From assembly GCA_028242535.1 (NCBI GenBank), contig JAOJYB010000004.1, positions 1 to 64,000 of the forward strand: 64,000 bases of DNA, given 5' to 3'. This DNA comes from Candidatus Nitrosopelagicus sp. GTDB taxonomy: Archaea; Thermoproteota; Nitrososphaeria; Nitrososphaerales; Nitrosopumilaceae. Below are positions 1-64,000 of the stretch, piece by piece. Position numbers and translations under genes: made by a program. Numbering within the stretch: the first letter of the stretch is position 1; every line of letters begins with the position of its first letter. The notes under the pieces were generated by a model that was not told the origin of the DNA, made no database searches, and saw only the letters and a program-made list of their open reading frames with translations.

Positions 1-1
1 T

Positions 2-73
2 AAAGAAACTGCGGATGAAGAACGACGTGCATATCTTGAAGAAGCTCGCTCACAAGAAGCAAGTTCCGATTAG
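2..73 (+). CDS. C-terminal end of a protein cut by the window edge
   Basis: An open frame runs from the first bases to a TAG stop at 71-73. The 23 visible residues are strongly charged (ETADEERRAYLEEARSQEAS) and look like a hydrophilic helical tail. The start and any domain lie outside the window, so no function can be given. The next gene begins 34 bases downstream on the same strand. Confidence 0.5.
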   Translation, partial: KETADEERRAYLEEARSQEASSD

Positions 74-107
74 AAATCCTTTTCACATAGAATAGTATGT
101 CTAATTC

Positions 108-347
108 ATGAAAGCTCTATGCATGATTACAGTGAAACCAGGTATGGTTGACAAAGTTGTTCAAATTTTAAGGAAAAAAAGAAAAATTTCAAAAGATATT
201 ATGATTGTTACAGGCAGGGCAGACATATGTGTAATTTTGAATTCATCCATAGATGAAATTAATACTGTTGTAATTGATCTAAAGAATGTAAAAGAAATTG
301 TGGATACTGAAACATTAATCGAAGTGGAGGTTGATATGGGATGGTAA
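108..347 (+). CDS. Stand-alone RAM (Lrp/AsnC ligand-binding) domain protein
   Basis: This 79-residue protein has the length and beta-alpha-beta-beta-alpha-beta pattern of the effector-binding (RAM/ACT-like) half of Lrp/AsnC regulators. It opens with ALCMITVKPG and has a central 'VTGRADICVIL' strand where the family usually has a G-x-(Y/A)-D motif. There is no helix-turn-helix, so it cannot bind DNA as Lrp does. Stand-alone RAM proteins are usually small-molecule sensors or partners of full Lrp proteins; the ligand is unknown. Its last 7 bases overlap the start of a second RAM gene, so the two are probably co-translated and may form mixed oligomers (inference). Confidence 0.8.
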   Translation: MKALCMITVKPGMVDKVVQILRKKRKISKDIMIVTGRADICVILNSSIDEINTVVIDLKNVKEIVDTETLIEVEVDMGW

Positions 348-562
348 GAGCAGTGATACTTGTAAAATCGCCAAAAAAACTTATAGCTGCAAGATTAAGA
401 AAAGTGGATAAAGTCACAGAGTCTTTTCCTGTTAGTGGTCAATATGACGCAGTTGCAGTAATTGATGTAAATGAATTATTCGAGATTAAAGATATTACAA
501 CTCAAATACAAAAAATACCTGGGGTGATTAGAACTGAAACCCTGGTAGAGGTAAATCCGTAA
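341..562 (+). CDS. Second stand-alone RAM (Lrp/AsnC ligand-binding) domain protein
   Basis: This 73-residue paralogue overlaps the preceding RAM gene by 7 bases. It shows the same fold pattern: a first strand 'VRAVILVKSPKK', the family-typical 'VSGQYDAVAVIDV' and a closing 'TETLVEVNP' that parallels 'TETLIEVEV' in its neighbour. There is no helix-turn-helix. Tandem RAM genes suggest a hetero-oligomeric sensor, but neither ligand nor target is visible. A third RAM protein occurs beside purF at 46472-46720. Confidence 0.8.
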   Translation: MVRAVILVKSPKKLIAARLRKVDKVTESFPVSGQYDAVAVIDVNELFEIKDITTQIQKIPGVIRTETLVEVNP

Positions 563-594
563 AATCTTATAACTAATAATTGATATAATAATAT

Positions 595-1014
595 ATGAAC
601 ATAAAACGAATTGGAAATATTATTCTTGAGGTAAAGGATTTAGATATCTCAATTAAATTTTATCACGAAGTTTTAGGAATGCCAATAAAAAATGAGAGAC
701 GAAATTGGGTAGATTTAGGACAACAATCCGGAGGAGTGTTAAGCCTACATCCTGCATCTCTAACAACACCTAATACAGAAACCTCAAAAGGAAATGGAAT
801 TTTAATTGGATTAACGGTAGGAGATTTACAATCTGCAATGGAAGAATTAAAAAAATCCAATGTGAAAGTTTTCAGAGATGATCAAAAAAGACAAGCAGGA
901 AAAAATGCAATAATTTTAGATCCTGACGGATATATGATATCATTATTTGAGCCTGACTTTTCAGAAGACAAAGCGACGCAAACTACAGGATATGTTGGGT
1001 TCACTCCGGAGTGA
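595..1014 (+). CDS. VOC/glyoxalase-superfamily protein
   Basis: The 139-residue product has the paired beta-alpha-beta-beta-beta modules of the vicinal-oxygen-chelate fold: 'DLDISIKFYHEVLGMP' near residues 13-28 and 'PDGYMISLFEPDF' near the C-terminus. That glutamate is at a usual metal-ligand position, but the usual first-strand histidine is Asn ('GNIILEV') and no second ligand histidine is obvious, so metal-dependent catalysis is uncertain. Family members include glyoxalases, ring-cleaving dioxygenases and drug-binding proteins; the substrate cannot be told from sequence. It meets a convergent gene tail to tail with 14 bases of overlap. Confidence 0.75.
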   Translation: MNIKRIGNIILEVKDLDISIKFYHEVLGMPIKNERRNWVDLGQQSGGVLSLHPASLTTPNTETSKGNGILIGLTVGDLQSAMEELKKSNVKVFRDDQKRQAGKNAIILDPDGYMISLFEPDFSEDKATQTTGYVGFTPE

Positions 1015-1387
1015 TTAACTTTTTAATTTTATTAATTAATACAGATGTTGGTTTTGTTTTTGGATTAGTAGTAATATAATATGTTCTGTTGTTTTTATGA
1101 AATAATAAAATGTTAATTTTTTTGTGACGGATGTGAATAAATTCTATCTCACCTAATTCCTTGGTGGATTTTTCTCTTAATTTCATTATTGATGAAATTG
1201 TAAAAAACTCTTCTCTAATGGAATTTGGGGAAAAAATAGGTTTAATCCCAGGTCTAATTTTTCCAGAGATTGTACGTCCATGTTGATTAAAAACACCTGC
1301 ATATCTGATTGTTTTTGAAAAGGACAGGATCTTTTCACATCTATTTTTATGAAGAGATATGGTTTTGTCCCACAACTCTTTATTCAT
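1001..1387 (-). CDS. DUF6659-like protein (roadblock-type fold suspected)
   Basis: This 128-residue protein is clearly related to the one at 57548-57925. Both have an N-terminal helix, then 'IRYAGVFNQHGRTI' here against 'IRFVAIISKNGKIL' there, a middle helix with 'KLREKSTKELGEIEFIHI', a strand ending in a T/V-x-x-x-P turn and a C-terminal 'INKIKKL' helix. The family recurs in thaumarchaea and is recalled as DUF6659. The strand-helix order resembles small roadblock/longin-like domains, but this is inference. Partner and role are unknown. The 3' end overlaps the VOC gene. Confidence 0.65.
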   Translation of the reverse strand: MNKELWDKTISLHKNRCEKILSFSKTIRYAGVFNQHGRTISGKIRPGIKPIFSPNSIREEFFTISSIMKLREKSTKELGEIEFIHIRHKKINILLFHKNNRTYYITTNPKTKPTSVLINKIKKLITPE

Positions 1388-1441
1388 ATATTTTGTAAAG
1401 ATATCAAATTAATAAACCACGTCAAAGGCATATCATTAAAA

Positions 1442-1621
1442 TTGAATAAAGAAATTAAGATAAAAATAAATCAACTACTTTGCTCTGATGCAGTAAATTA
1501 TCTTGAGACCTCAGAAAGACTAGTTCTCGATAACATTCTGCATATGAAAGTACTTTCTCAATTAGAAACTAAGAATCTCTATAAAATCATTGAAAAATAT
1601 AAAAAATTTCTTAAAAATTAG
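1442..1621 (+). CDS. Small hypothetical protein (59 aa, TTG start)
   Basis: An open frame extends upstream to an ATG at 1349, but that part would overlap the divergent DUF6659-like gene. A TTG at 1442 lies about 32 bases after an AT-rich TATA-like box (1406-1413), which makes it the likelier start. The product is basic and helical, with 'LETSERLVLDNILHMKVL' in the middle and a Lys-rich end. No family is recognised. The 3' end overlaps the next convergent gene by 11 bases. Confidence 0.4.
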   Translation: MNKEIKIKINQLLCSDAVNYLETSERLVLDNILHMKVLSQLETKNLYKIIEKYKKFLKN

Positions 1622-1994
1622 ATTGTGATGACTTTTTATCAGATTTTTGAAGTTCTTTTTTTAATTCAAGATTTTCTTTGAGTAGTTTATCATTCGCTTC
1701 TTTTAGAAGAGAAAATGATTTTTCTCGGTTGTATAGTGGATGGCCAGGTGGAAATATTGATTCTTTTGCGTTTAGTAAGCCATCAGCATACTGACGAAAC
1801 ATTTGATTAAAATCTTCAAGATTTGGCATCATAGATGCATTTCTTTTGTTAAATTGTTCACGAATTTTTTGAATTCCAGAGAATCCTGTAGGAGGGTTGC
1901 TCTTAGGAGGGTAGCGTATAGAGTTATCATTTCCTTGAGAAGTATCTATTGAATTGAATGGTGTTTTTTTCTGATTATAAAATCCAGTATCCAT
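1611..1994 (-). CDS. Hypothetical protein with C-terminal coiled coil
   Basis: With the start at ATG 1994 (a TATA-like box on this strand lies at 2015-2022, about 26 bases upstream) the product is 127 residues. The N-terminal half is polar and Pro/Asn-rich, probably unstructured. The middle carries 'MFRQYADGLLNAKESIFPPG', and the last 40 residues form a heptad-like Leu/Lys/Glu helix ('NDKLLKENLELKKELQKS') typical of a short coiled coil. This suggests an adaptor or oligomeric protein; function unknown. A TTG at 2015 is the alternative start. Confidence 0.55.
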   Translation of the reverse strand: MDTGFYNQKKTPFNSIDTSQGNDNSIRYPPKSNPPTGFSGIQKIREQFNKRNASMMPNLEDFNQMFRQYADGLLNAKESIFPPGHPLYNREKSFSLLKEANDKLLKENLELKKELQKSDKKSSQSNF

Positions 1995-2127
1995 AATATA
2001 TTGATTCTTGGACAATATTTTAGCATTCGTATATGATAACTAGGCTTAGATTGTGAATAAACATCAATTTTTAGTCATATTCTTCTGATCGCAGATCCTT
2101 ATAGCGATCATAAATTTGGATTGATTC

Positions 2128-2277
2128 ATGCAACACAATAAAGTAAAACGTTGTCTAAAATGTGAAAAGATAATCCATGAAGGCGAATTACACAAGATTG
2201 TGATGTATGTTGTAGAAGAGCAATTTACAGAACACCACTATGAACACGTAGAATGCCCCGACAAATTTACAATTTAA
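2128..2277 (+). CDS. 49-aa Cys/His small protein, putative zinc ribbon
   Basis: A short ATG frame encodes 49 residues with 'CLKCEKIIHEGELHKIV' near the start and a third Cys plus several His near the end ('EHHYEHVECPDKF'). The CxxC and later Cys/His could hold one zinc ion. The 3' end overlaps the convergent cyclase gene by 4 bases, a packing common for real genes here. It may be a degenerate zinc-binding adaptor; no function is proposed. Confidence 0.5.
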   Translation: MQHNKVKRCLKCEKIIHEGELHKIVMYVVEEQFTEHHYEHVECPDKFTI

Positions 2278-3089
2278 TCAGAATGATGATAAACTGGATA
2301 TAATTCTCCAGTATCTCTGCTATGATATTTCCATTCCCCCTCATTCCATATCTTTTTAGAGAATTCATTTTGAACTGAAGGATGAATTCTGTTATAGACA
2401 TCTTCGCCTATTAGAATTTCTTGAGGTTTTGCTTTTCCTTGAATCTTTGCTGCAATATTCATCGTAGGGCCTAAAATGTCTACATGTGATTTTTCAGCAT
2501 CTGACCCATATCTGATAATCATGTTTGTTCCAAAATCTACTCCAATTTTGACAAATAAATCTGGATAATCATATTGATTTAGGATTGGATTGATTCCTTC
2601 TTCAATAATTTTTATCATGGATTTTGCACAACTGACCGCATTATCTGCTGCAATTAAGGAACTAGTATGTACAAAATATCCGATAACTGCATCACCTACA
2701 AATTTTAATGTAAATCCCCCATGATGTCTGATTGCAAATGCCATTTCTTGAGCAAAAGAACTGATTATTATTGCAATCTTCTCTTCAGGTAGTGTTAATG
2801 TGATATCTGTAGACCCCACTAAATCCACATACAAAACTACCATAGATTGTTTTTCATGAACATGTTTTCGGAGATATGCATCAGATCTGTCCACTGTTGC
2901 ATCATACTCAATTCCTTTTTTTAACGAACTCCATATTCTTTGTTGAGTTTCTTTAATCATGGTATCTGAATCTACTACCTTTTCAGAACTCTTTCCAAGC
3001 ATCATATCTGCAACACTACCTTTTTGAGTCGTATCTGATTGAGCAAAATTCGAATCTGCAGGCAAAATCGAATCCTCTTTTTTAGACAT
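2274..3089 (-). CDS. Class III adenylate/guanylate cyclase-domain protein
   Basis: The 271-residue protein has a polar N-terminus (about 1-60) followed by one class III nucleotidyl cyclase domain. Visible motifs are the first metal aspartate in 'YVDLVGST' (D89), the second in 'KFVGDAVIGYF' (D133), a substrate-selecting Lys (K129) and Asp (D204, 'VDILGP') that point to ATP rather than GTP, and the transition-state Asn N211. The catalytic Arg expected four residues after that Asn is Lys (K215, 'MNIAAKIQ'). There is no receptor, HAMP or membrane segment, so it should be soluble and work as a homodimer. A cyclic-nucleotide signal is possible, but activity is uncertain because of the Lys. Confidence 0.85.
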   Translation of the reverse strand: MSKKEDSILPADSNFAQSDTTQKGSVADMMLGKSSEKVVDSDTMIKETQQRIWSSLKKGIEYDATVDRSDAYLRKHVHEKQSMVVLYVDLVGSTDITLTLPEEKIAIIISSFAQEMAFAIRHHGGFTLKFVGDAVIGYFVHTSSLIAADNAVSCAKSMIKIIEEGINPILNQYDYPDLFVKIGVDFGTNMIIRYGSDAEKSHVDILGPTMNIAAKIQGKAKPQEILIGEDVYNRIHPSVQNEFSKKIWNEGEWKYHSRDTGELYPVYHHSD

Positions 3090-3114
3090 GTGTTATTTTG
3101 ATAAGTTACTACTT

Positions 3115-3936
3115 TTATTCTTTTTTTGTGAAAATATACGGTGTCTCAAATTTTTGGTCCATTGTCCAATAAGTTGGTAAGGAAATAGTCGAAATTACCG
3201 CTAATTGAAATTTTTTGATTAGTTCATCCCATCCAAAATTCGATTGAACTTTTGAAAATCTTCTTTGAGGATAACTACCCGTGAGAGCAAATGCAGAATC
3301 ACCTAAAATAACATCATTTTGTAATACATTTGTAATTACGGAGTCAGCTAATATTTCTCCAATTTCGGGCACACCTCCAATAACAAAAACAGTTGCTTTT
3401 GATGGAATTTTCTGAAAATCGTATACTGTTGCATCAGAACAGCTAGGATTAAACAAAACTCCCGTCTTTGCTGATAATTCTTTTTGCATTGCAACTAAAT
3501 TCTCATCAATTTCAATAGAAATTGAATCCATCCCTAAAATTTTTCCACAATATGCAATTCTGCCATCTCCTGAACCTATGTCTATGATCTGTTCAAATCC
3601 AAGATTTTGTGCTTCACATGCCAATGCATATGCTGAAAGCATCCATGTGGGATAAAACGGGGCATAACTTGTATCATGTTTTATGCTATCAATCCAATAA
3701 TTATTTAGATCTCCTTCAAATATAGTGCAATTTACATCGCAGAGTCTTTCAGATATTTGATTTGAGTAAATGGGGTTATTCTCTAGAAACTTATGAAGTA
3801 AGGATAGATGATTTTTTTCAACTACAAATGAATCCGAAGGTGAGTTAGGCAAAATTTCAGTGGTGTGACTATTGCCTTTGTATGATTTTACAAATTCACG
3901 TTTTAGTTTGCAGATATTATTAGAAAAAGTTTCCAT
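3115..3936 (-). CDS. Class I SAM-dependent methyltransferase
   Basis: The 273-residue protein has a roughly 90-residue N-terminal extension and then a Rossmann-type methyltransferase domain. Motif I is 'IIDIGSGDGRIAYCG' and the acidic end of strand 2 is 'SISIEIDENLVAM'. 'DLGSGDGR'-type motifs occur in archaeal protein-lysine methyltransferases, so a protein substrate is one option, but the acceptor cannot be read from sequence. The gene lies 25 bases downstream of nothing on its own strand except the cyclase that follows it, so the two may be transcribed together. Confidence 0.7.
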   Translation of the reverse strand: METFSNNICKLKREFVKSYKGNSHTTEILPNSPSDSFVVEKNHLSLLHKFLENNPIYSNQISERLCDVNCTIFEGDLNNYWIDSIKHDTSYAPFYPTWMLSAYALACEAQNLGFEQIIDIGSGDGRIAYCGKILGMDSISIEIDENLVAMQKELSAKTGVLFNPSCSDATVYDFQKIPSKATVFVIGGVPEIGEILADSVITNVLQNDVILGDSAFALTGSYPQRRFSKVQSNFGWDELIKKFQLAVISTISLPTYWTMDQKFETPYIFTKKE

Positions 3937-3974
3937 AAATGATAGAATTTAAGGAAGTATATGAAAGAAATCAT

Positions 3975-4820
3975 ATGAGAATAGGTAATATCACAAATAA
4001 TGAGTTCTTTTTAGAATTAAACAAACTGAATGAAAAGATTCAGGAAGAATTCCTTAAAAAAATTATTCATGAAACTAGAACTGTAACATGTGATGTAATG
4101 TTAGGTGATAGTACTACAAAACACGTAGAAACTTTTGATATTAAAAATGTGGAAGTTTTCTTTGGAGATTTTAATTCAAAATTATCAGAATGGAGTTCAC
4201 AAGGCGTCACATACTCTAGCGATGAAGATTTAAGACGAATATTTATAAAATCAGAAATTAGGGCTGAGGATTATATTTTATCACTACATGCTTCGTTACA
4301 GTATCATGTTTTATTATATTACAGACCATTGCAAAAAGTAATTGAATTACAGAAAAAACTTGCTGGATTAATTAACAATTCTGGTGATTCTGAATCAAAA
4401 TATAAAGATGAAAGTGAGAGATTGATACTTGAAAAATTAAATGAATTAGGATTCAAGGATATGGCTAAACAAGAATTATTTGAATTATTTTATAATAATG
4501 AAGAATTAGCATTAAAAATAAAGAAAATGATTGATGAATCTCAACCAGAGATTATTGACATTCAAGATAAGAAAAACCAATTGTTTAAAGAATTGGATAA
4601 TTTGTTATTAGAGACATTTCATACGACATCAGTTATGATTGATGAACAAAAACTGGTTAATGGGGAAGAAGGATGTTTATGTAATATTGATCTGGAATAT
4701 ATTGACAATGGTGCAAAACAGGGACTGATTGATGCATCAATCATTACTGAACAACTCAAAGTCAGGATCCGACAGTGTGTTGAGAATATTCTCAATGTAA
4801 TTTTAGAAAATAAATCATAA
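3975..4820 (+). CDS. Hypothetical helical protein (281 aa)
   Basis: An ATG at 3975 sits about 26 bases after a TATA-like 'aatttaag' at 3946-3953, so it is preferred over the ATG at 3939, three bases from the divergent methyltransferase start. The product is acidic and largely helical, with 'LLYYRPLQKVIELQKKLAGL' in the middle, an 'LNELGFKDMAKQELFELF' segment and a C-terminal stretch with two Cys (EEGCLCNIDLEYID). No domain is recognised. It may act with the divergent methyltransferase or cyclase, with which it shares a control region. Confidence 0.6.
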   Translation: MRIGNITNNEFFLELNKLNEKIQEEFLKKIIHETRTVTCDVMLGDSTTKHVETFDIKNVEVFFGDFNSKLSEWSSQGVTYSSDEDLRRIFIKSEIRAEDYILSLHASLQYHVLLYYRPLQKVIELQKKLAGLINNSGDSESKYKDESERLILEKLNELGFKDMAKQELFELFYNNEELALKIKKMIDESQPEIIDIQDKKNQLFKELDNLLLETFHTTSVMIDEQKLVNGEEGCLCNIDLEYIDNGAKQGLIDASIITEQLKVRIRQCVENILNVILENKS

Positions 4821-4985
4821 TCAAGGGCACAAAGGCCATTATGCCTTTTCGGGGAATTGCACCACTTGACTAATGATTTAGAGTTTGATCGCAAGTATTT
4901 AGGAATTTTTTAATTTCTAGGCATAAATTAAAGAAGTCAGTTGGTTTCATACAATTTAATTATGTACTGAATGTGCAACAATTCC

Positions 4986-6194
4986 ATGACGATAACGTAT
5001 GAGGATGTTGTGAAGGCACAGCAAACTCAGAATAAAGTAATTCGAAAGACAAATCTAGAATTTTCTGAAACATTTAGTAAAATTTGCGGAGCTAACGTAT
5101 ATCTTAAAAATGAATATGAACAAAAAACAGGTTCATTTAAAATTCGTGGAGCATATTATAAAATCAAATCCTTGACTGATGATGAGAAAAACAAAGGAGT
5201 TGTTGCAGCATCTGCAGGAAATCATTCACAGGGAGTTGCATTTGCATCTCACATTGAAAATATTCCATGTACAATAGTGATGCCAAAAAATGCATCCCCC
5301 GCAAAAGTAGCTGCGACCAGAGGCTATGGTGCTAAAGTTGTTTTGGAGGGCACCACTTATGATGAATCATGGGCATATGCTAAAAAAATATCTGAAGAAT
5401 CAGATTCAACAATAATTCATGCCTTTGATGACTCACATGTAATTGCAGGTCAAGGAGTAATTGGCTTAGAGATAATTGAACAATTACCTAATGTAGATGA
5501 AATCTATGTTCCAATTGGAGGGGGAGGATTAGCCGCAGGAATCATCCTGGCAGTAAAAGAAAAACATCCTCATGTGAAAATTATAGGAGTTGAATCTAAT
5601 GCTTATCCTGCAATGAAGAAATCCTTAGAAAATAATTCACTTGAAACAGTGAATGGAGCGACAACTATCGCTGACGGCATATCTGTGAAGACACCTGGAA
5701 AGTTAACTTTTGAAATAGTCAAACAAAAAATCGATAAGATTGTCACTGTAGATGATAGTGAAATAATTAATGCAATGTTTTTGTTAATGGAGCGTTCAAA
5801 AGCAGTAGTTGAACCTGCAGGTGCAGTAGCACTTGCATACATCTTAAAACATAACCCTGAGTCAGGAAAGAATGTCGTTCCCATATTATGTGGAGGGAAC
5901 ATAGACATGTATCTTTTGGGTCAAATTGTTTCTAAAGGGTTATCTGGAATGGGAAGAATGCTAAAAATTTCCGTCCTACTAAAAGATAAGCCTGGAGCAT
6001 TAAAGGAGTTAGTTGATGAAATCTCTTCAATTAATGTAAATATTGTTGAAGTAATTCATGACAGACTAAGTTCTGAAGTAAATGCAGGCTCTGCAGAGGT
6101 AACAATTAGTCTTGAAACAGAAGATCAAAATCAATCAAATGAATTAATCAATCATTTACGAGACAAAAATATTGAATTTCAGGTTATATCTTAA
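4986..6194 (+). CDS. ilvA: Threonine dehydratase (threonine ammonia-lyase), biosynthetic
   Basis: This PLP enzyme deaminates threonine to 2-oxobutanoate, the first step to isoleucine. The Schiff-base lysine is in 'TGSFKIRGAYYK' (K52), the phosphate-binding glycine loop is 'PIGGGGLAAGI', and a single C-terminal ACT domain begins near residue 320 ('KISVLLKDKPGALKELV'), which normally gives allosteric control by branched-chain amino acids. An upstream ATG at 4971 exists, but a TATA-like box at 4953-4960 places initiation near 4983, favouring 4986. It meets purE tail to tail with 4 bases of overlap. Confidence 0.92.
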   Translation: MTITYEDVVKAQQTQNKVIRKTNLEFSETFSKICGANVYLKNEYEQKTGSFKIRGAYYKIKSLTDDEKNKGVVAASAGNHSQGVAFASHIENIPCTIVMPKNASPAKVAATRGYGAKVVLEGTTYDESWAYAKKISEESDSTIIHAFDDSHVIAGQGVIGLEIIEQLPNVDEIYVPIGGGGLAAGIILAVKEKHPHVKIIGVESNAYPAMKKSLENNSLETVNGATTIADGISVKTPGKLTFEIVKQKIDKIVTVDDSEIINAMFLLMERSKAVVEPAGAVALAYILKHNPESGKNVVPILCGGNIDMYLLGQIVSKGLSGMGRMLKISVLLKDKPGALKELVDEISSINVNIVEVIHDRLSSEVNAGSAEVTISLETEDQNQSNELINHLRDKNIEFQVIS

Positions 6195-6802
6195 CGGAAT
6201 TTCTTCTTCACAAATTTAGATAAACCTAATTTCTTCAGCTCTTCAGATTCTTTTAGAACTGAAGTATATTGATCAAATTTATGTTTCTTCAATTTGGTTT
6301 TGATTTCTGGGAAAGAATTCCCAAGAATTTTTAGTGCATAAATTCCTGCATTTGATGCTTTGTTAATTCCAACCGCCACCACCGGAGAACCGGTCGGCAT
6401 TTCTGAAATTGACAAAAGAGAATCAAGGCCGCCAAATGCGGAATATTTGTTTTTATCGGATTTTTTCAGTTGTTTATCATTGTACACCATGATTGGAACT
6501 CCTATGACAGGAATTGTTGTATGTGATGCAATCATTCCGGGAAGATGTGCAGCTCCGCCAGCACCTGCAATTATAACTTTGAAGTTGTTTTTTTCAGCAT
6601 GTTTGGCATACTCATCCAATCTTTCAGGAGTACGATGTGCAGAAATTATCTGATCTTCATGTGAAATTGAAAAGGAATCTAGAATTTCAGCTGCACCATG
6701 CATGATACGGCTATCTGAGCTTGAACCCATGATTATTCCAACAAGTGGTTTTTTTGATTTCAATATTTTTTCAATCTTTCTGGTGTTTTTAAACAATTTC
6801 AA
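6191..6802 (-). CDS. purE: N5-carboxyaminoimidazole ribonucleotide mutase (PurE class I)
   Basis: PurE converts N5-CAIR to CAIR in purine synthesis. The phosphate-binding 'GIIMGSSSDSRIM', catalytic-loop 'ISAHRTPERL' and 'IAGAGGAAHLPGM' are intact. At 203 residues it is longer than the usual 160-170; a basic N-terminal extension and a Lys-rich C-terminus account for the difference. It is divergent from purK with only 49 bases between starts, so the two are probably controlled together. PurE and PurK act in sequence, which supports the class I assignment. Confidence 0.95.
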   Translation of the reverse strand: MKLFKNTRKIEKILKSKKPLVGIIMGSSSDSRIMHGAAEILDSFSISHEDQIISAHRTPERLDEYAKHAEKNNFKVIIAGAGGAAHLPGMIASHTTIPVIGVPIMVYNDKQLKKSDKNKYSAFGGLDSLLSISEMPTGSPVVAVGINKASNAGIYALKILGNSFPEIKTKLKKHKFDQYTSVLKESEELKKLGLSKFVKKKFR

Positions 6803-6851
6803 TCGAAAAATTTCGACAAACTATTATGTATTACAGAAATTGTTTGACGTT

Positions 6852-8006
6852 ATGAGCAAGGTTCTAGGAATAATAGGTGGAGGCCAATTAGGAATGATGC
6901 TTACTGAAGCAGCTCAAAATATGAAAGAGGAAATCTCAAAGATCATAGTATTAGACCCTACAGAAAACTGTCCAGCATCAAAAGTTGGTGCAGAACAAAT
7001 TATTGCAGATTTCAAAGATAAAAATGCAATTAAAAAATTATCCGAATTATCAGATATCATAACATATGAAATTGAATCAGGTGACAGTGATACATTAAAA
7101 AAACTAGAAGAGCATACCGAGATAAGTCCATCACCTGGAACCCTAAAAACTATTCAAGACAAATTACTACAAAAGCAGTTTTTGCAAAAGAACGGCATCC
7201 CTGTGGCAGAATTTGCAATAATTGAAAATAAAGAGGAATTAGGCCAAATGATAGACAAGATGGGGCTTCCATTATTATTAAAAATGAGAAAAGATGCATA
7301 CGACGGACGAGGAAATTATAAGATTAATTCAAAATCAGACATTGACGATGCATTAGATTTATTTTCAGGAAAATCACTCATGGTAGAAAAATTCATAAAA
7401 TTTGAAAAAGAAGTTTCAGTTATAGCTGCAAGAAATACTAAAGGCGAGATTGCAACATATCCGGTAGTAGAAAATATTCATGAAAATAACATACTAAAAA
7501 TGACAATTGCGCCAGGTCGTGTTTCAGAGAATGTAAAAAAACAAGCAGAGCAAATAGCTGAAAAAACCATGGAAGTGTTACATGGTGCCGGTGTTTTCGG
7601 AATTGAAATGTTTGTTACATCAGATGATGAAGTTTTGATAAATGAGATTGCACCGAGAGTGCATAATTCTGGACATCATACGTTACAATCTAGTGATACA
7701 TCTCAGTTTGAACAACATCTAAGAGCAATTTTAGGGATGAATTTGGGCGATGTGTCGATTAAATCTCCAACTATCATGTACAATATTCTAGGTCCTGCAA
7801 CATTTCAAGGTGAATATAATGTATTATGCCCTAAAAAAAATAATATTTTTTTGAAGATGTATGGAAAACTAGAATCCAAGCCTAAAAGAAAAATTGGACA
7901 TATCAACATTGTAGATAAAGACAATTTAGGCATGAATGAATTGTTAGCCCAAGTTGAAGATTTAAAGAAGAATCTAGTTATCGAACCAAAACAAACCCAG
8001 TACTAG
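6852..8006 (+). CDS. purK: N5-carboxyaminoimidazole ribonucleotide synthase (PurK)
   Basis: PurK is the ATP-grasp enzyme that carboxylates AIR with ATP and bicarbonate, supplying PurE. The protein starts with the typical 'VLGIIGGGQLGMMLTEAA', contains 'KMRKDAYDGRGNYKI' for nucleotide binding and ends the ATP-grasp core with 'INEIAPRVHNSGHHT', a PurK signature. The open frame continues 150 bases upstream through the promoter region and into purE, but ATG 6852 gives the usual 384 residues and N-terminus. It is divergent from purE. Confidence 0.95.
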   Translation: MSKVLGIIGGGQLGMMLTEAAQNMKEEISKIIVLDPTENCPASKVGAEQIIADFKDKNAIKKLSELSDIITYEIESGDSDTLKKLEEHTEISPSPGTLKTIQDKLLQKQFLQKNGIPVAEFAIIENKEELGQMIDKMGLPLLLKMRKDAYDGRGNYKINSKSDIDDALDLFSGKSLMVEKFIKFEKEVSVIAARNTKGEIATYPVVENIHENNILKMTIAPGRVSENVKKQAEQIAEKTMEVLHGAGVFGIEMFVTSDDEVLINEIAPRVHNSGHHTLQSSDTSQFEQHLRAILGMNLGDVSIKSPTIMYNILGPATFQGEYNVLCPKKNNIFLKMYGKLESKPKRKIGHINIVDKDNLGMNELLAQVEDLKKNLVIEPKQTQY

Positions 8007-8056
8007 TTTCAAAATTTATCAAAATAGTTTATTAATACTTAATTTTAAAAAATAAC

Positions 8057-8449
8057 ATGGCATTAAAAGCATCATTAGTAATCACAGGCATTGCAATAGG
8101 ATTGTTAGTATTGTATGGTGCAGATATTGTAGCCAGTATAAACATGGATGGTGAGATTGGGGAAAAAAGTGACGGATTTCTACCGCTAAATGATATGCAA
8201 AGAGGTATGGGCTTAGGAGGTCCTGCAATAATTTTGCCGATAATTGCATTTTTCATATCTCTAAAAGAATCATCAAAAGGATTAGGCGGCATGATTATTA
8301 TTTCAGGGGTCTTAATCTTGATTGGCGGTTTAGCAATGGTTGGAACCCCTGCACCAGAAGGCGTAGAAAGAAATCCTGTAATGTTATTTGCTCCAGGAAT
8401 TTTCCAAATTGCATTAGGTGCAATAAAGATAAAGAAGTCATCAAATTAG
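8057..8449 (+). CDS. Small multi-pass membrane protein
   Basis: The 130-residue protein has about four hydrophobic segments: residues 5-25, 52-68, 77-96 and 106-120. A polar loop between the first two carries 'EIGEKSDGFLPLNDMQRG'. There are no motifs for transport or catalysis. Thaumarchaeal genomes hold many such small membrane proteins; none is named here. It is followed after 8 bases by a small zinc-ribbon gene and then DedA, suggesting one transcript. Confidence 0.6.
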   Translation: MALKASLVITGIAIGLLVLYGADIVASINMDGEIGEKSDGFLPLNDMQRGMGLGGPAIILPIIAFFISLKESSKGLGGMIIISGVLILIGGLAMVGTPAPEGVERNPVMLFAPGIFQIALGAIKIKKSSN

Positions 8450-8457
8450 AATTTCAC

Positions 8458-8592
8458 ATGCCAAAATGTGAAAAATGTGGAGAAAATACTAGTAAAGGTT
8501 ATGACTGTGAACATACAAAATTTGAAGAGTATTGCAAGGAATGTTACACCGAATTACACTACTACATAACTGAGAAAAAAGAAGATGAGTGA
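8458..8592 (+). CDS. 44-aa zinc-ribbon mini-protein
   Basis: The short frame encodes 44 residues with two CxxC pairs ('CEKCGENTS' and 'CKECYTE') separated by about 18 residues, plus a further Cys-Glu-His between them. This is a compact zinc-ribbon pattern. It overlaps the dedA-family start by 8 bases, so translation is probably coupled. Such stand-alone ribbons often bind nucleic acid or protein partners; the role is unknown. Confidence 0.65.
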   Translation: MPKCEKCGENTSKGYDCEHTKFEEYCKECYTELHYYITEKKEDE

Positions 8593-9115
8593 ATTACAAA
8601 TATTAGTTCAATGGATTGCAGATTTACTTTCCGAGTATTTGTACATAGGCGTTTTTGTTGCAGCATTAATTGAAACAATAATTCCTCCAATCCCTACAAT
8701 GGCCGTATTTCCAACTGCGGGGTTTATCGCATCACAAAACGGTCTAAGCGTTGCAGAGGCAGTATTATTAGGCATTGTAGGTGGACTAGGTGCATCAATT
8801 GGATCAACAGTAATTTATCTAATCGCTCTAAAATTAGGTCGAACTGCATTACTAAAATATTTAAACAAAGTTAAAATTTCTGAAAAAAAATTAGACCGAG
8901 TTGAAAGATGGTTTGAAAAATACGGTGATAAAGCAGTTCTATTTGGAAGAATGGTTCCGGTGTTTAGAGAAATGATTTCAGTTCCAGCAGGATTATTGAA
9001 AATGAATATCAAGAAATTTTTGCTATATACAATACTAGGTTCTTGCGGATGGGGAATAACAATGGTTTTGGTCGGATATTTCTTTGGTTTAACCGCATTT
9101 GAGATGATCATATAA
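8585..9115 (+). CDS. DedA-family (VTT domain) membrane protein
   Basis: The 176-residue protein has the DedA/SNARE-associated pattern: a re-entrant 'ETIIPPIPTMAVFPTAGF' near the N-terminus, a Gly-rich hydrophobic segment (GIVGGLGASIGSTVIY), and the conserved basic motif 'GRMVPVFREMISVPAG' before the last helices. DedA proteins scramble or flip lipids and affect proton-motive-force homeostasis; some flip polyprenyl-phosphate carriers. The precise lipid is unknown. It overlaps the zinc-ribbon mini-gene and precedes a sugar nucleotidyltransferase, which fits a cell-surface glycan or lipid-carrier context (inference). Confidence 0.85.
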   Translation: MSELQILVQWIADLLSEYLYIGVFVAALIETIIPPIPTMAVFPTAGFIASQNGLSVAEAVLLGIVGGLGASIGSTVIYLIALKLGRTALLKYLNKVKISEKKLDRVERWFEKYGDKAVLFGRMVPVFREMISVPAGLLKMNIKKFLLYTILGSCGWGITMVLVGYFFGLTAFEMII

Positions 9116-9155
9116 GATAACATAAGTTAAAAAATAGAAATAATTAGAAAGTAAT

Positions 9156-9845
9156 ATGAAAGCAATAATTTTGGCAGGAGGAAGGGGAAAAAGACTACGT
9201 CCAATAACAGACAAAATTCCAAAACCATTAATCACAATAAATAACATACCATTAATTGAGCGTACTATAAAATATCTAAAAAAATATGGAATAACTGAAA
9301 TCATTATTTCAAGTGGTTACAAATCAAATCAAATAGAGAAATTTCTTAAAAAAAAGAAAAATTTCGGTTGTGATATAATTTTCTCAATTGAAAAAACACC
9401 TTTAGGTACTGGAGGTGCAATCAAAAAAGCACTTGTTAATGTAAAAGATGAATCATTTTTAGTATTAAATGGAGACATTGTTACAAATATTGATCTTCGT
9501 AAAATTCTAAAAAAACCAAATACAATTGCATCAAATGAACTAAAAACAAAATTTGGTACGATGAATATTAAAAATAATAAAGTTTTGAAATTTAATGAAA
9601 AAATAGATGTAACGAACGTCTGGATGAATCCCGGAATATACCATCTTTCAAAAAATATAGAAAAAATAATTCCAAAAAAAGGAAGTTTAGAAGGAATAGT
9701 TTTTCCAAAAATGGCTAAAAAAAAGACATTAGAAACTGTAAAATTCAAAAACGCATTATGGTTTTCTATAGATTCTCACAAAGATATCGAAGAATGTTCA
9801 AAAGAAATAAAATCAAAAAAATATTCTAAATATTTCAAGTATTGA
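9156..9845 (+). CDS. Sugar-1-phosphate nucleotidyltransferase family protein
   Basis: The N-terminal signature 'LAGGRGKRLRPITDKIPKPL' is that of NTP_transferase enzymes, which couple a sugar-1-phosphate to a nucleoside triphosphate. The metal-binding 'LNGDIVTNID' follows near residue 107. At 229 residues it is the short form, with no left-handed beta-helix acyltransferase domain, most like mannose-1-phosphate guanylyltransferases or the short GlmU/RmlA-like enzymes. The sugar is not determined. One base separates its stop from the next gene, so it begins or joins the operon 9156-12243. Confidence 0.85.
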   Translation: MKAIILAGGRGKRLRPITDKIPKPLITINNIPLIERTIKYLKKYGITEIIISSGYKSNQIEKFLKKKKNFGCDIIFSIEKTPLGTGGAIKKALVNVKDESFLVLNGDIVTNIDLRKILKKPNTIASNELKTKFGTMNIKNNKVLKFNEKIDVTNVWMNPGIYHLSKNIEKIIPKKGSLEGIVFPKMAKKKTLETVKFKNALWFSIDSHKDIEECSKEIKSKKYSKYFKY

Positions 9846-9846
9846 A

Positions 9847-10824
9847 ATGAGAAGATTATCTTACAGTCTAGGGTCGTTACTTTCAATTGAGGAAGTTTTA
9901 GAATGTTCTCAAAAATTAAATGAGATAAAACCTGAAGTTATGTGGATTCCCGAAACTTGGGGCATGGAAAATTTTTCTATGTTAGGGCAGGCATCTAAGG
10001 AAAATACATTTTCAAAAATTGGTTCATCTATTATTAACATCTATTCTAGGAGTCCAAGTTTAATCGCAATGGGCGCCTCTACAATCGACATAATTTCTAA
10101 CGGTCGATTAATACTTGGATTGGGTACTAGTAGTATACCAATTGTGGAAGATTTTCACGGCAATTCTTTTGAATCACCTGTGCAAAGAATGAAAGAATAT
10201 GTTGAAATTATACGTATGGCATTGCGTGGAGAAAAAATTAATTATTCTGGAAAAATTTTTTCACTGAAAGATTTTTCATTACTAACAAAGCCAATAAGGA
10301 AAGAAATTCCAATTTACCTTGCAGCTATTAATCAAAAAATGGTCGAAATGACATGGGATATTGCAGACGGAGTAATATTTTATTTAAGACCAAAAAATGA
10401 GATGGAAGAAACAATTTCAAGAATGCAAAAAAAGAAAAAAATTGACACTACACTACAGATAATCACATGTATTCATAACGATTATGAAAAAGCTGTAAAA
10501 CGTGCAAAGAAAACTCTTAGTTTTTACATCGCAGTAGGAAAAATCTATCGTGAATTTTTACAGTCAACAGGATATTCTGAAGAAACAGGAATTATCTACG
10601 AGGAGTATAAGAAAGGTGGATTAAATGGTTTGGATGAATTTGTATCGGATAAAATGTTAGATGATTTATGCATTGCAGGTACGCCCGATGTTGCAGTAAA
10701 AAAATTAAATGCATTTCAAAATATAGGAATAGATCTGCCTATTATTCAATTTAATCCGATAGATAACGTAAAAGAATCATTTGAATTGTTAACAAAAACA
10801 TTTTCAGGAGGATCAAATGAGTAA
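9847..10824 (+). CDS. LLM-class flavin/F420-dependent oxidoreductase
   Basis: The 325-residue protein is a luciferase-like TIM barrel: 'VMWIPETWG' early, 'STIDIISNGRLILGLGTSS' in the middle and 'PIYLAAINQKMVEMTWDIAD' after it, the pattern of the methylene-H4MPT reductase-like branch that uses F420 or FMN. The C-terminus has 'CIAGTPDVAVKKLNAFQ', also typical. The substrate is unknown. Its end overlaps the thiolase start by 8 bases, so the two should be co-translated and may act on the same acyl-CoA or carbonyl compound (inference). Confidence 0.85.
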   Translation: MRRLSYSLGSLLSIEEVLECSQKLNEIKPEVMWIPETWGMENFSMLGQASKENTFSKIGSSIINIYSRSPSLIAMGASTIDIISNGRLILGLGTSSIPIVEDFHGNSFESPVQRMKEYVEIIRMALRGEKINYSGKIFSLKDFSLLTKPIRKEIPIYLAAINQKMVEMTWDIADGVIFYLRPKNEMEETISRMQKKKKIDTTLQIITCIHNDYEKAVKRAKKTLSFYIAVGKIYREFLQSTGYSEETGIIYEEYKKGGLNGLDEFVSDKMLDDLCIAGTPDVAVKKLNAFQNIGIDLPIIQFNPIDNVKESFELLTKTFSGGSNE

Positions 10825-11923
10825 GGTGGTAATAGTAGGTACAGGACAAACAAAATTTTCAAAAGACGATGGAGATGTTGAAAAATTACTTTTTGAATCA
10901 GCCAGTAACTGTATTCAATCTGTAACTAATTGTGATTCAAACGATATTGACGGAGTTCTTGTTTCTACAAATAACAATTCAAAATATCTCGGTGCGATTT
11001 TATCAGAAACAATGGGTATACGACCTAAAATTTCACATTCTATTGAACATCTTTGTAGTTCAGGAACAAACGCTATCATTTCCGCATACGCCTACATTTC
11101 TTCAGGATTATCTGAGATGGTATTGGTTTCGGGTGCAGAATCTGCAACTAATCCCGGTCAAGTTTTAGAATGGGATAAATCTAGAGGAAATCTTGAGCAT
11201 CCAATCTATTGGGGATCAATGCTTACTAAATCGCATAAAAGAAAATTTCAAACAACTGAAGAAGAATTAGCTATAGTATCTGCTAAAAACCATAAACAGG
11301 CAATGGATAATCCATTTGCATATAGTAATGAACCTAGAACAATATCTGAAGTAATGAATTCCAAACAAATTACAGATGATCTTAGAATTTTAGATTGTTC
11401 ACGTTCATGTTCTGGAAGTTCATCAATTTTATTGGCATCTGAAGAAAAAGCCAAAACATTTTCTGATCAACCAATTGGAATTACTGGAATTGGGCAAAAA
11501 ACTACATCTGCAAGTTTTACAAAAAATGTTCTTGAAGAGATTGGAAGTACAAGAATAGCTGCAGATTCGGCATATAAAATGGCAAAAATTGAAGCAAAAC
11601 AAATCGATGTAGCGGAAGTACACGATGCTTTTTCTGTTTGTGAATTAATGGCAATATCAGAATTAGGAATAACATCAAATGACAAAAGTGGAGAATTTGT
11701 TAGAAATTTATTCAATACAGAAAATAGAATGATAAATCCACGAGGAGGATTAATTGGAGCTGGGCATCCTTTAGGCGCCACAGGAATATCCCAAACAATA
11801 GAGATTACAAATCAACTTCAAGGCAAATCAGATAAACGTCAAATTTCTAATGCAAAAACGGGATTAATTCACAATATGTCTGCAGCAGGAACATCAAGTT
11901 CAATCATGGTGTTAGAAAATTGA
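10817..11923 (+). CDS. Thiolase-family protein (archaeal acetoacetyl-CoA thiolase type)
   Basis: The 368-residue protein follows the archaeal thiolase/SCP2-like pattern: nucleophile Cys in 'IEHLCSSGTNAI' (C80), 'EVHDAFSVCELM', and the catalytic His loop 'GAGHPLGATGISQ'. The C-terminal loop that holds a second catalytic Cys in bacterial thiolases reads 'HNMSAAGTSSS', and the HDCF Cys of SCP2-type enzymes is Ala, so the second Cys is not obvious. It is coupled by TTGA overlap to a DUF35 protein, the partner that bridges thiolase to HMG-CoA synthase in other archaea. Possible jobs are the mevalonate route or acetoacetyl-CoA cleavage in the 3-hydroxypropionate/4-hydroxybutyrate cycle. Confidence 0.85.
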   Translation: MSKVVIVGTGQTKFSKDDGDVEKLLFESASNCIQSVTNCDSNDIDGVLVSTNNNSKYLGAILSETMGIRPKISHSIEHLCSSGTNAIISAYAYISSGLSEMVLVSGAESATNPGQVLEWDKSRGNLEHPIYWGSMLTKSHKRKFQTTEEELAIVSAKNHKQAMDNPFAYSNEPRTISEVMNSKQITDDLRILDCSRSCSGSSSILLASEEKAKTFSDQPIGITGIGQKTTSASFTKNVLEEIGSTRIAADSAYKMAKIEAKQIDVAEVHDAFSVCELMAISELGITSNDKSGEFVRNLFNTENRMINPRGGLIGAGHPLGATGISQTIEITNQLQGKSDKRQISNAKTGLIHNMSAAGTSSSIMVLEN

Positions 11924-12243
11924 CATTTTTTGAAGATCAGCTAGAAGAAGGTGTTTTCCAAATAAGTTATTGTAAAAATTGTAACGACACAATATGGCCT
12001 CCTAAAGAAATTTGTCACATATGTCATAATAGAACAGATTGGAAAAAATCTACAAATCTTGGAAAAATAATGGAATTTTCAAAAAGAGAATCTACATATT
12101 TTGGATTAATAGAAATTGATGATGGCATACGAGTTTTGGGAAATATATTATCAACATCAGTACCGGAAATAGGTCAATCAGTTAGAATGAGTGTATCATT
12201 TAACTCCAAACCTCATTATTCGTTTCTTGTTGAAAACAATTAG
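11920..12243 (+). CDS. DUF35 (rubredoxin-like Zn ribbon plus OB fold) acyl-CoA-binding protein
   Basis: The 107-residue protein starts at TTG inside the thiolase stop (TTGA overlap). Residues 16-40 form a rubredoxin-type zinc ribbon, 'YCKNCNDTIWPPKEICHICHN', with two CxxC pairs; the rest is an OB-fold strand pattern ending 'KPHYSFLV'. DUF35 proteins bind acyl-CoA and scaffold thiolases and thiolase-like enzymes, as in the archaeal thiolase-HMG-CoA synthase complex. The tight coupling to the thiolase implies a stable complex. It closes the LLM-thiolase-DUF35 set. Confidence 0.88.
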   Translation: MTFFEDQLEEGVFQISYCKNCNDTIWPPKEICHICHNRTDWKKSTNLGKIMEFSKRESTYFGLIEIDDGIRVLGNILSTSVPEIGQSVRMSVSFNSKPHYSFLVENN

Positions 12244-12300
12244 TAATTGGTCATTACAGAATAACCTGTATTACTATATTCCATAAAATGAACACAATCT

Positions 12301-12858
12301 ATGAGATCCAATTTAAAAATTGAGAATAAAACAAAATCACTTAATTTTAAAAAAATTGCACAGACTAGAAGACAAAGAGGCTATAATTGGGAAGATACAC
12401 TAGTTAAACGATTCAATAAGATGGATGATTGGAAAGCATTTAGGCTAGGGTCTCCCAGCGTGGCATTACCTGATATTCTATGCGTCAATAATGAAAACAG
12501 TATGATATTCACAATTGAAGCAAAATCTGGGACAGGTACAACATTAACAGTTCCATTTGATCAGATAACCAGATGCCTGAATTGGACAAATAATTTTACA
12601 GTGTATAAAACAAGAAAAGTGGTACTTGCATTCAAATTTCTATCAAAAAAGAGGATTGGAACAGGTTTGTATGAAAAAAGAGAGCTAAGAGAGTTTTACA
12701 AAGTGTGGAATGAGAAAAAAGATCCGATAGACATTGTATGTAGGTATGATGGAACCACATATGCATTAATTCAAGGTCAAAAAAAGAAAGTAAATTTAAA
12801 AGATTATGAAATGCCATTCAAATCCAGACATCGGAAAATAGCTCTCAGAGTGAATTAG
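12301..12858 (+). CDS. hjc: Holliday junction resolvase, Hjc type
   Basis: The PD-(D/E)xK nuclease core is visible: an early Glu in 'RRQRGYNWEDTLVKRF', then 'GSPSVALPDILCV' with the metal-binding Asp, then 'TIEAKSGTG' giving ExK. This order and the 'R-x-R-G-x-x-x-E' opening match archaeal Hjc, which cuts four-way DNA junctions as a dimer during recombination and fork repair. At 185 residues it is longer than the usual 120-140 because of a C-terminal basic extension. It stands alone between two short intergenic gaps. Confidence 0.8.
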   Translation: MRSNLKIENKTKSLNFKKIAQTRRQRGYNWEDTLVKRFNKMDDWKAFRLGSPSVALPDILCVNNENSMIFTIEAKSGTGTTLTVPFDQITRCLNWTNNFTVYKTRKVVLAFKFLSKKRIGTGLYEKRELREFYKVWNEKKDPIDIVCRYDGTTYALIQGQKKKVNLKDYEMPFKSRHRKIALRVN

Positions 12859-12914
12859 CATTATATCTGAAAGTTATCATCTTTGTTTATTAATGACATA
12901 TTAGAGAAAAAATT

Positions 12915-13274
12915 ATGAGTTTTTCAGATTTCATCGATGAACGTATGCTAATCAGTAAGAATGTACTAGGAACAAAAGAAATGAAAATAAAAGTAGTTGA
13001 GGTGTCAGATGAAACTACACCCTTGCAATGGAAATTTGGGGATAGGGTCAAAGTGACTAAAGTTATAATTACGATAAAACATCTCGAAACACAGAAAATT
13101 GAAGAAGGTGAATTGGATATAGAGGAAGTAGAAAAGATGTTGGTAAAAGACAGACATTATACATCAACAAACAGATGGGTCCCTACAAAAGAGATTAAAA
13201 ATGGATATGTGATAAATTCAAGACATACTACATTGATTAGTGATGCACATGCACTTGATATGATACTATTCTAA
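12915..13274 (+). CDS. Hypothetical protein (119 aa)
   Basis: The protein begins with a short acidic helix and continues as a mostly beta pattern: 'MKIKVVEVSD', 'DRVKVTKVIITIKHLE', 'EEGELDIEEVEKMLV'. The C-terminal part carries 'TTLISDAHALDMILF'. There are no Cys, signal or membrane segment. No family is recognised; such single-domain soluble proteins are frequent in this lineage. It is followed after 40 bases by another orphan gene on the same strand. Confidence 0.55.
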   Translation: MSFSDFIDERMLISKNVLGTKEMKIKVVEVSDETTPLQWKFGDRVKVTKVIITIKHLETQKIEEGELDIEEVEKMLVKDRHYTSTNRWVPTKEIKNGYVINSRHTTLISDAHALDMILF

Positions 13275-13314
13275 TCGTCAGAAACTTTAAGAACCTACTT
13301 TTTGAACAAAATTT

Positions 13315-13626
13315 ATGATAACAAAGAATATTGCAGTAGACGGTGCCGAATATAAGCTAACATTAACAGATCAAGTATTAAATCAAGTAGATAATCTAAA
13401 GACATTGTATGCAACAGCTGCAGAAGATCCTGAAAGTTTTGAGCAAGTAAGCTCTGAAATTTCTGCTGCAATTAATAATATAGCCGAATCAGTATCCCCT
13501 GAAATTTCAGATGGACACCTAGACGGATTAATTCAAGAAGTTTTCAAAGCAGTTGATGATAAAAAATCAGAAGTCGACAAACAACTAAAAGATAAAGATT
13601 CAAAAATTTCAAAAAAGAAGAAATAA
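13315..13626 (+). CDS. Hypothetical acidic helical protein (103 aa)
   Basis: After a short beta segment ('IAVDGAEYKLTLTDQVLNQV') the protein is predicted helical and acidic, ending in a very basic tail ('DKDSKISKKKK'). No known motif is seen. Its stop abuts the stop of the convergent gene at 13627, leaving no intergenic space. The function is unknown. Confidence 0.55.
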   Translation: MITKNIAVDGAEYKLTLTDQVLNQVDNLKTLYATAAEDPESFEQVSSEISAAINNIAESVSPEISDGHLDGLIQEVFKAVDDKKSEVDKQLKDKDSKISKKKK

Positions 13627-14004
13627 TTATTTCAAGTCTTTTGCAATTTTTTTAATTCTAAAAACCATGTTATCATTTTGAAGAGAATTTATAATAGAAT
13701 TTCTAATATGTTTAATCCGTAACGGATCCTCGGAGTAAATTTCTTTAATTTTTTCAAGTTCACCACTGAAATAGTAATTATCAAAATAATTTTGTATTTT
13801 TTTTGACAATTTTGAGAACTCAGGATTTTTATCTGAAAACTCTTCAGATTTCCTAAGCAAAACTCGAAGTAATCCATTAATTTTTGTCAATTCCGCATCT
13901 AGTGTAAAAAAATCTTCTTTAGAATCTCCTAAATTTTTAATCATATCATATCTACTTAGAATTTTTGTCATAAGATCACGAAAATATTCATCAACTACAA
14001 CCAT
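13627..14004 (-). CDS. Hypothetical helical protein (125 aa)
   Basis: An all-helical, charged protein: 'YFRDLMTKILSRYDMIKNLG' at the start, a central segment rich in Leu and Lys with 'LTKINGLLRVLLRKSEEF', and 'RIKHIRNSIINSLQND' near the end. No motif or membrane helix is seen. It converges on the preceding gene and shares the 14005-14117 region, divergently, with threonine synthase. Confidence 0.5.
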   Translation of the reverse strand: MVVVDEYFRDLMTKILSRYDMIKNLGDSKEDFFTLDAELTKINGLLRVLLRKSEEFSDKNPEFSKLSKKIQNYFDNYYFSGELEKIKEIYSEDPLRIKHIRNSIINSLQNDNMVFRIKKIAKDLK

Positions 14005-14085
14005 ACAAAATCTAAGTAAAAATTAGTTCTAAATCTTTACTTTGTTAATATTATGAAAATATGTGGTAAAAATTATCAATCCAGC

Positions 14086-14094
14086 CTTTAAATT
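14086..14094 (+). promoter_or_regulatory. TATA box of the threonine synthase gene
   Basis: The sequence 'ctttaaatt' is centred 28 bases before the thrC ATG. Archaeal transcription usually starts about 26 bases after the TATA centre, which puts the RNA 5' end within about two bases of the start codon, giving a leaderless message. Confidence 0.55.
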
Positions 14095-14117
14095 AGTAGC
14101 AAAATAATATTAGAAAT

Positions 14118-15461
14118 ATGCTTCAACGAGCCAAACTAGTATGTATAAACCCCAAATGTGGTAAAACATATCCAATAAGATCACTAGACATAAAATGTAA
14201 TTCATGTAATTCCCTACTTGATGCCAAGTACGAAGATAAACCAAATTCAAATTTAAAAGATACGTTTTATGAAAGAAGAAATCCACAAGGGAGTATTTAC
14301 AATGAAAGTGGAGTTTGGAGATTTAGAGAATTACTAAATTTTTGTGAAATTGAAACAGAGGATATTGAACAATGTTCAAAACACCTGGTTTCACTAGATG
14401 GGGCAGAAGGAAGACAATCAAAACCATACCATATGAGTAAAGTTGCAGAATTTGTTGGAATTAATAATGAAGATGTAGTATTCCAACCAGAAGGATACAA
14501 TCCAAGTGGATCTTTCAAAGATAATGGAATGGCTGCTGCAGTTACCCATGGAAAAATGATGGGTGCAAAAAAAATTATTTGTGCCTCAACAGGAAATACA
14601 TCTGCATCTGCAGGAATGTTTGCTGCGAATGAAAATATGGAATGTGACGTATACATTCCAGATGGACAAATCGCTCCAGGAAAGTTAAGTCAAGCATATC
14701 AATTTGGAACTCAAATGGTTAAAGTTAATGGGAATTTTGATGATGCATTTACAAAATCATTACAAGCTGCAGAAGAACCTGGAAGTTACACCGTAAATTC
14801 AGTAAATCCATTTAGAATAGAGGGACAAAAAACAATTCCTTACAGAGCACTTGAAGCATTAAATTGGGAAGTTCCAGATTGGCTTGTTTATCCAGGAGGT
14901 GCACTAGGGAATATATCCAGTTGTGGAAAAGCACTGATGGAATTATATGAATGGGGTTGGATTAAGAAAATTCCCCGTATAGCAGTAATTAATGCAAGTG
15001 GAGCTAATACATTATACAGATTATTTAACGGACACTTTGAAAATAAAAAATTAAGATGGGATGATGGCATTCCAAATTTCAACTTAATTCAGGGCATCTA
15101 TGACAGGATGTTAGAAGATGAAAGTCTAAAACCAAAGACTAAAGCAACAGCCATACAAATTGGCAAACCTGCAAACATTACAAAAGGATTACGGGCTTTA
15201 GACTTCACAAATGGAGTAGTTGAAGAAGTGACAGATACAGAGATGCTTGATGGCATGTCTGTTGTAGGATTGAATGGTTTTGATTGCGAGATGGCATCAG
15301 GGGCATCGGTTGCAGGTATTAAAAAATTAAGAGATAAAGAAATCATCAAAAAGGACGACAAAGTTGTGGGTATTTTAACAGGACGTCAAAAAGAACCTCT
15401 ACTTCCAATTGATTATCATAATGATGCTGCAAATAGATTTGCAAGACCCCTAAAAAACTAG
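14118..15461 (+). CDS. thrC: Threonine synthase
   Basis: This PLP enzyme turns O-phosphohomoserine into threonine. The N-terminus carries an unusual zinc-ribbon-like quartet, C9, C14, C27 and C30 ('CINPKCGKTYP' and 'CNSCN'), common in archaeal ThrC. The PLP lysine lies in 'NPSGSFKDNGMAA', followed by 'CASTGNTSASAGMFAA' for phosphate binding and 'VYPGGALGNIS'. The length of 447 is normal. It stands alone, with thrC and ilvA 9 kb apart, both feeding isoleucine synthesis. Confidence 0.93.
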   Translation: MLQRAKLVCINPKCGKTYPIRSLDIKCNSCNSLLDAKYEDKPNSNLKDTFYERRNPQGSIYNESGVWRFRELLNFCEIETEDIEQCSKHLVSLDGAEGRQSKPYHMSKVAEFVGINNEDVVFQPEGYNPSGSFKDNGMAAAVTHGKMMGAKKIICASTGNTSASAGMFAANENMECDVYIPDGQIAPGKLSQAYQFGTQMVKVNGNFDDAFTKSLQAAEEPGSYTVNSVNPFRIEGQKTIPYRALEALNWEVPDWLVYPGGALGNISSCGKALMELYEWGWIKKIPRIAVINASGANTLYRLFNGHFENKKLRWDDGIPNFNLIQGIYDRMLEDESLKPKTKATAIQIGKPANITKGLRALDFTNGVVEEVTDTEMLDGMSVVGLNGFDCEMASGASVAGIKKLRDKEIIKKDDKVVGILTGRQKEPLLPIDYHNDAANRFARPLKN

Positions 15462-15609
15462 GCTCAAACTGTAGAAAATCATTTTTACTTAATCTCAAGG
15501 CTTTAATACAAACCAATTACAAATTAGATTAATCTGAAAATGTGGTGTAACTACAATAAATGATGTACAGTAGACGTTTTAATAAAATAAAATTAATAGA
15601 GGTTATCGA

Positions 15610-16854
15610 ATGCAACTAGAATTTGAGATTCCATTACTAGTAGTTTTAATTGGACTTTCTGGATTTTTTAGCGGATTAGAAGTTGCACTAGTAGGAATTA
15701 GAATGGCAAAAGTTGAACAGATGGTTAAGGATAAAGTGAAAGGTTCAACATCACTACTGAAGCTTAAGAAAAATCCTAGTAGAATGATGGCTAGTGTCAA
15801 CCTAGGTAATAATTTAGTGAACGTAGCTTCAACAGCAATTGCAACAGATATTGCACTAAAAATATTTGGAAATGATGGACTAGCTATCGTAATTGGAATA
15901 ATGACATTTTTAATACTTGTTTTTGGAGAAATAACGCCAAAAACATATTGTAATGCAAATGCCCCAAAAATTGCGGCCAGGTATAGTGGAATACTATTGG
16001 CATTCAGTTATGCATTTTATCCAATTGTTAGAATGCTGGAAGCAATAACTAAAGGAATTATTCGTTTAACTGGCAGTAGTGATAATCCTCCAGGTTTAAC
16101 AGAAGATGAGATCAAAGGAGTTATTGATCAAGGGTTAAAGGATAAAGCCATAGAAAAACAAGAAAGTGAATTAGTACATGGTGCATTGAATTTTGACGAT
16201 ATAATAATTCGCTCAGTTATGACGCCACGAACAAAAATGTTTACACTGAATTCTAAGAAAATGCTTTTCGAGGCATTACCTGAAATTAATAATAGTGGAT
16301 TTTCAAGAATTCCAGTTTATTCTGAAAATAGCGACAACATCATAGGAATTGTTCATGTACGAGATGTTTTGAAATCACTTGAACATGATGAGAAAGTAAT
16401 ATCATTAGATAGCATAATGAGAGAACCAATATTTGTGTCACAAGAGAAAATGGTGAGTGATTTACTAAAAGAAATGCAAGGAAGGCAAACTCACATGGCA
16501 ATAGTAGTAGATGAATTTGGAGGCGTAGAAGGATGTGTAACATTAGAAGATTTACTTGAAGAAATTGTGGGGGAGATTCATGATGAAAAAGATACCGTAC
16601 AAGAAATATTTCAGAGTGAAGGAAATGATGCAATTCTAACTGACGGAGATATAGAAATTGATAAAATTAATGAGATTTTTAAAACCAGTATTCCTGAAGG
16701 GGATGATTATTCAAGATTAAATGGATTATTACATGAAAAATTACGCGACATACCAAAAGAAGGAGATAAAATTGAAATTGACTCTCTAAGAATCATAATA
16801 GAAAAAGTTTCAAAGAATAAACCAGATAAAATCAGAATAGAAAAAATCAAATAA
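15610..16854 (+). CDS. CNNM/CorC-HlyC family membrane protein
   Basis: Three parts are visible in order: a DUF21 membrane domain with three or four helices (about 1-150, including 'GLSGFFSGLEVALVGIRMAK'), a pair of CBS domains (about 200-320, 'SVMTPRTKMFTL' and 'SIMREPIFVSQEKM', with 'AIVVDEFGGVEGCVTLED'), and a C-terminal CorC_HlyC domain (about 335-410). CNNM proteins move Mg2+ or other divalent cations, often with ATP sensing by the CBS pair. The gene ends one base before the convergent GAPDH gene. Confidence 0.88.
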   Translation: MQLEFEIPLLVVLIGLSGFFSGLEVALVGIRMAKVEQMVKDKVKGSTSLLKLKKNPSRMMASVNLGNNLVNVASTAIATDIALKIFGNDGLAIVIGIMTFLILVFGEITPKTYCNANAPKIAARYSGILLAFSYAFYPIVRMLEAITKGIIRLTGSSDNPPGLTEDEIKGVIDQGLKDKAIEKQESELVHGALNFDDIIIRSVMTPRTKMFTLNSKKMLFEALPEINNSGFSRIPVYSENSDNIIGIVHVRDVLKSLEHDEKVISLDSIMREPIFVSQEKMVSDLLKEMQGRQTHMAIVVDEFGGVEGCVTLEDLLEEIVGEIHDEKDTVQEIFQSEGNDAILTDGDIEIDKINEIFKTSIPEGDDYSRLNGLLHEKLRDIPKEGDKIEIDSLRIIIEKVSKNKPDKIRIEKIK

Positions 16855-17904
16855 TTATTTTTTAGCGAAATTAGATTCTAGGAGTCTTTTTTTCTCAGAT
16901 ATATTAAATAGTTTTTCGGTGTGCTTTACAGCATCCTCATATGATTTTTCAAATAACATTGCTTGTAACAATATATGATTCTCAGGTATTACAATACCAG
17001 TTTGATCATCAGAATACATTATTTGTATTGTATCGTCAATTTTTTGTGTCATGTTTGCATGTATGTGAATCATATTCGTATCTTTAAAACTAAAATTTAG
17101 TTTTTCAGCAAAATCTCTAATATCTTTAGTTCCTTTTGCACTCCATAGTGTTGCAACACCATATTCGTTTTTGAAGATATCATGTATCTCATCTATTGAA
17201 GGAGTATTTCTCTCAAATCTGATATCCATTATATGCAAATGCATTTGTCTCGTAGGCACTTTAATAGCACGTACAAACAATGGAGCATCTTTTCCAAAAT
17301 AAGATTTTACGTCTTCTCCATGGTGTGGGTTTTGTGTTAATTCAATGGTATCAGGTACTGTTTCATCTATTTGTTCAATGTCGGCCCATCTTCTAACAAG
17401 AGTAACATCGAATCTTCGTATCGAGTTTCCAAAATTCTTTCTTAATGGTTCCAAGATGCGACCCATTCCCGTAACATTACAGCTTCCTTGCATCACATGT
17501 TTTTTCCCGATTGCATCTCCATAGTTAACTTTTGAATTAAATAGTAAATCAGAGACTGCATTTTCGCCTTCAATGGTTTCTCCTCCCTGATATATCGATA
17601 AGATGTTTCTAGGCTCATAAAACAATTTTTTATTTTTAAAACCATATCCACCAGGTGATGCATCAATTACTAAATCAGATTCATCTAATGCCGATTCTAT
17701 ATTTCCAGTTATGCTAAAATCAGAAAAAGCGTTTTGATTTTTTTCAGGAACATATACGTTAAAGCCTTGCTCTATTGCTTCAGTAACTTTTGAATCTGGA
17801 GAATATTTACCAACTCCCACTATTTGGATTTCAGGATCATCTTTGATGAACTGAATTATACGACTACCTATGGAACCATAACCATTGACAAAGACTTTCT
17901 TCAT
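16855..17904 (-). CDS. Glyceraldehyde-3-phosphate dehydrogenase, archaeal type II
   Basis: The Rossmann motif 'VNGYGSIGSRIIQFI' opens the protein and the catalytic Cys lies in 'MQGSCNVTGMGRI'. 'HHGEDVKSYFG' and the overall length of 349 match type II GAPDH, the NAD(P)-linked archaeal form unlike the bacterial one. In organisms lacking full glycolysis it serves mainly gluconeogenesis. A TATA box on this strand (17928-17935) is about 26 bases before ATG 17904, which favours that start over the ATG at 17907. Confidence 0.93.
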   Translation of the reverse strand: MKKVFVNGYGSIGSRIIQFIKDDPEIQIVGVGKYSPDSKVTEAIEQGFNVYVPEKNQNAFSDFSITGNIESALDESDLVIDASPGGYGFKNKKLFYEPRNILSIYQGGETIEGENAVSDLLFNSKVNYGDAIGKKHVMQGSCNVTGMGRILEPLRKNFGNSIRRFDVTLVRRWADIEQIDETVPDTIELTQNPHHGEDVKSYFGKDAPLFVRAIKVPTRQMHLHIMDIRFERNTPSIDEIHDIFKNEYGVATLWSAKGTKDIRDFAEKLNFSFKDTNMIHIHANMTQKIDDTIQIMYSDDQTGIVIPENHILLQAMLFEKSYEDAVKHTEKLFNISEKKRLLESNFAKK

Positions 17905-17927
17905 CATAAAATGTTATAGAATCCTTC

Positions 17928-17935
17928 TTTTATAG
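17928..17935 (-). promoter_or_regulatory. TATA box of the GAPDH gene
   Basis: On the minus strand this reads 'CTATAAAA'. Its centre is 27 bases from the ATG at 17904, so transcription should begin almost at the start codon (leaderless). The divergent DsbA-like gene starts 42 bases away. Confidence 0.55.
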
Positions 17936-17976
17936 ATTAACAAAGGACTAAATCCAAGGATTTGGGGATTTTTTTG

Positions 17977-18786
17977 ATGGATGTGGAAGATTCTAATGAT
18001 GAATTTACATTTTCTATAGAAGGCAAGGAGTATGCCATTTCGGAGAAAAACAATTCAATCAAAAAGAATCAAAAGCAAACATTACATTTGCCTTCTTTAA
18101 CTATCGGTGCAATTATTTCTGGAATTTGTATTGCGGTGATAGTATTCGGGATCGGAAGTATTTCAGAATCATCTGAGTCATTAGTTGAAAAACAACTAGT
18201 AGAAAAAGAAACACAAACAAAAGAAATTACAATGAAGACATTTTTAGAGAACGGTTCCGTTATTCTTGGAGATCCTAATGCACCAGTTACATTGATTGAA
18301 TTTGGAGATTATCAATGTCATTTTTGTAATGTATATTATCATAATACAGAACATAAAATTTATGAAGATTATGTCGTAACAGGAAAAGTAAAGATTATTT
18401 TCAAAGATTATACAATAATTGGTCCAGATTCTATAAAAGCTGCACATGCAGCACATTGTGCTTCAGAACAGGGTAAATTTTGGCAATACCATAACACATT
18501 GTTTGACAATTGGGCTGGCGAGAATAATGGATGGGCTGGACAAGATAATATTTTGATATTTGCACAACAAGTTGGATTAGATATGGATGAGTTTACTGAG
18601 TGTACTTCTAACAACCGCTATGAGCAAAAAATTTCTGCAAGTAATGCAGATGCACAAACATTAGGCATAACAGGAACTCCTGCATTTTATATACTATCCA
18701 TGGAAAACAAACAGATTGAAGTGATTTCAGGTGCACAGCCATACGATGTTTTTGAAAAAATCTTTAACACTATGCTTGAAAATTAG
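17977..18786 (+). CDS. DsbA-family thiol oxidoreductase with N-terminal membrane anchor
   Basis: A hydrophobic helix near residues 40-60 ('IGAIISGICIAVIVFGIGSI') follows a polar N-terminus, so the thioredoxin-like domain should face outside the cell. The active site is 'YQCHFCNVYY' (CxxC) and the cis-proline loop is 'GITGTPAFYIL', both as in DsbA; a helical insert contains 'HAAHCASEQGKFWQYHNTLF'. It would form or rearrange disulfides in secreted proteins. A TTG at 17962 extends the frame by five residues; ATG 17977 is preferred. CcdA and a DipZ-like protein at 25-27 kb may be redox partners. Confidence 0.85.
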   Translation: MDVEDSNDEFTFSIEGKEYAISEKNNSIKKNQKQTLHLPSLTIGAIISGICIAVIVFGIGSISESSESLVEKQLVEKETQTKEITMKTFLENGSVILGDPNAPVTLIEFGDYQCHFCNVYYHNTEHKIYEDYVVTGKVKIIFKDYTIIGPDSIKAAHAAHCASEQGKFWQYHNTLFDNWAGENNGWAGQDNILIFAQQVGLDMDEFTECTSNNRYEQKISASNADAQTLGITGTPAFYILSMENKQIEVISGAQPYDVFEKIFNTMLEN

Positions 18787-18857
18787 GAAGTTTTAGATAG
18801 TATCAATAAGATCGTCAGAAATTTCATCACTACGTAAATCATATTTACTCTAGAAAT

Positions 18858-18865
18858 CTTATATA
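18858..18865 (+). promoter_or_regulatory. TATA box of the HMG-CoA synthase gene
   Basis: The sequence 'cttatata' is centred about 26 bases before the ATG at 18888, giving a leaderless start. An AT-rich BRE-like stretch 'tagaaat' precedes it. Confidence 0.6.
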
Positions 18866-18887
18866 CCCACATCATGGGGCATAGCTA

Positions 18888-20285
18888 ATGGCAGCAGGAA
18901 TTGATGATATTTCAATTTACATCCCTAGATTGTTTATGGATGCAGGAGACTTTGCAGCCGCAAGAGGTCTTGATCCTCAGAAATTAGTAAAAGGATTAGG
19001 AGTGTCAAAAATGGCAATAGTGGATGCTAATCAAGATCCCGCATGTTTGGCATCTAATGCCTGTTTGAAAATTATGCAAAAAAATAAACTATCACCAGAA
19101 CAAATTGGAAGATTGTATGTTGCCACAGAATCATCATTTGATGAATCAAAAGCAATGAATTCTTACGTTATCGGAATGTTAGAACAGGTTTATGGTTCGG
19201 GCTCATTTCAACACTGCGGAGGAATTGAATGTAAATTTGCATGTGTGAGTGGATCATATGCATTGTATGACAATACAAATTGGATTCGTGCAGGGGAATC
19301 TGAAGATAAGTATGCTTTGGTTGTAGTATCAGATATTGCAAAATATGACCTAGGTTCGAGTGGAGAGATGACTCAGGGCGGAGGAGCGATTGCAATGTTG
19401 CTAAATGAGTCACCAAGACTTTTAGAATTTGATCCTAAAGTTACTTCAACTTCAATTAAAAATGAATATGACTTTTATAGGCCATTTGGAAAAGAAACCC
19501 CAATAGTTCATGGACAATATTCTAACCTGTTGTATCTAATTCAGGTAAAAAATGCATTAGTTGATTACAAGAGAAAAGCTATCAAAACAGGACTGATAGA
19601 CATGAAAGAAGGCGAAAGTATGCTTGATCATATAGATTATCTAAACATGCATTTACCATACAGCAATATGGGCAAAAAGGCATTAGCATATCTAGTAAGA
19701 CATGAATTAAGAGGTACTCCAAAATGGAAAGAGATCATTATGGATATCGGGATGGAAGAGCCAGTTCCTAAAGATCCTCGCGGAACAATTGAGTCTATAA
19801 TTGCAGATTCAGAATTTATGACAAAAGATAGTGAATTTACAAAGAAATTTGCAAAGACGGATGTATATCTAGAAATTTATGAAAATAAGGTTGCAAGTTC
19901 ACTTATTGCATCAACAAGTATAGGCAATTTGTATACGGCATCACTCTATCTAGGATTCAGAAGTTGTCTAGAGTATGAGTTCCAAAAAGGAGTTGATTTG
20001 GAAGGAAAACGCTTCGGATTTGCATCATATGGAAGTGGAAGTAGTGCAATGGTGTTTAGCGGAGTAATACAACCAGAACATCTAGAAATTGTAAAAGAAA
20101 TGAATTTGGAAACAGAGCTTGGAGAAAGAACAAAATTAAGTTTAGAGCAATATGAAGAATTACATGAGAATAAACGTACACCAGATCAATCAATTTTATC
20201 TGGAAAAAAAGAATTCATTTTAGTACATGAAGAAAGTAAATCCTCAGAAAAAAGAGGGGAACGAAGATATTCATTTGTTGAATAA
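18888..20285 (+). CDS. Hydroxymethylglutaryl-CoA synthase
   Basis: This enzyme condenses acetyl-CoA with acetoacetyl-CoA in the mevalonate route to archaeal lipids. The N-terminus 'IDDISIYIPRLFMDAGDFA' is typical of HMGS, the catalytic Cys is C119 in 'ECKFACVSGSYAL', and a C-terminal 'GFASYGSGSSAMVFSG' motif is present. At 465 residues it is much longer than the ~350-residue euryarchaeal enzyme and resembles the bacterial/eukaryotic size class. It is not beside the thiolase-DUF35 pair, unlike many archaea. It is followed after 5 bases by an orphan gene. Confidence 0.9.
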   Translation: MAAGIDDISIYIPRLFMDAGDFAAARGLDPQKLVKGLGVSKMAIVDANQDPACLASNACLKIMQKNKLSPEQIGRLYVATESSFDESKAMNSYVIGMLEQVYGSGSFQHCGGIECKFACVSGSYALYDNTNWIRAGESEDKYALVVVSDIAKYDLGSSGEMTQGGGAIAMLLNESPRLLEFDPKVTSTSIKNEYDFYRPFGKETPIVHGQYSNLLYLIQVKNALVDYKRKAIKTGLIDMKEGESMLDHIDYLNMHLPYSNMGKKALAYLVRHELRGTPKWKEIIMDIGMEEPVPKDPRGTIESIIADSEFMTKDSEFTKKFAKTDVYLEIYENKVASSLIASTSIGNLYTASLYLGFRSCLEYEFQKGVDLEGKRFGFASYGSGSSAMVFSGVIQPEHLEIVKEMNLETELGERTKLSLEQYEELHENKRTPDQSILSGKKEFILVHEESKSSEKRGERRYSFVE

Positions 20286-20290
20286 ATCAA

Positions 20291-22842
<2,552 letters not shown>

Positions 22843-22861
22843 AATTTTTACGACTAATTAA

Positions 22862-22893
22862 TGGTTAACCACAAATTTTATACAAGTTAACGC
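22862..22893. promoter_or_regulatory. Divergent bioA/bioB promoter with candidate biotin-repressor-like operator
   Basis: Two GTTAAC-containing arms, 'TGGTTAACC' (22862-22870) and 'AGTTAACGC' (22885-22893), are separated by 14 bases. The architecture is like the BirA operator (two ~9-base arms spaced 14-15). The bioA TATA box lies between the arms, and a 'cttattta' box for bioB abuts the right arm, 27 bases before the bioB ATG. A repressor bound here would block both directions. No BirA is in the window. Confidence 0.45.
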
Positions 22894-22921
22894 TTATTTA
22901 CTGAATTTTTTAATTTCGAAT

Positions 22922-23902
22922 ATGCAAAATCAAATTGAATTAATCTTAGAGTGTAAAAATAGAGTACTTACCAAGCGGGGTTTAACCGAAGAAATGACAA
23001 ATGAGTTATTCAATGTAGAAAACAAAGTTTTGAGTCAATTATCAGACGCTGCAAACGAGATTACCAGAACATTTCAAGGATCAAAGATAGACGTTGAACA
23101 ATTAGCAAATATCAAAAAAAATTATTGTAGTGAAGATTGTACTTTTTGTAGTCAATCAGCATTTTTTGATACAGGAATTGACAAGTATCAATTAATGTCT
23201 GCTGAAGAGGTAGTAAAACAGGCAACAGATGCAAAGAAAGCAGGCGCACATTCATACTGTTTAGTTGCAGCATGGAGAGAACCGTCTAATGACGATTTCA
23301 AGAGAGTGTGTCACATAATTGAAGAAGTTAATAAAAAAGTAGGCATTTCTATTGAATGTAGTTTAGGATTTCTAACAATTCAACAGGCAGTAAAATTGAA
23401 AGAATTAGGCGTAATTAGGTATAATCATAATTTAGAAACATCTGAATCAAAATTTCCAGAAATTTGTACAACTCATACATATCAAGATAGAATTGATACA
23501 TTGCATACAGCAAGAAACGCTGGATTAGAGCTTTGTACGGGCGGGATAATAGGAATGGGAGAAACAAGAAAACAAAGAGAAGAATTAGTACATGCCATAT
23601 CTAAACTCAATCCAGAAGAAGTTACAGTAAACTTACTTGTACCATTTCCAGGTACACCTTTAGAATTACAAACCCCATTAAGCTTAGAAGAAATATTGCG
23701 AGTATTTGCAGTTTTGAGGTTTTTACTTCCAAAAAGCATCATAAAAATTTCTGGTGGCAGAGAAGTTAATCTGAATGACGATGGAAAAGAATTACTTCTA
23801 AGTGGGGCTAATGGGATTATCAGTGCAGGATATCTAACACTTGATGGAAACTCAATGCAAAAAGATGTTAAAATGATAAAAGAGATTGATCTTGAAGCCT
23901 AA
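22922..23902 (+). CDS. bioB: Biotin synthase (radical SAM)
   Basis: BioB inserts sulfur into dethiobiotin. The radical-SAM cluster motif is C69, C73, C76 ('NYCSEDCTFCSQ'), followed by 'SYCLVAAWREPS', 'RYNHNLETSESKFP' and 'GGIIGMGETRKQREELVHAI', all BioB signatures. 'KISGGREVNL' near the end supplies the Arg that holds the [2Fe-2S] cluster. The length of 326 is normal. It is divergent from bioA and overlaps bioF by 17 bases. Confidence 0.96.
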   Translation: MQNQIELILECKNRVLTKRGLTEEMTNELFNVENKVLSQLSDAANEITRTFQGSKIDVEQLANIKKNYCSEDCTFCSQSAFFDTGIDKYQLMSAEEVVKQATDAKKAGAHSYCLVAAWREPSNDDFKRVCHIIEEVNKKVGISIECSLGFLTIQQAVKLKELGVIRYNHNLETSESKFPEICTTHTYQDRIDTLHTARNAGLELCTGGIIGMGETRKQREELVHAISKLNPEEVTVNLLVPFPGTPLELQTPLSLEEILRVFAVLRFLLPKSIIKISGGREVNLNDDGKELLLSGANGIISAGYLTLDGNSMQKDVKMIKEIDLEA

Positions 23903-25022
23903 ATTTGGCACACTTGAAAAAAAATTAAGTGTAATTAAGAAAAATAATCTATTAAGAAATCTTCAAGACAGTAAAGTTGAAAAACAATTCATTGAACAAA
24001 ATGGGAAAAAATTACTAAATTTTTCATCTAATGATTATCTTGGAATAACTCCAAGTAAAATTAGATATGCACAATTTCAATCAAGTTCAAGACTTGTTTC
24101 AGGAAATGACTCTAGTTTTTCTATTCTTGAAAAGAAATTATCTAAACATAAATCACAAGAAAAAACAATAGTTTATCCCACAGGATACATGGCAAACATT
24201 GGAGTAATTTCGACATTAGCAAGTAAGCAAGATACAATATTCAGTGATGAGTTAAACCATGCAAGTATTGTTGAGGCATGTAAATTATCGAGTGCAAAAA
24301 TTAAGATTTTCAAACATAACGATATGAATGATTTTGAAAGAAAAATTAAGAAAACAAATGGGAAAAAATTTTTGGTTACTGAAGGAATATTTAGTATGGA
24401 TGGAGATTGGTCAAAATTAGACGAAATAATAGAGATTTCAGAGAAAAAAGACATCATAACAATATTAGATGATGCCCATGGAGATTTTGTTTTAGGAAAA
24501 GATGGGAAAGGAACTGCTAATTTTTTCAATGTCGAAAAGGAAATCGACATGTACATTAGTAGTCTTAGTAAAGGATTAGGAAGTTTTGGCGGATATGTAT
24601 CTGGTAAAAAAAGTCTAATAGATTTATGTATAAACACATCAAAGACTTTCATATACACATCAGCATTACCTGCGTCCATCAATCAGTATTCACTACAAAG
24701 ATTTGATTCAAATCGTGAAGCATATAGAAAAAAATTATGGAAAAAGATTAATCAATTCCATCATAGATTAAATGAAATAGGATTTACAACAAGATCTAAC
24801 AGTCAAATAATTCCAATAATTATAGGTAATGAAAAAAAAGCAACGGATGTTTCAAAATTTTTAAAAAGTAAAGGAATTTTTGCACAAGCAATAAGATATC
24901 CAACTGTAAAAAAGAATCAAGCACGCATAAGAATTTCAATTACAGGATGGTTATCGGAAAAAGAGATAGAATATTCAATACAGATTTTAGAAAAAGCAAA
25001 AAGAAAATTTAAACTAAAATGA
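23886..25022 (+). CDS. bioF: 8-amino-7-oxononanoate synthase
   Basis: BioF condenses pimeloyl thioester with alanine, a PLP reaction and first step of the ring-forming pathway. 'FSSNDYLGITPSK' is the glycine-side motif, 'LDDAHGDFVLG' binds the PLP ring, and the lysine is in 'SSLSKGLGSFGGYVSG'. Translation probably starts at TTG 23886 inside bioB; TTG 23892 is also possible. With bioA, bioB and bioD the pathway from pimeloyl thioester to biotin is complete here; pimeloyl-making genes (bioC/bioH, bioI, bioW) are not seen. Confidence 0.94.
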   Translation: MILKPKFGTLEKKLSVIKKNNLLRNLQDSKVEKQFIEQNGKKLLNFSSNDYLGITPSKIRYAQFQSSSRLVSGNDSSFSILEKKLSKHKSQEKTIVYPTGYMANIGVISTLASKQDTIFSDELNHASIVEACKLSSAKIKIFKHNDMNDFERKIKKTNGKKFLVTEGIFSMDGDWSKLDEIIEISEKKDIITILDDAHGDFVLGKDGKGTANFFNVEKEIDMYISSLSKGLGSFGGYVSGKKSLIDLCINTSKTFIYTSALPASINQYSLQRFDSNREAYRKKLWKKINQFHHRLNEIGFTTRSNSQIIPIIIGNEKKATDVSKFLKSKGIFAQAIRYPTVKKNQARIRISITGWLSEKEIEYSIQILEKAKRKFKLK

Positions 25023-25127
25023 TTAACGCATCATATCAAAGCCACCCAATACAGGAGACCCCATTACAAATGCAAATGCGATTATACTGCCCAATGCTGC
25101 AATAACTAAATAAAATCTGGGATTCAT
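25023..25127 (-). CDS. 34-aa single-pass membrane mini-protein
   Basis: An ATG frame on the minus strand encodes one hydrophobic helix ('FYLVIAALGSIIAFAFVMGS') with a basic N-terminus and a Gly-rich end, and stops one base past the bioF stop. Single-helix proteins of this size recur through the window (28172-28291, 29957-30067, 54414-54533). They are easily missed by gene finders. No function can be assigned. Confidence 0.5.
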   Translation of the reverse strand: MNPRFYLVIAALGSIIAFAFVMGSPVLGGFDMMR

Positions 25128-25199
25128 ATGAAAAACTAATAATGCTAGAATAAAAACTCACTGTGTTACGATTTTATAAAATCAGGATATACTAGTAAC

Positions 25200-25928
25200 G
25201 TGGTAGAAGTTTCGATACTTATTGCATTTTTGGCAGGAATAGGATCATTTTTTGCTCCATGTATCATACCCATGGTTCCAGCATTTTTGGCATATATTTC
25301 AGGTACAACATTATCAGAAGTCAAAACAAAAGAGAATGTTATCTCAATTAACAAGTCAAATGTACTTCTAAATTCAATATTTTTTGTACTCGGGTTCTCA
25401 GTAGTATTTTCAGCATTAGGGGTTGCAATAAATTCAATTTTTTATGAAAATGCAAATCAGGTTGTATCAGAATTTAATCAAATTGGAGGAATAATCATAA
25501 TAGGTTTTGGGACATACATGATTCTAAGCCATAAAATTCGTATACTCAATATTGAAAAGAAAATATTCCCAAAAAGCGTAGGAGTTAGATTTCCAGTGTC
25601 ATTTTTGTTTGGAATGGCATTTGCAGCAGGATGGACACCATGCGTAGGACCAATATTAGGTACAATAATCACTCTTGCAGCAACAACTCCTGGAATTGCA
25701 TTCAATCTACTACTTGCCTATTCCATAGGAATGGGAATACCATTTATGATAATGGGCGCATTAATTTCGAAATCAAGTAGGATAATTTCAAAAGTTGGAA
25801 AACATTTGAAATACTATACAGTGCTTTTTGGAATAATAATAATTATACTTGGAATACTAGTATTCTTCAATCAATTAGTTTTAATTGCAAACTTTCCAAT
25901 TCTAAATGATTTATTACTGTTGAGTTGA
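25200..25928 (+). CDS. ccdA: CcdA/DsbD-type transmembrane thiol transporter
   Basis: The 242-residue protein starts with GTG and has six hydrophobic segments. The two Cys that shuttle electrons across the membrane are in 'FFAPCIIPMVPAFLAY' and 'AGWTPCVGPILGTI', the CcdA hallmark. It would carry reducing power from cytoplasmic thioredoxin to extracytoplasmic thioredoxin-like proteins for cytochrome c or disulfide chemistry. The next gene starts one base after its stop and encodes a likely partner. Confidence 0.9.
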   Translation: MVEVSILIAFLAGIGSFFAPCIIPMVPAFLAYISGTTLSEVKTKENVISINKSNVLLNSIFFVLGFSVVFSALGVAINSIFYENANQVVSEFNQIGGIIIIGFGTYMILSHKIRILNIEKKIFPKSVGVRFPVSFLFGMAFAAGWTPCVGPILGTIITLAATTPGIAFNLLLAYSIGMGIPFMIMGALISKSSRIISKVGKHLKYYTVLFGIIIIILGILVFFNQLVLIANFPILNDLLLLS

Positions 25929-25929
25929 A

Positions 25930-27018
25930 ATGAAAAAGGAATACAAGTATGCATCAATATTTTTTGTAATAATTACAATTGGAACAATTTCTATTTCTTA
26001 TTTTTATGATGAGGTTGATCTAAAAAGAAATACAACTGATGACACAATTGTATCTGATAAAAAATTTCTCAGAATTTCTCCAGAGTTAAAAGAGGTTTCA
26101 GGGTATATCAATACCTCTTCAGAAGAAATTAAACATCTGATAAATGGAAATGTGGTTCTTTATGATTTTTGGACATATAGTTGTATAAATTGTATCAGAA
26201 CCCTACCATACCTTACAGCATGGGACGAAAAGTATGGGGATCAGGGATTAGTAATTGTAGGAATACATACTCCCGAATTTGAATTTGAAAAGGAATATGA
26301 AAATGTAGTTTTTGCAACTAAAAAATTTGGAGTAAAGTACCCAGTGCTACAAGATAATGAAAAAGAGATTTGGAATGATTTTAAAAATAGATACTGGCCA
26401 AGAAAATACATTGCAGACCATGAAGGATACATCAGATTTGATCATATTGGAGAAGGAGCATATAAAGAAACAGAAAAAGTGATTCAATTACTTTTAGCAG
26501 AGAGAGCAGAAATAACTGGTAAAACACTAGAAAAAAAGAATTTTGTCGAACTAAGTGAATTTGAACATGCACCAATCCGTACTCCAGAATTATACTTTGG
26601 ATTTAGTTTTGCAGAAGGAAGGAACCAATTAGGAAACGAAGAAGGATTTTCAAAAAATAAAGTCGTGACTTACCAATTACCCGAACAATTCCGAGAACAT
26701 TATTTCTACATGGAAGGAATGTGGAAAAACAATAATGATGGAATGATGTTAGTTTCAGATTCAGGAAAAATTGTACTAAATTTTAAGGCTAAACAAGTTA
26801 ACATTGTTGCATCAAATGAAGCAGTATTGAAGATTACATATGATGGGAATCTTATGTCACCAGAGATTAGAGGGGATGATGTTTTACCAGATGGAACGGT
26901 CAATATTTCAGAGCCGAGATTATACAACTTGATTGAATCCACCCAAGAAGGATTACATGCGATTGTTATAGAAATAGAAAATCCTGGATTTGAGGTATTC
27001 ACGTTTACTTTTGGATGA
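25930..27018 (+). CDS. DipZ-like thioredoxin-domain protein
   Basis: A membrane anchor (about residues 5-22, 'YASIFFVIITIGTISISYFY') is followed by a TlpA/redoxin domain with the active site 'YSCINCIRTLPYLTAW' and 'VIVGIHTPEFEFEKEYENV', a DipZ signature. The last 150 residues form a beta-rich region ('LYFGFSFAEGRNQLGNEEGF') like the C-terminal domain of DipZ. In mycobacteria these parts are fused to CcdA; here CcdA is a separate gene one base upstream. The active domain should face the outside. A terminator-like hairpin lies 33 bases after the stop. Confidence 0.88.
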   Translation: MKKEYKYASIFFVIITIGTISISYFYDEVDLKRNTTDDTIVSDKKFLRISPELKEVSGYINTSSEEIKHLINGNVVLYDFWTYSCINCIRTLPYLTAWDEKYGDQGLVIVGIHTPEFEFEKEYENVVFATKKFGVKYPVLQDNEKEIWNDFKNRYWPRKYIADHEGYIRFDHIGEGAYKETEKVIQLLLAERAEITGKTLEKKNFVELSEFEHAPIRTPELYFGFSFAEGRNQLGNEEGFSKNKVVTYQLPEQFREHYFYMEGMWKNNNDGMMLVSDSGKIVLNFKAKQVNIVASNEAVLKITYDGNLMSPEIRGDDVLPDGTVNISEPRLYNLIESTQEGLHAIVIEIENPGFEVFTFTFG

Positions 27019-27050
27019 TTTCACTAGGCAGTATGTAGAGTTACTTAAGA

Positions 27051-27080
27051 AAAATTGATCCATTTAGATCAATTTTTTTT
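27051..27080 (+). terminator. Hairpin and T-tract terminator after the DipZ-like gene
   Basis: Ten-base arms 'AAAATTGATC' (27051-27060) and 'GATCAATTTT' (27067-27076) enclose a 6-base loop and run into eight Ts. It sits 33 bases after the DipZ stop and just before the cdvB TATA box, insulating cdvB from upstream transcription. Archaeal terminators mainly need the U-tract, so the hairpin is unusual in being so regular. Confidence 0.65.
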
Positions 27081-27087
27081 AGTCTTT

Positions 27088-27095
27088 CTATAAAA
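27088..27095 (+). promoter_or_regulatory. TATA box of cdvB
   Basis: The sequence 'ctataaaa' is centred about 27 bases before ATG 27119. This makes the ATG at 27095 unlikely, since it would lie upstream of the transcription start, and predicts a leaderless message. Confidence 0.6.
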
Positions 27096-27118
27096 TGCCA
27101 AATTATGTAGTTTGTTAC

Positions 27119-27775
27119 ATGGTGTCATTTTCAGAGAAGTGGAATATTTTAAAAAATAAGGAGTCACTGTCTCAGAGATTCATGGGCACTGTTAAACCTG
27201 AAGCACCACTAAAACACAGATTAGATATAGCACAAAAGAAGCTACAACTTCAGATTAGTAAATTAGGAGAGACTGAGCAAAAATTAAAACAAAAAGATAC
27301 AATGTTTATGGACAAAATTGTAGAAGCAACTAAAGCAAATAACCAACCTTATGCAAAAATGTATGCAAATGAATTAGCAGAAATAAGAAAGACAAACAAG
27401 ACAGTGAGTAACGCAAAATTATCAATGGAGCAAGTTCAGATTAGATTAAACACAGTTTCAGAATTAGGAGACGTAGTAGTAACACTAAGCCCATGTATGT
27501 CATTAATCAAAGGATTAAGCACCTCATTAGGAGGAATGATGCCAGAAGTAGCAGACTCGATGCAAGACCTGTCAAGCATGCTTGGGGATATTGTAACAGG
27601 TTCTACTATTAACCATGAAGGAACAATGGGCGAATTTACAACATCTAATGGCGATGCACAATCAATACTTGACGAAGCACAAGCAATGGTAGAAGGTCAA
27701 ACTAGACAAAACATGCCAGAGCCACCAATCAATAACAGTATTGAAGACATACTAAAAGAAAGAGAAGCAATCTAA
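27119..27775 (+). CDS. cdvB: CdvB, ESCRT-III/Snf7-family cell-division protein
   Basis: The 218-residue protein has the ESCRT-III core: a basic N-terminal half with two long helices ('LKHRLDIAQKKLQLQISKLG', 'KQKDTMFMDKIVEATKANNQ') and an acidic helical C-terminal half ending in a Pro-rich linker 'MPEPPINN' and the helix 'SIEDILKEREAI'. The Pro-rich linker resembles a MIM2-type binding site for the CdvC (Vps4) ATPase (inference). CdvB polymerises at the division site. cdvA and cdvC are not in the window, consistent with dispersed cdv genes in thaumarchaea. The upstream in-frame ATG at 27095 is rejected because of the TATA box position. Confidence 0.88.
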   Translation: MVSFSEKWNILKNKESLSQRFMGTVKPEAPLKHRLDIAQKKLQLQISKLGETEQKLKQKDTMFMDKIVEATKANNQPYAKMYANELAEIRKTNKTVSNAKLSMEQVQIRLNTVSELGDVVVTLSPCMSLIKGLSTSLGGMMPEVADSMQDLSSMLGDIVTGSTINHEGTMGEFTTSNGDAQSILDEAQAMVEGQTRQNMPEPPINNSIEDILKEREAI

Positions 27776-28104
27776 TCGTTCTTTTTAATTTCTTGAAGTA
27801 ATTTTTTAATTCTAGAAATTGTCGGATAGCTATAACCTCTCTTTCGGTAATTTTTAATCATTAATTTCCAATTGTTTAATCGCCAAGTGGCTTGTTCAGG
27901 AGTTATTGAATGAACTTCATCGTTGATTATGCTTTTTCTACCAACTTTCAGGGTTCCAGCATTTTTTGCATCCCACCTATTTTTTGCAAATTTTAATCCA
28001 ATTAGTATTTCATGGATAGGCATGTTAGAGAAATATGATTTAATTCTCTTAATTTCATCGTCAGATAGATCGTCTTTTGATGAAATGGAAATCTCTTTTA
28101 CCAT
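27772..28104 (-). CDS. Hypothetical basic protein (110 aa)
   Basis: A soluble, basic, helical protein with 'DDEIKRIKSYFSNMPIHEIL', a central 'RWDAKNAGTLKVGRKSIIND' and 'RKRGYSYPTISRIKKLLQEI' at the C-terminus. The final segment resembles a DNA- or RNA-contacting helix, but no domain is recognised. It converges on cdvB with 4 bases of overlap. Confidence 0.55.
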   Translation of the reverse strand: MVKEISISSKDDLSDDEIKRIKSYFSNMPIHEILIGLKFAKNRWDAKNAGTLKVGRKSIINDEVHSITPEQATWRLNNWKLMIKNYRKRGYSYPTISRIKKLLQEIKKND

Positions 28105-28171
28105 GAATTAAAAAACAAGTACTAGAATATCATAAATGTGCTAAATTTCATTCAACAAGATAGTATTTTTT

Positions 28172-28291
28172 TCAACAGCCAATAAAACTGAAAAATGAAT
28201 GGTTACATGCGGTGTTATAGATCCCAAATCCAAAGATTGCAGCTGCGCATAGAATTAACGGTATAACGACAATTTTTTCTTTGTATCCCAT
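28172..28291 (-). CDS. 39-aa single-pass membrane mini-protein
   Basis: A minus-strand ATG frame encodes a basic N-terminus (MGYKEK), a hydrophobic helix of about 20 residues ('IVVIPLILCAAAIFGFGIY') and a polar C-terminus with two Cys. It lies in the gap upstream of the proteasome gene. A short hydrophobic open frame can arise by chance in AT-rich DNA, so support is moderate. Confidence 0.45.
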   Translation of the reverse strand: MGYKEKIVVIPLILCAAAIFGFGIYNTACNHSFFSFIGC

Positions 28292-28344
28292 ATCACAGAT
28301 TGGCGCAATTGTTAAATTAACCATTCGAACCATTTTAAATTACA

Positions 28345-29082
28345 ATGATGCCATCACAACAAGGTTATGACAGAGCAATTACTGTCTTTTCGCCTGATGG
28401 GAGATTATACCAGGTAGAATATGCAATTGAGACTGTTCGAAGAGGTGCAATTGCAGTTGGAATTAAGACTAAAGACGGCGTAATTATCGCAGTAGAAGAA
28501 AAATCAAGAAAGTTACAGATTATCAACACCCCACAAAAAATATTTCAGATTGACTATCATATTGGTGCAGCAGCAGCGGGATACATTCCAGATGCACGTT
28601 CACAAATTGATAATGCAAGAACATTTTCTCAAAGTAACAAACTGGTATATGATGAAGCCGTAGAAGTTGAGACAGTTGCAAAGCACTTGGCGGACCAATG
28701 TCAACAATATACACAATATGGCGGAGCAAGACCAATTGGAGTTTCATTAATTATTGGAGGAATTGATCCTGCAGGAACTAATTTGTACATGACAGACCCA
28801 AGCGGATCATACATATCATATGATGCAATATCTATTGGTGCAAACTCAGATGCAGTTAATGATTTTCTAGAAAAAAATTATAAAGCAGATATGTCACTTG
28901 ATGATGCAGCATTATTAGCTGTTGCAGCAATTTATATTTCAAGTGAGACAAAAGAGGGAATTGAGCATATAAAGATGTCAAGAGTTTCTGGAGAAAATGG
29001 AGTTTTTGAATTTATTAAAAATGAAGAGATAGAAAAAATTGCAGCAAGTGCAAAAACAAAGTTTCCATCTGACGGAAAATAA
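28345..29082 (+). CDS. psmA: Proteasome alpha subunit
   Basis: The 245-residue protein has the alpha-subunit N-terminal helix signature 'YDRAITVFSPDGRLYQVEYA' that gates the 20S particle, then 'RRGAIAVGIKTKDGVIIAVE' and 'DPSGSYISYDAISIGANSD'. Alpha rings are inactive and bind AAA regulators; the beta subunit must be elsewhere. Two ATGs are adjacent at the start. The next gene, the SPOUT methyltransferase, begins 29 bases later, so psmA may share its transcript with it. Confidence 0.95.
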   Translation: MMPSQQGYDRAITVFSPDGRLYQVEYAIETVRRGAIAVGIKTKDGVIIAVEEKSRKLQIINTPQKIFQIDYHIGAAAAGYIPDARSQIDNARTFSQSNKLVYDEAVEVETVAKHLADQCQQYTQYGGARPIGVSLIIGGIDPAGTNLYMTDPSGSYISYDAISIGANSDAVNDFLEKNYKADMSLDDAALLAVAAIYISSETKEGIEHIKMSRVSGENGVFEFIKNEEIEKIAASAKTKFPSDGK

Positions 29083-29111
29083 GTAACGTTCCATATCATA
29101 TATAATTTAAA

Positions 29112-29930
29112 ATGAAACTATCAATCGCAATACCTGATTCATCATTAAAAGATGAGAAAAAACATGAAAATAAAACACGGAAAATTTTTCAGATTGCACG
29201 TGCCGCAGGAATATTTCAGATAAACAATATAATAATTTACAAGGATGGACGAGAATTTGAAAATGACTCAAAATTATTATCTACAATTCTACGATATCTA
29301 GAAACGCCTCAACATTTCAGAAAACGTTTGTATCCTAAATCCGGACTGCTACAATTTGTTGGAGCGTTATCACCAATTAAGATGCCAAATCAAGGAGGAA
29401 CACCAGATGCAAAACAAGTAAAAAAAGATGACATAAGAGAAGGAGTGATTTTTCCAAAAGATGGTAAAAAATTCATAGACTTAGGAATTGATTATTTAGT
29501 TCCATATCATGGAAAAAAAGATATTGGAAAAAGAACAATAGTAAAGATCAAAGATACATTTCCAAATTTTACAGTGTATGACATAGAGAAAAATCAAATT
29601 CCAAAGTTTTGGAGTTATAACGTAAAACACGGAGGGAACTTATTTTCACTTCTCAGTGAATGGAAAGGTCCGAAAATACTCACAAGCAGAAAATCAAAAA
29701 AGATCAAAGAAGAAGATATGCAGAAAATTCTTTCCTCAAAAGAAGATATTCTAGTAGTGTTCGGAACAACAGATAAAGGAATTCATGAGATGTTAGATAA
29801 AAAGATCAATAATATTCAAAATTTCAAAGCATGGAATTTTTTCGCACATCAAGGAACAGAAACAGTTCGTCTTGAAGAAGCAATTTTGGGGTGTTTATCA
29901 ATTATTAATGCTCAAGCATTCAACAGATAA
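29112..29930 (+). CDS. SPOUT-family RNA methyltransferase (C9orf114/DUF171 type)
   Basis: The protein begins 'LSIAIPDSSLKDEKKHENK' and contains 'LRYLETPQHFRKRLYPKSG', both typical of the archaeal/eukaryotic SPOUT methyltransferase family whose members modify rRNA. An OB-like insert (residues ~100-160) follows, and the C-terminal knot region has 'ILVVFGTTDKGIHEML' and 'NFFAHQGTETVRLEEAILGC'. It commonly sits just upstream of rpl3 in archaea, as here, which supports a ribosome-biogenesis role. The exact nucleotide is unknown. Confidence 0.85.
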   Translation: MKLSIAIPDSSLKDEKKHENKTRKIFQIARAAGIFQINNIIIYKDGREFENDSKLLSTILRYLETPQHFRKRLYPKSGLLQFVGALSPIKMPNQGGTPDAKQVKKDDIREGVIFPKDGKKFIDLGIDYLVPYHGKKDIGKRTIVKIKDTFPNFTVYDIEKNQIPKFWSYNVKHGGNLFSLLSEWKGPKILTSRKSKKIKEEDMQKILSSKEDILVVFGTTDKGIHEMLDKKINNIQNFKAWNFFAHQGTETVRLEEAILGCLSIINAQAFNR

Positions 29931-29956
29931 ATTATAAAAAAAATTACAAACACAAT

Positions 29957-30067
29957 ATGAAAAATCAGAAAAAATTTTTGGTATTAGCTGTTTTAGTAGG
30001 AATTGTCGGAGTTGGGATCGGTGCAGTTACAATTTTTTCAATGGTGTCAGAATTATATTCTCCATAG
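29957..30067 (+). CDS. 36-aa single-pass membrane mini-protein
   Basis: An ATG frame between the SPOUT methyltransferase and uL3 encodes a Lys-rich N-terminus and one Gly/Val-rich helix ('LAVLVGIVGVGIGAVTIFSM'). The GxxxG-like spacing suits helix packing. It lies on the same strand 26 bases after the methyltransferase. Its presence before the ribosomal promoter is notable; function unknown. Confidence 0.5.
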   Translation: MKNQKKFLVLAVLVGIVGVGIGAVTIFSMVSELYSP

Positions 30068-30110
30068 AAAATATTTCAATAATCAATAAAGAAAATTGAG
30101 ATTCTCACAG

Positions 30111-30118
30111 TATATAAG
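30111..30118 (+). promoter_or_regulatory. TATA box of the uL3 ribosomal operon
   Basis: A strong 'tatataag' is centred 31 bases before ATG 30146, placing the RNA 5' end about 5 bases before that codon. This rules out the in-frame GTG at 30119. It is the only clear promoter seen before the 16-gene operon. Confidence 0.7.
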
Positions 30119-30145
30119 GTGGTTAACGATACTTTTCATTTATCC

Positions 30146-31141
30146 ATGGGACATAGAAAACGCAGTCAACCAAGAAGAGGAAGCTTAGCATATTCTCCCA
30201 GAATACGTGCAAAAAGTATGGAAGCACGAGTTCGTGCATGGCCAAAAATAAACAGTGAAGAGCCAAGACTACTCGCACATGCAGGATACAAAGCAGGATG
30301 TGTACAATTGGTCAGTATTGACGACAGAGAGCATACACCAAGTCATGGAAAACAACTTGTAACAATTGGAACAGTCATTGCAACACCACCAATTACAATA
30401 GTAGGGATTAGAGGATATTCAGTAGATACTAATCATACAAGAAATGCAGAATTTGATTCATTTGCAAAAGATTTACCAAAAAATGTACAAAATAATTTAA
30501 AAATTAAAACAGAAGGAACCCCAATTGATGAAGCAGAAAAACATTTGAGAAAAATTAAAGAGATTTTTGCAATAGTCACAACAACCCCAGGAGATGTTAA
30601 TTTAGAGATGAAAAAACCATATATTTTTGAGGTTAAAGTCGAAGGTGGGGATATACCAAAACAATTTGCATTTACTAAAGAACTTTTAGGAAAAACTGTC
30701 AAAGTAGACGAAGTTTTTCAAAATGGAACATATGTCGATACTGCAGCAATTACAAAAGGAAAAGGTTGGCAAGGGGTAATTTACAGATGGGGAGTAAAAA
30801 GAAAACAACACAAATCAAGAAAGACCGTCAGAGAAGTGGGTTCATTAGGTCCAATTTCGCCACAAAGTGTCATGTATACAGTTCCAAGAGCAGGGCAGAC
30901 AGGATTTCATCAAAGAATTGAATATGATAAAAGAATAATGATAATGAGTAATACAGAAAAAGAAGAATATAAAATAAATCCTGACGGAGGATTCAAACAC
31001 TTTGGAAATGTTACAGGAGATTTTATAATTGTAAAGGGATCAGTACCAGGGACATATAGAAGATTAATCAAACTTAGAAAACAAATTAGAAATGAACCAA
31101 AAAAGGTAGTCAAACCAAACGTATTGGAGGTTGTAATTTAA
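30146..31141 (+). CDS. rpl3: Large ribosomal subunit protein uL3
   Basis: uL3 nucleates assembly of the 50S subunit. The archaeal/eukaryotic form begins 'GHRKRSQPRRGSLAYSPR' and has 'GITKGKGWQGV'-like 'AITKGKGWQGVIYRWG' and 'QTGFHQRIEYDKRI'. Length 331 matches archaeal uL3. The reading frame extends 27 bases upstream, but the promoter position fixes ATG 30146. It is the first gene of the operon and its stop overlaps the uL4 start by one base. Confidence 0.96.
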   Translation: MGHRKRSQPRRGSLAYSPRIRAKSMEARVRAWPKINSEEPRLLAHAGYKAGCVQLVSIDDREHTPSHGKQLVTIGTVIATPPITIVGIRGYSVDTNHTRNAEFDSFAKDLPKNVQNNLKIKTEGTPIDEAEKHLRKIKEIFAIVTTTPGDVNLEMKKPYIFEVKVEGGDIPKQFAFTKELLGKTVKVDEVFQNGTYVDTAAITKGKGWQGVIYRWGVKRKQHKSRKTVREVGSLGPISPQSVMYTVPRAGQTGFHQRIEYDKRIMIMSNTEKEEYKINPDGGFKHFGNVTGDFIIVKGSVPGTYRRLIKLRKQIRNEPKKVVKPNVLEVVI

Positions 31142-31953
31142 TGAAAAGAACGGTTCTAACAATTAATGGTAAAAAAGACAATGATATTGAACTTCCAAAT
31201 GTATTTGAAACAGAAGTGAATCGTACATTAATTCACAGAGCATTCATCAACTTACAAACACATGGATTCCAAAAACATTCTACAAAACCAACAGCAGGAA
31301 CGGAAGTAGTTGCAGATTCAAATGACCCTCCAACTGGTAGAGGGATTTCAAGAATTGCTAGGATGAAAGGAGGCGGAGGTGGTCGCTCAGGACAAGCAGG
31401 AGAAGTAGCATCAACCAGAGGAGGACGTCAAGCACACCCACCAATTGCTGCTAAAGTGATTTACAAAAAAATAAATAAAAAAGAAAATAAATTGGCATTA
31501 TGTTCAGCACTAGCTGCAACAACTTCAAAAGAGTTAGTTGAGAATAGAGGTCACAAAGTAGAAGGAATTGATGCATTTCCATTAATAGTTTCAGACGATA
31601 TTGAGAAAGTTTCTAAGACTTCAGAATTAATTAAAATTCTTAATGACTTGAAAATTACGCAAGATGTTGATAGATTAAGGAGCAGAAAAAGAAGAACAGG
31701 GAAAGTTGCATTAAGAGGTAGAGTCTCAAAAGTAGGAAAAAGTGCATTGTTTGTTGTATCAAAAACAGAAAATATTTCAAAAGCAGTAGGAACTATTCCT
31801 GGAATTGATGTATGCGCTGCAAAAAACCTAAGTGTACTTAATTTGGCACCTGGTGGAACATTAATTAGATTAACAGTATTTTCAAAGAAAGCAATTGAAG
31901 AAATTGCGGAAATTAAATCACGACATCTTGAATTAATGGTGACATTGAAATGA
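31141..31953 (+). CDS. rpl4: Large ribosomal subunit protein uL4
   Basis: uL4 lines the exit tunnel with a long basic loop; here the loop is in residues 55-105 with 'MKGGGGGRSGQAGEVASTRG' and 'GGRQAHPP', as in archaeal uL4 (L1e/L4). Length 270 is normal. The gene starts in the uL3 stop and overlaps uL23 by 4 bases, so translation is probably coupled. Confidence 0.96.
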   Translation: MKRTVLTINGKKDNDIELPNVFETEVNRTLIHRAFINLQTHGFQKHSTKPTAGTEVVADSNDPPTGRGISRIARMKGGGGGRSGQAGEVASTRGGRQAHPPIAAKVIYKKINKKENKLALCSALAATTSKELVENRGHKVEGIDAFPLIVSDDIEKVSKTSELIKILNDLKITQDVDRLRSRKRRTGKVALRGRVSKVGKSALFVVSKTENISKAVGTIPGIDVCAAKNLSVLNLAPGGTLIRLTVFSKKAIEEIAEIKSRHLELMVTLK

Positions 31954-32216
31954 ATATAGAAACTGCAACTAAAATCATTCTAAGACCATACATTACAGAA
32001 AAGACATATGCATTAGTAGAAAATGAACAGAAAATTTGCTTTTTAGTTGAAAAAGAAGCAACAAAACCGCAGATCGTTGAAGCAGTGAAAACACTCTACA
32101 ATGAAGATGCAATAAACGTAAAGACCGCAAGAACAATTTATGGAAAAAAGGCATTTGTTAAATTCAATTCTCCAGATAAAGCAAGAGACTTGGCAAACAA
32201 AGTCGGAATGATGTGA
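31950..32216 (+). CDS. rpl23: Large ribosomal subunit protein uL23
   Basis: uL23 sits at the tunnel exit and contacts SRP. The 88-residue protein has 'LRPYITEKTYALVENEQKIC' and 'VEAVKTLYNEDAINVKTART', and archaeal length. The next gene is uS19 after 50 bases; uL2, which normally follows uL23, is absent from this spot. Confidence 0.95.
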   Translation: MNIETATKIILRPYITEKTYALVENEQKICFLVEKEATKPQIVEAVKTLYNEDAINVKTARTIYGKKAFVKFNSPDKARDLANKVGMM

Positions 32217-32266
32217 TTGGTATAAATGGCTCATAAAATCAGAATTTTGCAAGGAGACATGTAGAA

Positions 32267-32662
32267 ATGGTCAAGGTATTCAGTTTCAAAGGAAAATCTG
32301 CAGAAGAATTACAGAAAATTCCTAATGATGAATTATTCACATTACTCAATTCTAGACAAAGAAGATCATTAAAGAGAGGACTTTCAGATAACAAAAAGAA
32401 ATTGATTGCAGAAATTAAAGATGCAAGAGATGGAAAAAATAAAAATCCAATTAGGACACATCAAAGAGATCTTATAATTTTACCATACATGATAGGAATA
32501 ACAATCAACGTCTTTGACGGAAAAGAATTCAAACCAATAGGAATTGGTGCAGAGATGGTTGGACATTACATAGGAGAATACGCAATTACAAACAAGAGAG
32601 TGAATCATGGAGCACCAGGAGTAGGTGCATCAAGATCTAGTTTGTATGTACCACTAAAGTGA
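32267..32662 (+). CDS. rps19: Small ribosomal subunit protein uS19
   Basis: uS19 is in the 30S head. The 131-residue archaeal form contains 'RQRRSLKRGLSDNKKKLIAE', 'IRTHQRDLIILPYMIG' and 'RVNHGAPGVGASRSSLYVPL'. A Shine-Dalgarno-like 'aaggaga' lies 13 bases upstream. It follows a 50-base gap that carries a 12-codon mini-frame (32226-32264). Confidence 0.95.
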   Translation: MVKVFSFKGKSAEELQKIPNDELFTLLNSRQRRSLKRGLSDNKKKLIAEIKDARDGKNKNPIRTHQRDLIILPYMIGITINVFDGKEFKPIGIGAEMVGHYIGEYAITNKRVNHGAPGVGASRSSLYVPLK

Positions 32663-32667
32663 TTAAA

Positions 32668-33126
32668 ATGGGAAGATACAATTATGCATTTCAAAATTTT
32701 GATGCAACAAAGCATGTTCGAGCTTCAATCCGTGAAAAGAAAATATCTCACAAACATGCAAGAGAAACAGCAACTGCAATCAAAGGGCTTACAATTGAAA
32801 AGGCGAGAGATTACATGCTAAGTGTAATTGCAAAAGAAAGAGCAATACCATTTAGAAGATTCAAGAATCAAGTTGGACATAGGAGTGATCCAGGAATGAT
32901 GTCAGGCAGATACCCAGAGAAAACAGCTGGAGAATTTATAAAATTATTAGATAATTTAGAATCAAATGCGGAATACAAGGGAATGGATATGGATAGATTG
33001 AAAATCATAAATGCAACAACTCACAAAGGCGTAGTAATTAAGAGATTTATCCCAAGAGCACAAGGACGTGCAACCGATAAAAATGACGTTTTAACACATG
33101 TAGAATTGGTGGCACAGGAGTTTTAG
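32668..33126 (+). CDS. rpl22: Large ribosomal subunit protein uL22
   Basis: uL22 spans the subunit to the exit tunnel. The archaeal form, about 152 residues, begins '[19 protein letters not shown]' and includes '[17 protein letters not shown]' and '[16 protein letters not shown]', the latter close to the tunnel. An in-frame ATG three codons earlier (32659) overlaps the uS19 stop; ATG 32668 gives the usual N-terminus. Confidence 0.95.
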
Positions 33127-33128
33127 AA

Positions 33129-33875
33129 ATGTCAGCAGTGAAGAATGTCATCAAAGATAACTACAACATGATGTTGTTGAAAGATTATCTTAGAGCAAAA
33201 ATTAAAGATGCAGGGTTTTCAAATGCAGAAGTTTCAAAAACACCAACAGGTACAAGAATTGTCTTACACGTCACCAGACCAGGAATTGTAATTGGAAGGA
33301 AAGGAACAGGCATTAAAGAATTAACTGAAAAACTAGAATCAGATTTTGGAATGAAAAATCCACAAATTGCAGTTGAGGAAATTACAAAACCAGAATTATC
33401 TCCAGCAGTGATGTGTAACAGAATGGCATCTCATCTTGAAAGAGGTACTGCATTCAGACGAGCAACAATGTGGACAATTCAACAAATCATGGAAGGAGGT
33501 GCAATGGGCGTAGAGATTACAATTTCAGGAAAATTAAGAGGCGACAGATCTGCATTTGAGAAACATTCACAGGGAATTTTACCAAGAGCAGGACATCATG
33601 CAGATGTTATAGTTGCAGAAGACATAGCACACGTTGAAACAGCAATGGGGCTAATTGGAGTTAGAATTAGAATTGCTCAAAAGGAAAAATTAATTCCAGA
33701 ATTTGAGATGAAAGGAAAAACACAAGAAGAGAAAGATGAGGAAGTTAGAGTCAAGAAAGAGGCAGATGATGCACTTGCAAAGGCACAATCAGAATCAGAG
33801 ATAATTAAAATTGAAGAGGAGAAGATGAAAGAAATGCCAGATACAATGGAAGATGAAGAGGAGAAGATGAAATAA
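33129..33875 (+). CDS. rps3: Small ribosomal subunit protein uS3
   Basis: uS3 lies at the mRNA entry. The KH domain has the GxxG loop in '[20 protein letters not shown]' and the C-terminal domain has '[19 protein letters not shown]'. The C-terminus is an acidic, Glu/Met-rich tail of about 45 residues ('[18 protein letters not shown]'), longer than in bacteria. The stop overlaps the uL29 start by one base. Confidence 0.96.
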
Positions 33876-34078
33876 TGGCTATGCTAAAGATGAAATCTAT
33901 CAGAGAATTAAATGAAAAAGATCTGAAAGACAGAGTGCAACAAATGAAAACAGAATTATCAAAATTACAAACTGAAAATGCCAAAGGAACACTCAGAAAA
34001 GAGACTGGAAAAATCAGAAAGGTCAGAAAAGAGGTTGCAAGGCTTTTAACACGACTAAATGAGGTTAAAAAACAATGA
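33875..34078 (+). CDS. rpl29: Large ribosomal subunit protein uL29
   Basis: A 67-residue two-helix protein with 'MKSIRELNEKDLKDRVQQMK' and 'LRKETGKIRKVRKEVARLLT', the uL29 pattern. It sits near the tunnel exit with uL23. It is coupled at both ends by short overlaps (1 base with uS3, 4 bases with Rpp29). Internal ATGs at 33881 and 33890 are alternative starts. Confidence 0.93.
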   Translation: MAMLKMKSIRELNEKDLKDRVQQMKTELSKLQTENAKGTLRKETGKIRKVRKEVARLLTRLNEVKKQ

Positions 34079-34332
34079 AACTGATCACAACATCGGAATT
34101 TGATTTGATTGGACAGGATGTAACAATTACAGGTTCAGAGAATAAAGAAATTGTTGGAATTAGCGGTAAAATTATCATGGAAACTAAGAACATGATTACA
34201 CTGGATACCAAAAATGGAAAAAAGAATCTTCCAAAAGATATTTGTCAATTAAGTAACAATGAAGGGATCATTACAACTGATTCAACTAGATTAAGCAAAA
34301 GACCTCACGAAAGATTGGAGATGTTAGTATGA
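34075..34332 (+). CDS. rnp1: Ribonuclease P protein component 1 (Rpp29/Pop4)
   Basis: An 85-residue Sm-like barrel protein: 'LIGQDVTITGSENKEIVGIS' and 'GKIIMETKNMITLDTKNGKK' match archaeal Rpp29, which with Rpp21 aids 5' processing of tRNAs. Its place between uL29 and uS17 is conserved in archaea and supports the call. It overlaps uL29 and uS17 by 4 bases each. Confidence 0.9.
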   Translation: MKLITTSEFDLIGQDVTITGSENKEIVGISGKIIMETKNMITLDTKNGKKNLPKDICQLSNNEGIITTDSTRLSKRPHERLEMLV

Positions 34333-34658
34333 CAAAAGATATTGGAATTAAAGTAAATGCACCTAAAGAAGAACCACGGAAAGGAGATAAGAAAAATCCA
34401 TTCAATGGAACACTTCCAGTTCGTGGAAAATTATTTGAAGGTAAAGTCGTTAAAGCAAAAGGAAAAGATACAGTGGTACTTCAAAAAGAGGCTCCAGTGT
34501 ACTTTAGTAAATTCAAAAGATACGGAAGAAGCAAAAATAGTATTCATGCACACGTACCATCAAACTTGCAAGTAAATGAAGGAGATATTGTTGTCGCTGC
34601 AGAGTGCAGACCATTAGCAAAGTCAGTGTCATTTGTAGTAGTGGAGGTTAAAGAATAA
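34329..34658 (+). CDS. rps17: Small ribosomal subunit protein uS17
   Basis: The 109-residue protein is the archaeal uS17 with an N-terminal extension and OB fold: 'LPVRGKLFEGKVVKAKGKDT', 'YFSKFKRYGRSKNSIHAHVP' and 'GDIVVAAECRPLAKSVSFVV'. It binds 16S rRNA helices early in assembly. The stop codon overlaps the uL14 ATG. Confidence 0.95.
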   Translation: MTKDIGIKVNAPKEEPRKGDKKNPFNGTLPVRGKLFEGKVVKAKGKDTVVLQKEAPVYFSKFKRYGRSKNSIHAHVPSNLQVNEGDIVVAAECRPLAKSVSFVVVEVKE

Positions 34659-35089
34659 TGGGCGGAGCACGTAGTAAAGGTAGTAAAGGAGTAGAAGATT
34701 TCAAACCATACATTACAAGATCAATTCCAGTAGGTGCACGAATTACATGTGCAGATAATTCAGGCGCAAAAATTATTGAAATAGTAAATGTACATCAACA
34801 CAAGACAAGAACATCAAGACTCCCTGCAGCATCTGTAGGAGACTTTTGTAATGTTGTAGTCAAAAAGGGACCAGCTGAATTAAGAAAACAAATTCACGGT
34901 GCAGTAATAATTAGACAAAAATATGCAGTTCACAGGCCAAATGGAGTTAGAGTTCAATTTGAAGATAATGCAGGAGTTTTAATTACACCTGAAGGCGAAA
35001 TGAAAGGAACCGACATCAAAGGTCCAGTTGCGTCAGAAGTTACAGAAAAATGGCCAAGAGTAGCAAATTTGGCAAAGATGGTGGTATGA
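34658..35089 (+). CDS. rpl14: Large ribosomal subunit protein uL14
   Basis: uL14 sits on the subunit interface. 'RSIPVGARITCADNSGAKII', 'VGDFCNVVVKKGPAELRKQI' and 'VRVQFEDNAGVLITPEGEMK' are typical. Length 143 is the archaeal size. It is separated from uL24 by a single base. Confidence 0.96.
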   Translation: MGGARSKGSKGVEDFKPYITRSIPVGARITCADNSGAKIIEIVNVHQHKTRTSRLPAASVGDFCNVVVKKGPAELRKQIHGAVIIRQKYAVHRPNGVRVQFEDNAGVLITPEGEMKGTDIKGPVASEVTEKWPRVANLAKMVV

Positions 35090-35090
35090 T

Positions 35091-35537
35091 ATGAATCCAA
35101 GAAAAATGAGAAACCAGCAAATTTACTATGCAACTATGAAAACTGCAAGTAAGCAATTATCATGTGCACTTTCAAAAGAATTGAGAAAAAAATATGGAAA
35201 GAGAAGTGTACGTATTCTAAAAGGCGATACTGCAAAAATCATCAGAGGAGAATTTGCAGGGGTTGACGGTAAAGTTACAAAGATTTCCATTCCAGACAGA
35301 GGAGTGAATATCGAGGGAGTAAAAAAAGAGAAACTAAAAGGCGATAAATTTGATGTATATGTTCGTACAACCAACATCGTTTTGACAGCATTAGATACAG
35401 AAGATAAATGGAGAATTAACAAATTAGAAGGAAAGAAGGCAACAGCTGCAAGAGCAGAAGATAAACAAAAAACTGAAAAGAAGTATACAAAAAATATAAC
35501 AAAAGCCAAAACAACGAAAGGAGCTAATGAAGAATAA
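35091..35537 (+). CDS. rpl24: Large ribosomal subunit protein uL24
   Basis: uL24 starts assembly of the 50S subunit. The KOW motif is 'GDTAKIIRGEFAGVDGKVTK', preceded by 'ALSKELRKKYGKRSVRILK'. Beyond residue 115 there is a Lys/Ala-rich tail ('KKATAARAEDKQKTEKKYTK') that is longer than in many archaea and probably disordered. Its stop overlaps the eS4 start. Confidence 0.94.
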   Translation: MNPRKMRNQQIYYATMKTASKQLSCALSKELRKKYGKRSVRILKGDTAKIIRGEFAGVDGKVTKISIPDRGVNIEGVKKEKLKGDKFDVYVRTTNIVLTALDTEDKWRINKLEGKKATAARAEDKQKTEKKYTKNITKAKTTKGANEE

Positions 35538-36253
35538 TGGTAAAAATTGCAGGCAGTAAGAAACTCAAAAGACAAATGGCACCACTTTTCTGGGGAATTA
35601 CCAGAAAAGAAAAACGATTTGTGGTTACAGTAAAGCCAGGAACTCATGGAAAGAATGTATCCATACCGATTTCTGTATTTCTAAGAGATACGCTGAAGAT
35701 TGTTACCAGCCTAAGAGAGGCAAAATCGGTTATCTACTCAGGCAAGATCAAAGTAGATGGAGTGATTAGAAAATCATTACATCATGGCATTGGTTTAATG
35801 GACGTAGTAGAATTAGAAGGTTCCAATAAAACATACAGACTAGTTCCACAAAATGGAACATTACTAAAACCAATTGAGATAGATGATGTAGAAAAAACAA
35901 AAAAATTCGTACTTGTAAAAGCAAAGACCACAGTCAAAAATGGAAAGACTCAACTTGGTTTTCATGATGGTAAAACATTGTTAGATGATACTCAGGTATC
36001 AGTTGGAGACACATGCGTGCTACAAACACCAGAGATTAAGATTCTTGAAATAATTAAATTAGAAAAAGGAATGAATTGTTTAATCATTAAAGGTGCTAAC
36101 GCAGGAAAGATTGGAAAGATAGATGAGATTAAAGAAGGAACATTCAGTATTCCAAAAAGTATTGATATTACATTAGATGACAGACAAATTGAGATTCCAG
36201 CTAGACTGGTAATGCCAATTGGTAAAGACGAACCGGTGATAAAGATTAGGTGA
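35537..36253 (+). CDS. rps4e: Small ribosomal subunit protein eS4
   Basis: An archaeal/eukaryotic-only protein of the small subunit: 'GSKKLKRQMAPLFWGITRKE' at the start, the S4-like RNA-binding segment 'KIVTSLREAKSVIYSGKIKV', a central domain and a KOW motif ('CLIIKGANAGKIGKIDEIKE'). Length 238 is usual. Its presence in the cluster confirms the archaeal domain. Confidence 0.96.
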   Translation: MVKIAGSKKLKRQMAPLFWGITRKEKRFVVTVKPGTHGKNVSIPISVFLRDTLKIVTSLREAKSVIYSGKIKVDGVIRKSLHHGIGLMDVVELEGSNKTYRLVPQNGTLLKPIEIDDVEKTKKFVLVKAKTTVKNGKTQLGFHDGKTLLDDTQVSVGDTCVLQTPEIKILEIIKLEKGMNCLIIKGANAGKIGKIDEIKEGTFSIPKSIDITLDDRQIEIPARLVMPIGKDEPVIKIR

Positions 36254-36257
36254 TTTT

Positions 36258-36779
36258 ATGGCACAAGAAATACAAAACGTGATGAAAGAAATCAGACTAG
36301 AAAAAGTTGTTTTAAACATGGGACTTGGAAAATCTGGCGATGCAGTAGAAATTGCTAAAAAAGCGTTAGGACAAATTTCTGGCAAAAAAGTTAACGAGAG
36401 ACCAGCAAGAAAGGCACATAGAGACTGGGGAGTCAGAAAAGGAGAACCTATAGGAGCTGCAGTTACAATTAGAGGCAATAACGGAGAAGAATTACTAAAA
36501 AGATTGTTTGAAGCAAAAGGAAACCGAGTTAGTGGTCGTTCTTTTGACAACATGGGAAACCTATCATTTGGAATTTTAGAACATATCGATATTCCTGGAA
36601 TCAAATATGATCCAAAGATTGGAATTTTAGGATTAGACATTACAGTTAGATTAACAAGACCTGGATTTTCTATTTCTACAAGAAGTAAGCATAAAGCAAG
36701 TGTTGGAAAACATCATAGAATTACACCAGATGAAGCAAAGGAATATCTTACAAAAGAATTCGGAGTTAGTGTTTACTAA
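36258..36779 (+). CDS. rpl5: Large ribosomal subunit protein uL5
   Basis: uL5 binds 5S rRNA. '[20 protein letters not shown]', '[19 protein letters not shown]' and '[20 protein letters not shown]' match archaeal uL5 (173 residues). The stop codon overlaps the ATG of uS14. Confidence 0.95.
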
Positions 36780-36994
36780 TGGTAAAAAATAGATCATACG
36801 GAGATAGAGGAACAGGATTTACACCTAGACTTGAAAGCGTTCCAGGAACAAAAAATGAGAAAAAGTTTGGACGCGGTGCAAGATGGTGCAAAAGATGTGG
36901 ATGTTATGTATCTATTCAAAAATATGACTTACACTTATGCCGACAATGTTTCAGAGAAGTTGCTATTTCTCTAGGATTTAAAAAATTAAGGTGA
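36779..36994 (+). CDS. rps14: Small ribosomal subunit protein uS14, zinc-binding type
   Basis: The 71-residue protein ends with the zinc ribbon '[20 protein letters not shown]' plus 'QCF', giving two CxxC pairs. Archaeal uS14 is normally 50-56 residues, so this has an N-terminal extension of about 15 residues ('[20 protein letters not shown]'). No later ATG is a better start, since the ATG overlaps the uL5 stop. Confidence 0.93.
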
Positions 36995-37000
36995 TATGAT

Positions 37001-37393
37001 ATGCCAGCAATGAATGTATTAGCAAATTTATTTGTAACAATTTACAATACTGAAGCTCGAAGAAAATCAGAATGCATCGTTCTTCCAACTTCCAAAATTG
37101 GAACAGAGGTATTGAATACGCTGAAAAAAGATGGATACATCAAAGACTATGAAAGAACCGAAGACAACAGAGGTGGAAAATTCAAAATAGAATTATCAGC
37201 AAAGATTACAAAATGCGGGGCAATTAGTCCAAGATTCAAAGTTAAAAAAGATGAATATTTGGAATGGGAAAAACAATACCTTCCATCATATAACAGAGGC
37301 ATGCTAATAGTTACAACAAATCAAGGAGTGATGTCCCATCACGAGGCATCCAACAAAGGATTGGGAGGATTTTTGGTAGGATATGTCTACTGA
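37001..37393 (+). CDS. rps8: Small ribosomal subunit protein uS8
   Basis: The 130-residue protein binds 16S rRNA helix 21. 'NVLANLFVTIYNTEARRKSE', 'LPTSKIGTEVLNTLKKDGYI' and 'RGMLIVTTNQGVMSHHEASN' are present, the last being the conserved RNA-binding end. It overlaps uL6 by 11 bases. Confidence 0.95.
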   Translation: MPAMNVLANLFVTIYNTEARRKSECIVLPTSKIGTEVLNTLKKDGYIKDYERTEDNRGGKFKIELSAKITKCGAISPRFKVKKDEYLEWEKQYLPSYNRGMLIVTTNQGVMSHHEASNKGLGGFLVGYVY

Positions 37394-37940
37394 GCAATTA
37401 GAAAAGCTAGCAACCGAATTAGAGATTCCAGATGGAGTTACAGTAACTTACAATAAACCAATGATCACAGTTCAAGGACCACTAGGAAAGACTTACAAAA
37501 ATTTCAAAAAAATTCCAGTAACAATTGATGTCGCAGATGGTAAAGTACTATTCAAAGCACAAGGTACACGAGATAAAAGCCGTGCAATTATGAATACTTC
37601 ACGCTCATTAATCAAGAATCTTTGTGAAGGAGTTGTTGAAGGATATACAATAAAGATGAAAATTGTTTTCTCACACTTTCCAATTAACATTAAAGTTGAA
37701 GGCAAAACAGTCCTAATTGAAAACTTTCAAGGTGAACGTGCTGCAAGAAAGACAAACATTTGGGGAGAGACTAAAGTTGTTCCAAAAGGGGACGATGTCA
37801 TAATTACAGGTCATGTATTGACAGATGTTTCACAGACTGCCGCAGAAATTGAAACTGGTTCAAGAGTAAAAAATAAAGATCACCGTGTATTTTTAGACGG
37901 AGTCTACAAATTTGAAAAGAAAAAGGGTATAGAAAATTAA
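37383..37940 (+). CDS. rpl6: Large ribosomal subunit protein uL6
   Basis: The 185-residue protein has two similar halves, with 'GVTVTYNKPMITVQGPLGKT' in the first and 'FPINIKVEGKTVLIENFQGE' in the second, as in archaeal uL6. It is the last ribosomal gene of the cluster; eL32, eL19, uL18, uS5, uL30 and uL15, which usually follow in archaea, are not seen. Confidence 0.95.
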   Translation: MSTEQLEKLATELEIPDGVTVTYNKPMITVQGPLGKTYKNFKKIPVTIDVADGKVLFKAQGTRDKSRAIMNTSRSLIKNLCEGVVEGYTIKMKIVFSHFPINIKVEGKTVLIENFQGERAARKTNIWGETKVVPKGDDVIITGHVLTDVSQTAAEIETGSRVKNKDHRVFLDGVYKFEKKKGIEN

Positions 37941-37951
37941 TCAGAATATAA

Positions 37952-38245
37952 TTGACCTTAGATAACGAATTCAAAGAACAAACTGAAAAATTAGTTACAG
38001 ATACATTAGTATTATACAAAAATGCAGGGGCATCTCCTAGGATTGGCGATGTTTGGAAATGTGAAAATATAGGCGATTTTTTATGTGGTTTTTTTGTAGG
38101 AGAGATGGTCGGTTCAGCACTTAGTGCATTTCAAGTTTATCATAAAAGAGAGCCAAGTGCAGAAGAGCATATGGAAATTGTAGGAATTGTGGAAAAACAT
38201 TCTGATGAGATAGCCGTTTTTTTCACAAAATTCAATTCAAATTAA
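37952..38245 (+). CDS. Hypothetical protein (97 aa) after uL6
   Basis: TTG at 37952, 11 bases after the uL6 stop, opens a 97-residue frame. The protein has an acidic helical start, 'GFFVGEMVGSALSAFQVYHK' as a hydrophobic middle, and a charged C-terminus. The middle is too short and too interrupted for a sure membrane helix. No family is known. It may be read on the tail of the ribosomal transcript. Confidence 0.5.
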   Translation: MTLDNEFKEQTEKLVTDTLVLYKNAGASPRIGDVWKCENIGDFLCGFFVGEMVGSALSAFQVYHKREPSAEEHMEIVGIVEKHSDEIAVFFTKFNSN

Positions 38246-38250
38246 TTCGT

Positions 38251-38265
38251 CGGAAGGATTAAATC
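38251..38265 (+). promoter_or_regulatory. BRE/TATA promoter of tRNA-Asn
   Basis: 'CGGAAGGATTAAATC' combines a purine-rich BRE-like element and an 'attaaatc' box. The box centre is about 27 bases before the first tRNA base at 38289, the usual archaeal distance. Confidence 0.6.
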
Positions 38266-38288
38266 GTATTTTACTTGGAAAAAATTAT

Positions 38289-38362
38289 GCCGCGTTAGCT
38301 CAGCCTGGTAGAGCGTTCGACTGTTAATCGATTGGTCATCAGTTCAAATCTGATACACGGCG
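38289..38362 (+). tRNA. tRNA-Asn (GTT)
   Basis: The cloverleaf is seen in GCCGCGT...ACACGGC, D stem GCTC/GAGC, anticodon loop CTGTTAA with anticodon GTT, and T arm ATCAG/CTGAT with TTCAAAT. The discriminator base is G at 38362 and CCA is not encoded. Two imperfect pairs stand out: C5 against A68 in the acceptor stem and T27 against T43 at the top of the anticodon stem. The variable loop is 5 bases and there is no intron. Confidence 0.9.
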
Positions 38363-38475
38363 CCTTCTAATTTTCAAAATTAATTAGATGGTTTTTTGCA
38401 CGTTGTTAGTTTAGATCGTTAGACAGTAGCGATCTAATATTGGATCTATTAGAATAAGTATGCAGGAGTGTTACA

Positions 38476-38724
38476 TTGGCCAGAACTAGAAGGGCTAACA
38501 GATATTGTGTCGATTGTAGTGCAAGATTAGTATATTATCCAAGACTATCAAATCCAAAAGCACCGAATGAACACCGAGTTTTAGTTTATGCATGTCCAGA
38601 TTGTACAGAAGACTTTGAAAAACCAAAAATGTTTTCAATAAAAAGAAATGTTACAGAAGAACCGTTAGAAACTGTAGAAATAGAAATTACTCAGACAAAA
38701 AAAAAGCTTGCAAAAAGTAAATAG
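38476..38724 (+). CDS. Small zinc-ribbon protein (82 aa)
   Basis: A frame from TTG 38476 encodes a basic N-terminus and two CxxC pairs, 'RYCVDCSARLVYYP' and 'YACPDCTEDFEKPK', typical of a zinc ribbon, with an acidic-then-basic tail. A Shine-Dalgarno-like 'caggagtg' lies 10 bases upstream. The function is unknown; this kind of ribbon often appears in transcription or translation factors. It lies 113 bases after tRNA-Asn. Confidence 0.55.
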   Translation: MARTRRANRYCVDCSARLVYYPRLSNPKAPNEHRVLVYACPDCTEDFEKPKMFSIKRNVTEEPLETVEIEITQTKKKLAKSK

Positions 38725-38746
38725 AGGAATGATTTTCTGAAAATTA

Positions 38747-38968
38747 ATGTATCCTGAAAATATTCGCTCACGTGCATGGTATTTAGTTCCAATTTTCTTT
38801 GGGTTGATTGGCGGAATCATTGCATACTTTGCAATAAGAAGAGATGATCCTCAAAAAGCAAAAAAATGTTTATGGGTAGGAATCATTTTAACTGCAATTA
38901 ACGTTATTGTAAATATTTCATTAGTTTCCACAGGAGTTTATGAACAAGATTATAGCGTGAATGTGTAA
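38747..38968 (+). CDS. Two-helix membrane protein (73 aa)
   Basis: Two hydrophobic segments (residues 11-28, 'WYLVPIFFGLIGGIIAYFAI', and 41-60, 'KCLWVGIILTAINVIVNISL') are joined by a basic loop 'RRDDPQKAKK', so both ends should face outward. A family of very similar short proteins is common in thaumarchaea; no function is known. The stop codon overlaps the perfect 30-base palindrome at 38968. Confidence 0.6.
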   Translation: MYPENIRSRAWYLVPIFFGLIGGIIAYFAIRRDDPQKAKKCLWVGIILTAINVIVNISLVSTGVYEQDYSVNV

Positions 38969-38997
38969 ATGTTTCTAAATTCGAATTTAGAAACATT
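38968..38997. repeat. Perfect 30-base palindrome
   Basis: Left arm AATGTTTCTAAATTC (38968-38982) is followed directly by its exact reverse complement (38983-38997), with no loop. It begins on the last base of the stop codon of the two-helix membrane gene. Twenty of its bases are repeated at 39886-39905. It could be a bidirectional terminator, a protein-binding site or an element end. Confidence 0.85.
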
Positions 38998-39047
38998 ATT
39001 AATTTGAACGTATTAAACTAATTATATCATGAATAGTTTTGTTCTTC

Positions 39048-39491
39048 ATGTCACGTCTAAGAGACAATGTAGAGAGATGGCTAATACATGAAAACTATGA
39101 TTTCAATCAAGCAAAATCGGAAGATGCAATATTCAAAATTATAATAAACAATTCAGATGGATTAGGAAATAATACTGAAGTCTTTGAACCTAAGGCCCAG
39201 GAAAATATCTTGGTCATAGGAATCAAGATCGAGATGAAAACTAAACAATTAATCAGATTTAGAGAGTTAAATGAAGAAGAACAAGGTAACTTTAAGAAAA
39301 AGATTGATGATTTTTGTTATTCAATCAAGGCAGTTGGTAAATTTTTAGATGAAGATGGAAAGAAAAAGGTAGGGGTTTACATCATTTTAGATAAACAAGA
39401 ACAGCTAAATCAGCCATCTTTCTTCAAAGCATTGGAAGAAATTATAGAAATGAGTGAAAAAACAAATCGATTTTTGATCAAGACATTTTAA
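39048..39491 (+). CDS. DUF2299-like protein
   Basis: The 147-residue protein is alpha/beta, with 'DNVERWLIHENYDFNQAKS' at the start, a strand 'ENILVIGIKIEMKTKQLIRF' in the middle and a helix 'IEMSEKTNRFLI' at the end. The pattern resembles DUF2299, a family of archaeal proteins with a secretion-chaperone-like fold (recalled). The ATG at 39048 is preferred to the TTG three codons upstream. The gene lies between two related palindromes. Confidence 0.55.
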   Translation: MSRLRDNVERWLIHENYDFNQAKSEDAIFKIIINNSDGLGNNTEVFEPKAQENILVIGIKIEMKTKQLIRFRELNEEEQGNFKKKIDDFCYSIKAVGKFLDEDGKKKVGVYIILDKQEQLNQPSFFKALEEIIEMSEKTNRFLIKTF

Positions 39492-39881
39492 TCAGAAAAA
39501 TCCAATTTGTTCGTAAAAGCTAAACCCCCTCCATATCACCACCAGTTTACGAATAGACCATATTTTCAAAAATGCCAAAAAACACGGGGGGTTGAACATT
39601 TGTTCGTAGATATGCGAACCAAAGGTCAAAACACCACCATTACCCATTACAACATAGTATGTTTATTCAAGTCAGGCGTAAAAGCTAAACCCCCAATTCA
39701 CATCAAAAAATATGAAAAAATTACCCAAATACCAATAATTCCAGCTGTCAAAGGATACCAAAATTTTGGAATATTTTGCGGCTTAGAATTTGAGAATATA
39801 CCACACTTGTTATCATTTGGTTTCACGTGTATATTACATCAAAATTTGCTTTAAGTGATACGAAAACCCATAGTGTTAGAT
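39492..39881. other. Repeat-bearing intergenic stretch with possible RNA structure
   Basis: This 390-base stretch holds an identical 18-mer, CGTAAAAGCTAAACCCCC, at 39512-39529 and 39677-39694. A GGGGGGTT at 39586-39593 lies between them and could pair with either AACCCCC. TTTGTTCGTA occurs twice (39506-39515, 39599-39608), TTCGTAAA/TTTACGAA forms arms at 39510-39517 and 39546-39553, and GTTCG/CGAAC at 39603-39620. A 115-codon frame from TTG 39507 is open across it, but its composition (rich in Cys, His, Phe, few acidic residues) is unlike neighbouring proteins. Confidence 0.5.
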
Positions 39882-39919
39882 AAACAATGTTTCTAAATTC
39901 GAATTATGAAATATTGTTT
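39882..39919. repeat. Imperfect 38-base palindrome related to the one at 38968
   Basis: The two 19-base arms meet at 39900/39901 and match at 16 of 19 positions. AATGTTTCTAAATTCGAATT is identical to the first 20 bases of the perfect palindrome 918 bases upstream. The T-rich right end is next to the stop of the convergent PPOX gene at 39924. Confidence 0.75.
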
Positions 39920-39923
39920 TTTG

Positions 39924-40331
39924 CTAGTCGTCGTTCATCGGTAGATGAGGAAGAACAAAAATTTTTTCAGGCTTAATTTTTAGAATGATTCTTTTTTCAC
40001 CAGGACGTTTGAATGGGTAGTTTTCTTTTCCCATGTACTGTTTTGTTAGAAAATCAGCGTGTTTGTATTCATAATCAGGGGTAATTTCAACTACTTTACC
40101 TCTAATCGAGGTCATATCAAGAGGGTTTTTGGAATCAACTATAGATATTGCAACACGAGGATCACGAAGTATGTTTTTGTGCTTTAGCCTACCTTCTGCA
40201 GTATTGATTCGTATGTAAGAGCCCTCAAAATCACCCCACACAGGAGTTACTTGTGGAGAGCCATCGGCCATAGAAGTAGCTAAAAATACCAAATTTTTTC
40301 CATTTAGTAGAGTTTCAGCCTTTGAATCCAT
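39924..40331 (-). CDS. PPOX-class F420/FMN-dependent oxidoreductase
   Basis: The 135-residue protein is a split-barrel flavin/F420 binder: 'LVFLATSMADGSPQVTPVWG' at the start, 'LKHKNILRDPRVAISIVDSK' in the middle and 'KRIILKIKPEKIFVLPHL' at the end. PPOX proteins of this class (pyridoxamine-oxidase-like) use F420 or FMN; the substrate is unknown. ATG 40331 gives the usual start; an ATG five codons upstream (40346) is possible. Confidence 0.85.
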   Translation of the reverse strand: MDSKAETLLNGKNLVFLATSMADGSPQVTPVWGDFEGSYIRINTAEGRLKHKNILRDPRVAISIVDSKNPLDMTSIRGKVVEITPDYEYKHADFLTKQYMGKENYPFKRPGEKRIILKIKPEKIFVLPHLPMNDD

Positions 40332-40357
40332 ACTAAAATAACACAAATCGAATATTT

Positions 40358-40798
40358 ATGTCTCAAAAATTTCAAAATACCATGAAGTTAGTGATACCAT
40401 TCACAGGTCACAAGGAAATTTTATCACTACATGAGAAAACTTTGGAAATTACTAAAGATGACAGCCTTACACCTCAAGGAGATTGTATTGTAGGCGTAAA
40501 TTCAAACATATCATGTATAGATTTACCTGAAAAAATGAAAGAAAAAATTCAAAACCCTAAATCAAAAATTTCATTCACGCTTAAAGTAGAAAAATTTACC
40601 TTCAAAATTCAAGGTCAAGGTTCCAAAAAGCTAACGCTAAAGCACGTAAGCGACATAGTACTTCGTAAAAGTGCATTCACATGCTCCCGTACTATCGCTA
40701 TCAATTGCGACAAGGCATCCAGTGACATACCTAGAGACTTGGTCAGTCTCCTTCAAAACCCGCAAACCAAGGGTAATATGATTATAGAGGTATTGTAA
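40358..40798 (+). CDS. DUF371 family protein
   Basis: The 146-residue protein opens a conserved block 'FTGHKEILSLHEKTLEITKD' and 'TPQGDCIVGVNSNIS', as in DUF371, an archaeal family of unknown function. The remainder is beta-rich with 'SRTIAINCDKASSDIPRDLV'. ATG 40382, giving 'MKLVIPFTGHKE', is an alternative start. It is divergent from the PPOX gene with 26 bases between starts and converges on the ArsR-like regulator. Confidence 0.8.
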   Translation: MSQKFQNTMKLVIPFTGHKEILSLHEKTLEITKDDSLTPQGDCIVGVNSNISCIDLPEKMKEKIQNPKSKISFTLKVEKFTFKIQGQGSKKLTLKHVSDIVLRKSAFTCSRTIAINCDKASSDIPRDLVSLLQNPQTKGNMIIEVL

Positions 40799-41299
40799 TC
40801 AGTGTCTTTTTTCAAAGACCGTTGTAACTGCACGATTTACAATCTCCATCATCAAGTATTGACTGTATTCCTGCTTACTTTGAGATGATTTAGCCTTACC
40901 AGTCTTTTTTGAAAGTCCGTCCAGAAGTTGTTCAATATGCTTTGACGTTGACTTTATGACTGTCGAGTATTTTTTCTCAAAGTCTTTTGGGGTTTCATAG
41001 TCAAGTAACTTGGTCGATGTACCGTAGTATTTTATCATGGCACCACGCTTTTCTTCAATTTTTACCACTTCAATTAATTCAGCTCTTTTCAAGATTTCTA
41101 GATGGTGTCTAGTTGTTGTAAGGGCCTTTTTGAATCCATTCTTTTTTAATTGATTTGTGATTTGTTCTGCGTTTAGATGTTTTCGATATAGCATTTGCAG
41201 AATTTTTGCTCGTGCGGGGTCCTCGATAGCTTTTGCATGTTCCAGACTTGTTGCAAGAGTACGATTCACCGATATTGGTTTTTCGAGTATTGTTGACAT
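40799..41299 (-). CDS. ArsR-like winged-helix regulator
   Basis: The 166-residue protein has a winged-helix domain in residues 15-90: 'LEHAKAIEDPARAKILQMLY', 'LNAEQITNQLKKNGFKKALT' (recognition region) and 'RHHLEILKRAELIEVVKIEE'. The C-terminal part is helical, probably for dimers. ArsR-type proteins usually sense metals or small molecules, but no metal Cys cluster is seen. Its own upstream region, 41300-41594, holds palindromes that might be its operators. Confidence 0.8.
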   Translation of the reverse strand: MSTILEKPISVNRTLATSLEHAKAIEDPARAKILQMLYRKHLNAEQITNQLKKNGFKKALTTTRHHLEILKRAELIEVVKIEEKRGAMIKYYGTSTKLLDYETPKDFEKKYSTVIKSTSKHIEQLLDGLSKKTGKAKSSQSKQEYSQYLMMEIVNRAVTTVFEKRH

Positions 41300-41594
41300 G
41301 TAGTATTTTCTATAGATCTTAGCTAAAAGTTATCTGTATCACATTTATTTGTCCAATTCCGTTATTTTTTTTATGCAACTAAAGATCTAGTAGCAGACTG
41401 TATAATTATAGTAGCAATATTATAATAATTGTAACATATACTATATTATTCATAGCGTTATCAATATTATTGATAGAGTTACAAAAAAAGCAGTAAAGGT
41501 AAAAAAATCATGGTTTTTTGGAAAAAGTCTCCAAATCAGCGGAAGATGGGAAAAATAGGGTGGAAGAGGTAGAATATAGAATTCAGGAATCGAG
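41300..41594. other. AT-rich intergenic region with palindromes
   Basis: This 295-base gap lies upstream of the ArsR-like gene and downstream of purC. It holds a 17-base inverted repeat TATCAATA-T-TATTGATA at 41459-41475 and an imperfect one around 41416-41432 (caatattataataattg). No convincing gene is seen: a frame at 41450-41635 on the minus strand overlaps purC and has no recognisable product. Confidence 0.5.
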
Positions 41595-42419
41595 TTAAAG
41601 AGAGAAACCAGTCGTGCGTTCGTATGCTGCAACATACCTATCAGTCATTTTTTGAACAAGTTCGCTAGGAATTTGAGGTGCAACAGGTTCTTGTCCAATT
41701 TTTCTTGATTTCTCAAACTGTTTATGATATCCATGCTCAGTCAACCAGTCACGAAGGAGTTGTTTATCATATGCATCTTGGATTTTTCCCGGAGCGTAAG
41801 ATGCTTTTGGCCATAAACGATACTCATCAGGACCAATAGAGTCACCAAGAGTAATGTTTCCATCTAATTTTCCAAATTCCAGCTTTAGATCTGCCAATAT
41901 GAAACCAGCGGCATCAGCGATAAGCGACATTTTGTTATAAATTTGAATTGATTTTTCAGATAACCAGTCATATTCATCTATAGTTACAAAATTTTGTTTT
42001 ATGGCAGCATCTTTTGTTATAGGTACATCATGTTCAGACTTTGTCGTAGGATCAAATAACGGAGTAGAAAGTTTTGCTGCAAGTCTAGTGTCAGTGTCAG
42101 CAGCTAAAGTAATTTCACCAGACTTCCATCTATTAACCATACTTCCGTAGAAATAACCACGCACGACACATTCAATTGGTAACATTTGCATTTTTTTTAC
42201 AATTATTTCAGTATCAGAGTATGCTTTTACGAAATGATTCTCTACATCTAATTGTTCAAACCAAAATTTAGCAAATTTACATAGTACTTTTCCCTTTTGA
42301 GGTATTTCATCGTGAAATTTTACATCATATGCAGATACACGGTTACTAAAATTGAATAACAATGTATCATCACCAAAATCATAAACATCTTTTACTTTAC
42401 CTGAATTAAGAAATTTCAT
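41595..42419 (-). CDS. purC: Phosphoribosylaminoimidazole-succinocarboxamide synthase
   Basis: PurC joins aspartate to CAIR in purine synthesis. '[20 protein letters not shown]' is the ATP-binding start, '[19 protein letters not shown]' and '[20 protein letters not shown]' are the signature blocks. The length of 274 is in the upper range of normal. It stands alone, the purine genes here being spread over separate loci. Confidence 0.95.
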
Positions 42420-42594
42420 AAAACACCTAAGACTCCTTGCTTATTCTGTGTTTTATACGACACTTTACAACACTTTGTGACTAATAATCTAACTGGCATT
42501 AACAGAATTAGAAAATAGTTTCAGTTAAGATTTTCTAGAAGAATCATCTAACTACAGCAGATATCTTTACAAATAAGATAAATATTAAAAAATT

Positions 42595-42837
42595 ATGACA
42601 GAACCAGAAATACCACAGAAAAGACCATACCCAATGCAAGTTGAAGCGGGAAAGGAATATCATGTTTGTATGTGTGGAAAATCCCAGAACCAGCCGTTAT
42701 GTGATGGATCTCATGCAGGATCAGGCCTTGGACCAAAAGTTTTCAAAGCAACCGAAGCAGGATTCGTTGCGTTTTGCGGATGCAAGCACAGCGCAGATGA
42801 AACAGGAAAGTGTGACGGAACTCACGGCTCCATATAG
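42595..42837 (+). CDS. CDGSH iron-sulfur domain protein
   Basis: The 80-residue protein carries two CDGSH-type motifs: 'CMCGKSQNQPLCDGSHAGSG' and 'FCGCKHSADETGKCDGTHGS', each C-x-C-x(n)-C-D-G-(S/T)-H. Each could bind one [2Fe-2S] cluster with 3 Cys and 1 His, as in mitoNEET-like proteins of bacteria and archaea. Role: probable electron or cluster transfer. There is no membrane anchor, so it is likely cytoplasmic. Confidence 0.9.
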   Translation: MTEPEIPQKRPYPMQVEAGKEYHVCMCGKSQNQPLCDGSHAGSGLGPKVFKATEAGFVAFCGCKHSADETGKCDGTHGSI

Positions 42838-42882
42838 CTTAGGATTAATTAATCTGAGCTTAAACTGTTATCACACGCCAAA

Positions 42883-43110
42883 ATGTCCCAAATACCAAGA
42901 GATACATTTGATGATAATGGATTATTTACAAATCCAGAAAATAAAGAAAAAACCACATATAGTTTTCAGAATGATGGCAAAAATTCTTTAAAAAAAGCAG
43001 TAAATTATTTTTTAAATCATTTAAAAAATTCTAAATTATTTGAATTAGAATATTTTGATACATCTGTTTATTCAAACAAAATAGTTTTAGAAATGGAAAC
43101 AGATTTGTAA
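42883..43110 (+). CDS. Hypothetical small protein (75 aa)
   Basis: A polar N-terminus ('IPRDTFDDNGLFTNPENKE') is followed by a helix 'SLKKAVNYFLNHLKNSKLFE' and a beta strand ending. There is no known motif. It lies 45 bases after the CDGSH gene on the same strand. Confidence 0.45.
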   Translation: MSQIPRDTFDDNGLFTNPENKEKTTYSFQNDGKNSLKKAVNYFLNHLKNSKLFELEYFDTSVYSNKIVLEMETDL

Positions 43111-43170
43111 AAAGGAGACTAACCTTTGCATCCTGTTTATGTTTGTGTGTTATTACACCCAAAACTAAGA

Positions 43171-43184
43171 AATTATAATATATT
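43171..43184 (+). promoter_or_regulatory. TATA region of the FkbM-type methyltransferase
   Basis: 'aattataatatatt' lies about 27 bases before the TTG start at 43205. Immediately upstream, 43144-43171, is an element that recurs at 44381-44409. Confidence 0.5.
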
Positions 43185-43204
43185 CCTCCAAATGATTTGA
43201 ATCA

Positions 43205-44059
43205 TTGAATAAGAAACTAATTAAACGAATTTTAGGTGAAAAAGGAACTAATCTAGCTAGATCGATAAAAGATTTTCATCCAAAAAAAATATCTATTTGT
43301 AAAAATGGAAAGTGCTTTACTGTAGATTCTACAAAATTAAGAAGTTACAAGTTTTGGAAAGGATATGTGAATGAGGATTGGGAATCAGGCACCTTCAAAA
43401 TTTTTGATAAATTTCTGGATAAGAATCATTCTTACATTGATATCGGATCATATGTTGGTCCCACTGTTCTATATGCATCTCAATTAGCCAAGCATTGTTT
43501 TGCAATAGAACCGGATCCAATAGCATTCCAAGAATTAAAAAATAATATTGAACTCAACGAACATCTAAAACCACACATAACTTTATCAAATTACTGTATA
43601 AGTAATTCAATTGGACTCGCCAAATTATTCTCTTATACAGAAAAATTAGAATATGGTGGGGGGAGTGGCTCATCTCTTATAGACCATAAAGGACACGGTA
43701 ATTTTTGGGAGGTTCAAACAACCACAATACAACAATTTATTCAATCTTTGTCTATTACGGATTGTAATTTTATTAAAATTGACATAGAAGGTGCAGAATT
43801 TGATCTAATTCCATCCATGTCAGATTATTTAAAAAATCACAAACCCACTTTATTAATAGAGATACATCTAATGCGTGTGAAAGAACCTAACAAAAAATTG
43901 GACGAAATGTTTCAAATCCTTGATGTTTACGATTATATTTATGATGCAGATTTGCTGAAAAAAATTGAAATTCAGGATATTCTCAATATGGGACTTTCTC
44001 GTAAGGGAGGAAGAATTCATGTACTTTTGACAGACATTAAAATATCTCGTTTCAGATAG
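43205..44059 (+). CDS. FkbM-family methyltransferase
   Basis: The 284-residue protein is a SAM methyltransferase of the FkbM type: 'SYIDIGSYVGPTVLYASQLA' (motif I), 'CFAIEPDPIAFQELKNNIEL' and 'FIKIDIEGAEFDLIPSMSDY', the family's acidic motif. FkbM enzymes O-methylate sugars and polyketides, and are common in surface-glycan loci. Start is TTG 43205, supported by the TATA box. No glycosyltransferase is nearby. Confidence 0.82.
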   Translation: MNKKLIKRILGEKGTNLARSIKDFHPKKISICKNGKCFTVDSTKLRSYKFWKGYVNEDWESGTFKIFDKFLDKNHSYIDIGSYVGPTVLYASQLAKHCFAIEPDPIAFQELKNNIELNEHLKPHITLSNYCISNSIGLAKLFSYTEKLEYGGGSGSSLIDHKGHGNFWEVQTTTIQQFIQSLSITDCNFIKIDIEGAEFDLIPSMSDYLKNHKPTLLIEIHLMRVKEPNKKLDEMFQILDVYDYIYDADLLKKIEIQDILNMGLSRKGGRIHVLLTDIKISRFR

Positions 44060-44077
44060 GTGTGTGATTAATATTCA

Positions 44078-44338
44078 TTAGAGATTAATTTGAAATGGAA
44101 TTTTACTAAAAACTGCCTGAATGATTTCTTGTTTTACCTTACTTGTTGAATAAACTAATTTTACAGATTTGTTTATTCCCTTGATTGTATCTTTAATGAT
44201 GAAAGAATATTCTTTATTCAATGCTTCATCTTTCATAGTTTCTCTAGACCACATTAGATTTTGAGTAATAGCAATAATTGAATCAAAATCTTCAATCCAT
44301 TTTTCTAATTTCTTAGATGGTTTTCCACTTTTTACCAA
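44078..44338 (-). CDS. Hypothetical helical protein (86 aa)
   Basis: The frame starts with TTG at 44338. A helical, basic protein with 'KLEKWIEDFDSIIAITQNLM', 'KEYSFIIKDTIKGINKSVKL' and 'SKVKQEIIQAVFSKIPFQIN'. No motif is recognised. It is the only gene between two methyltransferases and converges on FkbM with 18 bases between. Confidence 0.4.
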   Translation of the reverse strand: MVKSGKPSKKLEKWIEDFDSIIAITQNLMWSRETMKDEALNKEYSFIIKDTIKGINKSVKLVYSTSKVKQEIIQAVFSKIPFQINL

Positions 44339-44662
44339 GAAAACTGTTCTTGATATTATTTTCTAAAAGTATACTTGTCTTTGCGTACTATTACAACCAA
44401 AAGTAAGAATCTTTATCATTATTTGAAACCTTTTTAGCTAGATCTACTTATTTTCCTTTATGAGCGCCATTAAAGGCGACATTATGGCAACAGGTAAAGT
44501 GTTACGTCAAATAAGACCATCAAAAAATATAATCGAATGTAAAGTATGGTTCTAAATTTGGCTATTTCTACAAAAATCGTTTCTTTAGAATGAGTATCAA
44601 GTATGCAGTGGTACCTAAAGTATACCTAAGCATTTGTTAATTTTGTAGATTTTTTTAATCAT
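44339..44662. other. 324-base intergenic region with a repeated element and a mini-frame
   Basis: At 44381-44409 there is a copy of the element found before the FkbM gene (43144-43171), about 80 percent identical. A 31-codon ATG frame (44460-44555) follows, encoding 'MATGKVLRQIRPSKNIIECK' from an inner ATG. A CGCC-ATTAAA-GGCG hairpin overlaps its start. The rest is AT-rich with nothing recognisable. Confidence 0.4.
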
Positions 44663-45460
44663 TTAATATTTTTCAATCTCTAGTAGAATATTCTCATCAT
44701 GCCATGTAATTTGTTCTAGATCATTGAAATTTTTCTGAATGTTTTTCTGAAATATGTCAAGAGATTCATCAAATGTCTTCTCATCATATAGAGCAAAAGT
44801 AGAATAATGATTATTTTTAGCTTGATGAACTAGCCTGTCTAAAGTAGAAGTTCTAGAATGTCCAAACACTCGAAGAGATTTGATATTCATTTCTGCGTTT
44901 TCAACATATTCTTCTAACTCATTTAACTCATACAAACGATTTTCCATATCTGCAAATAATGGGAAATATTCCCCCCATACACTTCTATAATTTTGATTTC
45001 TTAATCGGGTATAAATAAATAAATGTCCATCATCTTTTAAACTTCCATACACTTCTGAGAAAAATTTTTCAAGATCAAAATGATGTATGGCATTAAATGT
45101 CATAACACAATCCATAGAATCATTTTCTAAAGGTAGTTTATTGGCATCTCCAGATCGTGCGCAAAAATTTGTAAATTTATTTTCTGTCAAATATCTTTCC
45201 AAGTATTTGATCATATTTTCATTGTAATCAATACAATGAAGATAACAATTTTTGAAAGATTTTAAAATTTCTAAGGAATAACGCCCGTCACCACAACCAA
45301 TATCAGCAATATTTATTTTAGATTCTCCGTCAAGAAGATTTTTTATGTGTTTTATGTGATCAACGTCAGTTGTTCTCAATTCTTTATAGTTTGAAGCAAT
45401 TTTTGAAAAATGATTATTTGCCTTTGGTTCAGTAAGAATAAGTTCTCGTGTTAAATTCAT
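44663..45460 (-). CDS. Class I SAM-dependent methyltransferase (265 aa)
   Basis: Motif I is 'INIADIGCGDGRYSLEILKS', strand 2 'LHCIDYNENMIKYLERYLTE', and 'MDCVMTFNAIHHFDLEKFF' is the strand 4 motif of the Methyltransf_11 type. The C-terminal half is longer than average. The acceptor is unknown; similar proteins methylate small molecules or sugars. It is separated from FkbM by a 324-base gap and an orphan gene. Confidence 0.8.
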   Translation of the reverse strand: MNLTRELILTEPKANNHFSKIASNYKELRTTDVDHIKHIKNLLDGESKINIADIGCGDGRYSLEILKSFKNCYLHCIDYNENMIKYLERYLTENKFTNFCARSGDANKLPLENDSMDCVMTFNAIHHFDLEKFFSEVYGSLKDDGHLFIYTRLRNQNYRSVWGEYFPLFADMENRLYELNELEEYVENAEMNIKSLRVFGHSRTSTLDRLVHQAKNNHYSTFALYDEKTFDESLDIFQKNIQKNFNDLEQITWHDENILLEIEKY

Positions 45461-45669
45461 TAAGATGGCAAACCTAGAGAGGTTCGAGCTGATTTAGCTT
45501 TTAATTGAACAGTATTCCAAAAAATCAATCTAGACTATTTGAATTCCTTTGTCCTATAAACTAGGTAACCACTTTAATCATCAACCAATCATATCCCTGA
45601 CTAGAACAGAAAAAAGGAATTGTTGATTATATCCAAATGGATAAAGAATAGGATGTACCCAGTATATTA

Positions 45670-45909
45670 TTGAAAATCAAAAATCTACCTGCCGTCATAG
45701 TGGTAATTGTTAGCATTATTCTATTTCTTGCAGTTATGACACCAATTGAGATTGACAAACAAAACAAACTTGATAAAATTACAGAATGTAAGGCAATCAT
45801 TAGTGAGAGAGGACAAGAAGCTGAAGCACAAAAATGCTTCAATGAATTTGATGAACTGTATCCTGAATACAAGTATGATAACGACAAGATCTTATCACGT
45901 TCTCCATGA
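45670..45909 (+). CDS. Small membrane-anchored hypothetical protein (79 aa)
   Basis: A TTG-initiated frame gives one N-terminal hydrophobic helix ('LPAVIVVIVSIILFLAVMTP') then a charged, probably external domain of 55 residues with two Cys ('KITECKAIISER' and 'EAQKCFNEFDELYPEYKYD'), which could form a disulfide. There is no known family. Confidence 0.5.
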   Translation: MKIKNLPAVIVVIVSIILFLAVMTPIEIDKQNKLDKITECKAIISERGQEAEAQKCFNEFDELYPEYKYDNDKILSRSP

Positions 45910-45997
45910 CCTTGAATTTTCAAGAATAATACAGGATGTTAATCGGAAATAAGTCTAATCAGACACTTTAAGTCATATTGAGAATAATAGATTTTTC

Positions 45998-46204
45998 TTA
46001 TTCGAGTCTCATCATAGAGCCAAGAATATTACTTTGCCAGCTTAGATCAATATTTTTTACAGTTGCAAGTTTCTTCTTTGCCAAAACATCCATTACATTT
46101 GAAAGATATGAATTTGTTCGACTAAATGACTTTTTGTGACAAGTACAACTACATTTTTTTCCATCACAACAAAACTTTGCACAAGAGGTACATCGTAATT
46201 TCAT
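45998..46204 (-). CDS. Small Cys-rich protein (68 aa)
   Basis: The N-terminus is packed with Cys: 'LRCTSCAKFCCDGKKCSCTC', enough for two zinc ions, then a 40-residue basic helical tail ('SNVMDVLAKKKLATVKNIDL'). It might be a metal buffer or a zinc-finger nucleic-acid binder; neither can be decided here. On this strand a TATA-like 'TTAAATAC' lies at about 46225-46232, 24 bases before the start. The stem-loop at 46243 is upstream. Confidence 0.5.
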   Translation of the reverse strand: MKLRCTSCAKFCCDGKKCSCTCHKKSFSRTNSYLSNVMDVLAKKKLATVKNIDLSWQSNILGSMMRLE

Positions 46205-46242
46205 CGTATATTATTACAAAATCAGTATTTAAGACCCCAAGA

Positions 46243-46289
46243 TGAGAGTGATTCAGCCTAACTTGCAGGAAGGATGAGAATCACTCTCA
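46243..46289. repeat. 11-base-arm stem-loop in the gap between two minus-strand genes
   Basis: TGAGAGTGATT (46243-46253) is the exact reverse complement of AATCACTCTCA (46279-46289), with a 25-base spacer. On either side 'aaaatcagtat' occurs (46218-46228 and 46311-46321). It lies between the 3' end of the 46-residue gene at 46335 and the start of the Cys-rich gene at 46204, so it may be a terminator for the first or an operator for the second. Confidence 0.65.
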
Positions 46290-46334
46290 ATCTGGTTGTA
46301 ACATACTTGTAAAATCAGTATAAAAGAACAGGAA

Positions 46335-46475
46335 TTAGCTTTGTTTCTTCTTTTTTTCCTTTAATTCATTTTGTCGTTTCGCAAATTCTTTTGCATTATC
46401 ATGTTCTTTGTCTAATTCTTCAAAGAATTTATTTGAAAATCCTTTCTTATCAATAGAACGGGTTTTTTTACTCAT
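46335..46475 (-). CDS. 46-aa highly charged mini-protein
   Basis: A minus-strand ATG at 46473-46475 overlaps the stop of the RAM gene (ATGA), and the frame ends with TAA at 46335. The product is Lys/Glu-rich and helical ('IDKKGFSNKFFEELDKEHDN', 'AKEFAKRQNELKEKKKK'). The 4-base overlap supports translational coupling in the purine transcript. The function is unknown. Confidence 0.5.
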   Translation of the reverse strand: MSKKTRSIDKKGFSNKFFEELDKEHDNAKEFAKRQNELKEKKKKQS

Positions 46476-46720
46476 TTTTCAAAATCTTGTTCAGGAATTA
46501 TTGATAATGTGGTAGTGGCAGTAACATTCGGAATATTACGAATTTTTTTTGTAATTATGTCTTCAATTTCTGAAGAACTTGTACCTTGAATTTTTGTAAA
46601 TATATCATAATAGCCAAACGTACCTTTTGCTTCTTTTACTAAATCAATTTCCAATAATGCTTTGAGTACTTCCATTTCATGTGCCATTTTACATTGAACT
46701 AAAACATATGCAGTGTCCAT
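46472..46720 (-). CDS. Stand-alone RAM (Lrp/AsnC ligand-binding) domain protein
   Basis: The 82-residue protein has the RAM fold and the family-type 'AKGTFGYYDIFTKIQG' turn and 'TATTTLSIIPEQDF' end. It overlaps the purF stop by one base (TAATG), so it is co-translated with purF and might sense a purine-pathway metabolite; that is inference. It lacks a DNA-binding domain. Two other RAM proteins are at 108-562. Confidence 0.8.
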   Translation of the reverse strand: MDTAYVLVQCKMAHEMEVLKALLEIDLVKEAKGTFGYYDIFTKIQGTSSSEIEDIITKKIRNIPNVTATTTLSIIPEQDFEK

Positions 46721-48153
46721 TAGACATTCTTCATCTGTTTCATCTTATTAAAATTTGGGGTTATTCCTAATGGAGTGTAATCCCCAGTTGCACATGTGAA
46801 ACACATTGAATCTTTTGGGATTCCAACTGCATTTGCAAGATTTTCTGCATCATTATAACCTAAAAAGTCAGCACCAATATCATTACGAACTTTTTCAATC
46901 ATTTCTTTTTCAGTAAGATCTTTTCCCCCATCAAATGTTGCAAGTTCTTCTTGGGATGGAAAATCAATTCCAGCATAACATGGAAATTTAATTGGAGGAT
47001 ACGTAACCATCATACTAATTTTTTTAGCTCCTGAACGACGTAACGCTTTGATAATTGCTCTAGAGCTAGTACCACGAACCAAACTGTCATCAATTACTAC
47101 AACATGTTTATCTTCAATAACTTCACGAATTGGAATAATCCATCTGTTAATTTCCACCCTATCACTTTGATGAGGTTCAATGAAACTTCGTAACGGGCCT
47201 TTCTTGCTATAACGATCCTTTAGTAGACCTTCATCAAATTGTATTCCAAGCTCTTGTGCAAAACCTAACGCTGCAGGTCTTGCAGAATCAGGGACAGGAA
47301 TTACCACATCAGCATCAGAAATTGGGTATTTTTTTGCAAGGAATTGCCCAATGCGTTTACGTGCCAGATAGATGTTCGTTCCTTCCATTTTACTTGATGG
47401 CTGTGCAAAATATGTAAATTCAAATGAACAGTGAGCCCGACTTGTTTCATCAGAGAACATTTCAGTCTCCAGGCCGTCTTTGTTAATTTTAATTAATTCG
47501 CCAGGTACAACATCACGTACGAGTTTTGCACCAATTGCAGAGATTGCGGATGATTCGGAAGTAACAATATGGACATCCCCATCTTCTTTGTGACCCATAA
47601 CCATTGGACGGAATCCCTTTGGATCTCTTGCAGCATATACTGCATCATCATCAGAAAGAAACGTAAAGCAATACGAACCAACCATTTCATTTTTCAGTAT
47701 GGATAATGCACTTCCAAGCTTACCATTTTCAGTGATTAAAGAAACTAAGCGCTGTGCTGCAACAAGTGTGTCACTAGCATTTTGTGGAGTAAAGGTGCAG
47801 CCACCAACAAGATTAGAGAGTTCTTCAACATTTGAGATGGTTCCATTATGTGCAACGCATAGGTCTTTGACCTTTAGTGGTTGTGCACTTTCAAGATCAC
47901 TTTTTCCAACAGTGGAATACCTTACATGTCCTATTGCAGAATGAGAAGCATATTCTTCAGCGATTTTTTTGAATTCACCAGATGATGCAGATACAAGCCC
48001 AATTCTTTTCAGAGGAGCTCTATTTGGAATTGCCAATCCCCATGCTTCTTGGCCTCTATGTTGTAAAGCACGTAATGCATCAATCACCATAGGAATTACA
48101 TTAACATCACCATTACTAAAAATGCCAACTACACCACAATTTTCTTTAACCAT
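46720..48153 (-). CDS. purF: Amidophosphoribosyltransferase
   Basis: PurF makes phosphoribosylamine from PRPP and glutamine, the first committed purine step. The glutaminase nucleophile is Cys6 in 'KENCGVVGIFSNG', exposed after removal of a short propeptide. 'HSAIGHVRYSTVGKSDLES' is the glutaminase core and 'VVVIDDSLVRGTSSRAIIKA' is the PRPP loop. Near its end 'CFTCATGDYTPL' may bind an iron-sulfur cluster. It overlaps purL by 8 bases. Confidence 0.96.
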   Translation of the reverse strand: MVKENCGVVGIFSNGDVNVIPMVIDALRALQHRGQEAWGLAIPNRAPLKRIGLVSASSGEFKKIAEEYASHSAIGHVRYSTVGKSDLESAQPLKVKDLCVAHNGTISNVEELSNLVGGCTFTPQNASDTLVAAQRLVSLITENGKLGSALSILKNEMVGSYCFTFLSDDDAVYAARDPKGFRPMVMGHKEDGDVHIVTSESSAISAIGAKLVRDVVPGELIKINKDGLETEMFSDETSRAHCSFEFTYFAQPSSKMEGTNIYLARKRIGQFLAKKYPISDADVVIPVPDSARPAALGFAQELGIQFDEGLLKDRYSKKGPLRSFIEPHQSDRVEINRWIIPIREVIEDKHVVVIDDSLVRGTSSRAIIKALRRSGAKKISMMVTYPPIKFPCYAGIDFPSQEELATFDGGKDLTEKEMIEKVRNDIGADFLGYNDAENLANAVGIPKDSMCFTCATGDYTPLGITPNFNKMKQMKNV

Positions 48154-50305
48154 TTTGAATTATTTTCTCCAATGAATTAAGATAATTATTTTCTGCTTTA
48201 TCAACTCTTAGTTTCAAAATGGGTTTAGAATCAGATTCAAAGATTATCTGATCGCCAGAAAATTTTCCAAGTTCAGAAAATGAGCATTTGTTTTTAGATA
48301 ATAACATCTTGGTAAATTTCAAATTCTTTTTTTCTATTACTAAGATGTAGCGCGAGTGACTTTCAGAGAATAATGTTTTTTCTGGAGACAATGCGGATAT
48401 TGTATGCAAATCAACAGTACAGCCAATTTTACCAAAAATACACAGCTCTGAAATTCCGATTGCAAGTCCACCTTTAGAGCAATCATGTGCAATTTTGACA
48501 AGATTTTTTGAGATCAATGATAAAATGGATTTCATATTTTTCTTTGATTCGGAAACATCTACTTGAGGTGCAGTTCCACCAATGAAGTTATGCACATACT
48601 CGTAATATTCAGAACCACCAAGCTCATCTTTTGTTTGACCAACAAGTAAAATTACATCATTTTTTGATGGCGAAGTTGGTATTAGTGGTGATTTTTCAAT
48701 CAATCCAAGAACTCCAATTAACGGAGTTGGTTTGATAGGACCATCGGAGGTTTCATTATAGAAACTTACTTTACCTCCAACACAAGGAATGTTAAGGGAT
48801 TTTGCAAAATCAGTAATTCCTTCAATTGATTCCATAAATGTCCAAAATATTTCTGGGTCTTCAGGATTACCAAACTGTAAATGATCAACCATTCCAATTG
48901 GAGTGGCCCCAGTACAAACAACATTTCTACATGCTTCTTCAAAGCATCCAATTGCACCTTGCCTAGGATTGAGGTAACAATGTTTTGGGTTACCATCAAT
49001 TTTTACAGACAATGACTTTCCATTGTCCAAACGTAAAACTGAGCCATCAAATCCAGGTTTTATTACAGTTCTAATTCCAACTTCATGATCATATTGTCTA
49101 AAGACCCAGTGTTTACTTGCAATATTAGGGGAAGCGAGTAATTCTAACAAGACATTGGAAAGTGATTTTTTATTTTTCAGTTTTGGTGATGAAGAAAGTT
49201 TGGAGAGATATTTTGGTTTTGATTTTTTTCGGTCAATGAGTGGACCACGTGCAACAAAATCGGCAGGAAGTAACGCCAAAGTTTTTTTTCCTTTTTTGAC
49301 ATGCATCATTTTGTCTTTTTTCACTTTACCAATAACAGAACATTGAATTCTAAATTTATCACAGATTTGCGTGATTTTTGAGAGTTTCTTGGGATTTGTG
49401 ATTATTAGCATTCTTTCTTGAGATTCTGAAATCATTATTTCATCAGGTGACAGATCAGATTCCCGCAAATGGACGTTTTTAACATCAAGTTCAATACCGA
49501 TTCCTAAGCTTTCAGCTGTTTCAGATATGGCACATGACAAACCACCACCACCCAAATCTTTCATTGCGTTGATACATTTTGCATCACGAGCTTCTAGAAT
49601 TGCTTCTATGATTAATTTTTCAATGAAAGGGTCAGGTATTTGTACAGCCGAACGGTTTTCACCTTCTAACATATCAGACGCAAATTGTGAGCCACCAACA
49701 CCATCACGACCAGTAGCCCCGCCAATTAGCAAAACTAAATCACCAGGATTTGCATGATTTTTAATTAATTTAGATTTTTTGCCAAAGCCTACAGCAGCAA
49801 CATCAACCAGTGCATAATTTTTGTAGCAAGTGTCAAATTCAACTTCACCGCCAATTGTAGGAATACCAAGACAATTTCCATAGTTTGCAATTCCTGCAAC
49901 AACGTTTTTGAACAACCATCTTGCATGCACATCATTTTCGATGTTACCAAATCTTAATCCATCAAACAAAGCAATTGGTCGTGTTCCAGCAGACAAGATG
50001 TCACGAATGACACCACCAACACCAGTTGCAGCACCACCAAAGGGTTCTACAGCAGAAGGATGATTATGGCTTTCAATGTGTACAGTTACAACATACCCAT
50101 CACCTACATCTAAGACCCCAGAATCATAGCCCTTTTCTACAATAACGTTTGGGCCTGTGGTAGGCAACATTTTCAAATGTTGTTTTGATGACTTGTAAGA
50201 ACAATGTTCGGACCATTCTGCAGCAAGGATTTGTAATTCAGTGTCGGTAAGCTTTCGCTTCACATTTTTTTTAATATGTAATTGTTCATGCTCTTGAAAA
50301 CTCAA
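48146..50305 (-). CDS. purL: Phosphoribosylformylglycinamidine synthase II
   Basis: PurL makes FGAM from FGAR with ammonia delivered by PurQ; PurS bridges the two. 'LAAEWSEHCSYKSSKQHLK' and 'HIESHNHPSAVEPFGGAATG' in the first half, 'MKDLGGGGLSCAISETAESL' and the second-half 'IAHDCSKGGLAIGISELCIF' are signatures. Length 719 fits the small PurL that needs PurS and PurQ. Overlaps purQ by 4 bases. Confidence 0.97.
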   Translation of the reverse strand: MSFQEHEQLHIKKNVKRKLTDTELQILAAEWSEHCSYKSSKQHLKMLPTTGPNVIVEKGYDSGVLDVGDGYVVTVHIESHNHPSAVEPFGGAATGVGGVIRDILSAGTRPIALFDGLRFGNIENDVHARWLFKNVVAGIANYGNCLGIPTIGGEVEFDTCYKNYALVDVAAVGFGKKSKLIKNHANPGDLVLLIGGATGRDGVGGSQFASDMLEGENRSAVQIPDPFIEKLIIEAILEARDAKCINAMKDLGGGGLSCAISETAESLGIGIELDVKNVHLRESDLSPDEIMISESQERMLIITNPKKLSKITQICDKFRIQCSVIGKVKKDKMMHVKKGKKTLALLPADFVARGPLIDRKKSKPKYLSKLSSSPKLKNKKSLSNVLLELLASPNIASKHWVFRQYDHEVGIRTVIKPGFDGSVLRLDNGKSLSVKIDGNPKHCYLNPRQGAIGCFEEACRNVVCTGATPIGMVDHLQFGNPEDPEIFWTFMESIEGITDFAKSLNIPCVGGKVSFYNETSDGPIKPTPLIGVLGLIEKSPLIPTSPSKNDVILLVGQTKDELGGSEYYEYVHNFIGGTAPQVDVSESKKNMKSILSLISKNLVKIAHDCSKGGLAIGISELCIFGKIGCTVDLHTISALSPEKTLFSESHSRYILVIEKKNLKFTKMLLSKNKCSFSELGKFSGDQIIFESDSKPILKLRVDKAENNYLNSLEKIIQNG

Positions 50306-51051
50306 TTTTTCATACCTACAGATTCAATTAGAGATTCAAAGATTAATGAAGAAGGCTTGTGATCAATTTGGTTAATTTCTTTTTCAGATGCTCTTTCAGG
50401 GTGAGGCATCATTCCCACTACATTTTCATCAGAGTTACAAACACCTGCAATTTGTGAGATAGAGCCATTAACTTTATTTTCATATGAGAAGACAATTTGG
50501 TTATTCTTTTTTAGTTGAGATAGAGTTTTGTTATCAACAAAATATCTTCCCTCTCCATTTGCAATCGGGATTGGGATTTTCTGATTTATTTTTAGTTTCC
50601 GGGTAAATGGAGTCTTGTTGTTATTTACAATAAGATTTGTCCATTCACACATGAAATTAAGTGACTCATTTTTCAATAAAACGCCTGGGAGTAATCCAGA
50701 TTCTACTAGAATTTGAAAACCATTGCAAACACCCAAAATTGGAATTCCTTTTTCGGATAATTTTTTTACATCAGAGATTATAGGGCTGTGAGCAGCTATA
50801 ACTCCGGCTCGTAGTCTATCACCATATGAAAATCCACCTGGGAGGACAACAGCATCTATGTTTTTTGGGAGATTTTTTTCATGCCAAAAAAATTCAGCCT
50901 TTAGTTTAAAGACATCAGTCAATACGTGATACATGTCACGATCACAATTACTGCCAGGAAAAACTATAACCCCGACTTTCACATTTTGCCTTTGATTTAG
51001 CGGTATAAATTTGATTTCTTGATAACATCTTTTTATTTTAGAAATTTCCAT
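50302..51051 (-). CDS. purQ: Phosphoribosylformylglycinamidine synthase I (glutaminase)
   Basis: PurQ is a class I glutamine amidotransferase: 'VGVIVFPGSNCDRDMYHVLT' at the start, nucleophile Cys in 'GIPILGVCNGFQILVESGLL', and 'GMMPHPERASEKEINQ' with the His. The ATG at 51051 adds a Lys-rich 23-residue leader to the usual start. A GTG at 50982 ('VKVGVIVFPG') gives the usual 226 residues and may be the real start. A CBS-domain gene is divergent. Confidence 0.95.
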   Translation of the reverse strand: MEISKIKRCYQEIKFIPLNQRQNVKVGVIVFPGSNCDRDMYHVLTDVFKLKAEFFWHEKNLPKNIDAVVLPGGFSYGDRLRAGVIAAHSPIISDVKKLSEKGIPILGVCNGFQILVESGLLPGVLLKNESLNFMCEWTNLIVNNNKTPFTRKLKINQKIPIPIANGEGRYFVDNKTLSQLKKNNQIVFSYENKVNGSISQIAGVCNSDENVVGMMPHPERASEKEINQIDHKPSSLIFESLIESVGMKN

Positions 51052-51059
51052 TTCTATTC

Positions 51060-51476
51060 ATGGGACAAATTCGAGATATAATGGAAAAAGATGTCATTAC
51101 AATTGAGAATGATAAAACTGCTCAGGATGCAGCAAAGATTGTTGCTGAAAATGACATTAGTTTTCTCGTAGTCATGAGTGATGGAATTCCACAAGGAGTA
51201 CTAAGCGAAAGTGATTTTGTTCGTAGAATTGCAGTTGAAGATAAAAAATCAAGTGAAGTCTTAGTCTCAGAGATTATGTCATACAAATTTCGTTCTGTTG
51301 GTCCAACTACTACAATAGAAGATGCCATACAAAAGATGTTAAACAAGAACATCCGTCGATTATTAGTTTTAGATAATGAAAAACTAGTTGGAGTTGTCAC
51401 ACAAACAGATCTTGCAAGTTATCTGAGAGATCAACTTTTAGTGGATGGGACAATTAAGAGTATTAGTAACGACTAG
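51060..51476 (+). CDS. CBS-domain pair protein
   Basis: The 138-residue protein is two CBS domains: 'IRDIMEKDVITIENDKTAQD' and 'VSEIMSYKFRSVGPTTTIED', each followed by 'GVLSESDFVRRI' and 'GVVTQTDLASYL'. CBS pairs bind ATP, AMP, S-adenosylmethionine or other adenosyl ligands. It lies antiparallel between purS and purQ, with 8 bases to purQ and 4 bases of overlap with purS. An adenylate-sensing role in purine control is tempting but unproven. Confidence 0.85.
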   Translation: MGQIRDIMEKDVITIENDKTAQDAAKIVAENDISFLVVMSDGIPQGVLSESDFVRRIAVEDKKSSEVLVSEIMSYKFRSVGPTTTIEDAIQKMLNKNIRRLLVLDNEKLVGVVTQTDLASYLRDQLLVDGTIKSISND

Positions 51477-51733
51477 ACCTTTTCTGCAGTGGCAGTCACC
51501 TTGCTTACCAGAGGATTGTAAATTCGTAATTCATCACAAATTTTGATAACTTTATCTTTTGCACTTTTTTCATTTTTTTCAGCAATTGAAAATTTTAGAA
51601 TTGTTCCAGAGCGGATTTTTGTAATGTTTGTGTTCTTACTCTTTAAGACAAGATCATTTAGTATTGTGTCACCTTCAGGGTCACTAATTCCAGGTTTATT
51701 TTCTATTACAACACTTACTTGGAAATTAGGCAA
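51473..51733 (-). CDS. purS: Phosphoribosylformylglycinamidine synthase PurS subunit
   Basis: The 86-residue protein opens 'NFQVSVVIENKPGISDPEGD' and has 'TKIRSGTILKFSIAEKNEKS', matching PurS, the small subunit bridging PurQ and PurL. It is on the same strand as purQ but separated by the opposite-strand CBS gene, so it needs read-through or its own promoter. It is the most upstream gene of the PurS-Q-L-F set. Confidence 0.92.
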   Translation of the reverse strand: MPNFQVSVVIENKPGISDPEGDTILNDLVLKSKNTNITKIRSGTILKFSIAEKNEKSAKDKVIKICDELRIYNPLVSKVTATAEKV

Positions 51734-51812
51734 TATGTTCTAAATTGGATAATACAATATAAGCTGTTTTTTTCAGAAAGTGGATCATTTTACATATGGA
51801 ATTGAATTTATA

Positions 51813-52295
51813 ATGGCAAAATTATTGCGTGATATGGTAAAATTTCGTTATTGGAAATTAACTCCAGAAGATATGGAAAAGGTAACTCACGATGAGAATA
51901 AAGTTCTCAACTGGGACATTAAATGTACTAAGGAGCCAGAAGAAGAAGCAGTATTTTTTGGAGTATTTCTTTACAAAGCAGGAACCCCCCACGACTATGA
52001 ATCAAAAAAAGGAATAACATACTATTACAATAATATTGAAAGAAATGAATTACCACCGATTACAAAATTCCTCAAAAAGAGATTTGGAGGAGAGGAATAT
52101 GAAAAAGGTGAGAGAATTTTCCTAGTAGATTCAAAAGAGATCTATTCAGGAAAAGATATTGCTAAATTGGCAAAGGAATTACAAGATGAATTTACAATGA
52201 ACCCAATAATAACAATTGAATTACACGACACAACACAAGAAAAGTTAAAAGAATGGGGCTATCCAGAAGCCAAACTTCTTCCAGTTCCTACCTAG
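51813..52295 (+). CDS. Hypothetical protein (160 aa)
   Basis: ATG 51813 gives 'AKLLRDMVKFRYWKLTPEDM'; a GTG 33 bases upstream also opens the frame. The protein is alpha/beta, with 'PPITKFLKKRFGGEEYEKGE' and 'YSGKDIAKLAKELQDEFTMN' and a last segment ending 'PEAKLLPVPT'. It has no membrane segment or Cys cluster. It is unrecognised. It is followed after 46 bases by tatC. Confidence 0.55.
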   Translation: MAKLLRDMVKFRYWKLTPEDMEKVTHDENKVLNWDIKCTKEPEEEAVFFGVFLYKAGTPHDYESKKGITYYYNNIERNELPPITKFLKKRFGGEEYEKGERIFLVDSKEIYSGKDIAKLAKELQDEFTMNPIITIELHDTTQEKLKEWGYPEAKLLPVPT

Positions 52296-52341
52296 GATAT
52301 TTGAAACATTTTTGTTAAAGACATACCATTAGGAAATTTAG

Positions 52342-53133
52342 ATGTCAGAGATTAGCGGAATAAACGTACACATTGAAGAATTACGAAAAAGAGTAATTCG
52401 CTCAATTATATCAATTCTAGTCATTACTGTATTCATTCTAACGTTTCATGCAACGCCTTTTGATGTCATGGGCATTACATTATACTATCCATATCCTGAG
52501 CCACTAAACAACATTGCAGCCCAATTCACAAATGTAATGAGAGGCGAATTAGTTCCAGATGGGGTTCAATTAATTCAAACAGCTCCAGGACAAGCATTTT
52601 TTTCTCAAGTTTACATAGCTGCATTGATTGGAATTGTATTAAGCATACCAATCATTGTAAGAGAATTCATATCATTTTTGAAGCCTGCATTAAAAGATAG
52701 AGAAATTAACGTAGGGCGTTCCATTACAGTTCCTGCAATAGGATTATTCATTATAGGGTGTGCATTTTCATACGCCGCAGTTATTCCATTTATTTTAGAT
52801 TTTCTTTATAGATATGGAGAATCTGCAGGATTAATCACATTCTTGAATATCATGGACTTTGTAACATTTGTTTTACAATTTTTGTTAGCATTTGGAATAT
52901 CATTTCAATTGCCACTCATAATGTATGCAGTTAGTCTATCAGGATTAGTAGATGCAAAATTTTGGAGAAGGAATTTGAGATATGCAATAATTGCTATAAT
53001 CGTATTTGGTGCAGTAATTACACCAGATGGGAGTGGCGTGACAATGTGGTTTGTATCATTACCAATGATTGCACTATATTTTGCAGGCATGTTCATTGGG
53101 GAAAGACACGAAAGAAAGACCATCAAGACTTAA
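52342..53133 (+). CDS. tatC: Sec-independent protein translocase TatC
   Basis: TatC forms the receptor of the twin-arginine pathway, which exports folded, cofactor-bearing proteins. The 263-residue protein has the N-terminal 'HIEELRKRVIRSIISILVIT' with the key Glu (E10-E11 of the TatC family pattern), an 'FLKPALKDREINVGRSITV' loop, six membrane helices and 'ITPDGSGVTMWFVSLPMIA'. tatA is 25 bases downstream, so they are one unit. Confidence 0.95.
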   Translation: MSEISGINVHIEELRKRVIRSIISILVITVFILTFHATPFDVMGITLYYPYPEPLNNIAAQFTNVMRGELVPDGVQLIQTAPGQAFFSQVYIAALIGIVLSIPIIVREFISFLKPALKDREINVGRSITVPAIGLFIIGCAFSYAAVIPFILDFLYRYGESAGLITFLNIMDFVTFVLQFLLAFGISFQLPLIMYAVSLSGLVDAKFWRRNLRYAIIAIIVFGAVITPDGSGVTMWFVSLPMIALYFAGMFIGERHERKTIKT

Positions 53134-53158
53134 ATGAGAATTTATCAATAGTTGAATC

Positions 53159-53356
53159 ATGATTGAGAGTGTATCAAATTTCATCCCAGGAGGAAGCGAA
53201 TGGATAATTGTAATTGTTGCAGCAGGCGTACTTTTATTCGGAGCAAAAAAAATTCCTCAGTTGGCAAAAACTTTTGGTAAAGCCAAAGGCGAATATAAGA
53301 AAGGAGAAATTGAAGCTGATAGAGAACTAAAAGATTTCAAAGAAAGTAAAGACTAG
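53159..53356 (+). CDS. tatA: Sec-independent protein translocase TatA
   Basis: A single N-terminal membrane helix ('EWIIVIVAAGVLLFGAKKIP') is followed by the FG-K-type hinge and an amphipathic helix 'LAKTFGKAKGEYKKGEIEAD', as in TatA, the pore-forming subunit. At 65 residues it is at the short end. It meets the convergent SRPBCC gene with 4 bases of overlap. Confidence 0.92.
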   Translation: MIESVSNFIPGGSEWIIVIVAAGVLLFGAKKIPQLAKTFGKAKGEYKKGEIEADRELKDFKESKD

Positions 53357-53772
53357 GATTTTTCAATTTCGTTTATCATTGCATCATACAAATTATTCAA
53401 AGATTTTTCATATGGATTTTTTTTTGAAAATCGTGATGATTTTACATATAATTCCGCATTAACTTTTAGGGATGTTTTCCCATTATCAAAACTAAAGATT
53501 TCATTAATACTACTTCCTTTAATGTCTCCACCAACAATACGCATCTCATGTGAATGAGGCTTTGATGTGAAATGTTTAGCCATTATAATGAATTCGGCAT
53601 CATGAAGTTTAAGATGTTCAGCAACAAGAGAGCTATCATCCCTTACAGATTTTATTAAAATTGAGGGATAAAAATCTGGAAATAATTTTTGAAAATTCTC
53701 AAAATTAGATATTATATCAAATGCTTTTTCAAGATCTGAATTAATTTCTCTTTTAAAGGATATTTTTAACAT
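53353..53772 (-). CDS. SRPBCC/START-like ligand-binding domain protein
   Basis: The 139-residue protein follows the helix-grip pattern of polyketide-cyclase/START-like proteins: 'ISFKREINSDLEKAFDIISN' at the start, 'FENFQKLFPDFYPSIL', a long strand region ('EMRIVGGDIKGSSINEIFSF') and a C-terminal helix 'LYDAMINEIEKS'. Such proteins hold hydrophobic ligands; in some lineages they are linked to quinones. UbiX lies 38 bases upstream on the same strand. Confidence 0.7.
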   Translation of the reverse strand: MLKISFKREINSDLEKAFDIISNFENFQKLFPDFYPSILIKSVRDDSSLVAEHLKLHDAEFIIMAKHFTSKPHSHEMRIVGGDIKGSSINEIFSFDNGKTSLKVNAELYVKSSRFSKKNPYEKSLNNLYDAMINEIEKS

Positions 53773-53809
53773 AAAAATTCAAATCTAAACTAGTGTAAAT
53801 TTTTTTGGG

Positions 53810-54367
53810 TTACTTACTACCCCAACGAGTAAACAAATCATGCTCAATATCAAATTGATCAAGACACTTACCAACAATGTGATCAATCATTGCATCAATT
53901 GATGTAGGATTTGTGTAAAATTCAGTTACAGGGGGTAAAATCACAACTCCAAGTCTTGCAAGTTTTAACATATTTTCTAAATTTATAGCAGTTAGAGGAG
54001 TTTCTCTTGCAACTAGAATTAATTTTCTAGCCTCTTTCATAGTTACACCTGCTGCACGTGCAACCAAAGTTTCATCATACCCATTGGCAATACTAGATAA
54101 TGTTTTCATAGTACATGGAATTACAATCATTCCATCAGTCTTGTGAGTTCCACTAGAAACGTTTGCAGCCATATTATTCTCATCGGTCACTTCAGTTGCA
54201 AGCGACTCAACATATGATACATCATGTTTTGTCTCCATTGGAATACATTTTTTTGCCCATTCAGACATTACGAGATTTGTCTCAATGCCCTTTTCTTTTA
54301 GGACTTCAAGCAAACGAATACCGTATATGACGCCAGTACTACCAGTAATTCCAATTACAAGTTTCAT
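53810..54367 (-). CDS. ubiX: UbiX-family flavin prenyltransferase
   Basis: UbiX attaches a dimethylallyl unit to FMN to make the prenyl-FMN cofactor of UbiD decarboxylases. 'KLVIGITGSTGVIYGIRLLE' is the FMN-binding start, 'MVIPCTMKTLSSIANGYDE' and 'RKLILVARETPLTAINLENM' are signatures. A UbiD partner is not in the window. The likely use is in quinone or aromatic-acid metabolism. Confidence 0.9.
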   Translation of the reverse strand: MKLVIGITGSTGVIYGIRLLEVLKEKGIETNLVMSEWAKKCIPMETKHDVSYVESLATEVTDENNMAANVSSGTHKTDGMIVIPCTMKTLSSIANGYDETLVARAAGVTMKEARKLILVARETPLTAINLENMLKLARLGVVILPPVTEFYTNPTSIDAMIDHIVGKCLDQFDIEHDLFTRWGSK

Positions 54368-54413
54368 GTACTTGTTAAATCATATTTTACAAAATATAAC
54401 TGAATATGAAAAT

Positions 54414-54533
54414 TTACGCTTGAGGTTCATCTAATTGCTGAGATTCTTTTCTTTTGTTTAACCAAATTTTGACACCAGCCGCAGCCATACCACCAAAAAG
54501 AACCATACCAACAAGAACCATTTCAACACTCAT
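54414..54533 (-). CDS. 39-aa single-pass membrane mini-protein
   Basis: A minus-strand ATG frame 46 bases upstream of UbiX gives one hydrophobic helix ('VEMVLVGMVLFGGMAAAGVK') and a basic then polar tail ('KIWLNKRKESQQLDEPQA'). The Gly/Ala/Met pattern suits a helix-packing role. It is one of four such proteins in this window. Confidence 0.45.
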   Translation of the reverse strand: MSVEMVLVGMVLFGGMAAAGVKIWLNKRKESQQLDEPQA

Positions 54534-54576
54534 ACATAATTAAAAAATTACAAGTAGAAAACTCTTCTAAAGAAGC

Positions 54577-54584
54577 ATTTAATT
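54577..54584 (+). promoter_or_regulatory. TATA box of purP
   Basis: 'atttaatt' is centred about 27 bases before the ATG at 54607. Initiation would then fall at or just before the start codon. Confidence 0.5.
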
Positions 54585-54606
54585 TTACAAGACAAAATGG
54601 TAACAT

Positions 54607-55698
54607 ATGATTAAGAGATCTGAGATGCAAAAAATTGCATCAGAATACACAGATCCAAAAATCGGAGTGTTAGGAAGTCATTCAGCATTAGAAATAATGG
54701 ATGGCGCTAAAGATGAAGATTTTGAAACAATGGTTTTTTGTCAGAAAGGAAGAGAGGTACCTTATCAGAGATTCAGTCGAATTGCTGACGAGATAAAAAT
54801 TGTGAATAAATTCAAGGACATGGCAAGTCCAGCAAATCAAAAAATAATGAGAGATAAGAATACAATCATTGTGCCACATCGTTCACTTACAGCATATCTT
54901 GGGTATAACATATTAGAAAATAAGCTAAAGGTACCAATATTCGGGAACAGAAAACTATTCCAAGCTGAAGAAAGAGAAAATAAAAGAAATCAATATTATT
55001 TGTTAAAAAAAGCAGGAATCAAATATCCAAAGATCTTTGAAAATCCAAAATCAATCAACAAACCAGCAATTGTCAAAGTGATGGAAAAAAACAGGAAGTT
55101 AGAGCGTGCATTTTTTACAGTCACATCATATGCAGATTATAAAGAAAAATCTGAAGAAAAAATAAAGAAAGGACTTATCGCCAGAAAGGATTTGGAAAAA
55201 GCCAGTATTGAAGAATTAGCTATAGGAACATATCTCAATTTTAATTTTTTTCACACACCGATTTCAAATCAAGTAGATTTCATTGGAATTGAAAGACGAC
55301 TTCAAACTAACATTCATGATTACAATGCACTACCTGCCAAACAACAATTGGAGATGGATGTTCCATTGCAAAACATCGAAGTAGGACATACACCTGCAAG
55401 TATCAGAGAATCATTATTAGAAAAAGTCTTCAAGATGGGCGATAAATTTGTCCGGGCAGTAAAAAAAGAATATGCACCAGGAATTATTGGTCCGTTTTCA
55501 CTTCAAAGTGTAATCACAACTGATTTGGAAATGATAGTTTATGACGTATCATTAAGAGTTCCTGGAAATCCAATTGTTGCAACAACAAGTCCATATACCA
55601 AATATCAATATGGAACAACATTTGGAATTGGACGACGTATAGCAATTGAGATAAAGCGAGCCATCGAAGAAGATAAGATCAAAGAGATTGTTACGTAG
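54607..55698 (+). CDS. purP: FAICAR synthetase (formate-dependent), PurP
   Basis: PurP makes FAICAR from AICAR, ATP and formate, replacing the folate-dependent PurH step in archaea. 'PKIGVLGSHSALEIMDGAKD' is the N-terminal DUF1246 domain; the ATP-grasp DUF1297 part has 'EVGHTPASIRESLLEKVFK'-type and 'VYDVSLRVPGNPIVATTSPY'. The length of 363 is normal. PurP together with purE, K, C, F, L, Q and S covers most of the path to IMP. Confidence 0.95.
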   Translation: MIKRSEMQKIASEYTDPKIGVLGSHSALEIMDGAKDEDFETMVFCQKGREVPYQRFSRIADEIKIVNKFKDMASPANQKIMRDKNTIIVPHRSLTAYLGYNILENKLKVPIFGNRKLFQAEERENKRNQYYLLKKAGIKYPKIFENPKSINKPAIVKVMEKNRKLERAFFTVTSYADYKEKSEEKIKKGLIARKDLEKASIEELAIGTYLNFNFFHTPISNQVDFIGIERRLQTNIHDYNALPAKQQLEMDVPLQNIEVGHTPASIRESLLEKVFKMGDKFVRAVKKEYAPGIIGPFSLQSVITTDLEMIVYDVSLRVPGNPIVATTSPYTKYQYGTTFGIGRRIAIEIKRAIEEDKIKEIVT

Positions 55699-56134
55699 CC
55701 TCTTCTATAGGACTTTTTAGCATATTACTTCGAACAAGAATTGGAATTTTATAATAAACTGCCAGTGCAACGGCATCCGATGCCCTATAATTACGCAAAA
55801 CAAGGTCTTTTTTTCCAGTGAGGTAGAGATTTGCACGAAGTGCATCACCACTTTCATAAATTTTTACCTTAACTAGCAATAATTCATTTGCCTCACAGAT
55901 ATCTTCCAACATTTTGTAGATTGTTGGAACAGAATCGTGTTCATCATCTAGAAAACTGGCTATGTGACGTGACACTTCTCCAGAGAATGCACGCATATGA
56001 AATTCTCTTTTATCATCGGAGCACAGAATGACAAGACCCTCATTTCCATATGGATCAACAAAACCCAAATTACTAATCGTAACTACCTCATAATCAGGAT
56101 CTTGCATTTCATTAATGTCCATTCTTAAATTCAA
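55691..56134 (-). CDS. Bifunctional nuclease (DUF151/BFN) domain protein
   Basis: The 147-residue protein has the BFN pattern: 'ISNLGFVDPYGNEGLVILCS', 'VSRHIASFLDDEHDSVPTIY' and the C-terminal 'NYRASDAVALAVYYKIPILV', where 'ASDAVALA' is the family hallmark. BFN proteins have been reported to cut RNA and DNA weakly. An ATG four codons in (56122) is the alternative start. It overlaps purP tail to tail by 8 bases. Confidence 0.8.
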   Translation of the reverse strand: MNLRMDINEMQDPDYEVVTISNLGFVDPYGNEGLVILCSDDKREFHMRAFSGEVSRHIASFLDDEHDSVPTIYKMLEDICEANELLLVKVKIYESGDALRANLYLTGKKDLVLRNYRASDAVALAVYYKIPILVRSNMLKSPIEEAT

Positions 56135-56183
56135 TTACAGATTATATGTTATAAAATTTATTGAACCAAGTAAAAGATCCCAC

Positions 56184-56996
56184 ATGAAAACAAAGACTGT
56201 CAAAGGCGGTCAAAACGACAAGAAACTAATCATTTTAGGATTAATATCAATTGGAATTTTATTTTTGATCTATGTTCGATTCGAGTATCAAGAGATTACT
56301 CCTGATGCAGTTCAATCCATTGAAAGATTGGGAATTGCATTTTATGTCTTATTTGTCATTTCAATAGGAATGATTGGGATGGGGCTTCGCAAATTTCAAA
56401 AAAGGGTTGCAGCCACTGGAAACACTACTGCGTTATCTATGATTTGTAATAATACACTAGGTAGTAAGGCCAAAAAAATATTCATTGTGACATTTATAAT
56501 TTATGGAGTGTTTTTTTCAATGACTTCAGGGATTTTGATTTATCAGCCAGAAGTAGTATTTTCATATCATTATGGTGCAGAGGTTCCATCAGCACACGTT
56601 ACACCATGTTGTGGACCACCCGGATATATGCCAAAATTTGTAGCTTATCTGACAGAGCATGTAGGAGTTAGTATAGTTCCTGTTAATTTGCTCTTACAGA
56701 TTATAGTCTCGTATCTTGTTGCAGTAAATACTGCATTGGCAGTCAATGCAATTTCAGTTACCAAAAAGACAGGAGGTCTTGGAAGTATTGGTGCAACTAC
56801 AGGACTATTCATTGCATGTCCGACATGTGTAGGATCATTTCTTTCATTATTTGTAGGAGCTACAAGTGCAGTAGCATTTACAATTGCAGTAACAGAACTT
56901 CAGACAATGTTCATTGCAATAACAATACCAATTTTGGTATTAACACCGTTTATCATTTCAAGAAGAATGATAAAATCTCAAAATAATACTAATTAG
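56184..56996 (+). CDS. Multi-pass membrane protein with Cys motifs
   Basis: ATG 56184 gives 270 residues with about six helices. A predicted outward loop has 'HVTPCCGPPGYMPKFVAYLT' and a later membrane segment carries 'IACPTCVGSFLSLFVGATSA', a CPTC pair inside or at the edge of a helix. Cys pairs in membranes suggest metal (copper or iron) handling or thiol redox, but no known transporter family is recognised. The frame extends upstream through a promoter-like region and should not be used. Confidence 0.6.
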   Translation: MKTKTVKGGQNDKKLIILGLISIGILFLIYVRFEYQEITPDAVQSIERLGIAFYVLFVISIGMIGMGLRKFQKRVAATGNTTALSMICNNTLGSKAKKIFIVTFIIYGVFFSMTSGILIYQPEVVFSYHYGAEVPSAHVTPCCGPPGYMPKFVAYLTEHVGVSIVPVNLLLQIIVSYLVAVNTALAVNAISVTKKTGGLGSIGATTGLFIACPTCVGSFLSLFVGATSAVAFTIAVTELQTMFIAITIPILVLTPFIISRRMIKSQNNTN

Positions 56997-57243
56997 ATTT
57001 TACAGTGATTTGTGGATTTTTGATATTGCCAATATCAAATCCATCGCGTCGTAGATATTTCAAGACCAATTTGTATACTAATTCATCATGATCAACTTCT
57101 TCGGAGAGTTGTTTCCAAAGCATTGAGCCATTGTCAGAGATAGTAATCTTTAGTCTGGTGTTAATCTTTTCAGCAATTTTTTTACAGTCATCGAATGAAT
57201 TTCCATTTTTGTATGAAGTTCCACGACCATCACAATATTTCAT
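56989..57243 (-). CDS. Hypothetical protein (84 aa)
   Basis: A small alpha/beta protein with 'FDDCKKIAEKINTRLKITIS' and 'LVYKLVLKYLRRDGFDIGNI'. No motif or membrane helix is found. It overlaps the upstream membrane gene by 8 bases, tail to tail, and lies 35 bases after the PIN-like gene on its own strand. Confidence 0.5.
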   Translation of the reverse strand: MKYCDGRGTSYKNGNSFDDCKKIAEKINTRLKITISDNGSMLWKQLSEEVDHDELVYKLVLKYLRRDGFDIGNIKNPQITVKSN

Positions 57244-57278
57244 ATATCAGTTGTCAAACAGTTGAATAAATAATTTGG

Positions 57279-57551
57279 TTAGAAATTATGTAATTTTTCT
57301 GTGACAACTTTAAAAATTTCATCATTGTCAAGCAATATACAAGGTAACCCATTTTCTTCACATGCCTGACCACTCTCAGTATCACGCGTAATGAGAATCA
57401 TCTCATTTTCTTTCGCATAATTTATGACAGAATAGTCAGTATGCAGTTTTTTGCCCTCACTTCGAAGTTTTTTTACACTGTATGCATCATAACCAAGATG
57501 AATGAGACGTTCATCCATCCCATCATCCATTTCATCAATTAAGATTTTCAT
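57279..57551 (-). CDS. DUF5615-like PIN-like nuclease
   Basis: The 90-residue protein starts 'KILIDEMDDGMDERLIHLGY' with the acidic pair of PIN-like nucleases, and 'YAKENEMILITRDTESGQAC' has the T-R-D motif. It is the minimal length of the DUF5615 family, some of which are toxin-antitoxin toxins. No usual antitoxin (DUF433) is next to it. Instead it overlaps a DUF6659-like gene by 4 bases. Confidence 0.65.
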   Translation of the reverse strand: MKILIDEMDDGMDERLIHLGYDAYSVKKLRSEGKKLHTDYSVINYAKENEMILITRDTESGQACEENGLPCILLDNDEIFKVVTEKLHNF

Positions 57552-57925
57552 TTCAGATTAGCAGTAATTTTTTTGATTTGGGATATGATTTTGGTTTTAT
57601 CATTAATTGATATTTCTGGTTCTACTGTGACAAATAATGATTTTTTCTTTGCATACATAACAATTTGAGATATGTTCTCACGCTCTACATTCACAAATCT
57701 TACTTTGCCCAATGTTTTATCAAATTCCTCTCTCATCTTTCTACGTACTGTTACGTCTTGGCAAAATTTTTCTTCGTTTTTATTTTTGAGTAGTGATGGA
57801 ACTTCATCTCTCATTTCAGTTTTTAGTATTTTTCCATTTTTGCTTATAATCGCAACAAATCTGATCATTTTGTGCAGTTTGCCAATTTTTTTGATTATTA
57901 GATCTAGGTCTTTTGTTTCAACCAT
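57548..57925 (-). CDS. DUF6659-like protein (roadblock-type fold suspected)
   Basis: The 125-residue protein has 'KLHKMIRFVAIISKNGKILK', a Lys/Glu-rich helical middle ('EKFCQDVTVRRKMREEFDKT') and 'KKKSLFVTVEPEISINDKTK' followed by a helix. Order and residues agree with the paralogue at 1001-1387. It overlaps the PIN-like gene by 4 bases, so the two are likely co-translated. The role is unknown. Confidence 0.65.
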   Translation of the reverse strand: MVETKDLDLIIKKIGKLHKMIRFVAIISKNGKILKTEMRDEVPSLLKNKNEEKFCQDVTVRRKMREEFDKTLGKVRFVNVERENISQIVMYAKKKSLFVTVEPEISINDKTKIISQIKKITANLK

Positions 57926-58002
57926 AAAATTTGCCAGGAATGATCAAATATAATGGTAATCATAACTTCGAATAATCGTTATCAAAAAAATATGGGAGCA
58001 AA

Positions 58003-58422
58003 ATGGGAAATTTCAAAGTAGATAAAAATATCACCAATTGGAAAACGTCATATCAGTTTAATCACAATTTATTATTGGTATCACTAATCGCTTTGACAGT
58101 TATTGGTTCTTTATATTATTGGGCTGATGAGCGAGGTGAATTCTTTGAGCCATTTTGGATAATAGTGTTATCAATTTGGTATATGACAATTGGTTTTAGT
58201 CTATTTTTGATTTTCCGAAAAATAAAAAGTGGCTATTTGATTGCAGGAATATTATCCTGGATGACAATTACATTTTGGGTGTTTGATAATTCTCACATAG
58301 TTTTTCAAGTATCGTTTATTGCATCTGAACCAAATCTATTCATGACGATCAGAAATTTCACAGGTGTTGGAATTGCAGGATTAGCCATATTTTCATCACA
58401 TAACGCATTTCATAAGATTTAG
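58003..58422 (+). CDS. Four-helix membrane protein (139 aa)
   Basis: A basic N-terminus is followed by four hydrophobic segments: 'LLLVSLIALTVIGSLYYW', 'FWIIVLSIWYMTIGFSLFLI', 'YLIAGILSWMTITFWVF' and 'VGIAGLAIFSSHNAF'. There are no charged residues in the helices apart from ends. No family is recognised. It is preceded by 77 bases of promoter-like AT-rich DNA. Confidence 0.55.
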   Translation: MGNFKVDKNITNWKTSYQFNHNLLLVSLIALTVIGSLYYWADERGEFFEPFWIIVLSIWYMTIGFSLFLIFRKIKSGYLIAGILSWMTITFWVFDNSHIVFQVSFIASEPNLFMTIRNFTGVGIAGLAIFSSHNAFHKI

Positions 58423-58510
58423 AATTTTTTCATATGAGATACCAGATATTCATTTGTTTAAAATGTTAGCACTAGTCATGTTTATTAGGCACCATACTAC
58501 GAAAATGTAG

Positions 58511-59362
58511 ATGGTGTTTCTTAGGAAGAAGAAAGTAAAAGGATGCGAGTACCTATATTTAGTAAAAAGCATGTGGGATAAAAAAAGAAAAACTTCAAGG
58601 CAGGAGACTATCAAATATCTAGGAGAAATATCTGCAGTGACAAGAGATGATATACCAGAAGAATATAGGGAAGACACAAAAATTAATTCATTTTTGCTGC
58701 AGAATGCATCAAAAGACAGAAAAAAACATGAACAATTAATCGAACAATTAAGAAATAAATTGTTTACATCGTTAACTGATGGCAATCTAAAAGAATCGAT
58801 GAATATCTACAAATCTTTCGTTTCAAATAATTCACTAGATAAATTCTATGAGAGAATTGTGATACCAGTGATGGCAAAAATAGGACACTTGTGGTCTAAT
58901 GGAGAATTATCAATTGCGACCGAACATGTTGCAAGTAACATTGTACATAGTTTAATCAAAGTAATTTCAGATGATTTCAGAAAATCTAAACAAGATAAAG
59001 GAGTGGTAATTCTGACCACGCCAGTTGGGGAAGATCATGACTTAGGATGTGATGTGCTTGATTCATTTTTAATTTCTAGGGGATTTATAACATTTAATCT
59101 GTCTCCATCTACACCATCAGAATCACTGATAGAATTTATCAAAACAGCGAAGCCTGATGTATTATTTGTGTCTATTACATTGGAAGATAATATTAGATCT
59201 GGACAAAGACTGGTTAAGAAGATTCACGACAAATACAAAAAACTTCCAATTTTCATTGGAGGTCAGGCATTTTCTCAAAAAACTAATTTTAGATTTGAGG
59301 GAAAATTGATTACGGACACACATATGCTAGAACAGATGCCACGAATCATCAAAAAGAAATAA
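58511..59362 (+). CDS. Cobalamin (B12)-binding protein with transposase-like N-terminus
   Basis: Residues 1-50 ('FLRKKKVKGCEYLYLVKSMW', 'KRKTSRQETIKYLGEISAVT') look like the N-terminus of IS1634-type transposases. Residues ~80-150 form the helical B12 cap, with 'NSLDKFYERIVIPVMAKIGH' and 'HVASNIVHSLIKVI', as in CarH-like proteins. From 155 is a B12-binding domain with the modified His motif 'VGEDHDLGCDVLDSFLISRG' (E-x-H-x-x-G) and 'LPIFIGGQAFSQ'. It may be a light- or cobalamin-responsive regulator. Confidence 0.8.
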   Translation: MVFLRKKKVKGCEYLYLVKSMWDKKRKTSRQETIKYLGEISAVTRDDIPEEYREDTKINSFLLQNASKDRKKHEQLIEQLRNKLFTSLTDGNLKESMNIYKSFVSNNSLDKFYERIVIPVMAKIGHLWSNGELSIATEHVASNIVHSLIKVISDDFRKSKQDKGVVILTTPVGEDHDLGCDVLDSFLISRGFITFNLSPSTPSESLIEFIKTAKPDVLFVSITLEDNIRSGQRLVKKIHDKYKKLPIFIGGQAFSQKTNFRFEGKLITDTHMLEQMPRIIKKK

Positions 59363-59397
59363 TTATAATATTTTATGAAGAAAGAAACAATCTAGGT

Positions 59398-59625
59398 TTA
59401 AGATGAAGCACGATCTCTAGGGTCTAATTGAAGAGATTTATTATAACAGTCAGAAGCCTCATTATATCTACCCAAACTTCTCAATACAATTCCTTTGTTA
59501 TTCCATAAATCAGGATCATCAGGTTTTAGAAGTAATGCTTGCTCAAAAAAACTCAATGCATTTTCAAAATTACCATTTCGGAGATTCTCAGTTCCTTTTT
59601 GGATTAGTACATCTATTTTAGTCAC
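59398..59625 (-). CDS. TPR-repeat protein (75 aa)
   Basis: Two tetratricopeptide repeats fill the protein: 'LRNGNFENALSFFEQALLLK' and 'LRSLGRYNEASDCYNKSLQL', with the 'DPDLWNNKGIVLRSLG' spacer. TPRs make protein contacts; the partner is unknown. It stops short of the HD gene by 7 bases, on the same strand, so they may be one transcript. Confidence 0.85.
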   Translation of the reverse strand: MTKIDVLIQKGTENLRNGNFENALSFFEQALLLKPDDPDLWNNKGIVLRSLGRYNEASDCYNKSLQLDPRDRASS

Positions 59626-59632
59626 GTGATAT

Positions 59633-60949
59633 CTATAGAACTACTCTGAAATAATCCCATCGCTCAGGATCAAACTTTTTCACAAATACAACATTTTTTT
59701 CTTTTTTCTTTCGTTCCTCTATAACATCACGCATTGAGAAACTTGTCATAAATTTGTATCCTTGAGACTGAACTTGCATCATGAATAGCTGACGAATTTC
59801 TCTTCCACCATGAAATCCCCAATAGCCATTTTTTATTGCAACAGGTTCCAAAAATATGGTATTGTTCTTTCCATGATTTTTGTCTTCAAAGTCCAATTCG
59901 AATTTATATTTTTCAAGTGGACCACCTTTTGCAAATCCAACTATAGGTCCATCTTTATTTCCTACACGTAACGTGTTTAGAATTGTGTCAGAATCACTAA
60001 GTGAATTGATAAAATCATCTCGTGAGAATTGTAAAGGTTTCGGAAGCTCTCTATATATCGATAGCAAAATATCAGACACATCTTCAGAGATTGAGTTTTT
60101 TTCTATGCATGGAACTAGAGGTAATCCATCATAAACAAACTTGTTGTAAATTTTAATCTCTTCTTGGCGTAGTTCCATAAATTCGGTAATAGTATCTAGA
60201 AAATTTTTTCTCATGTGTTTTGGCAAACCAAATAATACACGATGGCACATAGCAGGTTCGTTGTTTAACATGTCTTCAAAGAATGACACCGAACGTGTGA
60301 CAATGAATGCAGGATGCCAGCTTGACGAGTGTGCATTCATCTTTGCCATATTCATTGCCTTTGTAAAGTCACCAAGAGCGTATCCGCCAATACGATCAGA
60401 GACAGACAAGAAATGTCCAAGTTCTCGGAAGTGTTCTTGTTGTTTTTTATCTTTCTTAATTTTTGATTTTGAGAGATAGCTTTGAATTAGTTTATCAGTA
60501 GTAGTTATGATGTCGCCTCTCCATGGATAAATGGTTCGAGAGATCAATGCACATATGAGATTTGGATCAAGATTAGCTTCGGCGAGAAGTTTTTGAATTG
60601 TTTTATCTTTTAAGATGAAGTTAATGACATTTTTTTCATGTGGCTTGTCTATTGCTTTGCCAGGATCAAAATCATGTAAGAGTGCAGATACATAAAGATA
60701 ATTCAAATCATCAAGAGTGATAAATTCATCTTTTATGGAATGTATGCCAGAAAGTAATGTGACATATGTTACTTCAAGTTCATGATCAATGTTATGGTAT
60801 CCATAATAATCACTGAATAGACCATTGTCTTTGAATAATTGAATGGTGTAATCTAGTAATTTTACATTTACGTCAGTTGCAAGTTCTACAGATGAGAGTA
60901 AATCAAATATTCCATTTCGTAATGAAGGAGAATTTGCAAATTCTTGCAT
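59633..60949 (-). CDS. HD-domain protein (metal-dependent phosphohydrolase fold)
   Basis: The 438-residue protein has HD-type residues: 'YYGYHNIDHELEVTYVTLLS', 'LYVSALLHDFDPGKAIDKPH' (HD pair) and later His/Asp in 'FLSVSDRIGGYALGDFTKAM'. The C-terminal 150 residues are a separate alpha/beta region with 'GFHGGREIRQLFMMQVQSQG'. The substrate is unknown (nucleotides are common for HD proteins). It is followed by a TPR gene. Confidence 0.75.
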   Translation of the reverse strand: MQEFANSPSLRNGIFDLLSSVELATDVNVKLLDYTIQLFKDNGLFSDYYGYHNIDHELEVTYVTLLSGIHSIKDEFITLDDLNYLYVSALLHDFDPGKAIDKPHEKNVINFILKDKTIQKLLAEANLDPNLICALISRTIYPWRGDIITTTDKLIQSYLSKSKIKKDKKQQEHFRELGHFLSVSDRIGGYALGDFTKAMNMAKMNAHSSSWHPAFIVTRSVSFFEDMLNNEPAMCHRVLFGLPKHMRKNFLDTITEFMELRQEEIKIYNKFVYDGLPLVPCIEKNSISEDVSDILLSIYRELPKPLQFSRDDFINSLSDSDTILNTLRVGNKDGPIVGFAKGGPLEKYKFELDFEDKNHGKNNTIFLEPVAIKNGYWGFHGGREIRQLFMMQVQSQGYKFMTSFSMRDVIEERKKKEKNVVFVKKFDPERWDYFRVVL

Positions 60950-61009
60950 GAGTTAGACGATGGAATTAAGGTTTTAAAGTTATTTGATTATTCTACTAAA
61001 CCCAAATCG

Positions 61010-61017
61010 GTTATAAG
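61010..61017 (+). promoter_or_regulatory. TATA box of the ABC permease operon
   Basis: 'gttataag' is centred about 25 bases before GTG 61039, which would make GTG 61039 a leaderless start rather than TTG 61033. Confidence 0.5.
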
Positions 61018-61032
61018 GTAAATAATGATATT

Positions 61033-62094
61033 TTGAGTGTGGGATTGAAGCGATATCTTATCACAAGAGGGATAACAATGTTTGGCGTGTTGATGATAAC
61101 ATTGTTGCTTACAGTTTCACTTGTCGGTTCAAATATGGATACAATTCTAAAACAAGGAATAATTTATCAAGTTAGAGCAGAGATCACAGAGAATACATCA
61201 ATCGTACAAGGCTTCAATGACCCAAAAGAATTTGAGAAATTTGTTCAACAAAAAATTGATGAGAGAGTAAAAACGCTAGGACTTGACACGCCATGGTATT
61301 CTCCACAAAGACTGGGATATACAATGTATAAGATTTTAATTTTGGATTTTGGTAATGCAACATTTCTCACAAGTGATTCAGGATCATCAAATGTTGGAGA
61401 AATAATTTTTGAAAAGATGCCAAAAACAATTCTGCTATTTACTACAGCTACAATAATTATATCCATCATTGGAATTGTGTTAGGTGCAGCATCAAGTAAC
61501 AAAATTGGTTCAAAAATAGACCGTATAACATCTACATTTGCAGTGATTAGCAGTAGTTTCCCAGTTTGGTGGATTGGAATGTTAATGATATTTGTATTTG
61601 CCTTTGTTTACCAAATTTTTCCTGCAAGAGCAACACCGAATATAGCATCAGATGACCCAGGCTACTTTTTGGCATTGCTATACCATATGACGCTACCTGT
61701 GATAACAATTGTTTTAATTGGATTTGGAGCATGGGCATATCTTGTTAGAAATTTTATGGTAGGAATTATGCAAGAAGATTTCATCACTGCAAAAAAAACT
61801 ATGGGAATTTCCAAAAAGAAGATAGTGTATAGTCATGCATTAAGAAATGCAGCGCCTCCAATTGTCACCATACTTGCATTAAGTCTATCAGGTTCACTAG
61901 GAGGTGCAATAATTACAGAGGCAGTGTTTGATTGGCCAGGAATGGGTAGATTGTACTTTGAGGCAATTAGTGTAATGGATTTGCCAGTAATTATTGGTTC
62001 AACGTATATTCTAACAGTTTTATTTTTGGTGAGTATATTTATTGCAGATTTACTATATGGCTACTTTGATCCACGAGTGAGGACATCAAATTGA
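61033..62094 (+). CDS. ABC transporter permease, DppB/OppB family
   Basis: The 353-residue protein has six helices in the family pattern, starting 'RYLITRGITMFGVLMITLLL', with an outward loop and the EAA-type coupling segment 'TAKKTMGISKKKIVYSHALR' and 'ITEAVFDWPGMGRLYFEAIS'. It forms with the next gene the membrane part of a peptide/nickel/oligosaccharide importer. TTG 61033 opens the frame; GTG 61039 is favoured by the TATA position. The binding protein and ATPases are not in the window. Confidence 0.9.
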   Translation: MSVGLKRYLITRGITMFGVLMITLLLTVSLVGSNMDTILKQGIIYQVRAEITENTSIVQGFNDPKEFEKFVQQKIDERVKTLGLDTPWYSPQRLGYTMYKILILDFGNATFLTSDSGSSNVGEIIFEKMPKTILLFTTATIIISIIGIVLGAASSNKIGSKIDRITSTFAVISSSFPVWWIGMLMIFVFAFVYQIFPARATPNIASDDPGYFLALLYHMTLPVITIVLIGFGAWAYLVRNFMVGIMQEDFITAKKTMGISKKKIVYSHALRNAAPPIVTILALSLSGSLGGAIITEAVFDWPGMGRLYFEAISVMDLPVIIGSTYILTVLFLVSIFIADLLYGYFDPRVRTSN

Positions 62095-63452
62095 GTAGCG
62101 TTTCTACAAATGAAATTAAAAGAGAATTTCTAAAAAGTAAGATGGGATTAACTGGAGTTTTTATTTTACTAGGATTGGTTTTAGTTTCTATCATAACAAT
62201 TTCAACAATTCCTGTATCAACATTTCAAGAATGGAATAATCCTGAGAAATGGATATTATATCCAAAAACGTCAGTTCCAAGTTGGGTCAATCTTTTATCT
62301 TCAGAGAAAATTCCAGAACATAAGATTATTGATGCAGAAATTTTCGAGTCACATAAAGATGAAATTTTTCTTGTATCTCAGCAGTTTGGAGTATCCTTTG
62401 AGTATGATGATTTTCCAAGTGATTTTATTTTTGAAACAAAAACTAAATACTCAGATTCACACCTAGTTCAGATTAAAGTAATACGTCCGGATGGAATTAT
62501 TTTGGAAATATTATCCACTTCTTTGCCACACTCAGAAATAGATACGATTCATAATCAAAGGTATTTCTCAACGGACAGTATGATAAAGAAAAATCTAAAT
62601 GCATATAAAGACGAATTTCAATTTGATTTTTCTATCGGTGCAACTGAAATAATATTTTCAGATCTAAATGAAAACCAGGTGCAAAAAGGCAATTATATTT
62701 TCATTATGGATACATATGGAATAGGAGAACCTGCACGAGTATTAGAATCAAAAATGATTCTAGGAGGAAAGACATTTGGATTAATGGGTACGGATGAACT
62801 TCGTAGAGATTTAGCTGTAGGATTACTTTGGGGTACACCGCTTGCACTTTTCATTGGAATTTCAGTATCAATTGGATCAGTCGTTGTGGGATTAGTTTAT
62901 GGGGTTTATTCAGGGTATAAAGGAAAAAAGACAGATGAGGCTATGATGAGATTTAATGACGTTATCTATGCATTGCCTGCATTGCCATTTTTAATAATTT
63001 TGGCAGTTACAATAAGTAATAGTATATTTTTGATGATAGGTTTTCTTATGATTTTTAGCTGGGTAGGAATTGCAAAGGTCTCACGTAGCATGTCATTACA
63101 GATTAAGACTAGACAGTATGTGGAAGCAGCAAAAATAATGGGACAAAAAGACTCAAAGATAATTTTTAAGCATATTATTCCTCAGTTGCTGCCATACGCA
63201 TTTGCCAGTATAGCAATTTCAGTCCCCGCAGCCATCACTACAGAAGCAGGATTAAGTTTTCTGGGATTAGGCGATCCATCATTTCCCACATGGGGACAAA
63301 TTCTACATGATGCCAATACATATGGAGCCACGGCACAAGGATTTTGGTGGTGGATTGTCCCGCCAGGAATTTTAATTGCGATAACAGGATTGGCGTTTGT
63401 CTTTATTGGAAATGCTCTAGACGTGATAGTTAATCCAAAATTAAAAAGATAG
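62091..63452 (+). CDS. ABC transporter permease, DppC/OppC family
   Basis: TTG 62091 overlaps the DppB stop (TTGA). The protein has one helix, then a ~170-residue external insertion (residues 40-215) absent from short DppC proteins, then the permease core with 'GTPLALFIGISVSIGSVVVG', the EAA loop 'EAAKIMGQKDSKIIFKHIIP' and 'ITTEAGLSFLGLGDPSFPTW'. With DppB it should import a peptide-like substrate or a metal chelate. The insertion may contact the binding protein (inference). Confidence 0.9.
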   Translation: MSSVSTNEIKREFLKSKMGLTGVFILLGLVLVSIITISTIPVSTFQEWNNPEKWILYPKTSVPSWVNLLSSEKIPEHKIIDAEIFESHKDEIFLVSQQFGVSFEYDDFPSDFIFETKTKYSDSHLVQIKVIRPDGIILEILSTSLPHSEIDTIHNQRYFSTDSMIKKNLNAYKDEFQFDFSIGATEIIFSDLNENQVQKGNYIFIMDTYGIGEPARVLESKMILGGKTFGLMGTDELRRDLAVGLLWGTPLALFIGISVSIGSVVVGLVYGVYSGYKGKKTDEAMMRFNDVIYALPALPFLIILAVTISNSIFLMIGFLMIFSWVGIAKVSRSMSLQIKTRQYVEAAKIMGQKDSKIIFKHIIPQLLPYAFASIAISVPAAITTEAGLSFLGLGDPSFPTWGQILHDANTYGATAQGFWWWIVPPGILIAITGLAFVFIGNALDVIVNPKLKR

Positions 63453-63788
63453 TTATTCAGCTATGCTAAATTTTCGGATTAGATCAATTGATTTGTCATT
63501 TAGTTTTATTGTATAAGTTGCAGCATTAGGATTAGTATTTTTTTCTTCAGATAATAATTCAGTAAATTTTGTTTTTTCTACTTCAACTGCTCCTGCTTCA
63601 TGTGCACATAAATTAAATGCCTTAAGTTGAAGATTGTTCTTTAACAAATACGAAATAAATTTTTTATAATTTTCAGTGTTATTCCAATCAATATTTTTTT
63701 CGTCACATGCAGATATCCAAACATCTACAGAGTTATGGTAAAAAACTTTTTTTTTAATTACATCTAATGCTAAATCTGTTTGAGGCAT
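63453..63788 (-). CDS. Hypothetical protein (111 aa)
   Basis: A soluble alpha/beta protein with 'DLALDVIKKKVFYHNSVDVW', 'NNLQLKAFNLCAHEAGAVEV' and 'TYTIKLNDKSIDLIRKFSIA'. It has two Cys but no clear metal site. No domain is known. It abuts the DppC stop tail to tail and lies 9 bases after the next zinc-ribbon gene. Confidence 0.55.
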   Translation of the reverse strand: MPQTDLALDVIKKKVFYHNSVDVWISACDEKNIDWNNTENYKKFISYLLKNNLQLKAFNLCAHEAGAVEVEKTKFTELLSEEKNTNPNAATYTIKLNDKSIDLIRKFSIAE

Positions 63789-63797
63789 TTTGTATCT

Positions 63798-63992
63798 CTA
63801 AAACATTGCACGTTTCATTGAAGACCCGCAACGTGGGCATTCTCTCGCATTGTAAACCTTATGACATACAAGACATTCATATTTTATTCCAGGTTTGTCG
63901 CTATTTTGACCAAATAGACCTCCAAGTCCGCCAGAGTTTCCAGATCCAGAACCAGAACCAGAACCAAAGCCACCTCTCATTCGGTTCATCAT
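63798..63992 (-). CDS. Gly/Ser-rich zinc-ribbon protein (64 aa)
   Basis: The N-terminal 30 residues are Gly/Ser repeats ('GGFGSGSGSGSGNSGGLGGL'), followed by a zinc ribbon 'KYECLVCHKVYNARECPRCG' (CxxC and CPxC). The end 'SSMKRAMF' is basic. It starts at ATG 63992, close to the window edge, so the true start could lie beyond. It is probably an RNA- or protein-binding adaptor. Confidence 0.6.
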   Translation of the reverse strand: MMNRMRGGFGSGSGSGSGNSGGLGGLFGQNSDKPGIKYECLVCHKVYNARECPRCGSSMKRAMF

Positions 63993-64000
63993 TCTTTTTC

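Follow-up and report, generated by a model that had tools for sequence, protein, structure and literature searches.

The gap between the divergent bioA and bioB genes of this Candidatus Nitrosopelagicus genome contains what is, on the evidence of its sequence and retention in relatives, a real and conserved BirA-type operator, an element of known kind in a new place. Its two arms very probably serve as an operator bound by BirA, the Group II biotin protein ligase of this cell, which would shut bioA-bioD and bioB-bioF together. A biotin-repressor operator at this position had been proposed in a previous sequence-only reading, and that idea is supported here with a corrected placement of the TATA boxes. 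The window referred to below is the whole analysed stretch of 64,000 nucleotides.

Layout of the bioA-bioB region

The candidate operator, composed of two arms and a spacer, occupies positions 22862–22893 and is assigned to neither strand. This stretch reads AATGGTTAACCACAAATTTTATACAAGTTAACGCTT in the window. The assignment rests on the sequence itself, on comparison with shuffles and on retention in relatives. The left arm contains the hexamer GTTAAC at 22864–22869, within a 7-mer GTTAACC that extends to 22870. The right arm contains the same hexamer at 22886–22891, within a 7-mer AGTTAAC that starts at 22885. The arms had been described as 14 bases apart, which is correct for the 7-base arms; the hexamers are separated by 16 bases. 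Across 22 genomes of the genus, neither hexamer varies, while no column of the spacer is constant.

The site is flanked by two divergent gene pairs. On the minus strand, bioA (21505–22833) encodes a class III aminotransferase (PF00202). Comparison with relatives moves its probable start from 22842 to the second ATG, at 22833, in agreement with where the gene begins in those genomes. The bioD gene (20813–21508, minus strand; PF13500) overlaps the end of bioA and is presumed to share its transcript. On the plus strand, the biotin synthase gene bioB (22922–23902; PF04055 and PF06968) is overlapped at its end by a gene for a bioF-like aminotransferase (23886–25022, plus strand; PF00155), again presumably on the same transcript. 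Beside bioD lies a 182-residue ORF of unknown function (20291–20839), also found near bio genes in G041 and G059. The two genes after bioF (25200–27018), which by eye we take to encode a CcdA-like and a thioredoxin-like protein, are kept near the bio cluster in five of the six relatives' loci read.

The most likely position of the TATA boxes is on the outer side of the arms. A probable bioA box, TTAATTA (22855–22861, minus strand), adjoins the left arm, and a probable bioB box, TTATTTA (22894–22900, plus strand), adjoins the right arm. Each is centred 25 bases from the ATG of its gene, at 22833 and 22922, respectively. Both are predicted from position, and the bioA box also from partial conservation in the genus. 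The motif GCTTA.TTA beside the right arm is retained by all 22 congeneric genomes, whereas the A+T block beside the left arm (on the minus strand TTAATTAG, TTATTTAG, TTATTAAT and alike) is less strictly kept. In the sequence-only reading the bioB box touched its arm, as it does here, and the bioA box lay between the arms. The latter placement is rejected because the TATA-like stretch of the spacer is not conserved among the 22 genomes. In other families (G091 and G141; loci L081, L088 and L392), an A+T block, TTTATTTA or TTTTAATTA, is located within the operator spacer. The position of the operator with respect to the TATA box may have moved between families, and the layout with a TATA box inside the spacer may hold in families such as those of G091 and G141.

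The distance from arm to start codon in the window is 36 bases on each side (22869 to 22833 and 22886 to 22922); in other members of the genus these distances are somewhat different. Together with the 25-base distance of the block centres, this symmetry suggests that the bioA and bioB transcripts are leaderless and arise from a mirror-image promoter pair.

Conservation of the site upstream of bioB

The pattern GTTAAC-N14..18-GTTAAC occurs once in the window and in none of 100 dinucleotide shuffles of it. Lone GTTAAC is not enriched in the window, with 10 copies observed against 12.8 expected. In the whole genome the paired pattern is present at two places. The non-bio copy lies within a long ORF and is rejected as a further target. 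A backward-read control pattern is found at seven places in the same genome. Because the control is commoner, mere presence of the pattern is weak evidence, and the case rests on place and conservation rather than on rarity.

Matches to bioB with E values of 3e-30 or better were obtained in 93 genomes, and the 300 bases upstream of bioB were taken from 90 of them, leaving out G065, G090 and G128. A site was defined as arms GTDAACY and RGTTHAC, 13–15 bases apart, within 170 bases of bioB. Exact sites within that distance are present in 66 of 90 genomes and in 0 of 1800 shuffles; with one mismatch permitted, the counts are 71 of 90 and 2 of 1800. Read by eye after this scoring, G090 has a site and G128 has none. 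The arms vary by genus, taking the forms GTTAAC/GTTAAC, GTAAAC/GTTAAC, GTAAAC/GTTTAC and GTGAAC/GTTCAC, among others. The comparison of relatives that had been proposed as a check thus finds the arms kept well beyond the genus, at 71 of 90 bioB upstream regions. As expected of a BirA operator, the site is a conserved element of the regulatory region ahead of biotin genes.

These counts bear on whether two palindromic GTTAAC hexamers simply fell together in an A+T-rich gap. The expected frequency of the lone hexamer in the window and the excess of the backward pattern in the genome, seven places against two, would suit such an origin. The shuffle results and conservation at the same place across genera, a finding that would refute chance, make it vanishingly improbable.

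In a wider search, the two-arm pattern is present in 88 of 151 genomes, at one to three places in each. No genome-wide enrichment is seen in the window's genome or across the 151 genomes, where counts resemble those of the backward control. Other single matches in relatives are rejected as regulon members; of the six examined, which leave out L165 in G043, five lie inside ORFs, the exception being that of G090. In three genomes of genus g15 that have no site before bioB (G061, G044 and G088), no bio site was seen by eye before bioA either.

BirA as the candidate regulator

A family search of the genome, whose assembly is 81% complete, turned up a single biotin protein ligase, on a contig other than the window's. 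The protein is composed of an N-terminal HTH_11 domain (PF08279; 50.7 bits, residues 14–65), a catalytic BPL_LplA_LipB domain (PF03099; 85.4 bits) and a C-terminal BPL_C domain (PF02237; 36.2 bits), the latter two both above cut-off. It therefore has the catalytic and C-terminal domains and the winged helix of a Group II ligase. Solved chains named BirA, which we take to be those of E. coli and S. aureus, match residues 21–323 and 14–324 of its 335 residues and so reach into the N-terminal domain. Taken by itself, the N-terminal stretch of 73 residues gives weak matches to solved BirA chains, with E values of 0.014 to 0.054. BirA is the only strong HTH_11 match in this 81% complete assembly, scoring 53.5 bits against 22.2 bits for the next protein.

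A search for a BirA with a winged helix had been suggested, and the sole ligase found carries HTH_11. Arms lost in relatives and a ligase without a DNA-binding domain had been named as the outcomes that would undo the proposal. The arms are kept beyond the genus and the ligase carries the domain. Five further genomes of the same genus (G006, G007, G013, G015 and G023) possess a full-length HTH ligase and have no bioB-strength match. They represent either assembly gaps or biotin auxotrophs retaining the regulator.

Co-occurrence of the site and the intact helix

Ligase sequences were obtained for 64 of the 90 scored genomes; the other 26 are outside the helix counts. Under the first helix motif rule, 44 genomes have an intact helix and a site, 5 an intact helix without a site, 2 a lost helix with a site, and 13 neither. 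The two genomes with a site and a lost helix, G039 and G133, read SRVAVWKS and SRASIWKS. The last motif position was then dropped, and the rule was loosened this once, after the two misses had been seen. The loosened rule gives 46, 5, 0 and 13 genomes in the same order, with a Fisher p of 6.5e-10 that ignores kinship.

A second family, f8, displays the same relation. The bioB search matched 57 of 61 genomes and 30 bioB loci were read; the ligase search matched 51 of 61, and 30 loci were fetched. The site is present in eight of nine genomes with an intact helix and in none of 18 without one. The ninth intact-helix genome, G199, has a two-mismatch version of the site. Three of the 30 bioB loci are outside these counts for lack of a ligase match, one with a site (G182) and two without (G168 and G204). 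The 18 include G202 and G159, which retain the ligase domain, show an altered helix motif by eye and lack the site; both had been counted as domain-bearing before their sequences were read. For five genomes (G191, G194, G175, G165 and G188), absence of the helix was judged solely from where the match starts and how long the frame is. G141, G111 and G120 belong to both the first set and the f8 set.

In the pooled table of 88 genomes, into which the f8 states were entered by hand, 52 genomes contain both helix and site, 6 the helix only, none the site only, and 30 neither. The site is thus present only with an intact-helix BirA, in 52 of 58 genomes with the helix and 0 of 30 without, and loss or decay of the DNA-binding domain goes with absence of the site. 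By rule, the six genomes with an intact helix and no bio site comprise five in three genera of the window's family, and G199. G088, judged from a full-length ligase alignment, is probably a seventh.

A bioB tree implies at least 10 changes of the helix and at least 12 of the site. It provides four independent pairs on well-supported branches, or 10 if all branches are used. Among the four, the site goes with the helix in 3.5 on average and never the opposite, with a median p of 0.125; the tree-aware tests of helix against site agree in direction and are not significant. The residue after 'SR' in the helix also pairs with the right arm. Valine occurs with GTTAAC in 28 of 29 genomes, alanine with GTTTAC in 10 of 11 and glutamate with GTTCAC in 3 of 3, the remaining three of the 46 genomes being mixed. 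Residue and right-arm base have each changed only twice on the tree.

A regulator other than BirA could occupy the arms, the BirA helix then being retained for some other purpose. Three genera do include genomes, five in all, that have the helix and no bio site, and a full two-arm site also precedes rpl3, a gene without an obvious biotin link. Against this stand the complete absence of sites without an intact helix among the 88 genomes, the lack of a second strong HTH_11 match among the HTH_11 proteins searched in the 81% complete assembly, and the fit of the spacing, and in part of the arms, to the BirA consensus (PMC545781). Another regulator is therefore unlikely, and binding by BirA remains the preferred reading.

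A related element upstream of rpl3

Apart from bioB, the two-arm pattern recurs at one place in the 151 genomes, directly upstream of an ORF beginning MGHRK or MGARK...PRRGS, which we take to encode ribosomal protein uL3 (rpl3). By rule, 78 of 88 regions yielded a start codon; four of the ten misses were inspected again, and by eye two genomes were added. Full two-arm sites are found in 17 of the 78 upstream regions and in 0 of 3900 shuffles, with invariant hexamers and a variable spacer. They are distributed over five genera (g4, g12, g14, g15 and g19) and are stronger evidence than single arms.

In the window, a TATA box followed by a single GGTTAAC arm (30113–30127, plus strand) lies upstream of the rpl3 ATG at 30147. 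Full sites stand at this place in the five other genera, and a link of the single arm to BirA is putative. By rule, a single GGTTAAC just after the rpl3 TATA box is present in 16 of 20 genomes of the window's genus. GGTTTAC takes its place in g6, g8 and g21, and neither a single arm nor a full site is seen before rpl3 in g9, g20, g23 and others. The single-arm rule was set after the sequences had been seen; the shuffle comparison covers the full sites.

The rpl3 elements, seen in the window and upstream of rpl3 in relatives (e.g. L154, L155 and L157), are found only in intact-helix genomes, where this could be checked. Among 55 genomes with data on both, 35 possess both helix and rpl3 element, 10 the helix only, 0 the element only, and 10 neither. 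When a bio site or an rpl3 element is counted, the numbers become 45, 0, 0 and 10. In the first set, the five genomes that combine an intact helix with no bio site (G043, G044, G061, G076 and G046) all have an rpl3 element, in four cases a full one. On the tree, the relation of helix to rpl3 element is poorly supported, at 1.5 of 4 pairs.

A general core promoter element, rather than a regulator site, would also place arms next to TATA boxes. The arms do abut probable TATA boxes, GGTTAAC follows the rpl3 TATA box in many genomes, and the two-arm pattern does not exceed its backward control genome-wide. The pattern is nevertheless rare, being confined to one to three places in 88 of 151 genomes, and arms are missing before bioB where the ligase has no intact helix. 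TATA plus GGTTAAC as a general element is rejected: in a search of 14 genomes, perfect matches to the composite TATAATGGGGTTWAC were confined to rpl3 and were found there in 9. A core promoter role of the arms is accordingly very improbable, and a regulator site is retained as the explanation.

A possible second target at rpl3 is unexpected. Tentatively, and with rather more doubt than confidence, BirA might in this archaeal family have a further role at the rpl3 operon and so couple the making of ribosomes to biotin or carboxylase status; in some genera (g14, g15 and g17) this could be its main or only DNA-binding job after loss of the bio operator. If BirA does bind there, ribosome production would be under the influence of a vitamin sensor, a result that specialists would not expect.

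In G061, a genome without a bio operator, a 282-residue ORF (L155:11432-12280) is located between bioB and bioF; by eye it is presumably a look-alike of TrmB-type regulators. Its relative G044 (L156) contains no ORF of more than 130 residues between the two genes.

BirA of B. subtilis fails to bind one half of its own operator (PMC4016012), an argument against BirA occupying the lone rpl3 arm in the window's genus. S. aureus BirA has been observed on a half-site oligonucleotide (PMC6391492).

Proposed mechanism of joint repression

The mechanism is carried over by analogy from bacterial BirA. When biotin is plentiful, BirA loaded with biotinyl-5'-AMP as co-repressor would dimerise and place its two winged helices on the two arms. 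Since the two arms adjoin the probable TATA boxes of the two divergent promoters, one on each side, a single dimer would block both, excluding TBP and TFB by steric hindrance. Both bioA-bioD and bioB-bioF would then be off together. When biotin is scarce, unbiotinylated carrier protein would consume the adenylate, so that the dimer falls apart and both operons come on. In B. subtilis, BirA requires both biotin and ATP to bind its operators (PMC4016012).

This proposal names a specific regulator and operator of biotin synthesis that can be put to the test, in an archaeal group for which no described biotin control was found in the open-licence literature. The mirror-placed promoter pair illustrates how a single repressor dimer of bacterial type might turn off two archaeal promoters simultaneously.

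Comparison with known systems

A 2002 paper by Rodionov, Mironov and Gelfand reportedly states in its title that the BirA regulatory signal is conserved in Eubacteria and Archaea. By that title the signal is said to occur in Archaea, as it is proposed to do in the window. The year precedes the first thaumarchaeal genomes. The open-licence literature found on thaumarchaeal biotin control, as far as accessible, contains no report of a bioA-bioB site or of a described control, and that on BirA and ribosomal proteins contains no report of an rpl3 site or link. A study of N. gargensis bioABD shares thaumarchaeal bio genes with the window and names BirA as the usual pathway regulator; in its main text the words 'operator', 'repressor' and 'intergenic' have 0 occurrences (PMC6138646).

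The ligase itself has a parallel in an analysis of BPL and BirA evolution (PMC3199775). According to the text available, ligases that have the N-terminal domain and ligases that lack it occur side by side among prokaryotes, including archaea, the domain has been lost many times, and some BPLs retain it minus conserved positions. Domain presence is patchy there as it is here; unlike here, its loss was not tied to operators, and 'Thaumarchaeota' has 0 occurrences in that text.

In E. coli, a single operator lies between the divergent bioA and bioBFCD, a layout that the window resembles. The published BirA operator consensus is TTGTAAACC-[N14/15]-GGTTTACAA, with inverted arms before biotin genes (PMC545781). 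The earlier remark that the spacing matches the BirA plan is borne out, as the N14 of the window equals the consensus spacing. The window arms agree with the bacterial 9+9 consensus at 12 of 18 positions, and the relative G050 contains TTGTAAACC-N14-GGTTTACAA letter for letter (18 of 18). A B. subtilis half-site primer also contains a GTTAAC-type arm (PMC4016012). Like E. coli bioO, B. subtilis bioO and the predicted delta-proteobacterial sites, the window site consists of two inverted arms with a spacing of N14/15 before biotin genes (PMC545781). It differs from the bacterial operators in having archaeal promoters on both sides, GTTAAC in both arms, a weak match outside the core, and an arm type that varies by genus.

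Follow-up and report, generated by a model that had tools for sequence, protein, structure and literature searches.

A conserved element of about 200 bp, normally found once per genome throughout the Nitrosopumilaceae, lies in the stretch of DNA analysed here (64,000 nucleotides, called the window in the following; its genome measures about 1 Mb and is assembled in 25 contigs). We give roughly an even chance to the reading that it is a single-copy, cis-acting chromosomal DNA locus to which protein binds at multiple sites, most likely for chromosome maintenance. It normally has one copy per chromosome, a fixed geometry and a family-wide occurrence, as is to be expected of a single-copy protein-DNA site. 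The Nitrosopumilaceae are archaea of ocean and soil and belong to the most abundant cells on Earth; to our knowledge, the segregation and resolution of their chromosomes is largely unknown. The element would offer a direct handle on these processes via its putative binding protein. No published description of it was found in the open-access literature.

The original prediction started from an 18-mer, CGTAAAAGCTAAACCCCC, which occurs exactly at 39512-39529 and 39677-39694, the copies being 165 bases apart. No further copy exists in the 64 kb, even with 3 mismatches allowed, and the number of matches expected from 100 shuffles is 0, so that two copies are far beyond chance. An inverted copy of the G-tract, GGGGGGTTGAAC (39586-39597), lies between both 18-mers as described. 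The duplication of TTTGTTCGTA (39506-39515 and 39599-39608) and the arms TTCGTAAA/TTTACGAA, which had likewise been pointed out, are present in the window. Concerning the interval 39492-39881 that was proposed as a whole, a real unit exists, and it covers about half of it (39496-39697); the right half holds a separate small open reading frame (ORF).

The element is composed of three G-boxes with the consensus GGGGGTTKARC, arranged in the order A, B, A' on the minus, plus and minus strand, and of a second motif (motif 2) with one copy near each G-box and a fourth one in the middle (Table 1). Motif 2 appears in the variants TTCGTA, TGCCTA and TGCGTA. The same set of variants is seen at all four copies, and the copy at A' is found in both orientations. 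The conserved block between B and A' has the family-wide form CCAA..GTCAAAACACC. The span from A to B amounts to 79-81 across the family, and A' always follows 86 further on; the distance from A to A' is 166 in most of the family (165 in the window). Between genomes, the boxes are about 91% identical and the spacer from A to the middle motif 30%, with lengths that are nearly fixed. The geometry of the element is rigid, while the spacer sequence is free. Outside the element, conservation drops to about 0 bits within approximately 20 bp. In genome G026, of which 1.2 of 1.23 Mb were covered, GGGGGTTKARC occurs exactly three times, each time inside the element.

Table 1. Parts of the conserved element, with positions in the window.
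Feature	Positions	Strand	Remarks
Whole conserved element, ~200 bp	39496..39697	.	Match of profile R1, E 5e-41
G-box A, GGGGGTTTAGC on minus strand	39519..39529	-	Alignment A1 columns 29-39, nearly invariant
G-box B, GGGGGTTGAAC on plus strand	39587..39597	+	Alignment A1 columns 99-109
G-box A', GGGGGTTTAGC on minus strand	39684..39694	-	Lies 165 bp from A, at a constant distance from B
Motif 2 beside box A, TTCGTA (other genera TGCCTA)	39510..39515	+	
Motif 2 copy, middle, TACGAA (TTCGTA on minus)	39548..39553	-	
Motif 2 beside box B, TTCGTA	39603..39608	+	
Motif 2-like sequence beside box A', AGGCGTA	39674..39680	.	Orientation varies between lineages
T-tract/A-tract TATTTTCAAAAATG, from middle motif to box B	39561..39574	.	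Conserved as TTTTTTCAAAAA
Block ACCAAAGGTCAAAACACC, conserved, lying between boxes B and A'	39618..39635	+	

A search of related genomes, which had been proposed for the 18-mer, recovers the whole arrangement across the Nitrosopumilaceae with fixed spacing. By BLAST, most genomes of the window's genus and other genera of the family proved to carry the element. A strict A...B pattern matched 93 of 250 family genomes from 20 of the 22 genera, and a looser pattern matched 113 of 400 genomes of the order, every match falling into the Nitrosopumilaceae; the reversed controls gave 0 matches for both patterns. In about 160 genomes from 16 other families of the order, the looser pattern had no match. 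Profile R1, which was derived from 47 elements by sequence alone, detected the element in 127 of the 137 near-complete genomes of the family. All ten misses are draft assemblies, and each of the 24 single-contig genomes of the family carries the element.

A scan of 84,980 named species returned the Nitrosopumilaceae and exceptions that can be explained. Matches in Chitinispirillales were rejected as a different palindromic repeat, and those in Clostridia and Proteobacteria because they are without box A'. A viral copy was rejected as well, the sole match in IMG/VR being a chance match that has no box A'. On one contig binned as Phycisphaerae (L265), a complete element is found at family spacing, probably because a Nitrosopumilaceae genome contaminates the bin. 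Apart from this contig, the full three-box form was seen only in Nitrosopumilaceae, which makes the element a possible marker of the family. Additional degenerate or expanded copies occur in G147 and G199 (9% contaminated); they are located on L345, L346, L347 and L351, and L346 and L351 bear transposase-like ORFs. In G101, two overlapping pieces of the element are found on different contigs.

An undescribed structured RNA or switch was the interpretation offered in the original prediction. The element is indeed undescribed and strongly conserved; a switch between alternative stems is not borne out, the covariation being 0. A free-standing non-coding RNA gene, which we consider rather unlikely, would form an H-type pseudoknot from an A/B stem and a stem between the middle and B copies of motif 2, with A' competing for B. 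In most species, A and B are complementary at 9 of their 11 positions, and the order in which the two stems cross is that of a pseudoknot. The strongest argument for the pseudoknot is that the middle and B copies covary strongly as an inverted repeat (284 versus 237.5, sd 6.8, with rows permuted), and the identical changes at this pair, 9 of the 16 joint ones versus 3-10 for other pairs of motif 2, may hold a weak pairing signal. However, when 45 disjoint sister pairs are compared, 16 changes in both copies and 55 in one stand against 15-21 and 55-84 for other motif 2 pairs, i.e., joint change of the middle and B copies is no commoner than elsewhere. As to the C/G stems, whose covariation had been named as a check, RNAalifold retained for 47 homologues only AACCCC/GGGGTT, six invariant pairs with a covariation term of 0. 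In the A/B stem, two positions vary; they are mismatched in 33 and 13 of the 47 sequences, as often as shuffled ones. Folding yields z = -1.90 and +0.58 for the two strands, and none of 4227 Rfam families matches at E<=1. Spacer lengths are fixed where RNA loops should vary, the flanks show a conservation of about 0 and no conserved promoter, and next to the same genes the element occurs either way round. Like the structured RNAs of Rfam, the element is non-coding and conserved and has complementary tracts; unlike them, it shows no covariation by RNAalifold. Judged by sequence, a transcript would explain these facts less well than repeated protein sites, and a fixed landing pad for DNA-binding proteins fits the layout better than an RNA switch.

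A 115-codon frame across the interval had been left open as a possible protein. It is non-coding, since stops interrupt it in all relatives compared and the A-A' distance of 166 seen in most of the family is not a multiple of 3. Inside the interval, adjacent to the element, a separate 42-aa ORF is located on the minus strand (39698-39826, start GTG at 39826). It resembles a membrane protein, persists with conservative substitutions in several Nitrosopelagicus relatives and looks real; a search of NCBIfam gave no match for it.

In 24 complete genomes, the element is located 0.396-0.479 genome lengths away from the main cdc6 gene and thus in the terminus half. In G026 (1,232,128 bp) it lies at 577 kb. 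In this genome, strand asymmetry at fourfold sites has its switch points at cdc6 and, half way round, at 605-615 kb; the latter is approximately 35 kb off the element, which therefore does not set the termination point; forks do not stop there. Genes in G026 and G036 keep their distance from the origin across the whole genome (rho 0.82), which makes a location in the terminus half weak evidence for a terminus function; it may reflect inheritance only. Together, this correlation and the offset of about 35 kb weaken the case for a terminus role from the antipodal position. A KOPS-like polar use of motif 2 was rejected, the strand bias between chromosome arms not being consistent. Provided that replication starts at cdc6, the G026 leading strand (L039-L098) is pyrimidine-rich at fourfold sites, with a GC sign opposite to that in most bacteria.

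The genes on both sides point towards the element in nearly all loci, as they would around an insulator or a bidirectional terminator that separates convergent operons. We regard such a function as improbable: one copy per genome is found although convergent gene pairs are many, the element is far more elaborate than a terminator, and its flanking genes change. It is inverted in place between the end of the ribosomal operon and the same distal genes (L132 versus L141), and in G036, of which the first half was covered, it lies about 229 kb from the ribosomal operon that it adjoins elsewhere. The element is independent of its orientation and, in some genomes, of its neighbours.

A dormant or accessory replication origin appears very unlikely. 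The element shares with the origin recognition boxes (ORBs) of archaeal oriC its G-rich boxes, clustered in both orientations around an A/T-rich stretch of non-coding DNA, a likeness that is superficial. The ORBs of the family have the form YGCCTRG-AnTGGAAATA-AAGGGG (L034, L035, L355-L370), in which YGCCTRG next to the dyad is similar to motif 2. These true ORBs sit upstream of cdc6, whereas the window's element lacks the TGGAAA dyad and is far from cdc6, on the other half of the chromosome (0.40-0.48 genome lengths away in the 24 genomes); the hexamer TGGAAA is found in 6 of 47 homologues. The strand asymmetry shows a single extreme on the origin side, namely at cdc6, and according to reviews just one origin has been mapped in N. 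maritimus (PMC4010727, PMC5333045). A dif-like site, at which a tyrosine recombinase would resolve chromosome dimers, is mostly refuted, and we attach next to no weight to it. One site per chromosome in the terminus half would suit the XerA/dif systems of Thermococcales and Sulfolobales, XerA is absent from Thaumarchaea and their own dif unknown (PMC2958812), and the in-place inversions of the element could be read in the same direction. However, dif is a site of 28 bp with two arms in an 11-6-11 architecture, which is not seen in alignment A1, and the element is 200 bp long with three G-boxes; a PF00589 recombinase was not found in three carriers (G026, G036 and G065), and the strand switch is 35 kb away. 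The SegAB system of Sulfolobales resembles our case in the idea of a protein-bound segregation site, but SegB sites are many and scattered (PMC12284271) and the element is normally single. A SegB centromere-like site was rejected, as the AGASTCT palindrome of the SegB core is absent from all 47 homologues. The element is not an ORB, not a dif site for a tyrosine recombinase, not a SegB site and not a member of Rfam.

Rigid spacing with free spacer sequence, motif variants shared among the copies and independence of orientation lead us to favour the multi-site protein-DNA locus. The three G-boxes and the four copies of motif 2 would be putative sites for one or two sequence-specific proteins, which may build a higher-order protein-DNA complex at this single place. 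Such a complex could serve chromosome maintenance in the terminus half, i.e., segregation, the handling of dimers or catenanes, or anchoring, and its proposed role is not the regulation of a neighbouring gene. More tentatively, we suggest a new maintenance locus specific to the Nitrosopumilaceae, centromere-like or terminus-organising, with a putative G-box-binding protein that would take the place of the Xer/dif or SegAB of other archaea; we hold this to be possible rather than probable.

A palindromic repeat around TTTCTAAATTCGAAT is present on both sides of the neighbourhood, at 38966-39003 and 39882-39919. The 14-mer TTTCTAAATTCGAA occurs once in G026, where it adjoins the element.
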